From Photobacterium angustum (GTDB lineage: Bacteria; Pseudomonadota; Gammaproteobacteria; Enterobacterales; Vibrionaceae), in assembly GCF_002954615.1 (NCBI RefSeq), contig NZ_MSCJ01000001.1, positions 1,240,001 to 1,304,000 of the forward strand: DNA of 64,000 bases. The letters run 5' to 3'. The notes beneath the pieces are model-generated. The model was not told the DNA's origin and did not search any database. It worked only from the letters and a program-made list of their open reading frames with translations. Shown here one piece after another: positions 1 to 64,000 of the stretch (the stretch's first letter is position 1; every line of letters starts with the position of its first letter). The translations under genes and the position numbers were made by a program.

Positions 1-56
1 ACGTTTGTTAAAACATAGTGAATGATAGCCCATGAGCGTCAAGGAGGGATACTATA

Positions 57-1910
57 TTATTTTGTGCCGATTCTTGCTACTGGAAGTTGCTGATCTGTTT
101 CTTCAATATCATTATTAGGTGATTGAATTGAACCGTAAAGTGTTTGATATAACCCATGTTGGCTCACTAACTCAGTATGTGTACCTGATTGACTCACTAA
201 TCCATCCTCTAAGACATAGATTAAATCAGCTTGTTTAACGGCAGATAAACGGTGGGCAACAATTAAGGTGGTTTTATCTTTTAAAAAACCATTCAGCGCT
301 TTATGAAGTGCAGCCTCTGTTGAAGTATCTAACGCTGATGTTGCTTCATCTAAAATAACAAAGTCAGGGTTAGATAAGATCATACGGGCAATCGCCAAAC
401 GTTGACGCTGACCACCGGATAAACGAATACCTTGTCGACCAATTTCAGTTTCTAGGCCATGAGTTAAACGCTCTGTCATGTCTGTAAGTTGAGCAATGTT
501 TAACGCATTCCAGAGTTCATCATCAGTAAAGTCACCACCTAATGTTAAGTTATGACGTAACGTATCATTAAATAAAACGGGCTGCTGGAGCACGACAGAC
601 ATACGTTCACGAAGAGATTCATAACTAACCGCTTCAATCGGATGACCATTAATATAAATATCACCTGATTGTTTTTGATAGATACCAAGCAGTAATTGAA
701 TTAAGGTTGATTTACCACCACCTGATGCCCCTACAAGAGCAACACGTTTTCCTGCAGGAATATCAATATTTAAACCTCGTAGTACTTCTTTATCGTTATC
801 ATAAGAAAAATGGACATTTCTTACTTTAATATCCAGTGCTTCATTGTGATTAAAGGGATAAACGGTAGCGGTAGGGCGAATTTCTTCTTCTAAAGCTAAC
901 AGCGTATTTAAACGTTGCATGGCAGCAGACGCACTGTACCAAGAAAATTGAATCCCCAATAACTCTTGTACAGGCCCCAGCATGAACCATAAGTAACTAA
1001 AGACAGCTAGCATTTCACCGATAGATAAGCCACTGAAAAGCACCATTAGCATTGCAGCGGCGCGAAACACTTCAAAACCCGCTAAGAATAATAAGAAAGA
1101 GATGCGCCCTGCAGCTTCTGATTGCCATGCAAACTTATCAGCACTGTGGCGTATGTCATTCGCTTGTGATTTTAGTTGGGATAAAAATTCACGCTCACGA
1201 TTAGATGCGCGTAATTGGTATATGCCATCTAATACTTCGACTAAACGTTGCTGGAATTTCTCATAAGATTGATTTTCTTGGCGCTTGAGGTTTTTAACAC
1301 GGTTGCCCATCATCTTAGATGCGTAAACAACAATAGGGTTAATCACGAGAATAAATAACCCAAGTCGCCAATCTAACCATAATAAAACACCTGCCGTACC
1401 AACAACAGTGAGCAAACCGATAATAAAACGACTTAAGGTATCTCCGACAAATTTATCGATAGTCTCAACATCAGTGACAAGATGCGAAGTAATGCCACCG
1501 CTGCCTTTTTCTTCATATTGGCGCATACTAATACGCCCTAATTTATCCAATAAATGCTGACGTAAATTAAAGGTGATCTCTTTTGATACAAGCGTGAACT
1601 GGCGGCTTTGTAAAATGTTTAATGCTTGGCTTACGGTACGCATTAAGACAACTAAAAATAACACTAATAGGATATAGCCAGTTGGCGATTGCCATTGTTC
1701 GGGAAGAAGGTGGTTTAAATATTGGATCCCTTCAGCTGGCTTGTGCAGTAATACTTCATCAACCATTAATGGCATCAGCAAAGGAATTGGTACGCTAATC
1801 AAGGTGGCAATAACAGCAATGATATTCGCGGTGATAAGACGAGGACGATGTTTTTTAGCTTGAATAAAAAGCCAAGACCAATTAATCATAGTGGGGAATG
1901 AATGCTTCAC
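57..1910 (-). CDS. ABC transporter, fused permease and ATPase (MsbA-like exporter family)
   Basis: A half-transporter of 617 residues. The N-terminal half is a six-helix exporter-type membrane domain (about residues 20-330, strongly hydrophobic stretches). The C-terminal half is an ATPase with a Walker A motif GASGGGKST near residue 392, the signature LSGGQRQRLA near 497 and Walker B VILDEATSALD near 515. Type IV exporters of this layout act as homo- or heterodimers in the inner membrane and pump lipids, drugs or peptides outwards; the substrate cannot be read from the sequence. It is transcribed away from msrC, with only 63 bp between the two start codons, so their promoters must lie back to back. 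An internal Met at residue 8 is an alternative start. Confidence 0.9.
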   Translation of the reverse strand: MKHSFPTMINWSWLFIQAKKHRPRLITANIIAVIATLISVPIPLLMPLMVDEVLLHKPAEGIQYLNHLLPEQWQSPTGYILLVLFLVVLMRTVSQALNILQSRQFTLVSKEITFNLRQHLLDKLGRISMRQYEEKGSGGITSHLVTDVETIDKFVGDTLSRFIIGLLTVVGTAGVLLWLDWRLGLFILVINPIVVYASKMMGNRVKNLKRQENQSYEKFQQRLVEVLDGIYQLRASNREREFLSQLKSQANDIRHSADKFAWQSEAAGRISFLLFLAGFEVFRAAAMLMVLFSGLSIGEMLAVFSYLWFMLGPVQELLGIQFSWYSASAAMQRLNTLLALEEEIRPTATVYPFNHNEALDIKVRNVHFSYDNDKEVLRGLNIDIPAGKRVALVGASGGGKSTLIQLLLGIYQKQSGDIYINGHPIEAVSYESLRERMSVVLQQPVLFNDTLRHNLTLGGDFTDDELWNALNIAQLTDMTERLTHGLETEIGRQGIRLSGGQRQRLAIARMILSNPDFVILDEATSALDTSTEAALHKALNGFLKDKTTLIVAHRLSAVKQADLIYVLEDGLVSQSGTHTELVSQHGLYQTLYGSIQSPNNDIEETDQQLPVARIGTK

Positions 1911-1973
1911 AGTGATAATGATTCCTATTATTGTTAAGTGTTTTCATTTTAACGATTATGTAAGGCGTATGCT

Positions 1974-2432
1974 ATGGAAAATACAGGTTCTTTTTATAAC
2001 CGTCTGACACTTCAAGCTTTAGCGATAGTTGAAGGTGAATCAGATCTTATTGCCAATCTCTCCAATATTAGTGCGTTGTTGAATATGGAGTTAGAGAACA
2101 TAAATTGGGTTGGCTTTTATTTATTAAAAAATGATGAGCTTGTACTCGGACCATTTCAGGGAAAACCTGCTTGTGTTCGTATTCCTGTTGGTAAAGGGGT
2201 ATGCGGCACAGCGGTAAAAGATAACCGAGTAATGCGTGTTGATGATGTTCATGCCTTTCCTGGACACATTGCTTGTGACGCAGTTAGTCAGTCTGAAATC
2301 GTTATCCCATTAAATATAGGGGAAAAATGTATTGGTGTACTGGATATTGATAGCCCAGATTTGTCAAGATTTGACCAAAATGATGAACAAGGTCTAGTTT
2401 CTTTTGTTACAGAGCTACAAAAAGTACTCTAA
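1974..2432 (+). CDS. msrC: Free methionine-(R)-sulfoxide reductase (GAF fold)
   Basis: A 152-residue single GAF-domain protein that reduces free L-methionine-(R)-sulfoxide in the cytoplasm, using thioredoxin for recycling. The three family cysteines are present at Cys67, Cys77 and Cys101. Their spacing is the same as Cys84, Cys94 and Cys118 of the E. coli enzyme, so the protein is simply shorter at the N terminus. The motif around Trp45-Val-Gly-Phe-Tyr and the DIDSP stretch near residue 125 are typical. It lies directly upstream of proQ, as I recall for vibrios, but a 109-bp gap suggests that proQ has its own promoter. Confidence 0.9.
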   Translation: MENTGSFYNRLTLQALAIVEGESDLIANLSNISALLNMELENINWVGFYLLKNDELVLGPFQGKPACVRIPVGKGVCGTAVKDNRVMRVDDVHAFPGHIACDAVSQSEIVIPLNIGEKCIGVLDIDSPDLSRFDQNDEQGLVSFVTELQKVL

Positions 2433-2541
2433 TTTCATGCTTTCGGTGGTTTTTCCTTATTAGGTAATTATAATAGCCCCACTATTTCTTTTTGAACAAA
2501 GCACTAATAACGAGCAAATCTCGTTTATGTCAGGAAAGTCC

Positions 2542-3174
2542 ATGGAAAACTCTGAAAAGTTAACGAACAGTAAAGAAGTTATTGCATATATTGCTGAGCG
2601 TTTCCCAAAATGTTTTACTATTGAGGGTGAAGCTAAACCACTTAAGATCGGTATCTTTCAAGATCTTGCCGAACGCTTAAGTGATGATCCAAAAGTAAGT
2701 AAGACTCAACTACGTACAGCATTACGTCAATACACATCTTCCTGGCGTTACCTTCACGGCGTTAAAGCTGGTGTAAGTCGTGTTGATCTTGATGGTAATG
2801 AGTGTGATGTACTAGAGCAAGAACACGTTGATCACGCACTAAAAGCTTTAGAAGAAAGCAAAGCAAAAGTACGTACTCGTCGTAAAGAGCAGGCTATTGC
2901 TAAAGCTGCTAAAGAAGGCGATGCGAAAAAAACTCGCGCAAAAACTGCTAAACCTAAGAACATTAAGCCAAAAACGGCTAAAGTTAATAAGAAGCCAGTT
3001 GAGACTACACCTGTACTAAAAGCTGACGAAGTTATTGTTGGTAAGAACGTACAAGTGAATATGGGCTCAGGTAACATGCCGGCAACTATTGTCGAAATTA
3101 ACAAGGACGATGTGCGTGTTCGCTTAAATAACGGCTTAGTAATGGCTGTTAAAGCGGAGCACCTGCGTTCATAA
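2542..3174 (+). CDS. proQ: RNA chaperone ProQ
   Basis: A global RNA-binding protein of 210 residues. The N-terminal FinO/ProQ domain (about 1-115) binds structured 3' ends of sRNAs and mRNAs. A Lys/Ala-rich linker (about 115-155) follows, then a C-terminal Tudor-like domain (about 160-210). I place the start at the ATG at 2542 (MENSEK) rather than the in-frame ATG five codons upstream. The E. coli protein also begins MEN, and a good AGGAAAG ribosome-binding site lies 3 bases before this codon, inside the upstream extension. The prc gene follows after 18 bp, so proQ and prc are likely one operon, as in E. coli. Confidence 0.95.
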
Positions 3175-3192
3175 AGGGAGAATGCGCGACGC

Positions 3193-5196
3193 ATGAATTG
3201 TCGATTCCGTTTCTCACTGATAGCTGCCGGCATGATGCTGGCAGCTTCAGCACAAGCCTTAGAGGCTAAATATTCATTAAGTGATTTGCCGCAACTTGCA
3301 CCAGAGCAACAACATGCAACTGCGAGTAAGAGGGTAGCATCACGTTTTACCCGTTCTCACTACAAGCATTTTTCACTTGATGATAAATTCTCTAGTCAGG
3401 TATTCGATCGTTATATCGAAATGCTCGACTATAATAAAAGCTTTCTAACTGCTTCTGATGTAAAGCAATTCGAACGCTGGCGAAATCAGTTTGATGATCA
3501 ATTGAAATCTGGTGATACATCGGGTGCATTTGATATCTTTAATAAAGTCCTTCAACGTCGTTTTGACCGTTATCAGTTTGCGATCTCGCAATTAGATACG
3601 GAGATTAAATTCGATAAAGATGAAGACTTTATAATTGATCGCTCTGAACTTGAGTGGCCAAAAAATCAAGCTGAGTTAAATGAAATTTGGCGTAAGCGTG
3701 TGAAATACGATGCGTTAAATTTAAAGCTGGCTGGTAAAGACTGGAAAGAAATACAAGAAACACTAGGTAAACGTTATAACAACGCAGTTAAACGTTTAAC
3801 GCAAACCCATAGTGAAGATGTATTCCAGTTGTACATGAATGCTTTCTCGCGTGAAGTTGATCCTCACACTAGTTATCTATCTCCTCGAAATGCTGAGCAA
3901 TTCCAATCAGAAATGAACCTTTCTTTGGAAGGGATTGGAGCAGTGCTGCAAGTGAAAGATGATTATACGACGATTCAATCCCTTGTTGCTGGTGGACCTG
4001 CGGCGAGCTCTAAAAAGCTAGCAGCGGGTGACCGTATCATTGGTGTTGGTCAAGATGGCGAAAAAATTGTTGATATTATTGGTTGGCGTTTAGATGATGT
4101 TGTCCAATTAATCAAAGGTCCGAAAGGCAGTAAAGTGATTCTTGATATATTACCAGAAGGTAAGAATAGCAAGAGTTACACTGTCACTATTGTTCGAGAC
4201 AAAATTCGTTTAGAAGATCGTGCTGTTAAATCGGAAGTTAAAACTTTTGAAGGCAAGAAAATTGGTGTAATTGAAGTGCCAAGTTTCTATGTCGGTTTAT
4301 CTGAAGATACCAAGAAAGAATTGGTTAAGCTAAACGATCAAAAAGTTGATGGTGTCGTTATTGATCTTCGTAACAATGGCGGTGGTGCATTAACTGAAGC
4401 AACAGCATTAAGTGGTTTATTTATTTCAAGCGGACCTGTTGTTCAAGTTCGTGATAGTTATGGTCGCGTAAAAGTAAACAGTGATTCAGATAATCAAGTT
4501 TTCTTTAATGGTCCGTTAACTGTTTTAATTAACCGTTATAGTGCATCGGCATCTGAAATATTTGCTGCGGCAATGCAAGATTATGGTCGAGCTGTGGTAC
4601 TTGGTGAGCAATCATTTGGTAAAGGTACTGTGCAACAGCACCGTTCTTTAAACCATTTATATGATTTATTCGATAAGCCACTTGGCCATGTACAATATAC
4701 AATTCAAAAGTTCTACCGTATTAATGGTGGTAGTACTCAGAATTTAGGTGTTGTGCCTGATATCTCTTTCCCAACAGCGGTTGATCCGTCTGAAACCGGT
4801 GAAAGTGTAGAAGATAATGCATTACCGTGGGATAGTATTAAACCGGCTAAATACCAACAACTTCATAATTATTCGTCAATTCTTCCTAAGTTAAATGAAG
4901 AGCACCTTGCACGAATTAAGAATGATATGGAGTTTGGTTTCATTAATGAAGATATCAAAACCTATAAAAAGGAAAAGGATATCAACAGTATTTCATTAAA
5001 TGAAAAAACACGTTTAGCTGAGCAAGATAAAGAAGATGCTGATCGATTGGTACGTTTGAATAAGCGTCAAAAAGCATTAGGTAAAAAACCGTTTGCTGAT
5101 TTAGATGCAGTACCAAAAGATTATGAAGCACCTGATGCCTATTTGGATGAAGCCATTGGTATTACGGCCGACTTAACTAAGATTAAATCATCGTAA
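3193..5196 (+). CDS. prc: Tail-specific periplasmic protease Prc (Tsp)
   Basis: A 667-residue periplasmic serine protease of family S41 that degrades proteins from non-polar C termini and processes PBP3 and lipoproteins in E. coli. A signal peptide covers about residues 1-22 (cleavage after AQA). A PDZ domain lies near 245-335, and the S41 catalytic core near 350-520. The catalytic serine Ser452 (in SASASE) and lysine Lys477 (in SFGKGTV) are at exactly the E. coli precursor positions. A long charged C-terminal domain follows. It lies 18 bp after proQ. A strong terminator follows at 5235. Confidence 0.95.
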   Translation: MNCRFRFSLIAAGMMLAASAQALEAKYSLSDLPQLAPEQQHATASKRVASRFTRSHYKHFSLDDKFSSQVFDRYIEMLDYNKSFLTASDVKQFERWRNQFDDQLKSGDTSGAFDIFNKVLQRRFDRYQFAISQLDTEIKFDKDEDFIIDRSELEWPKNQAELNEIWRKRVKYDALNLKLAGKDWKEIQETLGKRYNNAVKRLTQTHSEDVFQLYMNAFSREVDPHTSYLSPRNAEQFQSEMNLSLEGIGAVLQVKDDYTTIQSLVAGGPAASSKKLAAGDRIIGVGQDGEKIVDIIGWRLDDVVQLIKGPKGSKVILDILPEGKNSKSYTVTIVRDKIRLEDRAVKSEVKTFEGKKIGVIEVPSFYVGLSEDTKKELVKLNDQKVDGVVIDLRNNGGGALTEATALSGLFISSGPVVQVRDSYGRVKVNSDSDNQVFFNGPLTVLINRYSASASEIFAAAMQDYGRAVVLGEQSFGKGTVQQHRSLNHLYDLFDKPLGHVQYTIQKFYRINGGSTQNLGVVPDISFPTAVDPSETGESVEDNALPWDSIKPAKYQQLHNYSSILPKLNEEHLARIKNDMEFGFINEDIKTYKKEKDINSISLNEKTRLAEQDKEDADRLVRLNKRQKALGKKPFADLDAVPKDYEAPDAYLDEAIGITADLTKIKSS

Positions 5197-5234
5197 TTTG
5201 CTAATAGTATCCAGTATCCAGCAACACATAAATA

Positions 5235-5262
5235 AGCGCTCCTTCATGGGGCGCTTTTTTTA
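5235..5262 (+). terminator. Rho-independent terminator of proQ-prc
   Basis: An 8-bp stem (AGCGCTCC with GGGGCGCT, one GU pair) around a 5-base loop, followed directly by a run of seven T. It lies 39 bp after the prc stop codon. Confidence 0.85.
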
Positions 5263-5404
5263 TTTCTCTCTGTTACTGTAACAATCTCACAACTAAGACT
5301 TGTTGCATATTCAAGTGTGATCTACCGCATATTTTTCATCGCAAAATAGCTTTACCAACTAGTTTTAAAGTACATGCACTTTGTTCTAGTAACAGGGGAA
5401 GCCT

Positions 5405-6070
5405 ATGAAAAAGCTATTCTTTATTATTGTGCTATTCTTTTTTAGCGCATTTAGCCGCCCAATTATTGCCGATGATATTACGGAGTTTGATTATCCATTT
5501 TTACTAGGTAATTGGTATTGGTTTAGTTCAACAGAAGCGGGCGTTGAAAGTGAAGGTGAAAGTTATCGTGCGATGCATGTAATGTTTAAATCCGACTATG
5601 CATTTGCAATGCGCTTGCTACGTACTGATGGAAAAATAGAACAATGGTCTGGCGAGTATAATATTGACGAAACCAATATTACTTTTGTCACTGAAGGCGA
5701 AGAAGATCAAATGCATACTTATATGCTTAGTTATAACCAGTTCGTGTTAGATGGCGCAAGATTTACGAAGCTAGCACCTGAAAATCTACCGGGTAATTGG
5801 AAAACTTCAACGATATCAGGTTCTGATGTTGATCACAGTATTTCAGAGCTTTCGCTCACGTTACGTCCTGATTTTTTATTCTCCGCTGAAGTTTCAAATG
5901 ATAAGGGAAAATCAAAAGAGCATCGCGGTATTTATTACATTGAAGATAATCAACTGGTTTTACTATATGAAGATGGGCAACATGATTCTGAATTTGAATT
6001 AAGTAGCAATGACACGCTAACGTTAACTAATACTCATTTTGGAATGGAAGCGATATTGCAACGAGAATAA
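5405..6070 (+). CDS. Secreted protein of unknown function with two lipocalin-like repeats
   Basis: A 221-residue protein with a clear signal peptide (MKKLFFIIVLFFFSAFSRP, cleavage near residue 22) and a good AGGGGAAG ribosome-binding site. The mature part seems to be two copies of a beta-rich module of about 85 residues. Each begins with L-G-N-W or P-G-N-W followed by alternating hydrophobic residues (near 34 and 129), and each contains a W/H-x-G-x-Y strand (WSGEYNI, HRGIYYI). This pattern recalls small lipocalin or avidin-like barrels, but I do not recognise a named family and assign no function. It stands alone, with a terminator on each side. Confidence 0.7.
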   Translation: MKKLFFIIVLFFFSAFSRPIIADDITEFDYPFLLGNWYWFSSTEAGVESEGESYRAMHVMFKSDYAFAMRLLRTDGKIEQWSGEYNIDETNITFVTEGEEDQMHTYMLSYNQFVLDGARFTKLAPENLPGNWKTSTISGSDVDHSISELSLTLRPDFLFSAEVSNDKGKSKEHRGIYYIEDNQLVLLYEDGQHDSEFELSSNDTLTLTNTHFGMEAILQRE

Positions 6071-6160
6071 TTAATGTAGAGACAATGCTAGTTATGAAAG
6101 GGAAGGTCATCCCATAATTTTATGATATCAAAAATTAGCATTGGTTATGATATACAACAA

Positions 6161-6190
6161 AAAGGCGAACAAGATAACTTGTTCGCCTTT
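6161..6190. terminator. Bidirectional terminator between the secreted-protein gene and pncB
   Basis: A perfect 13-bp stem (AAAGGCGAACAAG and its complement) around a 4-base loop ATAA, flanked by A-rich sequence on the left and T/C-rich on the right. It sits between two convergent genes and should stop transcripts from both. Confidence 0.8.
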
Positions 6191-6213
6191 CTAATTTGAA
6201 TATAGATGAAGCT

Positions 6214-7413
6214 TTATTCGTTAGCTAGATTAAATGCAGTACGAAGTTGATCTAAATAGTCTTCATCTCGACAGATGCTTTTACCTGGTTCATCTGAAAT
6301 TTTTGCTACAGGACGACCTTCACATTCTGTTAGTTTCAACACAACGTTTAATGTTTTTACATTTGGTAGATCACAGGTTAGTTGTGTACCAATACCAAAA
6401 CTTACGTTTATTTGATGATTGAAATGCTTAAAGATATTTAGTGCTTTATCGAGTGTAAGGCTATCAGAAAACACCAGTGATTTTGTTTTTGGATCAATGC
6501 CTAACGATTTGTAATGTGCGATGGCTTTTTCACCCCACGAAATAGGATCACCACTATCATGGCGTAAACCGATGAAACGCTGAGATAAACGTTTATCAAA
6601 ATCACGTAAGAATGCATCCATATTGATACAGTCGGTGAGCGCAATACCTAAATCATTAGGGTACTCTTGTAGCCAACGGTTCAATGCTAATTGTTGAGAA
6701 TCAGCGAGTTCACCCGCTAATTGCTGATGCCCTTGGAACCATTCGTGAGCTTGTGTTCCAACCGGTGTTAAATTACGAGCATATGCAAGATAGTAGTTCG
6801 AAGTACCTTTGAACTCTGGCATGTTTTCTTTTAAGTAATCAACAACTTTATGATGAACGGCTTTAGAAAAACGGCGGCGAGTACCAAAATCTACCAGCGC
6901 AAACTCACTTAGATCTGTGTCTTGTGCATTGTGGTAGAAACGTGCAATTTTTTCTTGTAATTGTTTGATAGCATCTTCAGGCGTAGCATTTGGGTATAAG
7001 TGTGCACAGCGCACTTCACAAATAATCGCTAGAAGAGGAACTTCCCATAAGATCACATCCAACCATTTACCACGAATGGTAATAGATAGTTGTTCACCAG
7101 AATCATCAACACAAACATCATCTGCATTTAGTTGAAAATTGCGTAAATACTCAAGATAGTCAGCACTGAAAAAAGTTAATGTTGATAGATAATTGATTTC
7201 ATCGTCAGCAAAAGAAAGCGCTGCGAGTTTTGCGATTTGATCTTTAATCTCTTGAGAGTACGGGCGTAGATCTTCTTCGCTTCGGCAGTGGAATTCAGCC
7301 ACGGCTTCAACGTCTGGGTATTGATGAAAAATTGCCTGTTGCATATGCAATTTATACGCATCAGTATCAAGCAGGGAGTTGATAACCCCAATATTGTGTT
7401 GGTTATTATTCAT
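6214..7413 (-). CDS. pncB: Nicotinate phosphoribosyltransferase
   Basis: A 399-residue cytoplasmic enzyme that converts nicotinate, PRPP and ATP to nicotinate mononucleotide, the entry step of the Preiss-Handler route of NAD salvage. The N terminus ([16 protein letters not shown], about 13-28) is the typical family opening, and FGTRRRF near 175 contains the conserved phosphate-binding arginines. The GLRHDSGDP motif near 283 carries the conserved His and Asp. Length fits the E. coli enzyme (400 residues). It is transcribed alone. Confidence 0.95.
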
Positions 7414-8064
7414 ATCTGACTGTAGATACTTAATTAGGATAAAAATGAATAAAAGAAAACATTCATTAATATGTAAGTTTTAGTAATTACTATATAAGTA
7501 AGTAACTGTAATGTTGATATATTGGACTAATACATGATTTTCGTCAAGATTTTACGAACTTATCGATTAAAATAACAACTATATCACGCATGAGTTCTAT
7601 GATATTAATCATCTTATTTTTAGTGTTTCATGGAATTTAATTGTAACTATAAAGGTTAAATATCATTAGGTATGTATTTCTAATGATAATTATCTGAAAT
7701 AAGAAACAAGTTAATTTAGTTGTTGTTTTTTTTCATAAATACAATATTGTTGTTGTATTTATGTAACAATCCTTGATCTAATAATTTTATTTATATTCTA
7801 TTTTGATATTTCTTATTCATAAAATATAGTTTTATTACGATAAAAAATTAAAATATAAGTGAAAAAATGACGTTTATTTTAATAAATACATGTAAAGTTA
7901 AAAGTTAAATCTTAATAGAAGTTACTGTGCTTATCTTTTTTTATTAAATATTTCTCAGGTGAATGTTAATAAGTTTTATTACTTATGCGTGTTTTCTTGA
8001 ATTAGTTGTTATATACAATACAACCAATTAATATTGAATATTAATTGAATAGGTTGGAGGGTTA
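7414..8064. other. Gene-free, very AT-rich region between pncB and the HD-GYP gene
   Basis: About 650 bp without a credible coding region, containing the divergent promoters of pncB and the HD-GYP gene. The only clear structure is an 11-bp inverted repeat at 7734-7763. A TTGGAGGG ribosome-binding site precedes the HD-GYP start. Strong AT bias suggests a site silenced by H-NS-like proteins, which is inference. Confidence 0.6.
7734..7763. repeat. 11-bp perfect inverted repeat
   Basis: Arms CATAAATACAA and TTGTATTTATG enclose an 8-base loop. It has no T run, so it is more like an operator or mRNA hairpin than a terminator. It lies about 300 bp upstream of the HD-GYP start and 320 bp upstream of pncB. 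Confidence 0.5.
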
Positions 8065-11000
8065 ATGAAGGCATCGTTTTCGTTAAGAAAAATTATTATA
8101 GGAACATTTTTAGCTACTTCTACATTAACAGCTTTACTAGCAATATTTTTACAGTATCAAAATTCTAAAGAAATAGTAAAAAACAATGTATTGATTCAAT
8201 ATAATCAAGCGGCTAACTCTATTTCTAATAAAGTGTCTGAGCTTCATTTAAAAGCGCAAAATAGTATTGATTTAATCTCTCATTATGCTGAGTTAACTGA
8301 AAGTATATCACCAAAAAAACTACTTCCTTTTTTTAGGAAAATGTTAGAACAGAATAAATATTTTTATCAGGTATACATAGCAAATAAAGATGCTGATTTT
8401 ATGTTGATAAATTTAAAATCTTCTCAAGAGAATAGTGATGATTTTAGACTTGCTTATTGGAAAAGTGTATTAAGATATACAGGTAATAATAGATTTCAAA
8501 TAGTTACTTATTACGATGAAAATATGAGAGTTATTGATTCTAGACATTCTATTATTAATGCAATGGATGCTGAAAATAGAGTTTGGTTTAAAAATGCCAA
8601 TAAGAGTAAAGTTTTTAAAAGTGACCCATATTTATTTCTACCTATGCAACAACCGGGAATAACGTACGCTAGAGAAGTGAAAAATAAAAACACAAAAACA
8701 GTCGTTGGCATTGATATACTTGTTGCACGTTTATCAAATATGATTAAACAAGAAAATATGTTACATGGAATAGAAACCTACTTATTTAGTGATGCTAAAG
8801 TCATAGCTTCTAATAATAGTAAATATTTAGATCATGCCGATAAGTACTCTAATGTAAAAAAAATTGAATTTACAGAAAAAGAAAAAAAATACCTTAGATC
8901 TCATCCTATATTAAGAGTTTCTAATGAGGATGACTGGGCTCCTTATGATTATATACGGTCAGGGATACCAAGAGGGTATAGCATTGATTATATTAATATA
9001 TTATCAAAGTTAATTGGAGTTGAAATCAACTACATCAATGGCAATAGTTGGAGTGAATTGGTCGCGCTTTTTAAACAGAATAAGATTGATGTACTTAACT
9101 CAGTTTCTAAAACAGAGCATAATAAAAATGTTGCCTTGTTTAGTGATCCTATTGGTATGACCCATCTTGGTTTAGCTTCACTTAAGAGTAATAATTATAA
9201 ATCTATAGATGAAATTTTGAAAAATACTAAAAATGTAAATATTGCAATTCTTGAAGATTCATCTCTGCATAATATTTTAACTGATAAATACGCAAATATA
9301 AGTATTAAAGAGTATACCGATGTTAATGTTGCAATGGACTCCTTACTAAGAGATGAAATAGATGCTTATTTAGACGATATAAGTGTTCTAACATATGTTA
9401 AACAACAATATCATTTCTATGATATTACTAATAATAAAACAGATTTAGTCGGTTACTCTGGGGATAAGATAAGATTAGCAGTATCAAATAATAATGAGGT
9501 ATTGCATGGTATTTTAAATAAGGCGATCAAAAGTTTTCCCATAACTATATTAGACAGGATTAATAAAGAATGGTTGTCCATGGATGCAACTGTTGGTAAA
9601 GATAGCGTTTTACCGTATAAAGAATTATCAGAGATGGCTTACAATAAATCATATTATGATCATTTAGAACCAAGGTTCATTGATGGAGAAAAATTATATT
9701 TTTATGTTACGCCGATAACTAATAAAAAAAATGACACATTTCTTGGTGTTGTCGCTCCTGCTGATGTTCTTTATTCAGAAGCTATTCATGATTTAAAAAT
9801 GTCGGTATTAGTTATTTTAGGGTTATTGATATCAATCATATTACCAGTGGTTATGTTGATAGGATTTTATTTAACTAATTCATTAAATCAATTAAGGAAT
9901 GAAACTAAAAAAATCACGCAAAAAAAATATGATGATGTGAAGTTAGTTCATTCTTACACAAAAGAAATTAGTGAATTGTCATCCTCGATATATTCGCTTG
10001 CACATGATGTAAAAAAGCATGAAAAAGAAATGAACTCTTTCGTTGATTCATTTATTCATGTAATAGCAAGTGCTATCGATGATAAGTCTCCTTATACAGC
10101 AGGGCATTGTAACCGAGTTCCTGAAATTGCAATACTTATTGCAGAGGCTGCTCATAATTATCCATCAGGATTATTTGCAGATTTTAAATTTAAAAATGAT
10201 CAAGAAAAGCGTGAATTTAGCATTGCAGCTTGGTTACATGACTGCGGTAAGATCACCACTCCAGAATATATTGTTGATAAAGGCACAAAACTAGAGTCAG
10301 TTAATAATAGGATTCATGAGATACGTACGAGATTTGAGGTGCTTTGGCGAGATGCGGAAATTCAATACCTAAAAAACGTATTGTCGGATAGCTCACAAGA
10401 GAAAACGTTTGCTCAAGAGTTAAAATTGAAACGCCAACAATTACATGATGATTTTGCCTTCATTGCTCAATCAAATGTTGGCTCTGAGTTTATGTCGGAT
10501 GAAGATATAGAGAGAATTTATCAGTTAGCTGAAATTTCATGGATGAGAAATTTTGACGATACTATTGGCTTATCTCCAGTAGAAGAACTTCGTGTTGGAA
10601 AGGTAAATTGTAATGTATATCCAATAGAAGAGAAATTATTGATGGATCGTCCAGATCACCGTATTGAGCGTATTCAAGAATTCTATGTTGATCCTGCTTT
10701 TGCAATTAAAATGGATGTCCCTGAATTACAATATGATCTCGGTGAGATACATAATCTGACAATTAGACGAGGAACATTAACCGCAGAAGATAGGTTCAAA
10801 ATTAATGAACATATGATAAGTACAATCAAAATCTTAGAGAAAATTCCATTCCCTAAATCTTTAGCTAATGTGCCAAGGTATGCTTCCACTCACCATGAAA
10901 CAATGAAAGGATCGGGTTATCCACGTAAATTATCAGCGGAAGATTTGTCTATACCTGAACGCATCATTGCAGTTGCCGATGTATTTGAAGCGTTAACTGC

Positions 11001-11193
11001 GGCTGATAGACCTTATAAGAAAGCGAAGCCGGTGAGTGTAGCGATTGATATCTTGCATAAAATGGCATTAGACAATTTGCTAGATCTTGCAGTGTTCAAG
11101 CTATTTGTAAAATCAGGCGTTTATAAAGTTTATGCTGATAAGTATTTACCTGAAGAACAAAATGATCTGGTTGATATAAGCAAGTATTTATAA
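8065..11193 (+). CDS. Membrane sensor HD-GYP phosphodiesterase (predicted c-di-GMP hydrolase)
   Basis: A 1042-residue inner-membrane protein. Order of parts: transmembrane helix about 9-29; periplasmic Cache-like region about 35-270; a bacterial extracellular solute-binding domain of the SBP_bac_3 kind about 274-505 (begins LRSHPILRVSNEDDWAPYDY); a short Cache-like return about 530-575; transmembrane helix about 579-605; a HAMP/coiled linker; then an HD-GYP domain about 655-1030. The HD pair is His725-Asp726 in WLHDCGK and the second motif is HHETMKGSGYP at 943-953, so the metal ligands for c-di-GMP hydrolysis look intact. About 120-150 residues lie between HD and GYP halves, more than in minimal HD-GYP proteins. 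It probably lowers c-di-GMP on binding an amino-acid-like periplasmic ligand (inference). Confidence 0.88.
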   Translation: MKASFSLRKIIIGTFLATSTLTALLAIFLQYQNSKEIVKNNVLIQYNQAANSISNKVSELHLKAQNSIDLISHYAELTESISPKKLLPFFRKMLEQNKYFYQVYIANKDADFMLINLKSSQENSDDFRLAYWKSVLRYTGNNRFQIVTYYDENMRVIDSRHSIINAMDAENRVWFKNANKSKVFKSDPYLFLPMQQPGITYAREVKNKNTKTVVGIDILVARLSNMIKQENMLHGIETYLFSDAKVIASNNSKYLDHADKYSNVKKIEFTEKEKKYLRSHPILRVSNEDDWAPYDYIRSGIPRGYSIDYINILSKLIGVEINYINGNSWSELVALFKQNKIDVLNSVSKTEHNKNVALFSDPIGMTHLGLASLKSNNYKSIDEILKNTKNVNIAILEDSSLHNILTDKYANISIKEYTDVNVAMDSLLRDEIDAYLDDISVLTYVKQQYHFYDITNNKTDLVGYSGDKIRLAVSNNNEVLHGILNKAIKSFPITILDRINKEWLSMDATVGKDSVLPYKELSEMAYNKSYYDHLEPRFIDGEKLYFYVTPITNKKNDTFLGVVAPADVLYSEAIHDLKMSVLVILGLLISIILPVVMLIGFYLTNSLNQLRNETKKITQKKYDDVKLVHSYTKEISELSSSIYSLAHDVKKHEKEMNSFVDSFIHVIASAIDDKSPYTAGHCNRVPEIAILIAEAAHNYPSGLFADFKFKNDQEKREFSIAAWLHDCGKITTPEYIVDKGTKLESVNNRIHEIRTRFEVLWRDAEIQYLKNVLSDSSQEKTFAQELKLKRQQLHDDFAFIAQSNVGSEFMSDEDIERIYQLAEISWMRNFDDTIGLSPVEELRVGKVNCNVYPIEEKLLMDRPDHRIERIQEFYVDPAFAIKMDVPELQYDLGEIHNLTIRRGTLTAEDRFKINEHMISTIKILEKIPFPKSLANVPRYASTHHETMKGSGYPRKLSAEDLSIPERIIAVADVFEALTAADRPYKKAKPVSVAIDILHKMALDNLLDLAVFKLFVKSGVYKVYADKYLPEEQNDLVDISKYL

Positions 11194-11196
11194 ATA

Positions 11197-11223
11197 AAAA
11201 AGCTGCATTCATTGCAGCTTTTT
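11197..11223 (+). terminator. Rho-independent terminator of the HD-GYP gene
   Basis: The 7-bp core stem AGCTGCA/TGCAGCT is extended by A/T pairs around the loop TTCAT and followed by a T run. It begins 3 bases after the stop codon. Confidence 0.8.
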
Positions 11224-11365
11224 ATATTTGCTCGTTATAGCACCAAACAGTCTATTTTCTTTTATTTTTGCGCGCATTCTTGCTACTGTAATATTTCATT
11301 ACTAGGCGATATATTATTATATTTACTTAAAAAAATTATTAAAAATAGCACATGTAGGTGGAATA

Positions 11366-13990
11366 ATGACGGAACAAAAGCACTCAGAACCAACAGCAAA
11401 ACACCGTTCTGATTACCGTAAGCCAGATTATACGATAACAGATATCGATTTAACGTTTGATCTTCATGACACCAATACAACGGTGACAGCACAAAGCAAG
11501 GTTATTCGTGTTAGTGATAATAATGATGCCCAACTTGTACTTGATGGTGATGAACTTGCCATTGTGAGTATTTCTGTCAATGGCAAAGCATGGACGTCAT
11601 ACACCCAAGAAGGTAACCTCCTAACATTATCAGATCTGCCTGCTCAATTTGATTTGACGATCGTTACAACTGTGAATCCAGAAGCAAATACTGCATTAGA
11701 AGGGTTGTATAAGTCAGGTGGTGGTTTCTGTACTCAATGTGAAGCAGAAGGTTTCCGTCGTATTACTTATTATCTCGATCGTCCAGATGTACTGGCTCGT
11801 TTCACAACTAAGATCATTGCGGATAAAGCAGCATTTCCTTTCTTATTAAGCAATGGTAACCGTATTGCTGAAGGTGATTTAGACAATGGTCGCCACTGGG
11901 TACAATGGCAAGACCCATTCCCAAAACCTTCATATCTCTTTGCTTTAGTAGCAGGTGATTTTGACGTTTTACGTGATAACTACACGACAATGAATGGTCG
12001 CAACGTAGAACTCGAAATCTTTGTTGATAAAGGTAATCTTGATCGCGCTGATTACGCCATGACTTCATTGAAAAATTCAATGAAGTGGGATGAAGAGCGT
12101 TTTGGTCTTGAATACGATTTAGATATCTACATGATTGTGGCCGTTGATTTCTTCAATATGGGTGCAATGGAAAACAAAGGCTTGAATGTTTTTAACTCTA
12201 AATTCGTTCTCGCTAACCCTAAAACAGCAACGGATACTGATTACCAAGGTATTGAAGCTGTGATTGGTCATGAATACTTCCATAACTGGACAGGTAACCG
12301 CGTTACTTGTCGTGATTGGTTCCAATTAAGCTTAAAAGAAGGTTTAACTGTATTCCGTGATCAAGAATTCTCATCAGATCTTGGCTCTCGCCCAGTAAAT
12401 CGAATTGCCAATGTTCGTATTGTACGTGGTCCACAGTTTGCTGAAGATCGTGGCCCAATGTCACACCCAATTCGTCCTGAAAAAGTTATTGAGATGAATA
12501 ATTTCTATACATTAACAGTGTATGAAAAGGGTAGCGAAGTGATCCGTATGATGCATACCTTGCTGGGTGAAGCAAATTTCCAAGCAGGTATGAAGCTGTA
12601 CTTTGATCGCCATGACGGAACAGCTGCAACTTGTGATGATTTTGTTCAAGCAATGGAAGATGCATCAGGTATTGATCTGTCTCGCTTCCGTCGTTGGTAT
12701 AGCCAAGCAGGAACGCCAGTTGTTACAGTTGATACGTCATATGACGCAGATACTAAGTGTTACAACGTCACTATAAAGCAGCACACAGCCCCAACAGCTG
12801 GACAAGAAGAAAAGCTACCACTTCATATCCCATTTGATATCGAATTATACGATAGCAAAGGTGAGGTCATTGCATTGCAATCAGATGGTAAGCCAGTTCA
12901 CAACGTATTAGATGTAAAAGAAGCAGAGCAAACTTTCGTATTTGAGAATGTTGCGGAACAGCCTGTGATGTCGATGCTACGTGAATTCTCTGCACCTGTG
13001 ATCTTAGAATATGATTATTCAGATCAAGAGCTGATCTTTTTGATGATCCACGCTCGTAACGAGTTCGCTCGCTGGGATGCTGGCCAAATGCTATTGGCGA
13101 AATACATCCGTAAGAATGTGGCAGCAGTTCAAGCTGGTGAGTCTGTTCAATTACCTGAAGCGGTTGTTGATGCCTTCCGAGGCGCATTATTGGATGAAAA
13201 CCTTGATCCTGCATTTATTGCTGAAATGCTGACTCTTCCGAGTGAGAATGAAATTGCTGGTTGGTACAAGCAAGTTGATGTTGATGCTATTAATAAGGTT
13301 GTTGGTGCGTTAACTCAAATTTTAGCGACAGAAATGGAAGATGAATTACTTGCGATTTATCGTAGCTTAGCACAAGGCGAATACAGCCTCGCTCATGATG
13401 CAATGGCTAAACGTGCACTGCGTAACAAGTGTTTATCTTATCTAGCACATACGGCTGAAGGTAATGATTTAGTGGCTGCGCAATATGCAGCGGCTGACAA
13501 CATGACTGATACGATGGCTGCTATGTCTGCTGCAAATAATGCGCAATTAGATTGTCGTGCTGCACAAATGTCAGACTTTAGTGATAAATGGACGCATGAT
13601 GGTCTAGTAATGGATAAATGGTTCATGTTGCAAGGTACAAATCCTGCTCAAAATGCATTGGAAAATGTACGTAATACCATGAATCATCCTGCATTTAGCT
13701 TAAAAAATCCGAACCGTACTCGTAGTTTAGTTGCGAGTTTCTGTGCCAATAACCCAGTACATTTCCATGCTAAAGATGGTTCAGGTTATGCGTTCTTAAC
13801 TGAAATATTAACGACGCTGAATACTAGTAACCCACAAGTAGCTTCACGTTTAATTGAACCGTTCTTAAAGTATCGCCAATACGATGAAGCACGTCAGCAA
13901 TTAATGCGTAGCCAGCTTGAGAAGTTAGCGGCATTAGATAACTTAGCAAAAGATCTGTTTGAGAAAGTGCACAAAGCGCTTGAACAATAA
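11366..13990 (+). CDS. pepN: Aminopeptidase N (M1 zinc metallopeptidase)
   Basis: An 874-residue cytoplasmic aminopeptidase that releases N-terminal residues from peptides in the last step of protein turnover. It has the M1 exopeptidase motif GAMEN followed by the zinc site HEYFHN with His302, His306 and the third ligand Glu325 (LKEGLTV), 19 residues after the second histidine. The large helical C-terminal domain has the length of the E. coli enzyme (870). A GTAGGTGG ribosome-binding site precedes the ATG. Confidence 0.96.
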   Translation: MTEQKHSEPTAKHRSDYRKPDYTITDIDLTFDLHDTNTTVTAQSKVIRVSDNNDAQLVLDGDELAIVSISVNGKAWTSYTQEGNLLTLSDLPAQFDLTIVTTVNPEANTALEGLYKSGGGFCTQCEAEGFRRITYYLDRPDVLARFTTKIIADKAAFPFLLSNGNRIAEGDLDNGRHWVQWQDPFPKPSYLFALVAGDFDVLRDNYTTMNGRNVELEIFVDKGNLDRADYAMTSLKNSMKWDEERFGLEYDLDIYMIVAVDFFNMGAMENKGLNVFNSKFVLANPKTATDTDYQGIEAVIGHEYFHNWTGNRVTCRDWFQLSLKEGLTVFRDQEFSSDLGSRPVNRIANVRIVRGPQFAEDRGPMSHPIRPEKVIEMNNFYTLTVYEKGSEVIRMMHTLLGEANFQAGMKLYFDRHDGTAATCDDFVQAMEDASGIDLSRFRRWYSQAGTPVVTVDTSYDADTKCYNVTIKQHTAPTAGQEEKLPLHIPFDIELYDSKGEVIALQSDGKPVHNVLDVKEAEQTFVFENVAEQPVMSMLREFSAPVILEYDYSDQELIFLMIHARNEFARWDAGQMLLAKYIRKNVAAVQAGESVQLPEAVVDAFRGALLDENLDPAFIAEMLTLPSENEIAGWYKQVDVDAINKVVGALTQILATEMEDELLAIYRSLAQGEYSLAHDAMAKRALRNKCLSYLAHTAEGNDLVAAQYAAADNMTDTMAAMSAANNAQLDCRAAQMSDFSDKWTHDGLVMDKWFMLQGTNPAQNALENVRNTMNHPAFSLKNPNRTRSLVASFCANNPVHFHAKDGSGYAFLTEILTTLNTSNPQVASRLIEPFLKYRQYDEARQQLMRSQLEKLAALDNLAKDLFEKVHKALEQ

Positions 13991-14012
13991 ATCATAATTC
14001 GCTAAATAATAG

Positions 14013-14076
14013 AGCCAAGTACTTTATTACTAAACACTTTCTATGAGAGAGTATGTAATGGGGACTTGGCTTTTTC
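14013..14076 (+). terminator. Probable terminator after pepN with a long loop
   Basis: Arms AGCCAAGT (14013-14020) and ACTTGGCT (14064-14071) are perfectly complementary and followed by a T run. The 43-base loop is long for a terminator and may fold further; an inner structure was not established. Confidence 0.5.
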
Positions 14077-14115
14077 TATATTGGGCTATTGAACGAATAA
14101 CGAGATAAAGGGATT

Positions 14116-14340
14116 ATGCGAAGCTTTACTTTTCGAGTGAATATTAGTTACCAAGTTTTCTTACAACATTATTCTGGTGCCGCAAGTAGTGCTGTTGTGG
14201 TCACAGAAAGTGGGTTAAAACTCCAGTTGCCCGCTGTGCGTTTACGTCCGTTCTTGACGCAAATGGGTGTACGAGGGCGCTTTCAAGTTGCTGTCGATAA
14301 TAATAATAAGCTGACTACACTGACGAAATTGTCGGATTAG
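14116..14340 (+). CDS. DUF2835 family protein
   Basis: A 74-residue protein with the pattern I know as DUF2835: an N-terminal strand with F-x-V-x-I/V-S-Y, a central stretch L-Q-L-P-A-x-R-L-R-P-F-L, and a short C-terminal strand RFQVAVD followed by K-L-x-x-L. No signal peptide or membrane helix is visible. Its function is unknown. In vibrios it sits between pepN and the large glutamate dehydrogenase gene, as here. There is 113 bp to the next gene. Confidence 0.75.
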   Translation: MRSFTFRVNISYQVFLQHYSGAASSAVVVTESGLKLQLPAVRLRPFLTQMGVRGRFQVAVDNNNKLTTLTKLSD

Positions 14341-14452
14341 TGTTTTTATCTCTTATCATAGCTAAATTGTTATCATGTATTTTATTTGAAACTCGGACAG
14401 AAAATTGCATATCTATACTTACCTAAGGTAGTAAAAGTTATGGGATTTTCTT

Positions 14453-17400
14453 ATGAATGCACCAGACAATGTGGTTCCTGTATTACTTGAAAAAGTATAT
14501 GGCTTAATAAAATCCAAAGTCGATAATACCCAGCAACCTTTAGTTGATGTGTTTGCTAAAAGTCTTTTAAATCAATTGGCTGAAGATGATTTATTACAAC
14601 GTAATGAATCTGATTTATATGGTGCTGTGCTGAGCCTATGGCATCATCTGGTTAAAAATAATCCGCAACAAATATCCGTTCGTGTTTATAACCCCACATT
14701 AAGTCGCCATGGCTGGAAATCTACCCACACAGTGGTTGAGATTGTTATGCCTGATAAACCTTTTTTGGTTGATTCTGTTCGTATGACGTTAAATCGATTA
14801 GATATTACTAGCCATTTAATGCTGAATGGTCCTTATTATTTTGAGCGTGACAAAAAAAATACCATCGTTAAGGCGTGCAGTGATAAGGGAGATCTACAGA
14901 CACTTTTTCATATTGAAGTTGATCGTCTGACAAAAAATGATGAAATGGCGATATTGCGAGATGAACTTGAAGCGGTGCTTAAAGACATTGAATTAGTGGT
15001 GAATGATTGGCAATTGATGCAAGATAAAATGCATCAAATACTCAAAGGTCTAAGAACAGAAAAATTACCTGTTGAAAATCAATACTGCGAGGAAGCGATT
15101 GAATTTCTTGATTGGGTTGCCAATCATAATTTTACCTTTATGGGTTATCACTGTTACGATCTAAATCCGATCAAAGGTGATTACCAATTGAGACCAACGC
15201 AAGAGGTCGGTCTTGGTCTACTTAAAAAGCCACGGCATGCAAGACCACTTAATTTATCCAGTTTACCTGAATCAGCACGTATTGAAGCGCAAAAGCCCGA
15301 TCTTCTTATTCTCACCAAAAGTAATGCTAAATCTCGTATTCATCGTCCCGCTTACATTGATTATATCGGTATTAAACGATTTGACAGTAAAGGTAATGTC
15401 ATTGGTGAACATCGCTTTATTGGTCTATATGCGTCAACTGCTTACCATCAAACAGCAATGAATATTCCATTGATCCGTAATCGGGTAAAACGAATACTCA
15501 AAGCCAGTGGGTATTCGGAGGGCTCTCATTCTTGGAAAGCGCTCAATAATGTATTAGAAACTTATCCCAGAGATGAACTTATTCAAGCGAAAGAAGAGGA
15601 AATGCTTGATGTTGGCGTAGGCGTAGTACGAATGCAAGATCGTGACATGCTGAGATTATTCATAAGGCGGGATCCTTTTGGGCGCTTTTTTTCCTGCATG
15701 GTCTATGTGGCCAAAGAACGTTATGACACAGAGCTTAGACGTAAGATCCAAAGTGTTTTAAAAGACTATCTTGGTTCATCACAAACTGTTGAGTTCACAA
15801 CTTTTTTTTCTGTGAGTCCATTAGCTCGTACGCATTACATCGTTAGGGTAAAAAACAATAATTTCGATGTGGATGTTAAATCGATAGAGCATAATTTAGT
15901 TGTTGCTGTTGCCTCGTGGGAAGATCGTTTAACCCAGTCGTTAGTGGCTAACTTTGGCGAAAGCAAAGGGATCCCAATTGCCAAAAACTATGCGCGTGCT
16001 TTTCCTCGATCTTATAAAGAACAAATGCTACCTGGCTCTGCAGTAGCAGATGTTTTACAGCTAGAAGGGTTGAATGAAGATAACAAATTAGGCATGTTAT
16101 TTTATCGTCCACAAGAGGAATCCGCCGACTCATCGATTGTAAAATTGAAGCTTTTTCATCGCGATGAACCGATTCATTTGTCTGATGTTATGCCTATGCT
16201 GGAAAATCTAGGTTTGCGGGTCATTGGTGAATCACCATATCAAGTAATCACTGCGGATGGTGTCGTTAATTGGATCTTAGATTTTGCGATGTTACATCAT
16301 GTTAGAAATGGATTTGACCTATCAGAAGCAAGAGATCGTTTTCAAAATGCCTTTTCTGATATTTGGCATGGAGAACTTGAAAGTGATGGTTTTAACCGTT
16401 TAGTGCTGCGTTCTGGTTTGTCTGGTAGAGAAATTACCATATTACGCAGTTATGCTCGCTATATGCGGCAAGTTGGCTTTCCATTTAGCCAGCAGTATAT
16501 AGAAGAGACACTGTCTAATCATTGTCAGCTGGCTTGTTATTTGGTGTCGTTGTTTAAATTACGCTTTGATCCCAAAGCGAAATATAGTGAGAAAGCAGAA
16601 CAGTTATTGATCAAAAAGATCGTAGAGCGATTAGAGAATGTCGAGAGTTTAGATGATGACAGGATCATTCGTCGTTATATGGATATGATCTTAGCAACCC
16701 TCAGAACGAACTTTTATCAAAAATCAGATACCGGTAAGCCAAAATCATGGTTATCACTCAAACTCAATCCATCATCTATCCCTGAAATTCCAGCTCCAAT
16801 TCCTCGTTACGAGATCTTTGTTTATGCCCCCGATGTGGAAGGTGTCCATTTGCGTGGGGGAAAAGTTGCGCGTGGCGGCTTACGTTGGTCAGACAGGCAA
16901 GAAGACTACCGCACAGAAATATTAGGTTTAGTTAAAGCACAGCAGGTTAAAAACACGGTAATTGTACCTGTTGGTGCGAAAGGTGGTTTTATTTGCAAAC
17001 GGCAACCTCAATTAACAACACGTGAAGAGATAGCAGCAGAGGGATTGCATTGTTATCAACGTTTTATCTGTGGCTTGCTTGACGTAACAGACAATATCTT
17101 AGAGGGAAAACGGTATCCACCAGCAAATGTCGTTTGTCATGATGAAGATGATCCTTATTTAGTGGTTGCGGCGGATAAAGGCACGGCAACATTTTCTGAT
17201 ATCGCCAATTCACTGGCTGCTGATTATGATTTTTGGCTAGGTGATGCCTTTGCTTCTGGCGGCTCTAATGGTTATGACCATAAACAAATGGGAATAACAG
17301 CGAAAGGGGCTTGGGAGTCAGTTAAGCGGCATTTTAGAGAGATAGGTATAGATTGCCAAACAACAGATTTTAGTTGTGTCGGCATTGGTGATATGGCGGG

Positions 17401-19276
17401 TGATGTGTTTGGCAACGGGATGTTGTTATCAAAACATATTCGTTTATTAGCGGCCTTTAATCATCAGCATATCTTTATTGACCCAGATCCGGATCCTGCC
17501 GCAAGTTGGTTAGAACGCAAACGTCTTTTTGAACTTAAACGATCGAGTTGGGAAGATTACGATCGTAAGGTTTTATCTGAAGGCGGCGCGATATTTTCAC
17601 GTAAAAGCAAAGCGATTAAGCTTGTTCCTATTTTGCAAACCTTACTGCGAACACGTAAGCAAAGTTGCACACCTAATGAGTTAATACACCTTATATTACA
17701 AATGCAGGTCGATTTATTGTGGAATGGTGGTATAGGAACATACATAAAATCGACTAAAGAGACTCACACCGATGTTGGTGATCGCGCTAATGATGCTGTT
17801 AGGGTTAATGGCTCTCAACTTGCGGCAAAAATTGTAGGTGAAGGGGGAAACTTAGGCTTAACTCAGTTAGGTCGAGTTGAATTTGCGAAAGCTGGTGGTC
17901 GAGTGAATACCGATTTTATCGACAATGTTGGTGGAGTTGATTGCTCAGATAATGAAGTGAACATCAAAATTTTACTCAATAGTCTAGTGACCGCTGATGA
18001 GCTGACATTTAAACAGCGTAATAGCATTTTAGAAAAGATGGAAGATGAGGTTGCTGACATTGTGTTAGATGATGCTTATCGCCAAAGTGAATCTATTTCA
18101 GTAACAGAGCAACAGCAAGTACAACTATTAAAAGAACAAACGCGGTTTATTCATTTACTGGAACGACAGGGTAAATTAGATCGAAGCTTGGAATGTCTAC
18201 CTGATGATGAAACATTAGTAGAGCGTGAAAAGGCAGGGATTGGCTTAACACGACCAGAAATTGCGGTGCTGGTGGCTTACGGTAAAATGGTGTTAAAAGA
18301 AAAACTCGTCAATCACGATATAGCCAGTGATCCTTATCATTCCCGTCTTTTACCTGCTTACTTCCCCCAATTTTTACAAGATAACTACAGATCACAAATG
18401 GAAAATCATCCATTACGACGTGAATTAATCGCAACATCATTAGCTAATTTGATGTCGAATGAAATGGGATGCAACTTTGTTACTCGGCTGCAAGAAGAAA
18501 CAGGTGCAACGATAAATGAAATTTCAGCCTCTTACTCAATAGGGCGTGAGATCTTTAAGTTTGAGCAGATCTTTAGTGAAATTAGAGCATTAGATAATCA
18601 AGTTTCAGCACAAACGCAATATGACATGCTTTATCGTTCAAGGCGTATGTTGCGTCGGGTCACACGATGGTTCCTACGCAATAGAGAACACAAGTTAGGT
18701 ATAGAACAACAAATTTTATTCTATCAACCCTTTGTTGAGCAGTTACGAAATGAATTAGATAGTTACCTTGTAACTGAAGAAGTGGTAGAGCACGAAGAGC
18801 AAGCGAATGAAATGATCCGTAAAGGTGTACCTGAACGGTTGGCTAAAAACATTTCACGCTTAACTAGTTTATATTCAGCCATGGATATAGCGCAAATTGC
18901 AAAAGAGATGGAAGTGAACATAGCACATATTGCAAGAGTGTACTTTGTACTAGGAGCGCAACTGTCACTTCATTGGTTCTTAAAGCAAATTCAAAACCAA
19001 GCTGTTGAGAATAATTGGCAAGCATTAGCAAGAGCTTCATTCCGTGAAGATCTAGATTGGCAACAAAGACAATTGACAACAGCGGTTTTAATGACAAGTA
19101 CTGCTAAGCCAGAAGAAAGTATATCACTATGGATGGAACAACATAAAAAAGCGGTTGATCGATGGGAGAGTGTGCTGGCTGAATTTAAAGTCGGTAATGC
19201 GCATGAGTTTGCAAAGTTCTCTGTCGCTTTACGTGAATTAACAATTCTAAATCTCAACTCAAGGCCGATACAGTAG
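14453..19276 (+). CDS. gdhB: NAD-specific glutamate dehydrogenase, large (GDH-180-like) type
   Basis: A 1607-residue cytoplasmic enzyme of the large-subunit NAD-GDH class that oxidatively deaminates glutamate to 2-oxoglutarate and ammonia. The N-terminal half (about 1-700) contains ACT-like regulatory segments; the catalytic part begins near 775. The core motif GGKVARGGLRWSDR (near 800), the PVGAKGGF stretch (near 838), and the nucleotide-binding VGEGGNLGLTQLGR (near 1128) are typical. Length matches the family's 1600 residues. The symbol gdhB is used by analogy with Pseudomonas and is not certain for this group. The ribosome-binding site is weak. Confidence 0.93.
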   Translation: MNAPDNVVPVLLEKVYGLIKSKVDNTQQPLVDVFAKSLLNQLAEDDLLQRNESDLYGAVLSLWHHLVKNNPQQISVRVYNPTLSRHGWKSTHTVVEIVMPDKPFLVDSVRMTLNRLDITSHLMLNGPYYFERDKKNTIVKACSDKGDLQTLFHIEVDRLTKNDEMAILRDELEAVLKDIELVVNDWQLMQDKMHQILKGLRTEKLPVENQYCEEAIEFLDWVANHNFTFMGYHCYDLNPIKGDYQLRPTQEVGLGLLKKPRHARPLNLSSLPESARIEAQKPDLLILTKSNAKSRIHRPAYIDYIGIKRFDSKGNVIGEHRFIGLYASTAYHQTAMNIPLIRNRVKRILKASGYSEGSHSWKALNNVLETYPRDELIQAKEEEMLDVGVGVVRMQDRDMLRLFIRRDPFGRFFSCMVYVAKERYDTELRRKIQSVLKDYLGSSQTVEFTTFFSVSPLARTHYIVRVKNNNFDVDVKSIEHNLVVAVASWEDRLTQSLVANFGESKGIPIAKNYARAFPRSYKEQMLPGSAVADVLQLEGLNEDNKLGMLFYRPQEESADSSIVKLKLFHRDEPIHLSDVMPMLENLGLRVIGESPYQVITADGVVNWILDFAMLHHVRNGFDLSEARDRFQNAFSDIWHGELESDGFNRLVLRSGLSGREITILRSYARYMRQVGFPFSQQYIEETLSNHCQLACYLVSLFKLRFDPKAKYSEKAEQLLIKKIVERLENVESLDDDRIIRRYMDMILATLRTNFYQKSDTGKPKSWLSLKLNPSSIPEIPAPIPRYEIFVYAPDVEGVHLRGGKVARGGLRWSDRQEDYRTEILGLVKAQQVKNTVIVPVGAKGGFICKRQPQLTTREEIAAEGLHCYQRFICGLLDVTDNILEGKRYPPANVVCHDEDDPYLVVAADKGTATFSDIANSLAADYDFWLGDAFASGGSNGYDHKQMGITAKGAWESVKRHFREIGIDCQTTDFSCVGIGDMAGDVFGNGMLLSKHIRLLAAFNHQHIFIDPDPDPAASWLERKRLFELKRSSWEDYDRKVLSEGGAIFSRKSKAIKLVPILQTLLRTRKQSCTPNELIHLILQMQVDLLWNGGIGTYIKSTKETHTDVGDRANDAVRVNGSQLAAKIVGEGGNLGLTQLGRVEFAKAGGRVNTDFIDNVGGVDCSDNEVNIKILLNSLVTADELTFKQRNSILEKMEDEVADIVLDDAYRQSESISVTEQQQVQLLKEQTRFIHLLERQGKLDRSLECLPDDETLVEREKAGIGLTRPEIAVLVAYGKMVLKEKLVNHDIASDPYHSRLLPAYFPQFLQDNYRSQMENHPLRRELIATSLANLMSNEMGCNFVTRLQEETGATINEISASYSIGREIFKFEQIFSEIRALDNQVSAQTQYDMLYRSRRMLRRVTRWFLRNREHKLGIEQQILFYQPFVEQLRNELDSYLVTEEVVEHEEQANEMIRKGVPERLAKNISRLTSLYSAMDIAQIAKEMEVNIAHIARVYFVLGAQLSLHWFLKQIQNQAVENNWQALARASFREDLDWQQRQLTTAVLMTSTAKPEESISLWMEQHKKAVDRWESVLAEFKVGNAHEFAKFSVALRELTILNLNSRPIQ

Positions 19277-19332
19277 TAAGTGTACTTATCGTCACCGCCT
19301 AATAAGATGGTATAAGTTACGGTGTAATATAT

Positions 19333-19382
19333 ATAGTGACAATGTAACTTTTTGCAATGTCATTATGTTACATTGTCACTAT
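19333..19382. repeat. 16-bp perfect inverted repeat downstream of gdhB
   Basis: Arms 19333-19348 and 19367-19382 are exact complements around an 18-base loop. There is no T run, so it is not a normal terminator. Each arm contains a 13-mer with one mismatch to the MatP site matS: GTGACAATGTAAC on the left and its complement on the right. Apart from this and the candidate PurR site, the 346-bp gap between gdhB and pyrD holds nothing recognisable. Confidence 0.7.
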
Positions 19383-19437
19383 TTAAGTGTTAACAATAAG
19401 GTTATAAAAATAATACGTTACTTTTTTCAGAGCTAAA

Positions 19438-19453
19438 AAGAAAACGATTGCTT
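19438..19453. promoter_or_regulatory. Possible PurR operator upstream of pyrD
   Basis: The 16-mer AAGAAAACGATTGCTT matches the E. coli PurR consensus at about 12 of 16 positions, including the central AAACG/ATTGC core. PurR regulates pyrD in E. coli. It lies about 170 bp before the pyrD start, further than usual, and no convincing promoter was found around it. Confidence 0.3.
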
Positions 19454-19622
19454 TTATATGTAATAATTTGTGAAACTACGAAACTATAACTTATTGTTAA
19501 ACAAAGGTTTAATTTCTAAGTTACTGTTTTATTGACAATAATCAAAAAAATAACGATTGAAGTTAACAGAATAACTGTGAATAATACCATCCCGTTTATT
19601 CGGGACTTATTTTGGAGTTACA

Positions 19623-20633
19623 ATGTTATACCGCATCGCACGTTCTGCTATTTTTCAGTTGGATGCTGAAAAAGCACACGACCTCGCTATTGAGAACTTT
19701 TCTCGCTTTACTGGCACTCCATTAGAACTTTTCTACCGACAAAATCTTCCAGCACGTCCTGTCGAAGTTATGGGACTTACATTCAAAAACCCTGTTGGCT
19801 TAGCAGCTGGCCTTGATAAAAACGGTGAATGTATTGATGCATTTGGTGAAATGGGTTTCGGCTTTGTTGAAGTAGGGACCGTGACACCTCGTCCACAGCC
19901 TGGTAACGATAAACCTCGTCTTTTCCGTTTGATCCCAGCTGAAGGCATTATCAACCGTTTTGGTTTTAATAACCTTGGTGTTGATAATCTTGTTGAGAAT
20001 GTAAAGAAAGCAAAATTTGACGGCATCATTGGTATCAATATCGGTAAAAATAAAGATACACCGATTGAAAAGGGTGTTGAAGATTACATTATTTGTATGG
20101 AAAAAGTTTATCAATATGCCGGTTATATTGCAGTAAACATCTCGTCACCGAATACACCAGGATTACGTAGCTTACAATATGGTGAAGCTTTAGATGATCT
20201 GCTTTCCCAGCTTAAAGCTAAACAAGCTGAATTAGCGAAACAACATGATAAGTATGTTCCTCTAGCACTTAAGATCGCTCCCGATCTTGATGATCATGAG
20301 ATTCAACAGGTATGTGATTCTTTGATCCGTAATAATATAGACGGTGTGATTGGAACAAATACCACATTGGATCGCTCTTTGGTTCAAGGAATGGAACATT
20401 GTGATGAAGCGGGTGGTTTAAGCGGTCGTCCTTTGCAAAACAAAAGCACAGAAGTCATTCGAAAAATGTCAGAAGCATTAAATGGAGCAGTACCAATCAT
20501 TGGTGTTGGTGGTGTTGATTCTGCAATGGCTGCTCGTGAGAAGATGATGGCAGGTGCAAGCCTCGTACAGGTTTATTCTGGTTTTATTTATCATGGCCCA
20601 CGTCTTGTTAAAGATATTGTAAACGGTCTTTAA
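19623..20633 (+). CDS. pyrD: Dihydroorotate dehydrogenase (quinone), class 2
   Basis: A 336-residue membrane-associated flavoenzyme of pyrimidine synthesis that oxidises dihydroorotate to orotate and passes electrons to quinone. The N-terminal helix segment (about 1-40) typical of class 2 enzymes, which docks on the membrane, is present. FMN-site motifs include [13 protein letters not shown] (near 58), NRFGFNN (near 111), [12 protein letters not shown] (near 172-183, where Ser is the class 2 catalytic base) and a C-terminal GVGG. Length equals that of E. coli PyrD. A TTGGAG ribosome-binding site precedes the ATG, and a small hairpin (arms TCCCG/CGGGA, 19590-19605) lies just upstream. Confidence 0.96.
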
Positions 20634-20689
20634 CTGTTGGCGAGCGCTCTATCAATGAAGTATTAAATTTAAATATTTTCTGACATACG

Positions 20690-20724
20690 AAAACCCAGCT
20701 TGGTGAATACTAGGTTGGGTTTTT
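20690..20724 (+). terminator. Rho-independent terminator of pyrD
   Basis: A 7-bp AAACCCA/TGGGTTT base stem extends inwards through GU pairs and is followed by TTTTT. It lies about 57 bp after the stop codon. Confidence 0.75.
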
Positions 20725-20887
20725 AATTATGTGCACAATCTGTTTGTATTAAATAAACATCTTATTTACTTATGACAGAGCCACTATTTTCCCCTTTTAT
20801 TTTATGAATACGCGAGTAGAATTAAGCTAAAATTTCAACATATGATCACAGATACAATATAAACCACTGTCTTTCAGGAGTAGGAAC

Positions 20888-21427
20888 GTGTTAAAGCCAG
20901 ATAATTCATGGAAATGGTATTTTGACGCTGAAATGAATTCACTCATGCTTGAATTGAATGACGATATGCTTTTTCGTGTATCGTTACCAAGTAAGCTGCT
21001 TACTCCAGAAGCGAAAGTAAGTGACATTTTTAATGTTGATGATATTGAAGCCTACCAAAACTTCCAAGAGCAGATTGCTCATCTACCAATTTCTGCAGCT
21101 AGAAAATGTGAATTAGCATTAAATGCTACAGCTGCACGACGTTTTCATAAACCTATGATGCCAAAAAGTTGGTATTTCGCACCTCAACAAGGTGTCGAGC
21201 CATCACAGGGGCAAGTTATTACTCTAATGACTGCGTCTTGTACTGCTCATTATGTTGTAATTGAAAATAGTGGGGTAGCGAGCCTCTGCATGCTTGCAGA
21301 TGTTGCTACTGTTGATTTAGATGGCGTTAAAAGCATGGAGTTCTGTGAAACCATTAAGGTTATGAATGATCGAATGGCACCCTGTTTTGTAGAAACAGAC
21401 CAGCAAAATTTTGCGCTTGTCGGTTAG
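20888..21427 (+). CDS. zapC: Cell-division protein ZapC
   Basis: A 179-residue cytoplasmic protein of the ZapC (YcbW) family that stabilises FtsZ protofilament bundles at midcell. Similarity to E. coli ZapC runs along the whole length: LKPDNSWKWYFD at the start, MLFR near 28, LLTPEAKVSD, PMMPKSW near 91 and IKVMNDRMAP near 158. The start codon is GTG, fixed by the conserved N terminus and by an AGGAG site 7 bases upstream. It lies next to rlmKL on one side and pyrD on the other. Confidence 0.88.
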   Translation: MLKPDNSWKWYFDAEMNSLMLELNDDMLFRVSLPSKLLTPEAKVSDIFNVDDIEAYQNFQEQIAHLPISAARKCELALNATAARRFHKPMMPKSWYFAPQQGVEPSQGQVITLMTASCTAHYVVIENSGVASLCMLADVATVDLDGVKSMEFCETIKVMNDRMAPCFVETDQQNFALVG

Positions 21428-21661
21428 TTTTTCTTCATTTTAGGTTGTGTCCTTACATCCTTACCCATCACCAATAGTTAACAGCATTTGTTATCTATTT
21501 TAGTAAACCCCCATTATTCGTAGCTTAATTTGCTATCTTTCTCCTGCTGCTGAGTACTGCCTCCCTAGGTGCATTTGCATGCTTTTCTCAATTAGATGAT
21601 GAAAAAGATCTCATGTTTTATTGAGATGACTATCTTCCAAATCTCTCACTTTTATATCCAT

Positions 21662-21900
21662 TTATTCATAACGAACTTCTATAACATAACTACGGTTGTC
21701 TACATACCACACATCAATTTTACAATGTGTGTTAGCTAAGCTTCCTTATAGGTATTCAAGATAGGTTAGAGCGTATATTTGTATTCGTTAACTGACTTAA
21801 TCGCGACTTCATAAGGAATGCTTGCCACTTTCTTGGTTAAAAATTGCACTAAAAATATGTCATAGATCTCAAAATTTTCATATATAGCCAGACTATTCTT
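21662..21900 (-). pseudogene. Possible decayed gene of unknown type
   Basis: Two adjacent minus-strand fragments look protein-like but lie in different frames. One ends in EVAIKSVNEYKYTL (stop at 21766-21768). The other runs from about 21744 to 21662 and ends in DVWYVDNRSYVIEVRYE. Only a frameshift and an in-frame stop separate them. This may be one small gene that decayed, but the fragments are short and no family is recognised. Confidence 0.3.
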
Positions 21901-22022
21901 ACTGCTTTACTTAGGTAATATCTGATGGTTTATGACGTTAATTTCTTTGTTACATTACGTTTTATTGATTGATCTTTCCTCTTTTTACAGCATTGATAGT
22001 GAAATAGTTACCATGTAATAGA

Positions 22023-22043
22023 GGTGGAATAATTTATTCCACC
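22023..22043. repeat. 21-bp palindrome, operator-like
   Basis: Arms GGTGGAATAA and TTATTCCACC surround one central T. Shortened copies of the arms occur at about 22133 (GGTGGATAATT) and 22166 (AATTATTCCA), facing each other. This spacing looks like a repressor site cluster, but the regulator is unknown. Confidence 0.5.
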
Positions 22044-22407
22044 AAAGGATTGAAAAAATAAAAGATAGAATTTAACAATATTATTTTGGTTTTAATTGAT
22101 TGAATAAAAAGGAATAAATTAAATGTTTTCGCTGGTGGATAATTGCTTTGTTGCTGTTTTAATTATTCCAGACAAATGATTTGTGTTTTGTTTGATGGGA
22201 ATAGTTAAACATTACTTTTAGTTTCGAACTGGTCGCAAGTTTTGCAGGTAAGTTGAGATGTTTGTTGTTACATCATCTTTGATTGAGAACGTACTGATTG
22301 AATAATGAATTTTTTTTCTTAAATGAGCCATTTCATTATGGTTTTGACGAGGCATTTTTTGTGATTTCGGTTATAATTCCTCGCAATATTAGTGTGAAAA
22401 GAACTCC

Positions 22408-24546
22408 ATGAATCAATATCTAGCGATTACTTCCCGCGGCCTTGAAAATTTGCTTGCGGATGAATTAGAACAATTAGGTGCACAGAACATTCAAGTTGTG
22501 CATGCCGGTGTCCGTTTTAAAGCAGAACAAGCAACAGCTTATCGTTGTTGTCTATGGACACGAATCTCATCACGTATCATTCAAGTACTGAGTGAATTTA
22601 ACGTTCGTGATGATATGGACTTGTACTTAGGTGCAACAGCTATCAACTGGATGAACTACTTTGATAGCAATACACGTATTGTGGTCGATTTTAATGGTAC
22701 TAACCGTGAAATCCGTAACAGCCAATACGGAGCAATGAAAATTAAAGATGCGATTGTAGACCGATTTACAAAAGCGGATTTACGTCGTCCTAATATCGAC
22801 CGCGAGCGCCCTGATCTACGTATCCACATGCGTCTATCTGGTGAGAAAGGTATTCTTGGTCTTGATATGGCGGGTAGTGGTTTACACCAACGTGGTTACC
22901 GTAGTGAAGCGGGTAAAGCACCACTACGTGAAACTCATGCTGCCGCACTTGTAATGAAAAGTGGCTGGACACCAGAACAAGCATTGTTAGATCCAATGTG
23001 TGGTTCAGGTACATTAGTGATCGAAGCTGCGATGATTGCTGCTGAAATTGCTCCTGGTCTTAAACGTAAGCGTTGGGGCTTTGAATCTATCAAAGACTTT
23101 GACCAAGAAGCTTGGTTAGAGATCCATGCAGAAGCAACGGTTAAGTCTCGTCGTGGTCCAGCAAAAGTAACTACAAAGTTCTTCGGTCGTGAAATGGACC
23201 GTCGTGTATTAGCGATTGCTCGTGATAATGCGGGTCGTGCCGGTGTTAAAGACCTGATTGATTTTGAATATGGCGATGCAACACAACTTGTTCGCCCTGA
23301 AGGGTTCGAAACAGGTATTATTCTTTGTAACCCTCCATATGGTGAACGTTTAGGTACAACTCCTGAACTTATTGCATTGTACAAAGAGTTTGGTAACCGT
23401 TTAAAACTTGCTTTTGCGGGTTCTGTTGCTGCCATTTATTCAGGTTCGAACGAATTGTTAAGTTGTATGCGTATGCGTGCAGACAAGCAATTTAAGCTTC
23501 GTAATGGCGCATTAGACTGTGTGCTTAAAACTTACCTGATCACTGCGGGTAGTGTTCAGAAAGAAGAAGGTCAATCTGAAGGTGTTATCGTTCAAGAAGA
23601 GGTGGCGCCTGATTTTGCAAACCGTCTTAAGAAGAATATTACTAAGTTAGATAAATGGGCAAAACGTGAAGGTATCGAATGTTACCGTATTTACGATGCT
23701 GATTTACCTAACTACAACGCCGCGATTGATAAGTACAAAGATTACTTAATCATTCAAGAATATGCAGCGCCTAAATCCGTTTCTGAAGAAACAGCACGTC
23801 GTCGCATTATGGATGTGTTGCGTGCAACAATTGAAGTTACGGGTGTAGAAAGTAATAAAGTTATTCTTAAAGTTCGTGAGCGTCAAAAAGGTAAGAACCA
23901 ATACCAGAAGCTATCAAGTGCAGAGCGTCACATGATTGTTGAAGAGTACGGTGTTGAACTTAAAGTGAATCTTTATGATTACTTAGATACAGGTTTGTTC
24001 CTCGACCACCGTATTACGCGTCGTATGCTTGGCCAAATGGCAACGGGTAAAGATTTCCTAAACTTGTTCTCATACACAGGCTCTGCAACTGTTCATGCTG
24101 CTGTAGGTGGTGCAAAGACTACCACAACCGTTGATATGTCGAATACTTACCTTCGTTGGGCTCAAGAGAATATGGAGCTTAATAATCAGGTAGGCCCACA
24201 ACATGAATATGTTCAGGCTGACTGTTTACAGTGGCTACAAGAAGTTGATGATACTTTCGACCTGATTTTTATCGATCCACCAACGTTCTCTAACTCTAAG
24301 CGTATGAAGCAGACGTTTGATATTCAACGTGATCACATCATGTTAATGGAAAACCTAAAGCGCATGCTACGTCCTGATGGTCAAATTGTTTTCTCAAACA
24401 ATAAACGTCAGTTCAAGATGGATTTAGATAAGATTAATGAACTTGGCTTACAGGCGAAGAATATCTCAAATAAAACACTGCCAATGGACTTTGCTAAGAA
24501 TAAGCAAATCCATAACTGTTGGATTATTACTCACAAGGAAGACTAG
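22408..24546 (+). CDS. rlmL: 23S rRNA m2G2445/m7G2069 methyltransferase RlmKL
   Basis: A 712-residue fused enzyme. The N-terminal THUMP domain (about 1-155) binds rRNA. The RlmL methyltransferase has the SAM motif [10 protein letters not shown] near 194 and catalytic NPPYGERLG near 309. The C-terminal RlmK half has [14 protein letters not shown] near 551 and IDPPTFSNS near 622. In E. coli the first half makes m2G2445 and the second m7G2069. Length is close to E. coli RlmKL (702). The downstream gene starts inside its stop codon, so the two are translationally coupled. Confidence 0.95.
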
Positions 24547-24797
24547 TGTTAATCACACTTTATAGCACGGAAGGCTGCCACCTTTGCGAGCAGGCATATC
24601 GTCTGCTCGTAGAGGCTGGACTTAAAGATAAAGTAGATATTGTTGATATCGCATTTGATGATGCACTGTTTTCTCGTTACGGTGTAACTATACCTGTACT
24701 CTCTATTCAAAATCATGTTCGCAATGTTCCTGAATTGGGCTGGCCCTTTGATACAGATTCATTAAAAACATGGTTAATAACAAATAAGCTTGGTTAA
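24546..24797 (+). CDS. Small glutaredoxin-like thiol protein (DUF836 type)
   Basis: An 83-residue thioredoxin-fold protein. The N-terminal strand LITLYSTEGCHLCEQA carries a CxxC active site at the usual place, followed by a cis-proline-like TIPVLSI near 57. I place the start at the GTG whose G is shared with the last base of the rlmKL stop codon; this gives the normal family N terminus. The reading frame extends 9 codons further upstream but that would lie inside rlmKL. The partner is unknown. It sits between rlmKL and uup, as in related genomes. Confidence 0.82.
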   Translation: MLITLYSTEGCHLCEQAYRLLVEAGLKDKVDIVDIAFDDALFSRYGVTIPVLSIQNHVRNVPELGWPFDTDSLKTWLITNKLG

Positions 24798-24802
24798 TTA
24801 CG

Positions 24803-26737
24803 ATGGCACTTATAAAAATTAGTAACGCTCAACTAGCGTATGGCGATCATGCTTTACTCGATAAAGCAGAATTTCTTCTTCAGCCACATGAGCGTGTTTG
24901 TCTTGTTGGTCGTAACGGCGCTGGTAAATCAACATTAATGAAAGTGATTGCTGGTGACGTATTACTCGATGACGGTAGTATTCAACGTCAAAATGAGCTG
25001 GTGGTTTCTCGCTTAGAGCAAGATCCACCGCGTAATGCGGAAGGGTCTGTATTTGATTATGTAGCGGAAGGTCTTGCTGATGCAGGTCGTGTTTTGCGTG
25101 AGTACCATCACCAATTGGATCTTGTCACCGCTGATCCTAGTGAAGCGAACATTAATAAACTATCGCGCATTCAGGAGCAGGTTGACCACCACAACGGTTG
25201 GCAACTAGATACGCGTATTGCTGCAGTACTTGAAAGCTTGAAGCTTGAACCGAATACACTTCTTACTGATTTGTCTGGTGGTTGGCAACGTAAAGCAGCA
25301 CTAGCTCGTGCGCTAGTGTGTGATCCTGATATTCTGTTGCTTGATGAGCCAACAAACCACCTTGATGTAACAACGATTGAATGGTTAGAAGGTTTTTTAA
25401 AAGACTTCCGTGGTTCAATTATTTTCATCTCGCACGACCGTGCATTTATTCGTTCTATGGCAACCCGTATCGTTGATTTAGATCGTGGTCAATTAGTCTC
25501 TTTCCCTGGTGACTATGAAGGTTACTTAGAGGCAAAAGTTGAGTTATTGCGTGTAGAAGAAGAACAAAACGCATTATTTGACAAAAAACTAGCACAAGAA
25601 GAAGTGTGGATAAGGCAAGGTATTAAAGCGCGTCGTACTCGTAATGAAGGTCGTGTACGTGCGCTTAAGGCATTACGTAATGAACGCGCGGAACGTCGTG
25701 ACGTTGTTGGTAAAGCAGATATGCAGCTACAAGACGCTAACCGTTCAGGTAAGATTGTCTTTGAAGCGAAGAATATCGGTTATAGCTATGGCGATAAGCG
25801 AATCGTTAAAGATTTCAGCTTTAATGTTATGCGTGGCGATCGTATTGCCTTAATTGGCCCTAATGGTTGTGGTAAGAGTACCTTAATTAAACTGATGCTT
25901 GATAAACTACAAGCAACAGAAGGTGACTTCCATTGTGGTACTAAGCTAGAAGTGGCTTATTTTGACCAGTACCGTGAAATTTTAGATCCAGAGAAAACCG
26001 TAATGGATAACCTTGCTGATGGTAAGCAAGAAGTGACAATCAACGGTAAAACTCGTCATGCGCTAGGTTATTTACAAGATTTCCTATTTCACCCTCGTCG
26101 TGCTCGTACACCTGTTAAAGCACTGTCTGGTGGTGAGAAAAACCGACTATTGTTGGCAAAACTCTTCCTAAAACCAAATAATTTGCTGGTTCTCGATGAA
26201 CCAACGAACGATTTAGATATCGAAACCTTGGAACTTTTAGAAGATATACTTGCCAACTATCAAGGTACGTTACTTTTAGTAAGTCACGATCGTCAATTCG
26301 TTGATAATACTGTGACTACAAGCTGGATTTTTGAAGGTGAGGGCGTTGTTAACGAATACGTTGGCGGTTACCATGATGCACAATCTCAGCGTGCGAATTC
26401 TTATGCCAATCAAGCAAAAGAGCAGGCTGCAAAAATCGAATTAGAGAAGAGCAAGAAAGCTGCTCAAGCACAAAAGCAAAAAGACGTTACACCTAAACGC
26501 GCAGGTAAGAAGCTATCTTTTACTCTTCAACATGAGTTAGCTGGCTTGCCGCAAAAAATTGAAGACTTGGAAAATGAAATCGCAAAAATTCAGGAACAAA
26601 TTAATGATCCTGCATTTTTCTCCGATCCAAAGAATGACACACAAGCAACTCTTACAGGCCTAGCTAAGCTTGAAGAAGAGTTTGAAGTTGCCTTTGAACG
26701 ATGGGAAGAATTGGAAGCGATGCAAAAGGAATCCTAA
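24803..26737 (+). CDS. uup: ABC-F ATPase Uup
   Basis: A 644-residue soluble protein with two ATPase domains in one chain and no membrane segment. ABC-F proteins bind the ribosome or DNA-repair intermediates; Uup affects transposon excision and ribosome function in E. coli. First domain: Walker A GRNGAGKST near 37, signature LSGGW near 157, Walker B DILLLDEPTNHLD. Second: Walker A GPNGCGKST near 351, signature LSGGEKNRL near 440, Walker B LLVLDEPTNDLD. The C-terminal basic coiled coil (about 560-640), known as a DNA-binding arm, is present. The next gene overlaps its stop codon by one base. Confidence 0.94.
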   Translation: MALIKISNAQLAYGDHALLDKAEFLLQPHERVCLVGRNGAGKSTLMKVIAGDVLLDDGSIQRQNELVVSRLEQDPPRNAEGSVFDYVAEGLADAGRVLREYHHQLDLVTADPSEANINKLSRIQEQVDHHNGWQLDTRIAAVLESLKLEPNTLLTDLSGGWQRKAALARALVCDPDILLLDEPTNHLDVTTIEWLEGFLKDFRGSIIFISHDRAFIRSMATRIVDLDRGQLVSFPGDYEGYLEAKVELLRVEEEQNALFDKKLAQEEVWIRQGIKARRTRNEGRVRALKALRNERAERRDVVGKADMQLQDANRSGKIVFEAKNIGYSYGDKRIVKDFSFNVMRGDRIALIGPNGCGKSTLIKLMLDKLQATEGDFHCGTKLEVAYFDQYREILDPEKTVMDNLADGKQEVTINGKTRHALGYLQDFLFHPRRARTPVKALSGGEKNRLLLAKLFLKPNNLLVLDEPTNDLDIETLELLEDILANYQGTLLLVSHDRQFVDNTVTTSWIFEGEGVVNEYVGGYHDAQSQRANSYANQAKEQAAKIELEKSKKAAQAQKQKDVTPKRAGKKLSFTLQHELAGLPQKIEDLENEIAKIQEQINDPAFFSDPKNDTQATLTGLAKLEEEFEVAFERWEELEAMQKES

Positions 26738-28710
26738 TGCCACATAAGATGTTAAAACTATCAACACTTGCAATCCTAGTTGCTGGTGCATCTCAAGCTA
26801 GCGCTGCTGTTTATGATATTGTTCCTGTTTCAACTTCAGGATCAGATCAACTAGCAGCTCAAGCATATTTCCCGAATGCACAGGCAAATGCAGATAGTAC
26901 GCCTGTTTCAGCTTTTACTACGGGGATTAAACCGTCTGCTGAAGGTGACAATTGCTTTACAGGTAACAACTGTAATGCTGATTCATATGATGTTGCGGGA
27001 ACCGTTCGACGTGGTACTCAAGGTGCGCCATTGTCTGATACCACAGCATATAATGAGAATCGTCAGTTCATAAATGATGTTAATGGGTTATATAGTTACT
27101 GTCGTGATAACTTAGGCTACAACATCTGTGATGTTTGGGCTAATAATGAGTATTACGGTTATGGCTATAATGTTGATGATGTTCAAGACGGTCAAGGTTT
27201 AGGTGGTCTGCAGCATATTCAACAGGCATGGTTAAATGGTTACCATTCAAATGCTCTTGCACTTAAAAATGGGGCATCTGTTACAACTAAAGCCGATGAT
27301 GCTAGCGCATACTCTGAAACTGGCTTAGGAAGTATTCAAGAAAATACTACTGATGCCGTTCTTGAAGGTATCGTGGGTAATTACAGTTTTGGTACGTCAA
27401 CTTCTGCTGTATTTAAGAATGGTTCTGTAAATCCTCGCGCTTTTGCTAAACGTGGTTTTGTAAATAATGATGGTACCCCAGTATCCTTATTAGCGCCTGT
27501 ATCGGGCGATGCATTTGTTAAAAATATGGGGCAAACGACAGCGAATGGGGCAGTAGAAACGACTGACGGTAATTTGTTGGTTGTGGGTTCATCTTCTTTT
27601 GATCAAACATTTACTCAAAATCTTGATTCGCGAGAGCCAAATACAGATGACATTAATATAGGCTTAGGTTTCAACAAAGATACCTTCGCTCAATGTGCAA
27701 ATAATCCTTCTAATCTGTACAGTACGTTTGAATGTCAATTTAGTACTTTTGCTAATGAAGCTGCTTTCTGGGTTGTTGATAATACTGGTAATCTTGTTAA
27801 ATCAGGTGTTATTAGTTCAAATTTAGCAGCTGTTGACTCTGATCATGATGATGTTTCTGCACAGGCATCTGCTAATGCCGTTGCAATGGTTAATGATAAG
27901 CCTGTTGCTGTGGGTTACGCATCTGCCGATACAGATGATTCGTATGTAATGCAAGCCGCATATTTTGAACCAAATGCTGATTTAACTAAATGGACGCAAA
28001 CTTTTGTTCCTGGCTTAACGATTACTACTGGTGATGATCGTAATTACCAATACACAATGGCTAATGACATTAACTCGAGCTTTAAAGTTGTCGGTATTGC
28101 AAAGAGTCATAATGCTGAAAACCGTTCGATTCCACAAAAAATGTTTATTTTTGATAAAGCAACGAATCAGACCAAGTTCCTTGATTCGTCAGTAAGCTCA
28201 TTATTCTTCAGTGGTTCAAATGGTGATGCAACAGCAATTAATGATAATGATCAGGTTGTAGGTTGGGTTGATTCAGAAACGAAGAACCAGATTGATGGCT
28301 CTGAGCGTCGTCATCGTGCATTTACCTACATTGCTGGCTCTACAGCTCAAGGGCCGCTAAAGGCTGGTAGTGTATGGATGTTGGATGATTTAACCAATGA
28401 TGGTGGAGCAGCGAATACAGTAGCAAACTCTTACCGTATTATCTCTGCAACCGATATTAATGACGCTGGTGTTATTTCTGCTACGGCAAATTACTGTGCT
28501 GGTGGTTATCAAAACTTAACTAAACAAGCGCAGTGTTCTGTGACGGAAAAGCAAGTTGCGATTAAGCTTGTACCTAAGGCAAATGCGACGGATAAAGATA
28601 TTATTGTTCGTAAAGCAGAGGACGAAGAGCCAGTAAAACGTTCTGGTGGCTCACTTGGCATTTTGGCTTTGACAGCGTTAGGCTTTATTGGTTTCAGACG
28701 CCGTAAGTAA
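26737..28710 (+). CDS. DUF3466 family exported protein with GlyGly-CTERM-like tail
   Basis: A 657-residue exported protein. A signal peptide spans residues 1-23 (cleavage after ASA). The bulk is low-complexity, Asn/Asp/Thr-rich beta repeats, including repeated A-I-N-D-x-x-x-V-V-G-like segments typical of DUF3466. The C terminus has an acidic stretch, then SGGSLG, a hydrophobic helix and a final RRRK. That is the layout of GlyGly-CTERM signals, which are cleaved by rhombosortase before surface release through type II secretion (established for Vibrio/Shewanella proteins; application here is inference). I start it at the ATG overlapping the uup stop codon. Translation is likely coupled to uup. 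Function unknown. Confidence 0.82.
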   Translation: MPHKMLKLSTLAILVAGASQASAAVYDIVPVSTSGSDQLAAQAYFPNAQANADSTPVSAFTTGIKPSAEGDNCFTGNNCNADSYDVAGTVRRGTQGAPLSDTTAYNENRQFINDVNGLYSYCRDNLGYNICDVWANNEYYGYGYNVDDVQDGQGLGGLQHIQQAWLNGYHSNALALKNGASVTTKADDASAYSETGLGSIQENTTDAVLEGIVGNYSFGTSTSAVFKNGSVNPRAFAKRGFVNNDGTPVSLLAPVSGDAFVKNMGQTTANGAVETTDGNLLVVGSSSFDQTFTQNLDSREPNTDDINIGLGFNKDTFAQCANNPSNLYSTFECQFSTFANEAAFWVVDNTGNLVKSGVISSNLAAVDSDHDDVSAQASANAVAMVNDKPVAVGYASADTDDSYVMQAAYFEPNADLTKWTQTFVPGLTITTGDDRNYQYTMANDINSSFKVVGIAKSHNAENRSIPQKMFIFDKATNQTKFLDSSVSSLFFSGSNGDATAINDNDQVVGWVDSETKNQIDGSERRHRAFTYIAGSTAQGPLKAGSVWMLDDLTNDGGAANTVANSYRIISATDINDAGVISATANYCAGGYQNLTKQAQCSVTEKQVAIKLVPKANATDKDIIVRKAEDEEPVKRSGGSLGILALTALGFIGFRRRK

Positions 28711-28735
28711 TTTTTAAAATAAATTACGTTATACC

Positions 28736-28770
28736 AACAAGCTCACATTTTGTGGGCTTGTTTCGTTTTT
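28736..28770 (+). terminator. Terminator of the rlmKL-uup-DUF3466 unit
   Basis: A stem of about 11-12 bp (ACAAGC-TCACA with TGTG-G-GCTTGT) with a TTT loop, followed by a T-rich tract. It closes a tightly packed four-gene group in which neighbouring reading frames touch or overlap. Confidence 0.75.
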
Positions 28771-28882
28771 AAATTTGATAAATTGTTCGAAATAACCCAT
28801 TTTTATTAGTGGAGACACAAAAACTCCATCATTATTTAATCATAATGAAAAGTAATATAAAGATAAGGATGAGGACCGAACT

Positions 28883-29056
28883 ATGAAGAGACAAAAGCGG
28901 GATCGTTTAGAACGTGCGCAGGCTCGAGGTTATCAAGCCGGATTAAATGGCCGTTCTACTGATGCATGTCCGTACCAAGGTACAGATGCCCGTACTAACT
29001 GGCTAGGTGGTTGGCGAGACGCAAGAGAAGAGTTACAACAAGGTCTCTACAAATAA
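28883..29056 (+). CDS. rmf: Ribosome modulation factor
   Basis: A 57-residue basic protein that dimerises 70S ribosomes into inactive 100S particles in stationary phase. The sequence shows the family hallmarks: a basic start MKRQKRDRLERA, the motif GYQAGLNGRS near residues 16-25, a single Cys29-Pro, and the conserved NWLGGWRDAR near 39-48. Length is the same as in other gamma-proteobacteria (55-57). A GAGGA ribosome-binding site lies about 6 bases upstream. It is monocistronic, with its own terminator 30 bp after the stop, and sits next to fabA as in E. coli. Confidence 0.96.
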   Translation: MKRQKRDRLERAQARGYQAGLNGRSTDACPYQGTDARTNWLGGWRDAREELQQGLYK

Positions 29057-29086
29057 TAACCTCCCTCATGGTTAACCCTATTCTGC

Positions 29087-29112
29087 AGCCCCTTAGGAGA
29101 AGGGGCTTTTTT
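29087..29112 (+). terminator. Rho-independent terminator of rmf
   Basis: A perfect 8-bp stem AGCCCCTT/AAGGGGCT with the loop AGGAG, followed by six T. Confidence 0.9.
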
Positions 29113-29306
29113 ATACGTAATCATAATTGATAGCATTATTGGTTTATCTTCGTAATCTTCGCTGAAGAGTTTGCAATCAAATTCATGGCATTACTTATTT
29201 AGCTACCTTTATGATTGCAAATAAAGGTGGTCATTATTTTTAATTCGTTCGAGCTATATAACTGATAACCGCATAGAAGAAGTTGATGATTACTATGCTG
29301 GTGGAT

Positions 29307-29340
29307 AAAAAAAAGCCCCGAAGCTTAATGCCTCAGGGCT
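29307..29340 (-). terminator. Rho-independent terminator of fabA
   Basis: On the minus strand a stem of about 9 pairs with two mismatches (outer AGCCC/GGGCT) is followed by a run of eight T. It lies 25 bp after the fabA stop. The 308-bp gap between rmf and fabA holds nothing else beyond the rmf terminator. Confidence 0.8.
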
Positions 29341-29364
29341 GAATATTTAGATTAATCACGCTGA

Positions 29365-29880
29365 TTAGAAGTTGTCTGTGTCTTTAAAAAGACCCACTTT
29401 TAAATCTTTAGCAACGTAGATTTCTTTACCGTCTACAAGTACACGACCATCAGCAACACCCATGATTAGCTTGCGGTTGATAACACGCTTAAGCTGAATT
29501 TCATAAGTTACTTTTTTGGCTGTTGGTAGAATTTGACCTGTGAATTTAACTTCACCCACACCCAGTGCACGACCTTTGCCTTCACCGCCTGACCAACCAA
29601 GGAAAAATCCTACTAGTTGCCACATTGCATCAAGGCCAAGGCAACCAGGCATAACAGGATCACCTTTAAAGTGACAGTTGAAAAACCATAAGTCAGGATT
29701 GATATCTAATTCAGCGACAATAAAGCCTTTACCGTGATCACCATCTTTATCAGTGATATTTACGATACGGTCAATCATTAGCATATTATCTGATGGTAAT
29801 GATGGGAAGTCAGGACCGTGTAGTTCGCTGTTGCCACAAGCGACAAGTTCTTCGTGTGTATAAGAATGCTGGCGTGTCAT
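29365..29880 (-). CDS. fabA: 3-hydroxydecanoyl-ACP dehydratase/isomerase
   Basis: A 171-residue cytoplasmic enzyme that introduces the double bond in anaerobic unsaturated fatty-acid synthesis. The hot-dog-fold active site is intact: His70 in [11 protein letters not shown] and Asp84 in LGLDAMWQL; the long helix and [15 protein letters not shown] segment follow as in E. coli FabA (172 residues). I prefer the ATG ending at 29880; a TTG three codons upstream would add MIL but is only 3 bases from the GAAGGAG site, whereas the ATG is 12 bases away, so both are imperfect. The promoter lies in the 68-bp gap to the Lon-like gene, together with a FabR-like palindrome. Confidence 0.95.
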
Positions 29881-29915
29881 TAGAATCAATTACTCCTTCA
29901 AAAGTATGGGAGCAA

Positions 29916-29939
29916 TTTAGCTTACACGTGTAAGCTAAA
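29916..29939. promoter_or_regulatory. Probable FabR operator of fabA
   Basis: A perfect 24-bp palindrome with the core CTTACACGTGTAAG, between the Lon-like gene and fabA. FabR represses fabA and fabB in E. coli through a palindrome with a TACACGTGTA-like core (established knowledge). The match in core and location makes this the likely operator, 36 bp upstream of the chosen fabA start. Confidence 0.7.
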
Positions 29940-29948
29940 CAACTCGGA

Positions 29949-31682
29949 TCAGTTCTGGACAAACCAGTTAGATATACGTAAACGTAGGCGATTTAACAGA
30001 CCAATCTCATTTGAAAGGTCACCATGGTGAAAATAATCAATTCTTTCTTCAATCAAAGATAAAATAGTTTCATCTTCATCATTCTCGCTACGGAATGGCT
30101 TATCCGTTAAAAGAGGGATCGCTTCATCAACGTTCTCTATTGCCCAGATGTGGAACTGTTTGGCTTTGATTGCTTCAATGACTTCATCATTTAAACAAAG
30201 GTTGCTCAAGTTAGTCTTTGGTAAGATAACACCTTGATTACCAGTTAAACCACGATGAACACACACTTTATAGAAGCCTTCGATTTTTTCATTAATCCCA
30301 CCAACAGCTTGTACACGGCCAAACTGGTCAACAGCACCGGTTACCGCTATTTGCTGATTAATAGGCTGTGAAGATAATGCAGACATTAATGCACAGAGTT
30401 CTGCAAGAGAGGCACTGTCACCATCTACTTCAGAGTATGACTGTTCAAAAACAATGGATGCTGAGTAAGGTAGGGCTTGATCTAAATCTAGCGCTGTTGC
30501 AACAAACGCTTGCATGATCATCATACCTTTCGCATGAATATTTCCGCCCAGTTCAACTTTACGTTCAACATCAGAAATATCGCCATCACCAAAGTGAACC
30601 ACACAAGAAATACGAGCAGGTTCGCCATAAGCTGTTGGGTGTCCTGGCATTTCAACTACGGTTAAACCATTAACCTGACCGACTTCTTTACCTTCACTAG
30701 CAATAAGGACTTGGCCATGGTGAATATCAGCAATAGCGCGTTCTGGTAAATAAGACTCACGATACTCTTTAGCGCGAAGTGATGCTTTAATATTTGAAGC
30801 TGTTAAAACTTTACCGTCTGTCTCTATACTTGCTTCAGATAATAGATTTAGATGCCAAAGCAAACAAAGTGGTAAGCGTGTTTGATCTTCAGCATAACGA
30901 GCACCGGCACATAGCAGTGCAGTTACAGCGTCAGTATCAGCCAAGTCTGGTAGTTTATGATGGGTAATAATCGCCTTTATATAACGAAGATAATCTTCAA
31001 GATTGGATTCGTTTAATAAGAGATCTTGTTCAAATTCACCATACATAGCAAAACCAGCAGCAAGATCTGGTTCTGCCTGATCAAGTTCTGCCATTAAGTG
31101 GCGATCACCAATGATTACCAGTTTAACATTTACTTTTTCAGCTGCTGGTAATGGGCATAGTACTTTTTTGTTAGCCGCTTCCCAATCTAGCATGCCGTCC
31201 ATTAGTACGCTTTTTAAACGCGGCCATAACGATGGATTACTTAGAAGGGCGGTGATTGATAAAATCAAGTACCCATTATTCGCTTGGTGCAGTAAACCAT
31301 GTTTAACGCTTGGTTTTGCTAGACTATTTGACTCTAGAGCAGGATAGACAGCGCCAAATAGTTTTTCAGCAGTAATATCATCACCCGCGATGATGATGGG
31401 TTGCTCATTTTCACTCGTTTGTGAGCTAGATGTATTATTACTACTTTGAGATTGGTATTTTTTTATGAGTTCAATAATATAGTCACGATACAACGTGTTA
31501 TCAGGCGCCGTAATACGTAGAATACGAGGCTGTAAATTAAGCGCGCTGAAGCGGCGTACGGCATCTGATAGTCGAGGTTGAAGAGTACCAACTGTCGCGG
31601 GTTCAAGATTACTATAATGATCTAGAGTTGTTTGGTACTGGCTATAATCAGGAAACATTGTACGCCAAGATTCTTCATGCAT
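29949..31682 (-). CDS. Lon-like protease of the YcbZ/LonH type
   Basis: A 577-residue protein similar to E. coli YcbZ (586 residues, next to fabA there too). The N-terminal two thirds resemble a degenerate Lon-type AAA+ region without a convincing Walker A. The C-terminal part is a Lon protease domain with the catalytic serine in EVDGDSASLAEL (about residue 430) and the catalytic lysine in INEKIEGFYK (about residue 472). Substrates are unknown. It probably does not depend on ATP hydrolysis in the normal way, which is inference. The ATG at 31682 is preceded by a GAAAG sequence; a Met at residue 9 is less likely because it lacks one. The gene is divergent from matP. Confidence 0.85.
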   Translation of the reverse strand: MHEESWRTMFPDYSQYQTTLDHYSNLEPATVGTLQPRLSDAVRRFSALNLQPRILRITAPDNTLYRDYIIELIKKYQSQSSNNTSSSQTSENEQPIIIAGDDITAEKLFGAVYPALESNSLAKPSVKHGLLHQANNGYLILSITALLSNPSLWPRLKSVLMDGMLDWEAANKKVLCPLPAAEKVNVKLVIIGDRHLMAELDQAEPDLAAGFAMYGEFEQDLLLNESNLEDYLRYIKAIITHHKLPDLADTDAVTALLCAGARYAEDQTRLPLCLLWHLNLLSEASIETDGKVLTASNIKASLRAKEYRESYLPERAIADIHHGQVLIASEGKEVGQVNGLTVVEMPGHPTAYGEPARISCVVHFGDGDISDVERKVELGGNIHAKGMMIMQAFVATALDLDQALPYSASIVFEQSYSEVDGDSASLAELCALMSALSSQPINQQIAVTGAVDQFGRVQAVGGINEKIEGFYKVCVHRGLTGNQGVILPKTNLSNLCLNDEVIEAIKAKQFHIWAIENVDEAIPLLTDKPFRSENDEDETILSLIEERIDYFHHGDLSNEIGLLNRLRLRISNWFVQN

Positions 31683-31875
31683 AAATTTAGCTTTCTATTG
31701 TTACTGTGAAAAGGTAAGCAGTATAAAACAATCAAAGAGCTCATAATAGAAACTTATGAGCTATATTTATGTTTCATAAAAACAATCGGTTATTCTATAT
31801 AGATGATTGTTATTTAAGAATGCTAGGGTTACACTGTAACGCGTTTTTCGTTGACGATGAGAAAATAGTAATTTT

Positions 31876-32340
31876 ATGAAATATCAGCAGCTTGAAAATC
31901 TTGAAGCCGGTTGGAAATGGGCTTATTTAGTAAAAAAACATAAGGAAGGCGAATCAATTACACGCTTTATTGATCGCAGTGAAGCAGAAGCTGCTGTTGA
32001 GGCTCTTTTAGATATAGAACATGAACCAACAAAAGTGATTGAATGGATAAGTTCTAATATGTCTCCGGCGCTTGAAAATAAACTAAAGCAAGCTATTCGA
32101 GCAAAAAGGAAACGCCATTTTAATGCAGAACAAGTACATACACGTAAGAAATCAATCGACTTAGATTTCCGTGTTTGGGAAAAGTTGGCAGAAAAATCGC
32201 AAGAGTTAGGTTCTACATTATCCGATACTATCGAATATTTGATCAGTGAAAGTAACCGAACAGAGCTAGCTAACAAACAGGTTAGTGATATCAAGAATAA
32301 CCTGACAGAACTACTAAACATTGAATCCTTTGATAAATAA
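31876..32340 (+). CDS. matP: Macrodomain Ter protein MatP
   Basis: A 154-residue DNA-binding protein that organises the terminus macrodomain by binding matS sites (GTGACRNYGTCAC) and linking them to ZapB at the divisome. The N-terminal four-helix part (MKYQQLENLEAGWKW...), the ribbon-helix-helix segment around RKKSIDLDFRVWEKL (about 94-108), and the C-terminal coiled-coil/tetramerisation part are present; length fits E. coli MatP (150). Two perfect matS matches occur in this window, and the dif site lies 3.6 kb away. Confidence 0.95.
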   Translation: MKYQQLENLEAGWKWAYLVKKHKEGESITRFIDRSEAEAAVEALLDIEHEPTKVIEWISSNMSPALENKLKQAIRAKRKRHFNAEQVHTRKKSIDLDFRVWEKLAEKSQELGSTLSDTIEYLISESNRTELANKQVSDIKNNLTELLNIESFDK

Positions 32341-32393
32341 CGTTTTTTTGGTGGTTGCTGTTCTTTTAAAGGTTACGTTTAAGGAGTAAGCAA

Positions 32394-32699
32394 ATGGAAT
32401 ATGTACTTGTTTTAGCAGTAGTTGTTATTTTTATCGTCTTTAAAGATCGTCCTATTATGGTTTTGAAATTTGAAAATGGCGACCTAATAAAAACGAAAGG
32501 GAGTGTACCTACTGGCTTTCAAACAGCGTGTAAAGAAATCGCACATAAAACACCTTTTAGTGGCCATATCAAAGTTTATAAAAATCGATTCACTACAAAA
32601 ATTGATTTTTCAAAGGATATTCCAAGTAAAACAAAGCAACGAATTCGTAATGTTTTCCCTCATAGCTCTCATTCAACTAAAAAGGGTAAACGTGCTTAA
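32394..32699 (+). CDS. DUF3634 family membrane-anchored protein
   Basis: A 101-residue protein with one N-terminal membrane helix (about 4-17) followed by a basic cytoplasmic domain. It has the pattern I associate with DUF3634: DRPIMVLKFENGDL near 18-31, F-Q-x-x-C-K-E-I-A near 43-51, FSGHIKVYK, and the C-terminal IPSKTKQRIRNVFP. Its function is unknown. It lies 53 bp after matP, preceded by TAAGGAG, and may be cotranscribed with it. Confidence 0.75.
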   Translation: MEYVLVLAVVVIFIVFKDRPIMVLKFENGDLIKTKGSVPTGFQTACKEIAHKTPFSGHIKVYKNRFTTKIDFSKDIPSKTKQRIRNVFPHSSHSTKKGKRA

Positions 32700-32704
32700 T
32701 AGGA

Positions 32705-32737
32705 AGCAAGTGTAATAAAGTGTTTATTACACTTGCT
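32705..32737. terminator. Strong 15-bp hairpin after the DUF3634 gene
   Basis: The arms (32705-32719 and 32723-32737) are perfectly complementary around the loop GTG. It starts 6 bases after the stop codon. The tail is A/T-rich without a clean T run, so termination is likely but not certain; it also lies just before the next GTG start. Confidence 0.6.
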
Positions 32738-32754
32738 ATTTAAAAGAGTCAATT

Positions 32755-33153
32755 GTGATTATTCCATACGCATTTCGATTAACCCAAGGTGCAGATCTTA
32801 AAAAAAGTATTCTTCACTTTGTACAAGATAATAAGATCCAAGCAGGAAGTTTACTCTCTGGTATTGGTTGCTTGTCTAAAGTAGCTATACGTTTGGCTGA
32901 TGAATCTAAGACAATAGAGGTTTTAGGCCCTCTAGAAATTCTTACCTTATCAGGGACATTAACATCACAGCATGTCCATCTTCATATATCAGTAGCCGAC
33001 AAAAAAGGGCAGGTGATAGGTGGACATCTTGTTGATGGAAGTATTGTCTCTTATACTGCAGAAATTTGTATTGCGAGTTATACGAATTTCTCATTTAGCC
33101 GAGAATATGATGAATCAACGCGATTTGATGAGTTGAAAATTTGTGCGAAGTGA
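32755..33153 (+). CDS. PPC-domain (DUF296) protein
   Basis: A 132-residue single-domain protein. The plant-and-prokaryote-conserved (PPC) fold is supported by the N-terminal strand with R-L-x-x-G-x-D-L (residues 8-15), the G-x-L-L-S-G-I-G-C-L stretch near 32-41, and the metal-binding-like H-x-H-x-H/S set in SQHVHLHISVADKKGQVIGGHL near 80-100. Bacterial PPC proteins are soluble trimers of unclear function, sometimes called DNA-binding. The start is GTG; no strong ribosome-binding site is seen, as the preceding hairpin occupies the leader. It is flanked by hairpins on both sides. Confidence 0.8.
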   Translation: MIIPYAFRLTQGADLKKSILHFVQDNKIQAGSLLSGIGCLSKVAIRLADESKTIEVLGPLEILTLSGTLTSQHVHLHISVADKKGQVIGGHLVDGSIVSYTAEICIASYTNFSFSREYDESTRFDELKICAK

Positions 33154-33160
33154 AGCGAAT

Positions 33161-33194
33161 AATAACAAGTTAAAGGTTAGTTTAACTTGTTATT
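33161..33194. terminator. Bidirectional hairpin between convergent genes
   Basis: A perfect 14-bp A/T-rich stem (33161-33174 with 33181-33194) and a 6-base loop, placed in the 45-bp gap between two convergent genes. Confidence 0.65.
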
Positions 33195-33198
33195 CAAT

Positions 33199-33444
33199 CT
33201 ATTTTAGTGCGTCTAATAACTCTTCTTTACTTTTGATATAAGATGAAAACTTTTGCTTTAATTCCTGAAGTTCACTCTCTGCCTTTATTCTTTTTAGACG
33301 TTCTTCTTCTAATTGTTGCCCTAGTTCTACGGCTAAATAGCCACCGTTTATGAGAGCTTTGGTCGTAACATTACTATTTGTTAATGATTTAAGAGACTCA
33401 ATCATATAATAATGCTTATCGATATCACGGATTGTTATTGCCAT
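33199..33444 (-). CDS. Small coiled-coil protein of unknown function
   Basis: An 81-residue soluble protein. The first half (AITIRDIDKHYYMIESL...) is mixed alpha/beta with a TTKALINGGYLAVEL segment. The second half (about 42-80) is a charged heptad-like helix rich in Glu, Lys and Leu, suggesting dimerisation. The size and form would suit a small DNA-binding or adaptor protein, but no family is recognised. The start is supported by an AAGGAG site on the minus strand (AAGGAGTATCTA before ATG). Confidence 0.65.
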   Translation of the reverse strand: MAITIRDIDKHYYMIESLKSLTNSNVTTKALINGGYLAVELGQQLEEERLKRIKAESELQELKQKFSSYIKSKEELLDALK

Positions 33445-33524
33445 TAGATACTCCTTAACTCTCTATAATATATCAACTTTTAATTAAAACCGCATTAATC
33501 TAACGCACTATAACTTTATTTTTT

Positions 33525-33554
33525 ATCTAAAAATAAACCGGTTTACACCGGCTT
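33525..33554 (-). terminator. Terminator of the ToxR-like module
   Basis: On the minus strand AAGCCGG pairs with CCGGTTT (one GU pair that only forms in minus-strand RNA) and is followed by TATTTTT. It begins just after the stop codon of the partner gene. Confidence 0.7.
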
Positions 33555-33558
33555 ACGT

Positions 33559-33996
33559 TTATCGAATCTTTTGACCAAGTAATAAGCTACTTAGATAAAT
33601 AGACTTACCTGAATCTAACTCTAGAATGCCTCTGTCATCTGAGATATAAACAGCTTCTTTTGTTCGAAGAGAGTCAATATAAAAGTTCCTAAATGTAAAA
33701 TCTACTTCACGACTTTTATTTAATCGCTTAATACCGAACGTGTAATAATGATTTTGAATTTTAAGAAATACACCGCTAAATAACGATGATGAAATAACTC
33801 TATTTTCTTTATTTTTTCGAATTACATTAATCTTAATGCGTCCATCATTTAGGTTAACTTTTATAATTTCAGAGCCAAAAGCAGGGTATTCCTTAGTAAA
33901 CAAATATGTCGATTGTGTATTGATAGCATTAAAAATCGCTTGTGAAAAAATAAACAATAGAGCTAAGAATATACCAAGGAAAGCTTTTTTAAGCAT
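33559..33996 (-). CDS. Membrane-anchored periplasmic partner of the ToxR-like regulator
   Basis: A 145-residue protein with an N-terminal hydrophobic helix (about 5-24) that could anchor the rest in the periplasm. The mature part is beta-rich (KVNLNDGRIKINVIRK, TFGIKRLNKSREVDFTFRN, AVYISDDRGILELDSGKSIYL). Its start lies 8 bp inside the end of the ToxR-like gene, so translation is coupled. Size, topology and position match ToxS, TcpH and FidL, which protect or modulate a membrane regulator, but I cannot see sequence similarity strong enough to name one. Confidence 0.65.
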   Translation of the reverse strand: MLKKAFLGIFLALLFIFSQAIFNAINTQSTYLFTKEYPAFGSEIIKVNLNDGRIKINVIRKNKENRVISSSLFSGVFLKIQNHYYTFGIKRLNKSREVDFTFRNFYIDSLRTKEAVYISDDRGILELDSGKSIYLSSLLLGQKIR

Positions 33997-34780
33997 CGCA
34001 TTGCTCCTGGTTCACTTGTGAAGTTAAGTCAACATAGTGCTCATTATGCACACCTATTAATTTATAACGCTCACATAATCCACCGATAGGGAATGCGTAC
34101 CATTGACTAATGTCGCCTGTTTTATGATCAATGATTGCCTGTATCACAGGGTTTGGTAATTCAACACCATTATAATTAACAGATATACCATCAACATCTG
34201 TTGTATTAACAAAAAATAAGTACTGGTAGCAGACAAATAAAGTTGCTAAAAAGAAAAAGGTAACAATCAGAAAATCAAATAGACTGAATGTATTTAATTT
34301 ATTGAATAAGCTGTTTTTTTTCTTCTCAGTAATTACTTGTTTCTCAATGACGCTTTCTTGATGTTCTTGTAATTCTAACTTTTCTGCAATTTCATGTGCT
34401 TCTATATGTTTACTAATATCTTCTGCCAGAGGCGGGTGAGAACCATCGTCAGCTAGTGAGGTTTCCCTAATTGAGTAACCAAGTTTAGGCTCCGTTGTGA
34501 TGATATTATGTTCACCGATTTTACTAAATGAGGTACGAAGGTTTTTTATCGCTACAGTTAACGAATTATTCGTGACTATTTTTCCTTGCCAACACTCTTT
34601 TAGTAATGTTTCTCTATGCACAGTATTGTTTGCGGTGTTTGCTAGTAAAGCAAAGATATGAGTCTCTGAGCGTGACACTTTTAAAACAGCATTATCACTT
34701 ATACGAGTGATCGTTCTTCGCGAATAATCAACATCAAAACGACCAAAACGTTCGACTCCATTGTTTACTTCATCGTTCAT
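33989..34780 (-). CDS. ToxR-like transmembrane transcriptional regulator
   Basis: A 263-residue one-component regulator. An OmpR/ToxR-type winged-helix domain fills about 8-105 (FGRFDVDYSRRTITR... LLKECWQGKIVTNNSLTVAIKNLR... EPKLGYSI). A Glu-rich linker follows, then one membrane helix (about 167-190), then a short periplasmic domain of about 70 residues. Two cysteines near the end, in GGLCERYKL and NQEQCDA, could form a disulfide as in ToxR and TcpP. The domain order is that of ToxR, TcpP and CadC. It likely senses a periplasmic signal with the overlapping downstream gene. It is 1.2 kb from dif and next to decayed genes. Confidence 0.85.
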   Translation of the reverse strand: MNDEVNNGVERFGRFDVDYSRRTITRISDNAVLKVSRSETHIFALLANTANNTVHRETLLKECWQGKIVTNNSLTVAIKNLRTSFSKIGEHNIITTEPKLGYSIRETSLADDGSHPPLAEDISKHIEAHEIAEKLELQEHQESVIEKQVITEKKKNSLFNKLNTFSLFDFLIVTFFFLATLFVCYQYLFFVNTTDVDGISVNYNGVELPNPVIQAIIDHKTGDISQWYAFPIGGLCERYKLIGVHNEHYVDLTSQVNQEQCDA

Positions 34781-35031
34781 TATTTACTTATCAATAATAG
34801 AGTTGTCAAAGGGGATAACTACTCAAAAGAGAGGCTATTTTATACAAAAAAGGTATCGAATTCTATATTGATGCAACTATATGCTTGGCATATTATCATT
34901 TGTATATAAATTCTTCTGTTTTTTAATCAAATTGATAGTGAAAACGACTAATTTAGAAGCATTAAAAGATACGAGTGACGGTGTAACTATTTTATTTGAT
35001 GGTTATATCAGTGTAACTCTCTGTTTAATTA

Positions 35032-35163
35032 GCCATTAATCAGCTGAAAGAAGAAAGCTTGTTTTTATTCGTTGATAGTATTGAAACACATGAATTTAGC
35101 GACTACATGGTCGAACTGGTTGGAGAATTTAAACCAAGTAATTACAAAAAGCGACCAAGTTAA
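35032..35163 (+). pseudogene. C-terminal fragment of a decayed gene (dif region)
   Basis: An open stretch without a start codon reads QLKEESLFLFVDSIETHEF, continues as a protein-like sequence and ends in KPSNYKKRPS. A GTG-started fragment just upstream (from about 34937) in another frame reads NLEALKDTSDGVTILFDGY before a stop. Together they suggest one frameshifted small gene. No family is recognised. Confidence 0.45.
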
Positions 35164-35391
35164 ATAACATCGTAGTTATGTTTTCCTATTTCAAAATGTC
35201 CTCCTTATTCTCTAATTAAATGTCTCCTTTAAGGTAACTCTAGTTGGGATAAATTGAGTTATAGAGTAGGGAAGTCACGTTTTCTTTTGCTGGTTGTATT
35301 TCAGCTATTTCGTTTAAGAAAATTTCACTACCTTATCTAAGCGTTTGTTACTCACCATCAGACCTTGGGTTACATTTTCTAGTTTATCAAA

Positions 35392-35502
35392 ATGAAATTA
35401 ATCTTATCTGAAGAAGACCAAGCTTACAAAGCTGGACTTTATACATTAGATAGATCGAGCTTTACCGTTATTAATTTTTGGTCTCTAGAGCTTAAACGCT
35501 AG
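35392..35502 (+). pseudogene. 36-codon fragment of unknown gene (dif region)
   Basis: ATG-started reading frame beginning MKLILSEEDQAYKAGLYTLD and ending SLELKR. It has protein-like composition but no ribosome-binding site, and frames before and after it also look protein-like, so it is probably a piece of a larger decayed gene. A real 36-residue gene cannot be excluded. Confidence 0.4.
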
Positions 35503-35624
35503 GGATTGATAATTGTTGTGGTGTTAATCGCTTGGTTTAACTCGGATATTATCATTAATAGATGCTGACCAAGAAATCATTGAAAACTACAAATCAATTC
35601 TGGTGAACTAACAATGACAACTAA

Positions 35625-35918
35625 AGTGTCCAATATTTTTCTTACGATAATCACAACCAAATCCAGGCGATGGTTTCAAATATCACAGCCGAGAATGTAG
35701 AAGATGTACAGCGCAGCACCAACGATACATTTAAAATCGGCATGTGGTTTTTATCAAAAGTTATCGAAGGACATCAGTTTGAGATTTAGGGGCTATTCGA
35801 GTCAGCCGAAGCAACAATGAAGTTTGCACATGAGCATCATGGAATTACAAGTTATCGAGGTGCACCTGAATTTGATAGTGGTATGGACGAACTGCTTGAA
35901 GCACTTAAAACTCAGTAA
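35625..35918 (+). pseudogene. Decayed gene with in-frame stop (dif region)
   Basis: A 97-codon protein-like frame interrupted once, by TAG at 35787-35789. Upstream of the stop it contains NITAENVEDVQRSTNDTFKI and downstream ATMKFAHEHHGITSYRG, ending in LEALKTQ. Continuity of a plausible amphipathic protein on both sides shows a nonsense-inactivated gene. The start is missing. No family recognised. It ends 49 bp before dif. Confidence 0.6.
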
Positions 35919-35966
35919 GCAACAAATCTACCAAGCCAAATCACCATTATTTCAATATTATACTTA

Positions 35967-35994
35967 AGTGCGCATTATGTATATTATGTTAAAT
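35967..35994. other. dif: dif site (XerC/XerD chromosome dimer resolution site)
   Basis: A 28-bp site made of the XerC arm AGTGCGCATTA, the 6-base centre TGTATA and the XerD arm TTATGTTAAAT. The XerD arm is identical to the E. coli and V. cholerae dif arms, the XerC arm is the V. cholerae chromosome 1 version, and the centre equals that of E. coli (from memory). XerCD recombine dimeric chromosomes here, activated by FtsK. The chance of finding this by accident is negligible. It marks the replication terminus, in agreement with matP and matS nearby. Confidence 0.95.
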
Positions 35995-36207
35995 AAGGTG
36001 TTATTGTAACTATATCTAATCTTATCTTACTTACCTCCATACCTGATATCTCTACTCTGCTGAGGGTTTATTGTTGTATTTAACAGTATTGGCTATTTAC
36101 CATAAAATAGGTAATTAACATCAATTTTAAATACTGCTGCAAATGTTCAGTTTGCCTTGTACTTAAAGCTTGCTGTTAATTACTAGAGATTCGATTAATA
36201 CGAATCT

Positions 36208-38310
36208 CTAGATCGTACTTTCTGACTGCTGGTTTTCTTTCAGTTCTTGGTATTTTTCCAGCAACGCATCTAGCTCGTTTGAACAGATTGGTTTTGCTAA
36301 AAAACCATCCATACCAATATCATGATAAATTTTCTGGTCGCTTTGCATCGCATTCGCGGTTAATGCGACGATTGGTATACTAATTTTTCTCTGTCTAAGC
36401 TGTTTTGTTGCTTCTAAGCCATCTAATATCGGCATAGATATATCCATTAGCACTAAATCAAACTTATTGTGACCCTGTAACAGTACATTTATCGCTTCCT
36501 TTCCGTTATTAGTTATCGCAACTTTATGTCCTCGTCGCTCTAACATCAACTTAGCAACCAACTGATTGGTATTACTATCTTCGGCTAACAAAATATTTAA
36601 CGAGCAATCCGATTTGTTTTTAAATTTGATGTCGGCTTCGCAACTCTTTAATGATGGATAAATAATAGGAATAGAAATTTTAAAACAGCTTCCTGTACCT
36701 AACTCACTTTCCAGTGATATTGTGCCGTTCATCTTTTCGATTAAATGCTGGCTAATCGCTAGACCTAAACCTGTACCACCGTAACGACGAGTGATACTTC
36801 CATCCGCTTGATGAAATGGATTAAAGATATTTGCTTGCGCATCTTTAGCTATACCAATACCTGTATCGATGACTGCTATTTCAATATTGTCATCAACTTT
36901 ACGAGCAACAACACGAACCGAACCGATGCTCGTAAACTTTACAGCATTACCGATTAAATTAAATAACACTTGAGCAATTCGATTTTTGTCACCGTAGATT
37001 TGTTTTGGGATTGCATCGTCAATTTCACATTGAAATTGGACATTATTTTTAGTCGCTTGTGGTGCCAATTGATCAGCGACAAGTCTTATACTTTCCACAA
37101 CATTAATATCGCTATTGAAAAGCCTAAAACTCCCCGATTCTATTCTTGATAAGTCTAAGATGTCATTGATAATAGTCAGCAATAAATGTGCTGATTGGTC
37201 CATCTGTGATAACCAAAGATTTTGCTTATTATTCAAGCCAGATAAAGATAGCGATTCCATTAAACCTAATACTGCATTAAGTGGTGTTCGTATCTCATGA
37301 CTCATCATTGCTATGAATTGAGATTTTGCTTTGTTGGCCGTTTCTGCTTGTTTTTGTGCTTCCTGTAAATCAAATAAACGTTTTTTTCTACTTGTTATAT
37401 TTTTAGCAGTTCCTCGAAACCCTTGTAGTTTTCCATACTTATCAAAATAAGGTGTACCACTAAAGCTATACCACTGCTCTGTATTATCAACGCTAAGATT
37501 CCATTCTAAGTCTTCAAATACAACTTGCTGTGAGAGTTTACTCGTCAGTTTATTTTGGAATAATGGGTAGTTATTGAAGAATTCTATAAAGTTATCACAG
37601 GAAATTTGTGTATTAGCGACTTGAGGTTCTGAAATGTAAGTAAAGTTATAATCAACATCAATTTCCCAAAACCAATCACCTGCTGTTTTGGCAAAATCTT
37701 TAAATCGCTGCTGACTAAATGTCAGTTGTTGTGTTCGAGCTGCAACTAAGGATTGCAACCTTTCGCGATAATCTATATCAATGATCGCACGTGCAAGCAA
37801 TGGTCTAAATCTATTAAGCACTCGCCTACATCTTGGTGTGAACTGACTTTTATCGTGGCTCATTAAAATCATAACAGCATCACTAGAGCTTACTTTTACT
37901 CCCGTTAATAATGCTGAACTGTAATCATTTAAGGCTTCAATCGATTGTGTACTAAATTCAACAATATCTTTAGGTGAATATAGCGCAATGCATTCACCAT
38001 TGATTGCTCGTCTAAATGTACTTTCCATTAGCCAAGAGTTTGTACCAAAACGATTATCAGTACTGACCAGCACATCAAGCATTTCTTGTTCGTCTTCTCG
38101 AGTAAGAACTAGCGCTTGATCAAAACCTATAAACTTGCGTAGGACTTCTAATAAACTATTGAAAACTTGACGTTTATCATTCGCACCCGCCATTGCCGAG
38201 ATGCCTTCTAAGATGGCTTCATTCTCATCTTGTAATTGGCTTTCTCGCTCTTGACTGCGTAATAAATCAATGACTGTTTCTTGTAGCTTTTCAGATTCAG
38301 AACTTATCAT
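36208..38310 (-). CDS. Hybrid sensor histidine kinase (VpsS-like)
   Basis: A 700-residue soluble hybrid kinase with no membrane helix. Order: N-terminal coiled coil (1-35), GAF-like domain (about 35-185), PAS domain (about 208-318), HisKA with phospho-acceptor His338 in MMSHEIRTPLN, HATPase with the N box NLIGNAVKF near 450 and G boxes (DTGIGIA, YGGTGLGLAIS), and a receiver with Asp623 in LVLMDISMP and the C-terminal FLAKPI. It lacks an Hpt domain, so phosphate must pass to a separate Hpt protein. The FIST gene is 12 bp upstream. The pair resembles V. cholerae VpsS with NosP, where VpsS feeds LuxU and biofilm control (from memory). Confidence 0.88.
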   Translation of the reverse strand: MISSESEKLQETVIDLLRSQERESQLQDENEAILEGISAMAGANDKRQVFNSLLEVLRKFIGFDQALVLTREDEQEMLDVLVSTDNRFGTNSWLMESTFRRAINGECIALYSPKDIVEFSTQSIEALNDYSSALLTGVKVSSSDAVMILMSHDKSQFTPRCRRVLNRFRPLLARAIIDIDYRERLQSLVAARTQQLTFSQQRFKDFAKTAGDWFWEIDVDYNFTYISEPQVANTQISCDNFIEFFNNYPLFQNKLTSKLSQQVVFEDLEWNLSVDNTEQWYSFSGTPYFDKYGKLQGFRGTAKNITSRKKRLFDLQEAQKQAETANKAKSQFIAMMSHEIRTPLNAVLGLMESLSLSGLNNKQNLWLSQMDQSAHLLLTIINDILDLSRIESGSFRLFNSDINVVESIRLVADQLAPQATKNNVQFQCEIDDAIPKQIYGDKNRIAQVLFNLIGNAVKFTSIGSVRVVARKVDDNIEIAVIDTGIGIAKDAQANIFNPFHQADGSITRRYGGTGLGLAISQHLIEKMNGTISLESELGTGSCFKISIPIIYPSLKSCEADIKFKNKSDCSLNILLAEDSNTNQLVAKLMLERRGHKVAITNNGKEAINVLLQGHNKFDLVLMDISMPILDGLEATKQLRQRKISIPIVALTANAMQSDQKIYHDIGMDGFLAKPICSNELDALLEKYQELKENQQSESTI

Positions 38311-38322
38311 AGTATTAACAAC

Positions 38323-39486
38323 CTACCCTTTATGAAAAATAGCTGCTGAAATCATTAAGTTACCGTGCGCATTTTCACCACTGATGAATTGCCCCTGCTC
38401 ACCAAATGTAAATGGAGAAACATAAGGCTTATTTAACATTGCAATATTTACACCGATAGCAACATCATCCATGCGATTTTTTATTTTTAACATACATCCG
38501 GCACAAAAAATCGTAATTCCACCTATTGGGTTCAGCTTATTACCATTCGATGCTTTAACGACTCGACTAGCTCTAGAAATTAGTCGTTCATCAGTGCCGT
38601 TCATAAAGTACAAGCGTTCCCCCTGCTTTACTTCAGCAAACATTTCGATGCCCTTGCGCTGCGTAATATGTGCGGGATGAGCTAATTTAAAATAAGGTAA
38701 ATCGAAATATTCTCCAGCAAAACGCCCTAAAGGGTTTAAACTGCTTTCACTGATTATATTGCTGTTAGTATCAAATGGAATCTTCATCCATTGCTGATAA
38801 ACATCTGCTGCAGGTTTATTGTCTAGTTCTATAACTTCTCGATGTTCAACTTTGGTTGCTATCGCTGATAAACCAGTACTAGCATAGCCCGAATGAAATG
38901 ATAGACTTACTTCGCATGTCGGATAAAAAACAGCGATACCTATTCCCTGACCCGTTTGTTGTTCAACGTTAAATATTTGCCATTTCTCTGCAATGAAATC
39001 ATCAGCTGCTGATCCTCCAATAATAGGAACTGTACAGCCCAACTCTTTCTCTATACCTTGAATAACTTGTTCTTCATAACCCGGTGTTGCATGTAATAAA
39101 ATTAGAGATGGTAACTCGCCGACTCGACCACTATTATGAATCGCTTTTAATGTTGCTTGCCTTGCCATTTCATAAGGCGTTTCAAAATTTGAAATTATAG
39201 CTGTGCCATATGCTCCGTGATAATCATTAATCGCCCATAATGCTAAACCTGTTCCGCTAAAGTAGCCCTCATTTGTCATAAAACCCTGACATGATGTACA
39301 ACCTAAAATAGCTGTATTAGGAAATGATTTTTCAAGCTCAGCTTGGAAAATATTAATGTCATAATTTTCAGAATAATAGATAAGCAATAAAGAAGGCGTT
39401 GCAATTTTTAGATTAAGCTTATCAATAGCTTCATTAATAGCTTCGAAAGATGAAGATTGTATTGAGTAACTTGTTGTTATATCCAT
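38323..39486 (-). CDS. FIST-domain sensor protein (NosP-like)
   Basis: A 387-residue soluble protein with an N-terminal FIST domain (about 30-220, including LGCTSCQGFMTNEGYF near 60-75 and a GGSAADDF motif near 157-164) and a C-terminal FIST_C domain (about 225-365, ending near a FCAGCMLKIKNR stretch). FIST proteins bind small ligands; NosP members bind heme and nitric oxide and act on a neighbouring kinase. It is directly upstream of the hybrid kinase, so it most likely controls it. Heme binding here is inference; the ligand histidine was not identified. Confidence 0.85.
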   Translation of the reverse strand: MDITTSYSIQSSSFEAINEAIDKLNLKIATPSLLLIYYSENYDINIFQAELEKSFPNTAILGCTSCQGFMTNEGYFSGTGLALWAINDYHGAYGTAIISNFETPYEMARQATLKAIHNSGRVGELPSLILLHATPGYEEQVIQGIEKELGCTVPIIGGSAADDFIAEKWQIFNVEQQTGQGIGIAVFYPTCEVSLSFHSGYASTGLSAIATKVEHREVIELDNKPAADVYQQWMKIPFDTNSNIISESSLNPLGRFAGEYFDLPYFKLAHPAHITQRKGIEMFAEVKQGERLYFMNGTDERLISRASRVVKASNGNKLNPIGGITIFCAGCMLKIKNRMDDVAIGVNIAMLNKPYVSPFTFGEQGQFISGENAHGNLMISAAIFHKG

Positions 39487-39631
39487 ATCAATAGACTCAT
39501 CCTTGAATTAATTCGTGATTAATATTATCAGTTATTTGCACATTTTAAGTCAGAATTTTACCTACCTCTTATTAGATTAGCTTATCTTGTCGTATCATGT
39601 TGCAAAGATTTGTAAGTAAAGGATTATTAAA

Positions 39632-40363
39632 GTGGATTTAAGCTCAAATAAAGTCGTTATTGTCACCGGTGGTGCTAACGGTATAGGCAAAGGGATTTGT
39701 AAATATTTGGCACAAAAAAACGTTATCGTCGTCGCGTTAGATATCAATGAGCAAGCCGGATATGATTTAGTTGATGAAGAACCACGTATTCGGTTTCGTT
39801 TAACAGACGTTACTCAAATATCTGAGATTAAAAACACGTTAGATTGGGTTAAATGTCAATTTGGACGGCTTGATGGTCTCATCAATAATGCCGCGATTTC
39901 CAATCCGTATAATACTCCTTTACACCAATTACCGTTAGATGAATGGCACCATATTTTAAATGTTAACTTAACATCCCCTTTAGTCATGAGTCAGCAGTGC
40001 CTACCTTTACTTATTGAAAGTAAAGGGCACATCATAAATATGAGTTCAACAAGATATGTACAATCTGAACCAAACACCGAAGCTTACGCTGCAAGTAAAG
40101 GTGGAGTGGTATCATTAACTCATGCACTTGCTGTGAGTTTATCTCCCAATATAAAAGTAAACTGTATTTCACCAGGCTGGATCAATACAGATACGAATCA
40201 ATTACGAGATATCGATCATCATCAGCATTTATCCGGACGAGTTGGAAACGTAAATGATATTGCTGAAATGGTTGATTTTTTACTGTGTAGCCAAGGTTTT
40301 ATAACGGGACAAAATTTTGTTGTGGATGGTGGGATGACAAAGAAAATGATTTATTGTGAGTAA
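39632..40363 (+). CDS. Short-chain dehydrogenase/reductase
   Basis: A 243-residue classical SDR. The cofactor motif TGGANGIG is at 12-19, the NNAAI motif near 88, the catalytic Ser-Tyr-Lys has Tyr152 and Lys156 in YAASKGG, and the late motif SPGWINTDTN lies near 182. An Asp after strand 2 (VVALDIN) suggests NAD(H) preference. Substrate unknown. The start is GTG, with AAAGGA upstream. It is divergent from the FIST operon, and ends in a hairpin shared with the convergent FixH-like gene. Confidence 0.85.
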   Translation: MDLSSNKVVIVTGGANGIGKGICKYLAQKNVIVVALDINEQAGYDLVDEEPRIRFRLTDVTQISEIKNTLDWVKCQFGRLDGLINNAAISNPYNTPLHQLPLDEWHHILNVNLTSPLVMSQQCLPLLIESKGHIINMSSTRYVQSEPNTEAYAASKGGVVSLTHALAVSLSPNIKVNCISPGWINTDTNQLRDIDHHQHLSGRVGNVNDIAEMVDFLLCSQGFITGQNFVVDGGMTKKMIYCE

Positions 40364-40403
40364 ATAGCACTTCAATAAATATTCATTTTAAGAAGTGCTA
40401 TTT
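40362..40403. terminator. Bidirectional hairpin between convergent genes
   Basis: A perfect 12-bp stem (AAATAGCACTTC with GAAGTGCTATTT) around an 18-base loop. Its left arm begins within the SDR stop codon. Confidence 0.65.
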
Positions 40404-40409
40404 CTAATA

Positions 40410-40865
40410 TTATTTAGTGACGGTAAATTGAGAGCTCATTGTCGTGTTTTTAGCCGTTATATCTACGGCCCAAACCATTGGGTTATGGGTGCATTCAGGA
40501 ACGGTAAACTCTCCCACCCAAGTGTTTTTATTATGCTGCGTAAATACAATGGGTACCGTTCCCATATTCATTGAAACACCTGAAACAGTAGCTGACGGCT
40601 TAACATCTATGTTAGTTATTTGTAATTGAATAGGTGCTTGTGCAGATGGATCTTTTGTTAATAGCTGTACGTCCACGTTCTTATCATCTAACAAATACTG
40701 ACAATTTGTTGTATCTAATTGACATATTTTTACTCCATCCTTAATATCATCTTCGCCCTCGGGAGATGTATATGTCACTGTTCTCCAAATAAAAGCTGAA
40801 ATTAATATAGTCATCAATACTATTATTTGGATTAAACGACCACGGGTTAGTTTTTCTGCTGCCAT
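40410..40865 (-). CDS. FixH-like membrane-anchored periplasmic protein
   Basis: A 151-residue protein with one N-terminal membrane helix (about 10-27) and a periplasmic beta-rich domain of about 120 residues. The end of the domain, MNMGTVPIVF... WVGEFTVPECTHNPMVWAVDI, follows the FixH-like pattern: a Met-x-Met loop, Trp-x-Gly/x-x-x-P-x-C and Met-x-Trp. The Met, Cys and His residues could bind copper (inference). A second Cys pair (KICQLDTTNCQY) may be a disulfide. It faces away from the cco genes on the opposite strand. It is not the usual CcoH, whose remnant lies next door. FixH/YtkA-like is the best description; moderate certainty. Confidence 0.6.
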   Translation of the reverse strand: MAAEKLTRGRLIQIIVLMTILISAFIWRTVTYTSPEGEDDIKDGVKICQLDTTNCQYLLDDKNVDVQLLTKDPSAQAPIQLQITNIDVKPSATVSGVSMNMGTVPIVFTQHNKNTWVGEFTVPECTHNPMVWAVDITAKNTTMSSQFTVTK

Positions 40866-41428
40866 TTTTACAAATATTCCTGTTTTACAGAGTTAAAAAT
40901 ATTCACATAATATTACTTAAGCGTAAATGTAATGTGGTCATCCCACCTGTAAAAATGTGTTAACTCAAGTATTATGCGCAATGAAAATGCCACTTTTACA
41001 AAAAAAAAGCAATTTTAATCTTGTTTAATGAGTCGTCAGTAAACGTTAGACCAACGCTTTGATAACACAATAAATATGATTGTATTCGTAAGATAAATGA
41101 TCCCCTACCTAAGTCGTGGTTCTATATGTTCTAGGACATAATTATTGATGGTCTAGATTGCTACGTTCTATTTATAACGTAACGGCTGTTTATATTTTTC
41201 TAATAATCAAGTTGATTTAGTCGCTGATGATTACTATACAAAAGTAAAGCAATCATAGATCGTTCTCGTTTACGTGTGGCTTATGTTTTAAATATTGACG
41301 CGCACATATCTATCAATCAGGACATAAATGTCACTCTCAATTTAGATTGGGGGACTTGAAAAAACAACTCACTATTTGGTGGACCTTCTAACATCCCCCT
41401 CGATTTCGTTGTACGGACAGAGTAAGGA
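40866..41428. other. 563-bp region with a ccoH remnant between the FixH-like gene and ccoI
   Basis: It holds no intact gene. Its right half contains the ccoH remnant listed separately. The left half probably contains the promoter of the FixH-like gene. No copies of ccoN, ccoO, ccoQ, ccoP or ccoG sequence were seen. Confidence 0.6.
41184..41359 (+). pseudogene. ccoH: Remnant of ccoH (cbb3 oxidase assembly gene), frameshifted
   Basis: From 41184 one frame reads FSNNQVDLVADDYYTK, then shifts by one phase at the AAAAGTAAAG stretch near 41240. The next frame reads SKAIIDRSRLRVAYVLNID, runs on and ends in NLDWGT with TGA at 41357-41359. VDLVADDYY followed by K-A-I is the core signature of CcoH/FixH just after its membrane helix. 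The helix region upstream is degraded, with stops in every frame; PKSWFYMF near 41110 may be the old N terminus. It lies 69 bp before ccoI, the usual place of ccoH. Confidence 0.75.
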
Positions 41429-43825
41429 ATGACAATAGACAAGCATGTGCATGATAAATGCTACCACTGTGGTGATCCCGTTCCTATCGGTAGCCAATTT
41501 GAAGTCGAGATATTAGGTAAACGTCGGCCTATGTGTTGTCTTGGCTGTGAAGCAGTAGCAACAACTATTGTTCAAAGTGGCCTTACTTCGTATTACGAGT
41601 ACCGAACTGAGCCAGCCGAAAAAGCCGATTTAGTCCCCGAACAGCTTAAGTCTCTCTCCCTTTATGATCACGTAGATATTCAGCAAGACTTTGTACGGAC
41701 GACAGATCAAAATTTCAGTGAGGTATCCCTTTCTGTTGAAGGTGTATCCTGTGCTGCTTGCGCATGGTTAATTGAAAAACAATTAATACGCGAAAATGGT
41801 GTTATTTCCATTCGTGTGAATACCACGACCCACCGTGCATTACTGGTGTGGGATCCAGAGCAAGTACAACTTAGCCATTTACTGTCTGTTATTCATAAAA
41901 TTGGCTATCAAGCCTCTCCTTTTGAAGCTGATGCCCAAGAGCAGCAATACCACAACATAATGAAGCAATATTTGTATAAGCTAGGTATTGCGGGCATTGC
42001 TACCATGCAAGTTATGATGCTTGCATTTGCGCTCTATTTTGAAGTGTTTGGCGATCTAGATGCTGAGTTTAAAAACTACCTCCGTTGGGTAAGCCTGATT
42101 TTTGCCACCCCCGTTTTACTGTACTCAGCACTCCCTTTTTACATTAATGCGTGGAGAAGCCTAAAAGCCTTCACATTAGGCATGGATGTACCTGTTTCGA
42201 TAGCATTATTGTTTGCTTACGGCGCCAGCCTTTACGCAACAGTGATGGAAAAAGGCGAAGTTTTCTTTGAATCAATTTCAATGTTTACGTTCTTTTTACT
42301 TCTCGGTCGATTCTTAGAAATGCGTGCCCGTCGACAAGCAGCGGCCGCCAGTGCAAATTTGTTAAAACTCATGCCAAATATGGCAACACTTGCTAATGGA
42401 GAGCAAGTTGTAGCAAAAACGCTTAAAATAGGTGACGTTGTCACTATATTGCCAGGGGAGCACTTCCCTGCAGATGGTGAAATAAATAAAGGATTAACAA
42501 CCGTTAATGAATCCATGTTAACGGGAGAGTCAGTGCCTGTAACTCGCGCGATTGGAGATAAGGTGTATGCAGGGACGATTAACGGTGATGCCAATGTCAC
42601 AATGACAGTTACAGTCAATAGAAATGACTCACTTATCTCTAATATCGTACGCTTACAAGATGAGGCTCAGCTCTCAAAACCTAAAGTGGCAGAGATCGCC
42701 GATAATGTAGCACGCTATTTTGTGGCCGCAATACTGATTATCGCAGCTAGCACTTGGTATTATTGGTATCAAAATCAACCTGATGATGCATTATGGATCA
42801 CATTAGCTGTCTTAGTTGCCACCTGTCCGTGTGCCCTATCATTAGCCACACCAACGGCTATTACCTGTTCAACGTCTACACTTAGTAAATTAGGGGTATT
42901 GCTTCGTCAAGGGCATGTATTAGAAACACTATGTAAAGTTAATCGGCTGGTATTAGATAAAACAGGCACCTTAACTGAAGGTAATGTTCGTTTAATTGCA
43001 ACACGTACGTTCGGAGACATAGATCAAGAAAAAACGTTGATGATTGCTGCGGAATTAGAGCGTTTCGCCAATCACCCAATTGCTCAAGCTTTTAGCCAAC
43101 ATCGCCAACAAAATGTACTTTTTGAAAATGTCGAAAATGTGATTGGCTGTGGTTTAAAAGCAACGCTAAATGGTGATGAGTGGCGCATTGGTAAATATGA
43201 CTTTGCTACCGATATTGAAAATAGTAAATCGTTTAAAAATAGTAATGAATTCTCAGTATGGTTAACTTGCAACCAGCAACCTATTGCAGCATTTCAATTA
43301 GACGACCCAATCCGTCAAGAAAGTGCTCTTTTAGTTAAACAATGCCAGCAACATGGTATTAAAGTCACAATGTTAACAGGTGATAATACTATTCATGCTA
43401 ATGGCGTTGCTAAACAACTGAATATTGATGAGGTTATTGCTAATCAAACACCACAAGGAAAGTTAGCATATTTAAATGAACTATCAGCAGATGACTTAGT
43501 ATTAATGGTAGGTGATGGGGTCAATGATGCCCCCGTTCTCGCTGGGGCTCATCTTTCTGTCGCTATGGGAGGTGGGACAGATATAGCTAAATCTTCAGCA
43601 GATATGGTACTACTTGGCGATAAATTAGGACGTATTTTAGAAGCCCATACTTTAGCGTTAAAGACTCGAAAAATTATTCGTGAGAATTTATCTTGGGCGC
43701 TTGGCTATAACTTGATAATCCTACCTCTGGCTGTTTCGGGATTGGTGGCGCCCTATTTTGCCGTTGTAGGTATGTCAGCTAGCTCAATCATCGTTGTATC
43801 AAATTCTTTAAGGTTATTAAAATAA
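41429..43825 (+). CDS. ccoI: Copper-translocating P1B-type ATPase CcoI (FixI)
   Basis: A 798-residue inner-membrane ATPase that exports copper for cbb3 oxidase assembly. The N terminus has a Cys-rich segment (CYHCGDPVP... MCCLGCEAVA) and a heavy-metal-binding domain with CAAC at Cys108/Cys111. Eight membrane helices are expected; the copper site CPC is Cys466-Cys468. The actuator loop TGES, the phosphorylation motif with Asp510 (DKTGTLTEGN), and the GDGVNDAP hinge motif are all intact. A TAAGGA ribosome-binding site lies 4 bases upstream. ccoS follows without a gap. The structural oxidase genes are missing here, so its product may serve an oxidase encoded elsewhere or another cuproenzyme. Confidence 0.94.
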   Translation: MTIDKHVHDKCYHCGDPVPIGSQFEVEILGKRRPMCCLGCEAVATTIVQSGLTSYYEYRTEPAEKADLVPEQLKSLSLYDHVDIQQDFVRTTDQNFSEVSLSVEGVSCAACAWLIEKQLIRENGVISIRVNTTTHRALLVWDPEQVQLSHLLSVIHKIGYQASPFEADAQEQQYHNIMKQYLYKLGIAGIATMQVMMLAFALYFEVFGDLDAEFKNYLRWVSLIFATPVLLYSALPFYINAWRSLKAFTLGMDVPVSIALLFAYGASLYATVMEKGEVFFESISMFTFFLLLGRFLEMRARRQAAAASANLLKLMPNMATLANGEQVVAKTLKIGDVVTILPGEHFPADGEINKGLTTVNESMLTGESVPVTRAIGDKVYAGTINGDANVTMTVTVNRNDSLISNIVRLQDEAQLSKPKVAEIADNVARYFVAAILIIAASTWYYWYQNQPDDALWITLAVLVATCPCALSLATPTAITCSTSTLSKLGVLLRQGHVLETLCKVNRLVLDKTGTLTEGNVRLIATRTFGDIDQEKTLMIAAELERFANHPIAQAFSQHRQQNVLFENVENVIGCGLKATLNGDEWRIGKYDFATDIENSKSFKNSNEFSVWLTCNQQPIAAFQLDDPIRQESALLVKQCQQHGIKVTMLTGDNTIHANGVAKQLNIDEVIANQTPQGKLAYLNELSADDLVLMVGDGVNDAPVLAGAHLSVAMGGGTDIAKSSADMVLLGDKLGRILEAHTLALKTRKIIRENLSWALGYNLIILPLAVSGLVAPYFAVVGMSASSIIVVSNSLRLLK
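42432..42444. other. matS: matS site (MatP binding), perfect consensus match
   Basis: GTGACGTTGTCAC fits the consensus GTGACRNYGTCAC at every position. It lies inside ccoI. A random match in 64 kb is expected only about once in 60 windows, and there are two here with matP itself. Confidence 0.85.
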
Positions 43826-44047
43826 ATGGAAAGTCTTTACATATTAATACCAATCGCCATTGTTTTTGTTTGTATTGCTATCGGTATATTTTTATGGGCA
43901 GTAAAAAGCGAGCAGTTTGATGATTTAGAACGTCGTGGGTACGATATTTTGTTCGATGAAGATGATACTAAACATAAAAATGCAGTTTCCAATTCTGAAT
44001 CAATAGAAAAAAAAACACGTAACGATAAAGATAGCAGGAATGGTTAA
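43826..44047 (+). CDS. ccoS: cbb3-type cytochrome oxidase assembly protein CcoS
   Basis: A 73-residue protein with one N-terminal membrane helix (about 4-26, ILIPIAIVFVCIAIGIFLWAV) and a short polar tail. It has the family pattern: F-L-W-A-V-K-S-x-Q-F-D-D-L-E near 26-39 and G-x-x-I-L-F-D-E-D-D near 43-52. It is needed for copper or heme insertion in cbb3 oxidase. It begins directly after the ccoI stop and overlaps the next gene by 8 bp. Confidence 0.9.
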   Translation: MESLYILIPIAIVFVCIAIGIFLWAVKSEQFDDLERRGYDILFDEDDTKHKNAVSNSESIEKKTRNDKDSRNG

Positions 44048-44723
44048 TTTAGATTTTTATGCTGCTTTTTTAATTGGCTTAATGGGAGCTGGCCATTGCA
44101 TTGGTATGTGCGGTGGCGTTGCTGCTGCGATCACAATTGGTATGCCAGAAAACACAAAAAACAGTAAACGTTGGATTTATCTATTAAATTATAATTTTGG
44201 AAGATTAGTCGCTTATATAGTTGCGGGGGCAATTATAGGCGCAATGCTTGCGAGTGTTGCTACCATTAATGGCTCTAATAGCCCATTGATATTCATGCGC
44301 TTTTTAGCAGCAATTATGATGATTATTTTAGCGTTATATATTGGCCAATGGTGGTTTGGATTAAACAAACTTGAACGTATTGGGCAAGTTGCTTGGCGAT
44401 ATATTTCACCGCTAGCCACATCATTTCTCCCCCTTAAATCGCCGATAAAAGCTTTGCCTTTTGGTTTTCTCTGGGGCTGGCTCCCCTGTGGTTTAGTTTA
44501 TTCAACTTTAACATGGGCAGCTGTTTCTGGAAGTGCTCTAAATGGTGCAATAGTAATGCTTGCTTTCGGGTTAGGTACATTACCTGCAATGTTAGCGGTT
44601 GGCGGTTTTGCGACACAGTTAAAAATATGGCTAAAGAACCTCTATTTTAGACGTGTTAGTGCATTATTATTAATGGCTTATGGCATTCAAACTGGTTATA
44701 TAGCAATCAAACAAATATTGTGA
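44040..44723 (+). CDS. TauE/SafE-family membrane protein of the cco locus
   Basis: A 227-residue protein of about six membrane helices. It has the motif GHCIGMCGG near residues 17-25 and a second half repeat with PFGFLWGWLPCGLVYS near 139-155; both Cys-rich helix motifs recur in copper- or sulfur-related exporters of this group (often called CcoH2/HMA-less). In many proteobacteria it follows ccoS and aids oxidase copper loading. It overlaps ccoS, so translation is coupled. Confidence 0.85.
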   Translation: MVNLDFYAAFLIGLMGAGHCIGMCGGVAAAITIGMPENTKNSKRWIYLLNYNFGRLVAYIVAGAIIGAMLASVATINGSNSPLIFMRFLAAIMMIILALYIGQWWFGLNKLERIGQVAWRYISPLATSFLPLKSPIKALPFGFLWGWLPCGLVYSTLTWAAVSGSALNGAIVMLAFGLGTLPAMLAVGGFATQLKIWLKNLYFRRVSALLLMAYGIQTGYIAIKQIL

Positions 44724-44766
44724 CCTTTTTATTACTCGTAATAATGCTTCATAATATGTTAAAATA

Positions 44767-44780
44767 TTGACCTACATCAA
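44767..44780. promoter_or_regulatory. FNR box in front of fnr
   Basis: TTGACCTACATCAA matches the FNR/CRP-like consensus TTGAT-N4-ATCAA at 9 of 10 fixed positions. It lies 17 bp before the fnr start codon, a position suited to negative autoregulation as known for E. coli fnr. Confidence 0.7.
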
Positions 44781-44797
44781 ATTGGTTAGACAGGCAT

Positions 44798-45562
44798 ATG
44801 ATTTCAGACAAGCTTACAACAAAACGTATCCAATCAGGCGGGTGTGCAATTCACTGCCAAGATTGCAGTATTAGTCAGTTATGCATTCCTTTCACGCTGA
44901 ATGAGTCTGAGCTAGACCAACTGGATCAAATCATAGAACGAAAAAAACCGATCCAAAAAGGTCAGGAGCTATTCAAAGCAGGTGACGAGTTAAAATCGTT
45001 ATATGCTATTCGTTCTGGCACCATTAAGAGCTACACCATTACCGAACAAGGTGACGAGCAAATTACTGCCTTCCATCTTGCGGGTGATTTAGTAGGTTTT
45101 GATGCGATCAATGAAATGCAGCATCCAAGTTTTGCTCAATCACTTGAAACATCAATGGTGTGTGAAATCCCATTTGAAATCCTTGATGATCTCTCTGGTA
45201 AAATGCCAAAACTTCGTCAACAAATCATGCGCTTAATGAGCAATGAGATTAAAGGCGATCAGGAAATGATCTTGCTGCTTTCTAAAAAGAATGCTGAAGA
45301 ACGTCTCGCCGCTTTCTTATATAACTTATCACTACGTTTTTCTCAGCGCGGTTTTTCTCCACGTGAATTCCGTTTAACAATGACACGCGGTGATATTGGT
45401 AACTACTTAGGCTTAACTGTTGAGACTATCAGTCGTTTATTAGGTCGTTTCCAGAAATCTGAGATGTTAAGTGTAAAAGGTAAATACATTACGATTATTG
45501 ATCACGATGAGTTAGCTCGTCTTGCTGGTGTGGCTAAAAGCAACACATTACCTCCACAATAA
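44798..45562 (+). CDS. fnr: Oxygen-responsive regulator FNR
   Basis: A 254-residue Crp/Fnr-family regulator of anaerobic metabolism. The four ligands of the oxygen-labile [4Fe-4S] cluster are at Cys20, Cys23, Cys29 and Cys122, the same positions as in E. coli. An additional Cys16 is also at the E. coli place. The cyclic-nucleotide-like sensor domain spans about 35-150, and the helix-turn-helix contains [14 protein letters not shown] near 207-220, with the E, S and R that contact the FNR box. It is placed after the cco genes and before uspE, as in other gamma-proteobacteria. An FNR box lies at its promoter. Confidence 0.97.
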
Positions 45563-45590
45563 TCGTTTTAACCCTATCCTTTTTAAATTT

Positions 45591-45617
45591 AAAGCATCGT
45601 TTATACGGTGCTTTTTT
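45591..45617 (+). terminator. Rho-independent terminator of fnr
   Basis: A 9-bp stem AAAGCATCG/CGGTGCTTT (one GU pair) around a 6-base loop, followed by TTT. Confidence 0.8.
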
Positions 45618-45832
45618 ATTTCGCTAATCCGCTATTTCTTATATTTATTTGTCCAGCGTATCAAAGTTTACATAATTTTCTCTATTATCGTTCCCATATC
45701 TTTCTATTCTAGGTTACAGTATTTATAAGGATTTATTTATTCTCTTGATATCTAAGTACATAGCCGTTGTTATACCTGTTTTAAATTAAACTTATCAAGA
45801 GATTGCCTACACAGTTGTGTAAAGGAGGCATT

Positions 45833-46774
45833 ATGCAAAAGTATAAAAATATCTTAGTCGTCGCTGATCCTGAAAAAGAACAACAACCTGCGATCTCGCG
45901 CGCTGTTCATCTTGCCAAAATAAGCAAAGATGTAAAAATTATTATTTTCTTAGCTATTTATGATTTTTCTTATGAAATGACGTCAATGTTATCGTCAGCC
46001 GAGCGTGATGCTATGCGTCGCGGTGTGGTAATGCAGCGAGAAGAGTGGTTAAAGGAAATCGTTCAGCCTTATTTAGAACAAGGTATAGATATAGAAATTA
46101 AAGTGGTTTGGCATAATCGTCCTTATGAAGCCATCATTGCTGATGTATATAGCCAAGACATTGATCTACTCGTCAAAGCCACTCATGAACATGATCGTTT
46201 AGGCTCTGTGATTTTCACACCAACAGATTGGCATCTGCTTCGTAAGTGCCCTATTCCTGTTCTCTTAGTTAAAGGTAATAACTGGCCTGAACACGGCAAA
46301 GTATTAGGTTGCGTCAATATCTCTACCGATGATGAAACTCACGATGAGCTTAACGATAAAATCGTCAAAGAATCATTAGCGTTTGCTTCTATTGCTAATG
46401 CCGAAGTTAATTTAGTTAATGCCTACCCTGCAACACCGGTAAATATTACGATTGAATTACCAGAGTTTGATCCTGCGAGTTATACCGATGCCGTACGTGG
46501 TCATCACTTAACTACAATGAAAGCACTCCGTCAAAAATATGGAATTAGTGAAGAACAAACCCATGTACTTGAAGGTTTACCAGAAGATATTATTCCTCAA
46601 GTGGCTGAAGATATAAAAGCAGAGCTAGTTATATTAGGAACAACAGGTCGTACTGGTTTATCAGCCGTCTTTATAGGGAATACCGCTGAAAATACGATTG
46701 ATAGTTTAAATTGTGATTTATTGGCTTTAAAACCTGATGGATACGTCAGTCCATTAGCACCCAATATCGATTAA
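45833..46774 (+). CDS. uspE: Universal stress protein UspE (tandem Usp domains)
   Basis: A 313-residue cytoplasmic protein with two Usp domains (about 1-150 and 155-310). The first carries NRPYEAIIADV and FTPTDWHLLRKCP, the second ELPEFDP and the nucleotide-site-like GTTGRTGLSAVFIGNTAE near 275-292. It is closely similar to E. coli UspE (316). The start is the ATG at 45833 (MQKYKN), directly preceded by an AGGAGG site; ten further in-frame codons upstream are unlikely to be translated. It stands next to fnr as in E. coli. Confidence 0.93.
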   Translation: MQKYKNILVVADPEKEQQPAISRAVHLAKISKDVKIIIFLAIYDFSYEMTSMLSSAERDAMRRGVVMQREEWLKEIVQPYLEQGIDIEIKVVWHNRPYEAIIADVYSQDIDLLVKATHEHDRLGSVIFTPTDWHLLRKCPIPVLLVKGNNWPEHGKVLGCVNISTDDETHDELNDKIVKESLAFASIANAEVNLVNAYPATPVNITIELPEFDPASYTDAVRGHHLTTMKALRQKYGISEEQTHVLEGLPEDIIPQVAEDIKAELVILGTTGRTGLSAVFIGNTAENTIDSLNCDLLALKPDGYVSPLAPNID

Positions 46775-46777
46775 GTA

Positions 46778-46804
46778 AAAAAGGCCTCAATTGAGGCCTT
46801 TCTC
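46778..46804. terminator. Bidirectional terminator between uspE and the lipoprotein gene
   Basis: A perfect 20-bp palindrome centred on AATT (arms AAGGCCTCAA/TTGAGGCCTT), with A residues on the left and T/C residues on the right, between convergent genes. Confidence 0.8.
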
Positions 46805-46818
46805 TTATAGAATACTAT

Positions 46819-47118
46819 TTATTTTTTCTCAGTATCTTGTAGCGTTAGCCATTTTGCGAATTTGGTAAGATACCACTCATTGGCTTTTTCTTTACAATAT
46901 GCTCGACTTAACCCGCGACGACTCCATTCAGAAGCAATAGCTGCTCGTGTTTGATTAGACGTCCGTTCTTTTAAATAAATGCTGCACAATTGAGCATTTG
47001 TCATATTTTGCGCATAGCCATTAACTTGCCCACCACCTAGCCCTAGTTCTTGTGCTTGATGAGAGCTACAACCCACCATAAATACGAAGACTGTTGTGAT
47101 TAAAATACTGCGTAACAT
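46819..47118 (-). CDS. Small lipoprotein of unknown function
   Basis: A 99-residue protein with a lipoprotein signal (MLRSILITTVFVFMVGCSS, lipobox VGC with Cys17). The mature part is polar and contains two further Cys (AQLCSIYLKER and SRAYCKEKANEWY), possibly a disulfide. I start it at the ATG ending at 47118, preceded by AGAGAC, since the longer frame would put 18 residues in front of the signal. No family recognised. Confidence 0.7.
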   Translation of the reverse strand: MLRSILITTVFVFMVGCSSHQAQELGLGGGQVNGYAQNMTNAQLCSIYLKERTSNQTRAAIASEWSRRGLSRAYCKEKANEWYLTKFAKWLTLQDTEKK

Positions 47119-47284
47119 GAATGTCTCTATCGTCGAAATATTTCCAATCATGTTATCAGCTTCAAAACACAAAGAATATTGTTAGGCATGAGTTGTGCCA
47201 CCGACAATGTCTTATTTTTGATAAAAATGACTCCTTATTAACAATCTACTCTTTAAGTTACACAGTTTTAGGCTGGTTAACGTC

Positions 47285-49015
47285 ATGAATAGTTATCATT
47301 TTTTAAGTCGTTATATATGCTGTCTTACCCTGTTGTTTTCAACTTCTGCCTATTCATTAGGTATTAACGATAGCAAATACATTGAATTAGGAGGAAATTT
47401 AGATCCAACTGTCGCCAATAATGTTAGTAGCGTATTAGAACAAAATGCGAATGCTGAACAATTTCTCTCTGTTGGATTAGTGATTGGTAGCGGATATTGT
47501 TCAGGTACATGGCTCGGGAGTGATGATTCTCATAGTTATGTATTAACGGCTGCACACTGTTTATCAGGTTCTGATTCAACAGAGTATTCAGGTCAATATG
47601 TCTCATTTAAACAACAAGATGGGACGATTATTGCTGCAGGTATTTCAACTAATTATTTTCGTACCTTTACTGGATGCAGTAACGACATAGCGGTAGCAAA
47701 AATTCCAAAAGTCTCCGACCCTTTAGATGTAAATGGTGACGTCATTAAGCAGCCGTTTGTCGATAATAATTTAAATACAGATTTACTACTTAACCCTACT
47801 ACCTTCACAGGATTTGGTATCTTCGGTTCACGTTCATTAGGTCAACTTGCCTATATTGGTAAGCGACATGGTGAAGGTCACATTCGTTATTATTATCAAG
47901 ACTGCTTAATTAATCAGGCAGTTGAGAATACAGACTCATGGGCATTTGCAAGCCCAGGTGATAGTGGCTCTGCCATTTGGCAACAACGTAATGAACACCC
48001 TGTTGCTGTCGGTATTTCATCATGGTGGTATGGCTGGCAATATGGATATTCAGGTCACGTCCCTATTGCTTTACATATTGATTGGTTAAAAGGAGTCGTT
48101 CCTGTATTAAAAACCATAGATGACATTGAAGATGAACCGCCAATTGAAGAACCAGCATGGTTATTAACCCAAGAAGCACCGATAGAAACCGATCCTTTAG
48201 AACAAGATGTACGAGGTTCTGTTTATTATGTTAAGGGCGACAACGTTGTTTCTGGGCCGACTCGTTTTATTTGGCGTTATCCACGAAATATTACCAAATT
48301 TTCTGTTGTATTAACCCAAAGAGAAAATAATACAGAACATGAAGTTTGGTTGCGAGGTCAACGTAAAACCCACTGCGGCTGGGGACGTATTAATAACAGT
48401 GCATGGTGCTACCCTGCACCGAACTTAGGTCAACTTAAACTAGAATTTATTCAAGCAGATAATCCGAAATTGCCCATAGGTACTTACAGTGGTGATTTTA
48501 GTTTAATGGTAAAAAGTCTCTATAACCGCTCTTACTCTGATGAAGTAACCGTTGCAACAAATATCGCTATTACTTCTGCACTACCAAGTGACGGAGTCAT
48601 TACTGATTCAACACCTTACGTCTCTCCTCGTTATGAAAAAGATGTTTACGGCACTGTATATTATCTTTCTGATCATAAAATGAGTCGTAACCGAGTGGTT
48701 TGGCGTCGTTATAATCGTGGTTACAGTCGTTTGAAAGTAGATGTGACCAATACTGAAACCGGACAACAACAAACTGTTATGTTGCGAGGTGAACGCTATA
48801 TGGGATGTGGGTGGACAATAATGAACAATGCCGCTTATTGCCGTTATATGCGTCCTGTCTATGGCGAGTTACGTGTGAGTTTTATCGCTGATGATAATAA
48901 AGATTTACCTATTGGTGAATATACAGGATCTTTATCCGTTAACGTGAAAGGCTTACATAAACGAGATTTCACAAAAGACTTAAACCTTGATATTAAATTG
49001 AATATTACCGAGTAA
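47285..49015 (+). CDS. Exported trypsin-like serine protease with two C-terminal repeats
   Basis: A 576-residue protein with a signal peptide (about 1-24). The S1 protease domain (about 45-275) has the complete triad: His in LTAAHCL (about residue 95), Asp in SNDIAVAKI (about 136), and Ser in SPGDSGSAIW (about 229). The Asp/Gly residues before the catalytic Ser and disulfide-like Cys are present. Two tandem domains of about 115-120 residues follow (about 310-435 and 455-575), both with a V-Y-G/S-x-V-Y-Y opening, a conserved C-G-W-x-x-x-N-N-x-A-x-C motif (THCGWGRINNSAWC and MGCGWTIMNNAAYC) and a P-I-G-x-Y-x-G-x-x-S ending. I do not recognise this repeat. A partner gene starts 3 bases after its stop. 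Confidence 0.85.
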   Translation: MNSYHFLSRYICCLTLLFSTSAYSLGINDSKYIELGGNLDPTVANNVSSVLEQNANAEQFLSVGLVIGSGYCSGTWLGSDDSHSYVLTAAHCLSGSDSTEYSGQYVSFKQQDGTIIAAGISTNYFRTFTGCSNDIAVAKIPKVSDPLDVNGDVIKQPFVDNNLNTDLLLNPTTFTGFGIFGSRSLGQLAYIGKRHGEGHIRYYYQDCLINQAVENTDSWAFASPGDSGSAIWQQRNEHPVAVGISSWWYGWQYGYSGHVPIALHIDWLKGVVPVLKTIDDIEDEPPIEEPAWLLTQEAPIETDPLEQDVRGSVYYVKGDNVVSGPTRFIWRYPRNITKFSVVLTQRENNTEHEVWLRGQRKTHCGWGRINNSAWCYPAPNLGQLKLEFIQADNPKLPIGTYSGDFSLMVKSLYNRSYSDEVTVATNIAITSALPSDGVITDSTPYVSPRYEKDVYGTVYYLSDHKMSRNRVVWRRYNRGYSRLKVDVTNTETGQQQTVMLRGERYMGCGWTIMNNAAYCRYMRPVYGELRVSFIADDNKDLPIGEYTGSLSVNVKGLHKRDFTKDLNLDIKLNITE

Positions 49016-49018
49016 TGT

Positions 49019-49777
49019 ATGAAAAGAGTAATCCAATATACTGGTTTAGCCCTGATTATTGGGTTGCTCTGTGTCTTTCTGTTTAAGCCCGACAAAGCAG
49101 CAGAAGAAATGCATACACCTGAACGAGTAAAAGAGACATCACATACAATAAATGCAAAAAAATTGGCAAAAAACTTTGATGAGGTTGCTGAAGAACCAAA
49201 AAATTTCAAAACACTGAGCATTGAAGAAGAAATAACGATTGATGATCCTTCTTATGTTGCTGAAGAGGATCTTGAGGGCAACCCACAGCTTAATCGTTAT
49301 GGACATCAAGTAGCGGCAACAATTGATACACCTATTAATCTATTAACAGGCGAAGATCTCTGGCTTTACCGCCCCAATTTACTAGACAAAGTGAAACAAG
49401 AGCAAGGCATAGCAATGCTACCGATTGAAAGCATTGTTGAAATAAATGATGAGTTGCTAAGTGATTTAACTATTGGTGATAGCTTAGTTTTCACCATGCC
49501 AAATGGTGGTGAACAACAAATAATAGTGTCAAAGATAAATACAATAAGTGACAAGGTAACATCGTGGGATCTTCAAAACACACAACGCCAAGATATAGGG
49601 AAAATTACACAGATAAGTAACTTAACAGAAGGTTCGTTTATTACTGACAATAAAGACGAATACCACTTAAGAACCGTGAATAATAAAGGATGGATAACCA
49701 GTAAAAGTCAGTTGATGAGTAACAACGATAATGCAGTAAAAAGAAACAGTGAGGCGTTTTCTGAGCTTCTTAAATAA
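49019..49777 (+). CDS. Membrane-anchored partner protein with protease-prodomain-like fold
   Basis: A 252-residue protein with one N-terminal membrane helix (about 5-23) and no cleavage site, so probably anchored in the inner membrane facing the periplasm. After an acidic linker comes a beta-rich domain (about 110-245) with the pattern D-L-T-I-G-D-S-L-V-F-T-M-P-N-G-G, an alternating strand, T-S-W-D-L, and later G-S-F-I-T-D-N-K-D-E-Y-H-L. That order resembles the N-terminal prodomain seen in some secreted M12-type metalloproteases, though no protease domain follows here. It lies 3 bp after the protease gene, so the two are cotranscribed. It may hold or inhibit the protease; this is inference. 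Confidence 0.6.
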   Translation: MKRVIQYTGLALIIGLLCVFLFKPDKAAEEMHTPERVKETSHTINAKKLAKNFDEVAEEPKNFKTLSIEEEITIDDPSYVAEEDLEGNPQLNRYGHQVAATIDTPINLLTGEDLWLYRPNLLDKVKQEQGIAMLPIESIVEINDELLSDLTIGDSLVFTMPNGGEQQIIVSKINTISDKVTSWDLQNTQRQDIGKITQISNLTEGSFITDNKDEYHLRTVNNKGWITSKSQLMSNNDNAVKRNSEAFSELLK

Positions 49778-49778
49778 A

Positions 49779-49819
49779 GGGCTAAATTCTTTGTCGTATT
49801 TGGCAAAGATTATTAGCCC
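49779..49819. terminator. Two-part hairpin between convergent genes
   Basis: Outer arms GGGCTAA/TTAGCCC and inner arms TCTTTG/CAAAGA, without a T run. It fills the gap between the partner gene and ttcA. Termination is plausible. Confidence 0.5.
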
Positions 49820-49840
49820 ATTATTTCAACAGCGTAGTGA

Positions 49841-50734
49841 CTAAACGTTAGTCACATCAATAAACAGAGACTCATCAATGTTTGTTGAAGAAACCGTCGC
49901 TTCAGTAAAAGCATACTCGGCCTTCTCACCTTCACGATCTAATGGCAAGTTAACAAAATCAAATAAATTCTTATCAGCTAACTGGCTTGGGCTGATGTTT
50001 TGGATTGATTTAAAGATAGCATCTACGCGACCCGGTGTTTTCTTGTCCCAATCAATTAACATCGCTTTAATACTTTGACGCTGTAGATTTTCTTGAGAAC
50101 CACACAGGTTACAAGGAATAATTGGGAACGCTTTATGCTCTGCGTACTTAATTAAATCTTTTTCACGACAGTAACTTAATGGACGTATAACAACGTTACG
50201 GCCATCATCTGAACGTAACTTAGGTGGCATTGCTTTTAAACGAGAGCCGTGGAACATGTTTAGGAACAAGGTTTCAACGATATCATCTAAGTGGTGTCCT
50301 AGTGCAATCTTAGTTGCACCAATTTTCTCAGCAAAAGAGTACAGCGTACCACGGCGTAAACGAGAGCAAAGACCACAGGTTGTTTTGCCTTCTTCTACTT
50401 TCTCTTTCACTACAGAGTAAGTGTCTTTATCTACGATATAGTATGGGATATTTAAGCTAGAAAAGTACTCTGGAAGAATATGCTCAGGGAAACCTGGTTG
50501 CTTTTGATCTAAGTTAACCGCAACAACTTCAAAATTGATCGGTGCTGCTTTTTTCAGATTCAATAAGATATCCAGCATCGCAAATGAGTCCTTGCCGCCA
50601 CTGATACATGCCATTACAACATCATTTTCTTCAATCATGTTGTAGTCAATAATGGCGTTACCGACATTACGACGAAGACGTTTTTGCAGCTTATTAAATT
50701 CAAGTACTTCTTTACGATTATCTGTCTGATTCAT
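49841..50734 (-). CDS. ttcA: tRNA 2-thiocytidine(32) synthetase TtcA
   Basis: A 297-residue cytoplasmic enzyme that thiolates cytidine 32 of tRNA. It has the PP-loop [10 protein letters not shown] near 53-62, and the [Fe-S] cluster cysteines in [11 protein letters not shown] and PCNLCGSQ, plus IALGHHLDD. It is similar to E. coli TtcA throughout. I place the start at the ATG ending at 50734 (MNQTDNR), with GAGAAG upstream, not the earlier ATG six codons before. The protein length then fits the family. Confidence 0.94.
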
Positions 50735-50868
50735 TACTACTTCTCTCACCATCGGTTATCCCGACAGTAGAATTGCTGGATAAGAATTTATAGGGCGTGA
50801 ATTATACGGATTTTAGACTCAACAGGAAATAGTAAACTGCGGAAAAGCGTCGTTGGATAAATAGATAC

Positions 50869-50898
50869 AAAAAAGCTCGGACAGAGAGCCGAGCTTTT
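50869..50898 (-). terminator. Rho-independent terminator of dacA
   Basis: A perfect 10-bp stem AAAAGCTCGG/CCGAGCTTTT around an 8-base loop, with a T run on the minus strand, 34 bp after the dacA stop. Confidence 0.85.
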
Positions 50899-50932
50899 AG
50901 TCTACAAATCTTTAACGTTAAAAATGATTAAA

Positions 50933-52108
50933 TTAACTAAGTAATCCAGCAAAGAACTTCTTAACATGATCAACAAGGCGGCTGAAAATACTACCTTCTT
51001 CAACTGAATTTAGTGCAACAAGTGGTTGAGATGCCACTTCTTTACCATCGACCGAGTAAAGTACCTTGCCTACTACTTCACCTTTCGCGATAGGAGCATC
51101 AAGTTCACCGTTAAGCTCAACGCTTGCTGTCAACTTTTTAGTATCATTACGTGACAGTGTCACATAGCTTGAGCTATCAACACCCAACTCAACGTTTTCT
51201 TTATTACCAAACCAAACGCGCTCAGATAAGATTTTATCGCCAGCTTTATGCGGTACGACTGTTTCAAAGAATCGGAAACCGTAATTTAATAAAGCTTTAC
51301 TTTCACTTTCACGGGTTTTGGTACTTTTTGTTCCCATCACAACCGCAATTAAACGCATGTCACCTTCAGTTGCAGAACTTGTTAAGCTATATCCTGCACC
51401 GCTTGTGTAGCCGGTTTTCATGCCATCAACATTCATGCTTTTATCATATAACAAACCATTTCGGTTGCGTTGAGTAATATTGTTATATGTAAATGATTTC
51501 TCACTGTACAGCGGATAAATTGACGGTAAATCGCGAATTAACGCTTGGCCTAATAATGCAATATCATAAGGCGTAGTATAAAGATCGCTGTGATCTAAAC
51601 CATGAGGATTAGCAAAGTGTGTCGAATTCATTCCTAGCTTCTTAGCCCATGAATTCATTAACCCCACAAATGCTTGCTCAGATCCAGCTACGTGTTCAGC
51701 AAGTGCAACACTTGCATCATTACCGGATTGAATAATCAAACCACGGAACAAGTCCATTAGTGGTACTTCACTCCCTACTTCAATAAACATTTTTGAAGAA
51801 TCAGGGAAATTACGTGCCCAAGCATTACGGCTAATCACAACAATATCATCTTTACTGATATTGCCTTGTTTTATTTCCTGACCAGCAACATAGCTCGTCA
51901 TTAATTTCGTTAAGCTTGCAGGGTTTAATTTTTCGTTAGCATTCTTTTCAACTAATACTTGGCCTGTATTGTAGTCCATCAATACATAACCCTTTGCACT
52001 TAATGTCGGTGCATCAGGAATAACAGAAGGTGCTGCTAATGATGAAAACGACACAGTACAAAGCGCAGTTACACCAACGAGAGAAAAAAGCGGTGATGTC
52101 TTTTTCAT
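50933..52108 (-). CDS. dacA: D-alanyl-D-alanine carboxypeptidase (PBP5/6 family)
   Basis: A 391-residue periplasmic, membrane-bound enzyme that trims the terminal D-Ala of peptidoglycan pentapeptides. A signal peptide covers 1-25. The active site has Ser65 and Lys68 (SLTKLM), SGN (near 128) and KTG (in GMKTGYTSG, near 230). The C-terminal beta domain and an amphipathic anchor helix (about 375-391, with SRLVDHVKKFFAGLL) are present. The start is the ATG ending at 52108; a TTG three codons upstream is too close to the AAGGGA site. Length is near E. coli DacA (403). A perfect matS site lies within the gene. Confidence 0.94.
   Translation of the reverse strand: MKKTSPLFSLVGVTALCTVSFSSLAAPSVIPDAPTLSAKGYVLMDYNTGQVLVEKNANEKLNPASLTKLMTSYVAGQEIKQGNISKDDIVVISRNAWARNFPDSSKMFIEVGSEVPLMDLFRGLIIQSGNDASVALAEHVAGSEQAFVGLMNSWAKKLGMNSTHFANPHGLDHSDLYTTPYDIALLGQALIRDLPSIYPLYSEKSFTYNNITQRNRNGLLYDKSMNVDGMKTGYTSGAGYSLTSSATEGDMRLIAVVMGTKSTKTRESESKALLNYGFRFFETVVPHKAGDKILSERVWFGNKENVELGVDSSSYVTLSRNDTKKLTASVELNGELDAPIAKGEVVGKVLYSVDGKEVASQPLVALNSVEEGSIFSRLVDHVKKFFAGLLS
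51151..51163. other. matS: matS site (MatP binding), perfect consensus match
   Basis: GTGACAGTGTCAC fits the consensus GTGACRNYGTCAC at every position. It lies inside dacA, 15 kb from dif and 8.7 kb from the first matS match. Confidence 0.85.
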
Positions 52109-52466
52109 TTGAGGCAAAATCCCTTAAAAATACGATAAAACAATCTAATATAACTATTTACAACATCATAAGTTCGAAAAATAGTTCAAATAGGTATATT
52201 GATTGACGGCCATTATAACGTTTGCAATATGAAAAACTTCCTTTTGTAACACTGTTTTACGATTTGCATGCCATCTTTACATTTATAGCGTTAATAAAAA
52301 AAAATATAAACGTTTAATACTGTATCTATAACGTTTTTTTATTCTTGCTCACGTTGTTATAAATTTTTCCCTCTTTTAGTGAACCTTTCTTTTTTTTTAC
52401 TGGCTATTCAATAGGTAATACATAAGATAGATTTGTTTTTTAACAGCCAAATATTAGGAAAATTAA
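52109..52466. other. 358-bp AT-rich divergent promoter region
   Basis: Lies between dacA and the M32 carboxypeptidase gene, which point away from each other. It contains long A and T runs (such as near 52301 and 52390) but I see no gene, hairpin or recognised operator. Confidence 0.5.
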
Positions 52467-53951
52467 ATGAGCTATTATCAAAAATTAGAACAGCATGCTC
52501 GTAAGTTATCGCGTTTAGACCATCTAAGTGCAATATGTGGTTGGGATCAAGCAGCAATGATGCCAAGTGGCGGTGCTGAAGCTCGCTCTGAAGCAATGGC
52601 TGAACTTGCCGTTATTACACATGAATTATCAACCGCTGATTACCTTGCTGATTGGTTTGAACAAGCAGAGCAAGAGCAATTATCTGATGCCGAGCGTATC
52701 AGCCTTGCTGCGTTAAAGCGCCAATGGATGATGCATAACATTTTGCCAGCCGAGTTGGTGGAGCAAAAATCCTTATTAGGCTCACAATGTGAACATGCTT
52801 GGCGTACCCAGAGAAAAGAAAATGATTGGGAAGGATTTAAACAAAATTTAGCTCCTGTCGTTAAACTCGCACGCCAAGAAGCGGCTATTCGCTCTAAAGC
52901 AACAGGATTAAGCCTGTATGATGCCCTGCTCGATCTTTACGAACCGGGAATGACATCTGAAATTCTTGACGGTATTTTTGCTGATGTAAAATCGTGGTTG
53001 CCGCATCTCATTCAAGATGTACAAAATAAGCAGAAAAATGAAGCCGTATTGCCTCTAAGTGGAACATTCCCGATTGCCGAGCAAAACGCACTTAGCCTAG
53101 ACGTCATGAAATTATTAAATTTTGATTTTAATCATGGGCGTTTAGATATCAGTACTCACCCATTCTGTGGTGGTGTATCAACCGATGTACGTATTACAAC
53201 GCGTTATGATGAAACTGATTTTACATCAGCGTTAATGGGCGTTATTCATGAAACCGGTCATGCACGTTATGAGCAAGGCTTACCGCATCAATGGCGAGAT
53301 CTACCTGTAGGCCAAGCCCGCTCAATGGGGATTCATGAAAGTCAGTCACTGTTTTTTGAAATGCAGCTTTCACGCAATATCGATTTTGCAAGAAAATTGG
53401 CACCGTTAGCACAGAAAACATTTAACCGTGAAACCGATAGTGCGCTAACGGCTGAAAACCTCAACACTATTAATACTCGTGTTAAACCGGGTTTTATTCG
53501 TGTTGATGCTGACGAAGTGACTTACCCTGCCCACGTAATTCTGCGTTATGAAATTGAACGTGATCTTATTGAAGGCAATATCGAAGTTGATGACATTCCT
53601 GTTATTTGGGATCAAAAAATGCAGGCTTACCTTGGTATTGATACTAAAGGTAACTTCAAAGACGGCTGTATGCAGGATATTCACTGGACTGACGGTAGTT
53701 TTGGTTATTTTCCATCTTATACGCTAGGTGCAATGTACGCCGCACAATTTATGGCTGCAATGAAGAAAGTAGTAGATGTTGAAGCTGCAATCACATCAGG
53801 AGATTTATCCCCTATTTTCGCATGGCTTGAAACGAATATCTGGTCAAAAGGATGTACGCTATCTACAGACGAATTAGTTAAACAAGCGACAGGGGAAACA
53901 TTAAATCCTCGTTTCTTTAAACAGCATTTAATAGCACGTTATAACCAGTAA
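52467..53951 (+). CDS. M32 carboxypeptidase (Taq family)
   Basis: A 494-residue cytoplasmic metallocarboxypeptidase. The zinc site HExxH is His261-Glu262-Thr-Gly-His265, followed by the third ligand Glu in IHESQSLFFE near residue 290. The family motifs DVRITTRY (near 245), the long helical N-terminal half and GSFGYFPSYTLG near 410 are present. Length matches the Taq carboxypeptidase (about 500). Likely a general peptide recycler. A plain ATG start without a strong ribosome-binding site. Confidence 0.92.
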   Translation: MSYYQKLEQHARKLSRLDHLSAICGWDQAAMMPSGGAEARSEAMAELAVITHELSTADYLADWFEQAEQEQLSDAERISLAALKRQWMMHNILPAELVEQKSLLGSQCEHAWRTQRKENDWEGFKQNLAPVVKLARQEAAIRSKATGLSLYDALLDLYEPGMTSEILDGIFADVKSWLPHLIQDVQNKQKNEAVLPLSGTFPIAEQNALSLDVMKLLNFDFNHGRLDISTHPFCGGVSTDVRITTRYDETDFTSALMGVIHETGHARYEQGLPHQWRDLPVGQARSMGIHESQSLFFEMQLSRNIDFARKLAPLAQKTFNRETDSALTAENLNTINTRVKPGFIRVDADEVTYPAHVILRYEIERDLIEGNIEVDDIPVIWDQKMQAYLGIDTKGNFKDGCMQDIHWTDGSFGYFPSYTLGAMYAAQFMAAMKKVVDVEAAITSGDLSPIFAWLETNIWSKGCTLSTDELVKQATGETLNPRFFKQHLIARYNQ

Positions 53952-54104
53952 TGCATTAAGTCAGGATTAATATCAGCCATAGTGTTTTTTAGTTAAACAG
54001 AACTCACTATGGCTTTATAACTCTTTCATTTCTTTATTATTAAAGTGATCCGCACTCAGTGATTAAGCGTAATAAACTTTACGTTTAAAAACCTGAGGTA
54101 ATAT

Positions 54105-54776
54105 ATGGATAATATTCGATTATCATCATGTGATATTCAAACAATGGAAAAACGCCAAAGAGTTCAACTAATAAACTCTTTGCCAGGTTTTAAAAGCGCC
54201 AACCTTATAGGAACTACTGATAATGATGGAAATGAAAATGTAGCCATTGTTAGCTCTGTTATCCATCTTGGATCATCACCTGCGTTATTAGGGTTTATAT
54301 TACGTCCTGATACTGTCGAACGACACACTTATACAAATATCCAACAAACAGAACAATACACGATTAACGCTGTATCTGAAGAATTTTACCAACGAGCCCA
54401 TCAAACATCCGCTCGCTATCCTAAAGAGGTGTCGGAATTTAGTGAAACGCGTCTCACCCCTTTCTATGACAATCATTTTGATGCGCCATTTGTATTAGAG
54501 AGCCCAATAAAAATAGGCTTGAGATTAGCTGAGATTATACCGATCCCATCGAATGGTACGCATATGATCATTGGAGAAATTGAGCGAGTTATTTTACCTA
54601 AATACGCATTACGGAAAGATGGCTATATCAATATTGAAAGCCTAGATTTAATGACGCTTTCTGGACTCGATAACTACCACGTAACGCAAAGTGTCGGACG
54701 TTTAAGTTATGCAAAACCCGATAAGCCTATCGTACCACTCGATATTGATGGCAATGCTTTTTTTATTAAAGAGTAA
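54105..54776 (+). CDS. Flavin-reductase-like split-barrel protein
   Basis: A 223-residue cytoplasmic protein of the flavin reductase/FMN-binding split-barrel family. The first part (NSLPGFKSANLIGTTDNDGNENVAIVSSVIHLGSSPALLGFILRP reading onwards) follows the FMN-binding pattern (S-S-V near 61, R-P near 78). A second part holds I-x-L-R-L-A-E-I-I near 145. The C-terminal strand ends in VGRLSYAKP near 208, as in flavoredoxin-like proteins. Electron donor and substrate unknown. Preceded by GAGGTAATAT, a moderate ribosome-binding site. Confidence 0.8.
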   Translation: MDNIRLSSCDIQTMEKRQRVQLINSLPGFKSANLIGTTDNDGNENVAIVSSVIHLGSSPALLGFILRPDTVERHTYTNIQQTEQYTINAVSEEFYQRAHQTSARYPKEVSEFSETRLTPFYDNHFDAPFVLESPIKIGLRLAEIIPIPSNGTHMIIGEIERVILPKYALRKDGYINIESLDLMTLSGLDNYHVTQSVGRLSYAKPDKPIVPLDIDGNAFFIKE

Positions 54777-54783
54777 AAAGTAG

Positions 54784-54818
54784 AGCCTCAATGATTGTTT
54801 AAACAATATATTGAGGCT
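54784..54818. terminator. Bidirectional hairpin between convergent genes
   Basis: Outer stem AGCCTCAAT/ATTGAGGCT and a continuing inner stem ATTGTTT/AAACAAT, in the 65-bp gap between the flavin-reductase-like and HAD genes. No strong T run. Confidence 0.65.
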
Positions 54819-54841
54819 TATAACTTGAGATTAAGATATGA

Positions 54842-55636
54842 CTATAATATTTTTTGCTTAATAACCGCCATTACACCTTGTTCGTTATTACTCGGCGCTT
54901 GAAATCGAGCTAATTTCTTAATCTCAGGATGTGCATTTTCCATTGCATAACTATGGTAGGTTTCTTTCAGCATTTCGACATCATTGAAGAAATCACCAAA
55001 GCTCATACTCTCTTCAAACGTAAAACCAAATTCTTTTTGTAAGTGCTTTATCGCGGTGCCTTTTGACGCTGTTTTGTGCATTAAATCAAGCCAAATCTTT
55101 GCACTAACAACAACTTGATGCGTTTCACCAAACACAGGCGCTAAAACAGGATAAATATGATCTTCAGTACCATTAAAGTTTAATACTGCAATCTTGATAA
55201 ATTCATCATCAACAGAAAATAAGTTATCAACCAACTCTAAGTTATGATAATACTTGCGGATTTCGTTAAGTGCTCGTTCGCTGGTGGCTTCTGTATAAGC
55301 TGAGTTTTTACCGCACAACACGATGTCACAATCAGGTACTAGCTTAACAGATTTTAAAATGGTGTGGATTTCATCGGTAGGTATAGTAGAACTATAAATC
55401 TCTTTTCCTTTATACATCACCAAGGTGCCGTTTTCGGCAATAAACACCATCTCTTCTTTTACTGGTTCAAATGTATTAACAAGGCTTTGATATTGGCGAC
55501 CAGAGGCAGCAGAGAATAAGATGTTTTTTTGTTGAAGCTGTTGAAATACTTCATAGAAATCTGAAGGTAACTGCTTATTATCACAAAGAAGCGTGCCATC
55601 CATATCGGTGGCAATAAATTTGATAGATGTTGTCAT
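54842..55636 (-). CDS. HAD-family Cof-type phosphatase (YbiV/SupH-like)
   Basis: A 264-residue soluble haloacid-dehalogenase phosphatase. Motif I is DMDGTLLCD (nucleophile and general-acid Asp near residues 10-12), motif II SAASGRQ near 43, motif III Lys in KTASKGTAIKHLQ near 190, and motif IV SFGDFFNDVEML near 212. The large C2-type cap domain places it with Cof-like sugar-phosphate phosphatases such as YbiV. I start it at the ATG ending at 55636; a GTG four codons upstream is possible and the ribosome-binding site decides neither. Substrate is unknown. Confidence 0.82.
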   Translation of the reverse strand: MTTSIKFIATDMDGTLLCDNKQLPSDFYEVFQQLQQKNILFSAASGRQYQSLVNTFEPVKEEMVFIAENGTLVMYKGKEIYSSTIPTDEIHTILKSVKLVPDCDIVLCGKNSAYTEATSERALNEIRKYYHNLELVDNLFSVDDEFIKIAVLNFNGTEDHIYPVLAPVFGETHQVVVSAKIWLDLMHKTASKGTAIKHLQKEFGFTFEESMSFGDFFNDVEMLKETYHSYAMENAHPEIKKLARFQAPSNNEQGVMAVIKQKIL

Positions 55637-55895
55637 TAGGGTTACCACTTAATTATTATTACTGCATCTTACCTGTTTATTGCGCATTTATGAGTGATTA
55701 AAACAAAGTATTACCTAAAATTATGATCATTCATTTTACTGTAAATCTGCCACAAAACTGTTCTAGATAGTTCATATCACACTACGTATTAATAATTGGT
55801 TACATTCACTATAAATATTATACTTAGATCACGGTTTAGTGTACTGATTTTCTATATTGTTTTGAAATAACTGACTATAAAACAAAGGATAAAGT

Positions 55896-56141
55896 ATGGC
55901 TTACCAAGCTAAAGATCTTAACTACCGTGGTGAAAACTGTGGTGTACACAATTGGATCACAGATGGCGGTCAATCTTTTTACTGGCATCCAGACTGGCTT
56001 CATATTGCTGAAGAAGAAACTGGCTTATACGGCAAACAGAAAATTGAAGTAGAGCAAGGCGGTGAGGTAACAAAAGGCCACGCCGTTCATACTATTTTGA
56101 AAAAACTAAATGAAATACTTAAAGGCACAGATCACGAGTAA
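55896..56141 (+). CDS. Small protein of unknown function
   Basis: An 81-residue soluble protein with an AAAGGA ribosome-binding site 6 bases before the ATG. It is rich in Trp, His and Glu (NWITDGGQSFYWHPDW near 19-34), with one Cys at position 15 in RGENCGVHN, and a predicted helical C terminus (HAVHTILKKLNEILKG). No family, signal peptide or membrane segment is recognised. Flanking genes are unrelated, and composition matches the surroundings. Confidence 0.6.
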   Translation: MAYQAKDLNYRGENCGVHNWITDGGQSFYWHPDWLHIAEEETGLYGKQKIEVEQGGEVTKGHAVHTILKKLNEILKGTDHE

Positions 56142-56177
56142 TCAATACGCCTTTTACGCATCCAAACTAAGGCGCAG

Positions 56178-57104
56178 CTATTTATTCTGCACCTTAGTTT
56201 GAATAATCTTTTTAATCTTTTCTGATAACCATACCTGCTTCGGGTGATGTTGATTACGCTTTAAACCTATCATTTCTACATCAAAATCAGGAATATCGAT
56301 TGGTGGCTCACATAAAGTCAGTTGATCGTCAATCAAATCAGAACGCCCCACCATTTCAGCCATCACTGCAAGCATTTTTCTACCTGATAACATACGTCGA
56401 ATTGTTAAGAATCTTGTTGTTCCTAAAACAACATTTCGCTCTACCCCATAACCAGCTAATGTTTCATCTACTTTTGTTGTTAAGCATTCATTTGCCGTGA
56501 CAATGACTTGCGGAACTTGAAGATATGCCTCTAACGATATCGGTAGTTGAGCTTCTAATTCAGAATTATCAAAAGTACAAAGGTGTTTTTCACGATACAA
56601 GAAAGTTGATACTACACTGTCGGGTAGTGAGCTAAATACCCCAATACAAAGATCGGTATTATGCTCTTCGAGTAAATAAAGGCTATTTTCATTATCAACA
56701 GGCTTAAATAATATTTTAGCTTTAGGTGCAACCTGCTGTAGATAATCGAAAATATCGGGGCCGAATATTTGCTCGGCATAATCATTTAAGCCAACAATAA
56801 ACATACCATCAAAATTTATTGGATCGAACTTAGATACTGGCAAAATATCTTGACGAATAATAGACAGAATAGCATCGACTTTAGGTGCTATTTCGTTTGC
56901 TCTTTTAGTGGCAACCATGCTATTTCCTACCCTTTCAAATAAAGGATCATCAAGTAACTCTCGTAATCGTTTAAGATTATAGCTCGTTGCAGGTTGTCCT
57001 AAATTCATATACTTAGAAGCAGCAGAAACACTTTTAAATTGAAACAAGGCATCAAAGGTCAAAAGCAGATTTAAGTCTATACCACGCCAATTTATATTAT
57101 TCAT
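56178..57104 (-). CDS. LysR-family transcriptional regulator
   Basis: A 308-residue regulator. The N-terminal helix-turn-helix (LNLLLTFDALFQFKSVSAASKYMNLGQPATSYNLKRLRELL reading across about 10-50) is typical, with the periplasmic-binding-like co-inducer domain at about 95-300. I place the start at ATG ending at 57104 (MNNINW) with AGGTTTA upstream; a TTG eleven codons earlier is less likely. It is divergent from an MFS transporter gene, so it probably controls that gene. Inducer unknown. Confidence 0.87.
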   Translation of the reverse strand: MNNINWRGIDLNLLLTFDALFQFKSVSAASKYMNLGQPATSYNLKRLRELLDDPLFERVGNSMVATKRANEIAPKVDAILSIIRQDILPVSKFDPINFDGMFIVGLNDYAEQIFGPDIFDYLQQVAPKAKILFKPVDNENSLYLLEEHNTDLCIGVFSSLPDSVVSTFLYREKHLCTFDNSELEAQLPISLEAYLQVPQVIVTANECLTTKVDETLAGYGVERNVVLGTTRFLTIRRMLSGRKMLAVMAEMVGRSDLIDDQLTLCEPPIDIPDFDVEMIGLKRNQHHPKQVWLSEKIKKIIQTKVQNK

Positions 57105-57295
57105 TAAACCTAACCAGTCATTTTTCAAGGTTATCAATATTACTAATATACCTTATTAAAATGTTCAATTTCATTGATGTGTATTCTTTACCTAAAATAA
57201 AAGAAGAACTAATTATCAAATAACCAGCATCAACTTATTGGTTGTTGTATGAATTATTTTTGATGCGATGTGGCTTAACCTTGTACGGATCTCTC

Positions 57296-58498
57296 ATGCA
57301 AACATGCCCCCATAACACTTCAATGTGGCACAATAAAAACTATATAAAATTACTATCAGCTCAGATCATTTCATTAAGTGGAACTGGGATAAGCTCTATT
57401 TGTTTAGCACTGCTCGCTTATAATTTAGCTGGTGATAATGCAGCAATGGTTTTGAGCATTTCTTTTGCTATTAAAATGTTAGCTTACATTGGTTTAGCTC
57501 CTATTTTTGGTGTCATTATTCATCGTTTACCTAAACAAAAAACCTTAATTGCACTCGATATTATCCGCGCCGTGATGTTTATTTCATTACCCTTTGTGAC
57601 GCAAATATGGCAGGTCTATGTACTCATGTTTGTCATTAATGCATGCTCAGCAGGTTTTACACCATTATTTCAATCGACGCTGCCTACAATTTTGCCGATC
57701 AAGCATCAATACACAACAGCATTGTCTATTAGCAGAATGGCTTATGATTTAGAGCAGTTATTAAGCCCACTTCTTACCGCTCTTTTCTTATTTGTTGTTT
57801 CGTTTAAATCTTTATTTATATTTGATGCGGTAACATTCATTGTTTCTGCCGCATTAATCTTGACGTGTAAGCTTCCACAAGTCGTAAGCGATCGTTATGA
57901 CACGGTTAGCATTTCATCCGTATTTGGAAACATTAAGAACTACATAAACCACCCCTCACTTAAATCATTGTGGTTTGCTTACCTATCAGCAGCGAGTGCA
58001 TCAGCGATGGTATTAGTTAATACCGTGGTTTATGTGCATGAGGTTCTGAACGGCAACGAGGCACAAACGGCAATAGCTATGATGATTGTGGGTTTAGGCT
58101 CAATGGTAATTGCATTTCTGTTACCCAAGCTACTAGATAGATATCGACCACAGCGTTTTCATTGGCTTGGTATGTTTACTTTAATATTTGCCTTTGCACT
58201 TGGTTCGTTTACCCCGAGTTGGGTTGGCTATGCATTAGTCTGTTTCGCTATGGGAGTCGGTATGTCTTGTATTCAAACATCTGCAGGATTATTAATAACT
58301 GAAGCTTGTTCTGATAATGACAGCGGTCCTTTTTTTGCTGCACATTTTTCATTGACCCATTTTTGGTGGTTAATAACATACTTAGTTGCAGGGTTTAGTG
58401 TAACGGAATGGGGCTTATCTATAGGGTATTTAACAATGGGGAGTCTATGTTTAATGAGTTTGGCTAGTTACTTATATATCTCTATATATAAGAAATAA
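57296..58498 (+). CDS. Major facilitator superfamily transporter
   Basis: About 400 residues and 11-12 membrane helices, with the pattern of the MFS efflux group that has a GxFxDRxxxK-like loop (here FGVIIHRLPKQK near 85-96) after helix 2. The second half has a matching loop (LLDRYRPQRFHW near 280). The start is uncertain: I use the ATG at 57296 (MQTCPH); ATG at 57323 is equally possible, and the frame is open further upstream to 57242. No strong ribosome-binding site is seen. It is divergent from the LysR gene. Substrate unknown. Confidence 0.78.
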   Translation: MQTCPHNTSMWHNKNYIKLLSAQIISLSGTGISSICLALLAYNLAGDNAAMVLSISFAIKMLAYIGLAPIFGVIIHRLPKQKTLIALDIIRAVMFISLPFVTQIWQVYVLMFVINACSAGFTPLFQSTLPTILPIKHQYTTALSISRMAYDLEQLLSPLLTALFLFVVSFKSLFIFDAVTFIVSAALILTCKLPQVVSDRYDTVSISSVFGNIKNYINHPSLKSLWFAYLSAASASAMVLVNTVVYVHEVLNGNEAQTAIAMMIVGLGSMVIAFLLPKLLDRYRPQRFHWLGMFTLIFAFALGSFTPSWVGYALVCFAMGVGMSCIQTSAGLLITEACSDNDSGPFFAAHFSLTHFWWLITYLVAGFSVTEWGLSIGYLTMGSLCLMSLASYLYISIYKK

Positions 58499-58994
58499 TC
58501 TGATAAATTTAAAAGTCATCATTTAGTTCCTAAACACGCACAAGGTTATATTGATACAGTTAACGGGTCATTAGCTGTCGAGTGTTCACTAGAAGCCTAA
58601 ATTTGCCCATTAGGAAATCTTAATGATAAAACGGTCCTAGTTTTTGACGATATACATGCTAATAGGTTGCTAGTGAAAGCATATCTATCTAAAGAAGGGA
58701 TCAATGTTATACAAACTGCATCCGGATACGAGGCAATAGAACAAGTCAAAAAATAATATTGACCTCATTTTTATGGATATTCATATGCCGGGAATGAATG
58801 GAATTGAAACGGCTAAACAGTTAAAAGAATCAGATAGCACTAAGCCAATCATTGCAGTATCAGGCGAATATGGAGAAAAAATCATCTCAGACATACATGA
58901 GATAATAGATGACTATATTGTTAAACCAATAGAGAAATCAATATTAGTTTCGTTAACGTCTAAATGGTTGAAAATCAATAAAGTGATGGAATGA
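58499..58994 (+). pseudogene. Remnant of a hybrid histidine kinase (kinase end plus receiver)
   Basis: Reading on from the MFS stop, one frame gives GYIDTVNGSLAVECSLEA, a stop (TAA 58598-58600), then GNLNDKTVLVFDDIHANRLL, YEAIEQVKK, and a second stop. Shifting back one base at an A6 run (58748-58753) restores DLIFMDIHMPGMNGIETAKQ, IIAVSGEYGE and VKPIEKS. The first part matches the end of an HATPase domain (GS-L-x-V-E-S) and its link to a receiver; the rest is the full receiver with the phospho-acceptor Asp in FMDIHMP. The 5' part of the kinase is missing. The surviving receiver could be read alone from an internal ATG near 58773. Confidence 0.75.
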
Positions 58995-59008
58995 CGTTTA
59001 TACGTACT

Positions 59009-59446
59009 TTAAATCACACAACGGCTTTTTTTCTTCGCCATCTCTGCTTTTCTTAAGGGCATATCATCAACGAGCAACATCAATGAAGACCAGTCAAGAT
59101 CACCTGACCAACGATGTTTCTCTTTACCATCTTTGCCAATAAGAATGCCAATATGGTTACCATCTTCCAAGTTATAATTCTTAAGCATGTTTTCAGTTTG
59201 TTGTTGATTGAACACGTGATTTGGTAGCTGGTAACCATTTCGGGTAACAACCAAAGTTTTAATATCACGCTCGTCTAATAAACACTTATTTTGGTTTAAT
59301 TCATTTATAAATTTCTCAACCCTTTTATCTTTTATATCAGCAACATAAAAAATACTCCGATGGTTTTTAAACTGGCTATATTCTGGGTAGGCTGAAGCGT
59401 TAAAGCTTAACAAACCACTAATAAATAATAAGTTAATATATTTCAT
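59009..59446 (-). CDS. DUF4174 family exported protein
   Basis: A 145-residue protein with a signal peptide (about 1-19, cleavage after ASA) and the DUF4174 pattern: N-H-R-S-I-F-Y-V near 28-35, a central strand R-D-I-K-T-L-V-V near 60-67, and the C-terminal HIGILIGKDGKEKHRWSGDLDW near 98-119. The fold resembles thioredoxin-like periplasmic proteins but lacks a CxxC. Function is unknown. It is alone and faces the decayed kinase. Confidence 0.8.
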   Translation of the reverse strand: MKYINLLFISGLLSFNASAYPEYSQFKNHRSIFYVADIKDKRVEKFINELNQNKCLLDERDIKTLVVTRNGYQLPNHVFNQQQTENMLKNYNLEDGNHIGILIGKDGKEKHRWSGDLDWSSLMLLVDDMPLRKAEMAKKKSRCVI

Positions 59447-59550
59447 AGCATTATCCTAAGTTATCACTTTTATACGCTATAAACTTAAGTTTAGATTGCT
59501 ACTTTTTGTCAGGAAAAGCTTTTAATTTGGCTTCGTTAATTTCATACATA

Positions 59551-59579
59551 TAAAAGCCCTTTGATTAAAGGGCTTTTAT
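59551..59579 (-). terminator. Rho-independent terminator of pepT
   Basis: A perfect 11-bp stem AAAAGCCCTTT/AAAGGGCTTTT around the loop GATT, starting 11 bp after the pepT stop. Confidence 0.85.
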
Positions 59580-59589
59580 TGATGGTAAA

Positions 59590-60819
59590 TCAGCTATATT
59601 TTTCTGTTGTTTTTTCAACCAGTTTTATAATCACATTTACTGCCTTTTCCATCCCTTCGACAGTAATGAACTCATGAATACCATGAAAATTATATCCGCC
59701 AGTAAAGATATTCGGGCATGGTAAGCCTTTAAATGACAAACGCGCGCCGTCTGTACCACCTCTAATCGGTTTGCTCTCTGGCTCTACGTCGCATTCAATC
59801 ATCGCGGCTTTCGCTAATTCAATGATATGTGGGTATGGCTCTACCATTTCACGCATATTGAAATATGAATCGGTTAACACCAACTCTACACGCCCTTTTT
59901 CAAGTTGTAGATTTAGTTCATCAACTTTCTGCTGCATAAAGGCTTTACGTTGTTCTTGCCCTTCACGGCTAAAATCACGAATGATATAACCTAACTCTGT
60001 TTTAGCGACAGATGGTTTCATTGATTTTAAATGGTAGAAACCTTCATACCCTTCTGTAGCTTCTGGCGTTTCATTGCTGGGCATCATTAACTGAAACTGC
60101 GCGGCAATGTTCATTGAGTTCACCATCTTACCTTTCGCAGTTCCAGGGTGAACATTGGTTCCATGACAAATCACATCAGCAGAGGTTGCATTAAAGTTCT
60201 CGAACTCTAACTCACCTATAGGACCACCATCTATGGTATAAGCCCATTGTGCATTGAATTTCTCAACATCAAAGAGATCAGCCCCACGTCCGATTTCCTC
60301 ATCAGGTGTAAAACCAATACAAATATCACCATGTTTAATTTCAGGGTGTGCCACAAGATACGCAATGGCTGTCATGATTTCAGCAACACCGGCCTTATTA
60401 TCCGCACCTAGCAGTGTTGTACCATCGGTAGTGATAATATTGTGACCGTGTAACTTATTTAAGTCGGGATATTGAATTGGAGATAGCACTTCATCACCAA
60501 TGCCTAATGCAATATCACCACCTTGATAGTTTTCTACAATTTGTGGTTTAACATTTAGACCTGAAGCATCAGGTGCTGTATCCATGTGAGCAATAAAACC
60601 AATAGCTGGAATATCAGCAGAAACATTTGAAGGAAGACGTGCCATTAAATAGCAATGTTCATCTAATGAAATATCAGATAAACCCAACTCTTCCATTTCA
60701 GATTTTAGTTGTTGTGCAAGGTTAAATTGCCCTGCAGTACTCGGACATGATGCAACATCACCATCAGATTGTGTTTCGATGCGAACATATCGTAAAAAAC
60801 GTTCAAGTAACTTATCCAT
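59590..60819 (-). CDS. pepT: Peptidase T (tripeptide aminopeptidase, M20 family)
   Basis: A 409-residue cytoplasmic di-zinc aminopeptidase that releases the N-terminal residue of tripeptides. Zinc and catalytic residues are in HMDTAPDAS near 79-87, [10 protein letters not shown] near 138-147, and TPDEEIGRG near 171-179; ends in [11 protein letters not shown], the late zinc-binding His. Similar to E. coli PepT (408). I start it at the second of two adjacent ATG codons (MDKLLERF) because this equals the E. coli start and puts AAGG six bases upstream; the first ATG is three bases earlier. In E. coli pepT is next to potABCD and is under FNR control, and here both fnr and potAB are close by. Confidence 0.94.
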
Positions 60820-61052
60820 CATTAACCTTACATAGCTTATTTATTTGCGTAATAAATTATGACAGATAAGTTAATTACTGTTTTTGCGATGTATCAGTTT
60901 TAATATGAATAGACGGGTATTTAGGCCATCAGGCCCTATTAAAGCTTTTATAATGATTGAATCACGATTTTTATTGGTTACTGTTTGTTATTTTATTAAC
61001 TAACAGTAAAGTTATAGTGCGTTAGGGTGTTATTTAAGTTTATTCCAATAAT

Positions 61053-61082
61053 AAAAAAGCCCCTAACCTAGGAGCTTTTTTA
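61053..61082 (-). terminator. Rho-independent terminator of the membrane-protein gene
   Basis: On the minus strand AGCTCCT pairs with AGGGGCT (one mismatch) around AGGTT-like loop, followed by a run of six T. It lies 12 bp after the stop. Confidence 0.7.
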
Positions 61083-61093
61083 AAACTTATGCT

Positions 61094-61930
61094 TTACGCA
61101 TTAAAGACATCTTTATCTATCTTATCAACTGGTGGCTCACCGCCATCTTGCGGAGGTTGCTCATCATCACTTTTTGCCACAGAAGTAACTTGTAATGTTA
61201 CGCCAAACATATTTCGGTAGATAATACCTTTAACGTTAAAGAAGAAAGGTAATGTCCAAATCAAACCGATACCTGCAGTAGCAATTGAGATAAAGAACAT
61301 TAGCATGATCACAATATAGATTGCCGTCATTGGCAATACTTTACGGATCGTTGCCATGAAAGAGTATTGGATCGCTTTTATTGGTGATACTTTCTTTTCA
61401 CACACTAATAAAATAGCCATGCTTAATGCCATTGTGAGGAACAAGCCAATTAATGGGAAAACACTGCTGCCCAACCCTTGAATTGAAGAAAGCAGTAACA
61501 TGGTAATTAATGAGACAAGGGTAAAAGAAAACCCTTTAACTATCTGGCTTGGTTTACTTGGTAAACCTACTGCATGGTTTAATGCCATTAAGCTAACACC
61601 CACATAAAGTGGTGCAATAAGCACATCAGACCAAAAGTTAGCCATAAAGCCCGCTTTTAGTATTTCTGGTGTAAAGCCCTGCCCTGTAATGAAAGCATCA
61701 AAAAATACCGTTGGGCTACCTAATTGAACTTCGAGCCCTAAAAGTAACAATGCAACTTGCGCAAGAAACAAACAAATGACCGCAGGTAAAAAACTAAAGA
61801 TGTTTTTCCCTGTGATTTTCCATGCTTCAGCTAAAACGGTGACAGGTTGTAATTCAACCTCCCCCTTCAATGCTTTTTCAATAGACCCACCAATGTGGAA
61901 GCTTCGATTAATTGGCTCTTTCATACTCAT
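61094..61930 (-). CDS. Multi-pass inner-membrane protein of unknown function
   Basis: A 278-residue protein with a soluble N-terminal part (about 1-40), six probable membrane helices between about 45 and 240, and a polar, Asp/Pro-rich C-terminal tail (SDDEQPPQDGGEPPVDK). The layout resembles small uncharacterised proteins related to YciC, but I do not see a decisive motif. It is divergent from potA, with a 438-bp gap. Function unknown. Confidence 0.65.
   Translation of the reverse strand: MSMKEPINRSFHIGGSIEKALKGEVELQPVTVLAEAWKITGKNIFSFLPAVICLFLAQVALLLLGLEVQLGSPTVFFDAFITGQGFTPEILKAGFMANFWSDVLIAPLYVGVSLMALNHAVGLPSKPSQIVKGFSFTLVSLITMLLLSSIQGLGSSVFPLIGLFLTMALSMAILLVCEKKVSPIKAIQYSFMATIRKVLPMTAIYIVIMLMFFISIATAGIGLIWTLPFFFNVKGIIYRNMFGVTLQVTSVAKSDDEQPPQDGGEPPVDKIDKDVFNA
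61677..61684 (-). other. Possible KOPS (FtsK-orienting sequence)
   Basis: GGGCAGGG on the minus strand matches GGGNAGGG. Read in that orientation it points left, towards dif, as required for FtsK to run to dif. A single site is weak evidence, since GGGNAGGG should occur about once per 8 kb per strand in random sequence of 50 percent GC, less often here. Confidence 0.4.
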
Positions 61931-62368
61931 GTCAGTTATTGGTGTAATGGCGGCATTGTACGTCAGAGAAGATAAGACAAAAACATTTCTAAGATAAAAA
62001 ATCAGTCGAACTGACTAATTTGTGTGTTTTTCATGCAAAAAATTCAAAAAAGCTGATAATAAAATCGTCTTTCACTTAAAGATCTACTATTAAGACTAAG
62101 CTGTAATAAGGATTTTTATTATAAGTATAGTTTTTTGAATAATCATATTACCTACATGTTAGTAAAAGATTGTTTATAAAATCGATAAAGTGACTGACAC
62201 CATATAAGGGATTTCACTACTTAACGATGAAAAATATTACATCTTTGCATTAAATTTAGTGAAAAAACGCTTTAATTTGAAAGACTACAGGTCTATCATG
62301 CGCCCTTTATTTTTAAGCCAAAATGTTGGGATTTAACCAAATAATCCCAGGGTGGAGATAACGTAGAA
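61931..62368. other. 438-bp divergent intergenic region before potA
   Basis: AT-rich, with the promoters of the membrane-protein gene and of potAB. No gene, hairpin or recognised operator is clear. A GGTGGAG element at 62351 is the likely ribosome-binding site of potA. Confidence 0.5.
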
Positions 62369-63487
62369 TTGAACGCTGAAAAAACATCTCAGAAACCTGT
62401 CATTCAGCTGAAGGGTCTTAGCAAAAGCTTTGACGGTAAGCAGATCATTTCAGGTTTGGACCTAAACGTAAACAATGGTGAATTTCTAACCATTCTAGGT
62501 CCATCAGGCTGTGGTAAAACCACAGTACTTCGTCTAATTGCTGGATTTGAAACTGCCGATGATGGGCAGATCACTATTGATGGCAAAGATGTTACAGACA
62601 TTCCTGCTGAACAACGTCTAGTAAACACGGTGTTTCAGAGTTACGCACTGTTCCCACATATGACAGTGTTTGAGAACGTCGCGTTTGGTTTACGCATGCA
62701 AAAAGTACCCGCGAGTGATATTGAACCGCGTGTAATGGAAGCATTGCGTATGGTGCAACTTGAAAAGTTTGCCCCTCGTAAACCTCATCAACTATCAGGT
62801 GGTCAGCAACAACGTGTTGCGATTGCTCGAGCTGTTGTAAACAAACCAAAAGTTCTTTTACTTGATGAATCACTGTCTGCACTTGATTACAAATTACGTA
62901 AACAAATGCAGCTTGAGTTGAAACAACTACAGCGTAAGTTAGGCATTACCTTTATTTTCGTAACACACGATCAAGAAGAAGCCTTATCTATGTCTGATCG
63001 CATCATTGTTATGCGCGATGGTTACGTTGAGCAAGATGGTTCACCTCGTGAAATTTATGAAGAACCAACTAATTTATTTGTTGCCCACTTTATCGGTGAA
63101 ATCAACGTATTTGATGCAACAGTTAAAGAGCGTTTAGACGAAAAACGTATCATGGCTGATGTTGAAGGTCGCCTCTCATTGATCCACTGTGATTTAGATG
63201 TGACTGTTGGTGATAAGGTTAAAGTATTACTTCGACCTGAAGACATTCTTATCGAAGAGATCCATAACGGTGACGAAACTAACGGCATCGTTGGTTATGT
63301 TCGTGAACGTACCTATAAAGGTATGACATTGGATTCTGTGGTGCAGTTAGAGTCTGGCAAGTCTGTGATGGTTAGCGAATTCTTCAACGAAGATGACCCT
63401 GACGTAGACCACTCTCTTGACCAAAAAGTTGCCATTACTTGGATTGAAAGTTGGGAAGTGGTACTCGCTGATGAGCAAGAAGTTTAA
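62369..63487 (+). CDS. potA: Spermidine/putrescine ABC transporter ATPase PotA
   Basis: A 372-residue ATP-binding subunit of the polyamine importer. Walker [10 protein letters not shown] is near residues 47-55, signature [10 protein letters not shown] near 145, Walker [12 protein letters not shown] near 167. A TOBE-type regulatory domain covers about 245-370. Similarity to E. coli PotA extends to the C-terminal SWEVVLADE. The start codon is TTG at 62369, set by the family N terminus and by GGTGGAG upstream, spaced about 11 bases. potB starts inside the end of this gene. Confidence 0.95.
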
Positions 63488-64000
63488 TTTACAGAATTTC
63501 ATTATCGCGTTAGTTGTTAGTTGGTTAGTACTGTTTGTATTTGTACCTAACTTAATGATTATAGGAACCAGTTTCCTAACTCGTGATGATGCAAATCTAA
63601 TCAAAATGGTCTTCACGTTTGATAACTATGAAAGACTGTTTGATCCACTGTACGCAAAAGTACTTTGGCACTCTTTTTACATGGCAATCACAGCAACCAT
63701 TCTGTGTTTAGTAATTGGTTACCCTTTTGCTTATGCCATTGCAAAAATGCCAGAGAAATGGCGTCCATTTATGCTGTTTTTGGTTATCGTACCATTTTGG
63801 ACTAACTCTCTAATTCGTACATATGGCCTTAAACTGATGCTAGGTACGCGTGGTATTTTAAATAACACATTAATGTACCTCGATATTATCGATAAGCCAC
63901 TGCGTATTATGTACACCGAGTACGCAGTAATGATCGGTTTAGTGTATATCTTGCTACCTTTTATGGTGCTACCACTCTACTCCGCTATCGAAAAGCTTGA
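63471..64000 (+). CDS. potB: Spermidine/putrescine transporter permease PotB (cut by the window edge)
   Basis: The first 176 residues of the inner-membrane permease. ATG at 63471 overlaps the potA stop by 17 bases, as in other potAB operons, which points to translational coupling. Membrane helices lie near residues 14-33, 65-92 and 100-120. The sequence reads like E. coli Pot[17 protein letters not shown] near 27-42 and [15 protein letters not shown] near 103-117. The typical permease loop that contacts PotA lies beyond the edge. The missing end is at least 100 residues. Confidence 0.93.

Follow-up and report, generated by a model that had tools for sequence, protein, structure and literature searches.

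The chromosome 1 dif site of Photobacterium angustum and an inverted dif-like companion recurrent in Vibrionaceae

The dif1 locus and the terminus of chromosome 1

The window, a stretch of 64,000 nucleotides that corresponds to positions 1240001-1304000 of contig C1 of a Photobacterium angustum genome, contains at 35967-35994 (C1 position 1275967) the 28-mer AGTGCGCATTA-TGTATA-TTATGTTAAAT, which divides into an 11-bp XerC arm, a 6-bp centre and an 11-bp XerD arm. The letters are exactly those that the initial annotation had given for a dif site at this place. The features referred to below are as follows (coordinates are those of the window).

31876-32340, plus strand: matP (Pfam MatP and MatP_C)
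35967-35994, plus strand: dif of chromosome 1 (sequence read, mismatch searches, related loci)
35967-35977, plus strand: XerC arm of dif
35978-35983, plus strand: centre of dif, TGTATA
35984-35994, plus strand: XerD arm of dif
35995-36094, no strand: spacer of 100 bp from dif to companion, different in sequence from species to species
36078-36088, minus strand: further XerD-arm-like stretch, TACTGTTAAAT, just beyond the companion (by eye)
36095-36122, minus strand: companion, GATGTTAATTA-CCTATT-TTATGGTAAAT, inverted, on the XerD side of dif at a distance of 100 bp
36208-38310, minus strand: hybrid histidine kinase, neighbour of the chromosome 1 dif across the group
38323-39486, minus strand: FIST-domain protein, the next conserved neighbour
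42432-42444, no strand: matS match, GTGACGTTGTCAC
51151-51163, no strand: matS match, GTGACAGTGTCAC
53525-53532, minus strand: KOPS, GGGCAGGG, pointing to dif (KOPS search)
61677-61684, minus strand: KOPS, GGGCAGGG, pointing to dif, the one named earlier (KOPS search)

The genes lie in the order MatP, DUF3634, PCC-domain protein, Trans_reg_C regulator, dif, hybrid histidine kinase, FIST, SDR, and matP is 3.6 kb from dif, as had been claimed. Many named Photobacterium loci have this block around an identical 28-mer, and Vibrio and Aliivibrio have part of it, so that the proposed comparison with other Vibrionaceae yields an identical site in the same neighbourhood, whole or partial, in many named records of the three genera; other named loci have none of the block genes within the stretch available. 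The closest of the named loci compared are those of Photobacterium sp. GB-56 and Ph5, the neighbouring proteins being 83-99% identical. The region is AT-rich, and the gene-free gap that had been noticed beside dif is real: 34.78-35.97 kb holds no ORF of at least 60 aa, and a 46-residue piece encoded there has no Pfam match. In Photobacterium sp. Ph5 (locus L079) the counterpart of 34780-35966 is broken up and contains ORFs that by eye resemble transposase genes, which gives the gap the look of a decayed stretch prone to insertions. Comparison of 34700-36300 with a phage collection by blastn gave no match that would mark a prophage remnant at dif, and 35700-36400 has no Rfam match to an RNA gene.

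Within the window the 28-mer is the sole match at up to 3 mismatches, and none of 100 shuffles contains one. The genome (4.89 Mb in four contigs) has just two matches at the same threshold, one on C1 (2,977,068 bases) and one, with the centre TGTACC, on C3 (1,623,367 bases, the second replicon); a rival dif-like site on C1 was thus sought and not found at up to 3 mismatches. Since there is one match per replicon, we take the sites on C1 and C3 to be dif of chromosomes 1 and 2, respectively. The 28-mer is dif1, a site of an already known kind, in a genome of the Photobacterium group: it has the 28-bp architecture, is single on its replicon, sits at the switch of GC skew and of KOPS polarity and is roughly opposite to the origin. 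XerC and XerD, activated by FtsK arriving along KOPS, would resolve dimers of chromosome 1 there.

Over C1:1160001-1384000 the cumulative GC skew has its maximum at 1273180, and dif is 2.8 kb from that point. All 16 stretches sampled to the left of dif are G-rich and 17 of 18 to its right are C-rich, the sole exception lying at 2957 kb, beyond the presumed origin. KOPS tell the same: 76 of the 79 on C1 fit a single polarity switch, and the best switch interval, 1216-1293 kb, has dif inside it. Both checks that had been proposed, skew and KOPS polarity, accordingly come out in favour of dif. The initial annotation had named one KOPS to the right of dif, at 61677, which does point to it; there are two in the window, the one at 53525 included. 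Scored with what we take to be the matS motif, C1 has 7 matches, 6 of them at most 120 kb from dif. Gene orientation had also been invoked, and 13 of 18 ORFs to the left do run towards dif; to the right 9 of 20 do so (both sets picked by eye).

A stronger statement, that dif fixes the replication terminus, goes too far. The site is where dimers are resolved and where polarity switches, but it need not fix the point at which replication forks meet: a Tus profile (PF05472), which does find its match in E. coli as a control, has no match in this genome, the Tus protein of a Tus/Ter fork trap thus being undetected by that search, and V. cholerae terminates replication without a fork trap (according to the part of PMC6549158 drawn on here). 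The gene dnaA is at 2919 kb on C1, and mnmG and parAB, recognised by eye from about 2932 kb onwards, presumably mark the vicinity of oriC. With oriC placed beside mnmG, at 2.932 Mb, the replichores would be unequal, about 1.32 and 1.66 Mb.

An inverted companion on the XerD side of dif

A loose genus-wide search for dif brought up, again and again, a weak second match 100-160 bp away and on the other strand. This is the companion; at the present locus its XerC-like arm is identical to that of dif at 6 of 11 positions and its XerD-like arm at 10 of 11. An arm test that uses no companion motif scores the 22 arm positions of each locus's dif against the 300 bp on either side, in both orientations. 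Of 105 loci, 77 entered it, 28 duplicates or loci with less than 300 bp of flank being left out. A score of at least 15/22 is reached downstream in inverted orientation in 70 of the 77 loci, as against 1 downstream on the same strand, 3 upstream on the same strand and 2 upstream inverted; shuffles of the downstream DNA, which keep single-base composition only, reach it in 10 of 385 cases. The companion arms match dif at 16-19 of the 22 bases in 68 of the 77 loci.

The 70 companions share features for which the arm search never asked. The XerD arm is TTATGGTAAAT in every one, where dif has TTATGTTAAAT; base 6 of the centre is T in all 70, the neighbouring dif having A in 60, C in 9 and G in 1; positions 3-4 of the centre are TA throughout; and positions 8-11 of the XerC arm read ATTA, each base in at least 69 of the 70. 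An active Xer partner would have a centre identical to that of dif, and the companion's centre equals its neighbour's in none of the 70 loci. Because these differences from dif are fixed and shared, the companion looks like a site derived from dif and held different from it. The conserved feature is not a palindrome: the TTACC/GGTAA symmetry of Photobacterium gives way in other genera to TTAGG, TTAAG, TTATC or TTATA in the left half. Some lesser features accompany it. A XerD-arm-like stretch similar to that at 36078-36088 follows the companion in many loci at a slightly variable distance (by eye), a small hairpin with a stem of at least 4 lies beyond its XerC side in 40 of 82 loci (about 17 expected from shuffles), and the dif strand of the spacer has a pyrimidine-rich run in many species (by eye), as at 35995-36094.

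The pair was sought across the family as the exact pattern TTATGTTAAAT-N60..120-ATTTACCATAAA, that is, on one side, in one orientation and at gaps of 60-120. It occurs in 267 of 329 Vibrionaceae genomes, in 11 of 13 genera, at least twice in 198 of those 267 (counted by eye); the reversed-pattern control gives 0, as do 368 other genomes drawn from the class outside Vibrionaceae. In the genus, 83 of 92 companion cores (22 bases, matched with at most 2 mismatches) have a dif no more than 300 bp away, a count in which nearness is partly circular for three dif positions derived from pair coordinates (arm only); 8 of the others are farther off on the same contig, at 0.96-43 kb, and 1 is on a contig without a listed dif. 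Among 74 named loci the companion is present in 65, every match being exact in a search that allowed up to 2 mismatches; it is absent in 7, over a downstream stretch of up to 6 kb, and 2 loci end too early. Two genomes (G191 and G312) carry the published dif1 28-mer of V. cholerae N16961 (given in the part of PMC2731167 consulted), with a companion 68-69 bp away.

In 62 of the 329 genomes the pair pattern is missing in the searched form and range. At least three of these (G017, G049, G087) do have a companion, which either stands at a different distance or is spelled differently. Of 53 of them searched for dif, 49 have a match, and one dif site was read in each of 30: 28 are without a companion, one sequence ends after 68 bp and one, G087, is a variant. 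In seven of the 28 all that resembles an arm is a stretch with 2 mismatches, which we ascribe to chance. The G087 variant, GGTGTACATTA-CCTATT-TTATGTTAAAT, stands 48 bp from dif on both replicons and is a nearly perfect inverted dif; it is the exception to the rule that companions have TTATGGTAAAT as their XerD arm, and this complete XerD arm supports a descent of the companion from a true dif. Among the named loci, one absence has a visible cause: at locus L040 an integrase-bearing island lies on the XerD side of dif, and the 6 kb searched there hold no companion.

The distance between the two sites ranges from 68 to 181 bp in the loci read. In 82 distinct loci, a set that required an exact 15-base core, so that its invariant columns are invariant partly by construction, the gaps cluster at 78-80, 87-90, 100-101 and 110-112, with peaks near 79, 89, 100 and 111 bp and none at 92-99; gaps of 118-119, 128, 134, 144 and 159-181 bp also occur. 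There is a hint of helical phasing in this spacing, the resultant R being 0.51 at 10.6 bp for 150 pairs among the matches listed, from 89 genomes that are related to each other. With gaps made unique per genus (n=53) R falls to 0.28, with p of about 0.045 against a jitter null, so that the phasing is weak once relatedness is reduced, and strict phasing is suggestive at most.

A search confined to the literature under open licence (subscription papers and preprints lying outside it) found no report of the companion. The dif site itself is known; the composite locus of dif and companion is new as far as that search reaches.

Two chromosomes and mobile DNA

The dif centres of the two chromosomes are equal in none of the 47 genomes of the genus (from 52) for which two dif sites are listed, 42 of them from one search and five completed from the loose genus-wide one; about 12.8 would be expected from the pool of centres, relatedness being ignored. 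Val et al. refer to preliminary evidence that equal dif sites lead to chromosome fusions (PMC2533119). Three loci (L231, L232 and L235, of G011, G023 and G045) have TGTACC in the context of chromosome 1, with kinase, FIST and SDR, and TGTATA at the other site; TGTACC elsewhere marks chromosome 2, and the centres of these three genomes look swapped between chromosomes. In G034, G044, G074, G098 and others the spacers of the two sites of one genome are identical or nearly so over 80 letters, so that the unit of dif and companion seems to have been copied between chromosomes; elsewhere the two spacers of a genome differ.

The 28-mer also occurs in 18 viral contigs (L106-L123), in all of which the longer part lies on the XerC side; viral DNA that extends on that side does not part dif from its companion. 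On the XerD side 14 of them continue into the companion, and the other four hold 44-72 bp there, too little to be informative.

Beside dif2 of the present genome matters are more elaborate. An island of about 19 kb (C3:999490-1018786; L226, L155) lies on the XerD side. Of two companions there, the proximal one stands 181 bp from dif2 and the other, an exact one, on the far side of the island at a distance of 19 kb; a degraded XerD-like arm lies about 118 bp before this distal one. The island has a block of four genes: two integrase-like ones, placed first, a long one and a short one, the last two without a family. The set resembles those of SE or GInt elements, for which the descriptions in PMC9345347 and PMC10214605 (in the parts drawn on) served as comparison; a plain SE label was dropped, as gene order fails to decide between the two. 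The SE papers, as far as these portions go, describe other targets, and the word dif is absent from PMC10214605. G017 is arranged similarly, with a proximal companion at 128 bp, a distal one 32 kb off with a degraded arm before it and, between the companions, homologues of all four island genes (31-38% identical), though about 18 kb from dif and not beside it. This suggests that integrating elements can rebuild the pair of dif and companion on entry. The island of L040 is a counter-example.

What the companion may do

In Vibrionaceae dif is mostly one of two sites, an inverted companion standing about 70-180 bp off. In the loci tested this companion is on the XerD side and in one orientation, and its sequence is conserved. 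On the proposal that we put forward it would be a Xer-binding site that does not recombine and acts in cis on dif, a reading whose chances we regard as evenly balanced. From what is known of Xer systems, an arm one base off a XerD arm probably binds XerD, and the companion would thus bind XerD, and XerC weakly. It would be no recombination partner, its centre being incompatible because, in the loci read, the base next to the XerD arm is always T and never T in dif; Xer biology also suggests that an inverted site of this kind can form a synapse in which no productive exchange follows. A small DNA loop would then bring together the XerCD bound at the two sites, and this non-productive contact in cis would hold or load the recombinases at dif until FtsK comes from the XerD side and removes it, upon which two dif sites could pair. 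Looping and gating are the least certain part of the proposal. In the full version Vibrionaceae would resolve chromosome dimers at a composite site: the recombinases that act on dif would also bind an inverted pseudo-dif, itself dead for recombination, and a short cis loop between the two would gate dif until the arrival of FtsK. We hold this version as tentative and, on balance, doubtful. For the proposal speak the arm test, the features shared by the 70 companions, the spread of the pair through the family, the nearness of the cores to dif in the genus, the G087 variant, the viral contigs and the peaks in spacing. Against it stand the 62 genomes without the pair in the form and range searched, the weak phasing, the gaps outside the main clusters and the companion-less island of L040. 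Nor need the companion be essential, since dif1 and dif2 of V. cholerae recombine FtsK-dependently in an E. coli reporter (PMC2533119, the part drawn on giving no flank lengths).

The main rival makes the pair a fossil: a filamentous phage of CTX type would have entered an ancestral dif with its double attachment site, from which the pair descends, the companion since being carried along and copied between chromosomes without function. It has the architecture on its side, attP1 and attP2 of CTXφ being inverted and 90 bp apart (as given in the portions of PMC4246890 and PMC5357621 consulted), and so too the spacers of G044 and G074, which agree between chromosomes as a copied unit would. A relic would not be expected to preserve one and the same XerD arm in all 70 loci as the spacer diverges, or to keep to one side and orientation (70 of 77 loci, against 1-3 of 77 elsewhere). 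We think this origin unlikely.

That another protein, a regulator or chromosome organiser, binds the companion, whose likeness to dif would be ancestry only, is distinctly unlikely. The companion's diagnostic bases do depart consistently from those of dif, as they might under selection for a different binder, and part of the family seems to have lost the companion outright; arms that agree with dif at 16-19 of 22 positions in most loci, the full XerD arm of G087, the lack of an Rfam match and a place beside dif on both chromosomes despite different neighbouring genes all argue the other way.

XerD is an unloader of SMC complexes in Bacillus, and the companion, instead of partnering dif, could with XerD bound to it block or unload a complex of SMC type, or be a place where FtsK loads or stops. 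A XerD-type arm on the XerD side, facing dif, with none found upstream, would suit such a role, and short-range elements may matter, as E. coli has a KOPS 124 bp from dif on the XerD side (PMC2680272, in the part referred to). A roadblock could do without a preferred distance from dif and without the XerC half that is retained here (the ATTA of positions 8-11), and we rate it as improbable. Finally, that only dif matters and the companion is an effect of chance or composition in AT-rich terminus DNA, such as this region is, is hardly credible and is refuted by the position, shuffle, reversed-pattern and outgroup controls, which are all near zero.

To return to the companion as a Xer-binding site acting in cis: to our knowledge, dif is generally held to need nothing beyond XerCD and FtsK, and a conserved Xer-like second site, if it is such a cis element, would be an overlooked part of a well-studied recombination system. 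If the composite site is real, dif would carry its own control element, retained on both chromosomes and for the most part spared by mobile DNA, and the folded double attachment site of CTX-type phages may descend from it. The companion would then bear on how two chromosomes are kept unfused and on the origin of the double att sites of filamentous vibriophages.

The nearest relatives of the locus are dif1 and dif2 of V. cholerae, which share with it the 11-6-11 form, a position where skew and KOPS polarity switch on each chromosome, and centres that differ between the chromosomes. For these sites Val et al. 2008 (PMC2533119, in the passage on the flanking DNA), the single paper found to have examined Vibrio for such elements, report no conserved motif that could bind accessory proteins, whereas a flanking motif is found here in most Vibrionaceae genomes searched, including the two (G191 and G312) with the N16961 dif1. 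The dif of E. coli K-12 has the same centre, TGTATA, and the same XerD arm but, when up to 3 mismatches to the core are allowed, no companion out to 600 bp, and E. coli differs further in matching the Tus profile, to which this genome has no match. ColE1 cer and pSC101 psi likewise combine a Xer core site with extra sequence within about 200 bp, and the XerD arm of cer is TTATGGTAAAT; their accessory sequence binds PepA with ArgR or ArcA (in the part of the literature drawn on), whereas the extra sequence here is an inverted Xer-like site. Closest in form are attP1 and attP2 of CTXφ, as described in the sources at hand: both loci consist of two inverted dif-like sites at about the same distance, 90 bp there and 100 bp here, but one of the two is here the chromosomal dif with its 6-bp centre, and the pair is spread through a bacterial family, the present locus having no match in the phage collection.
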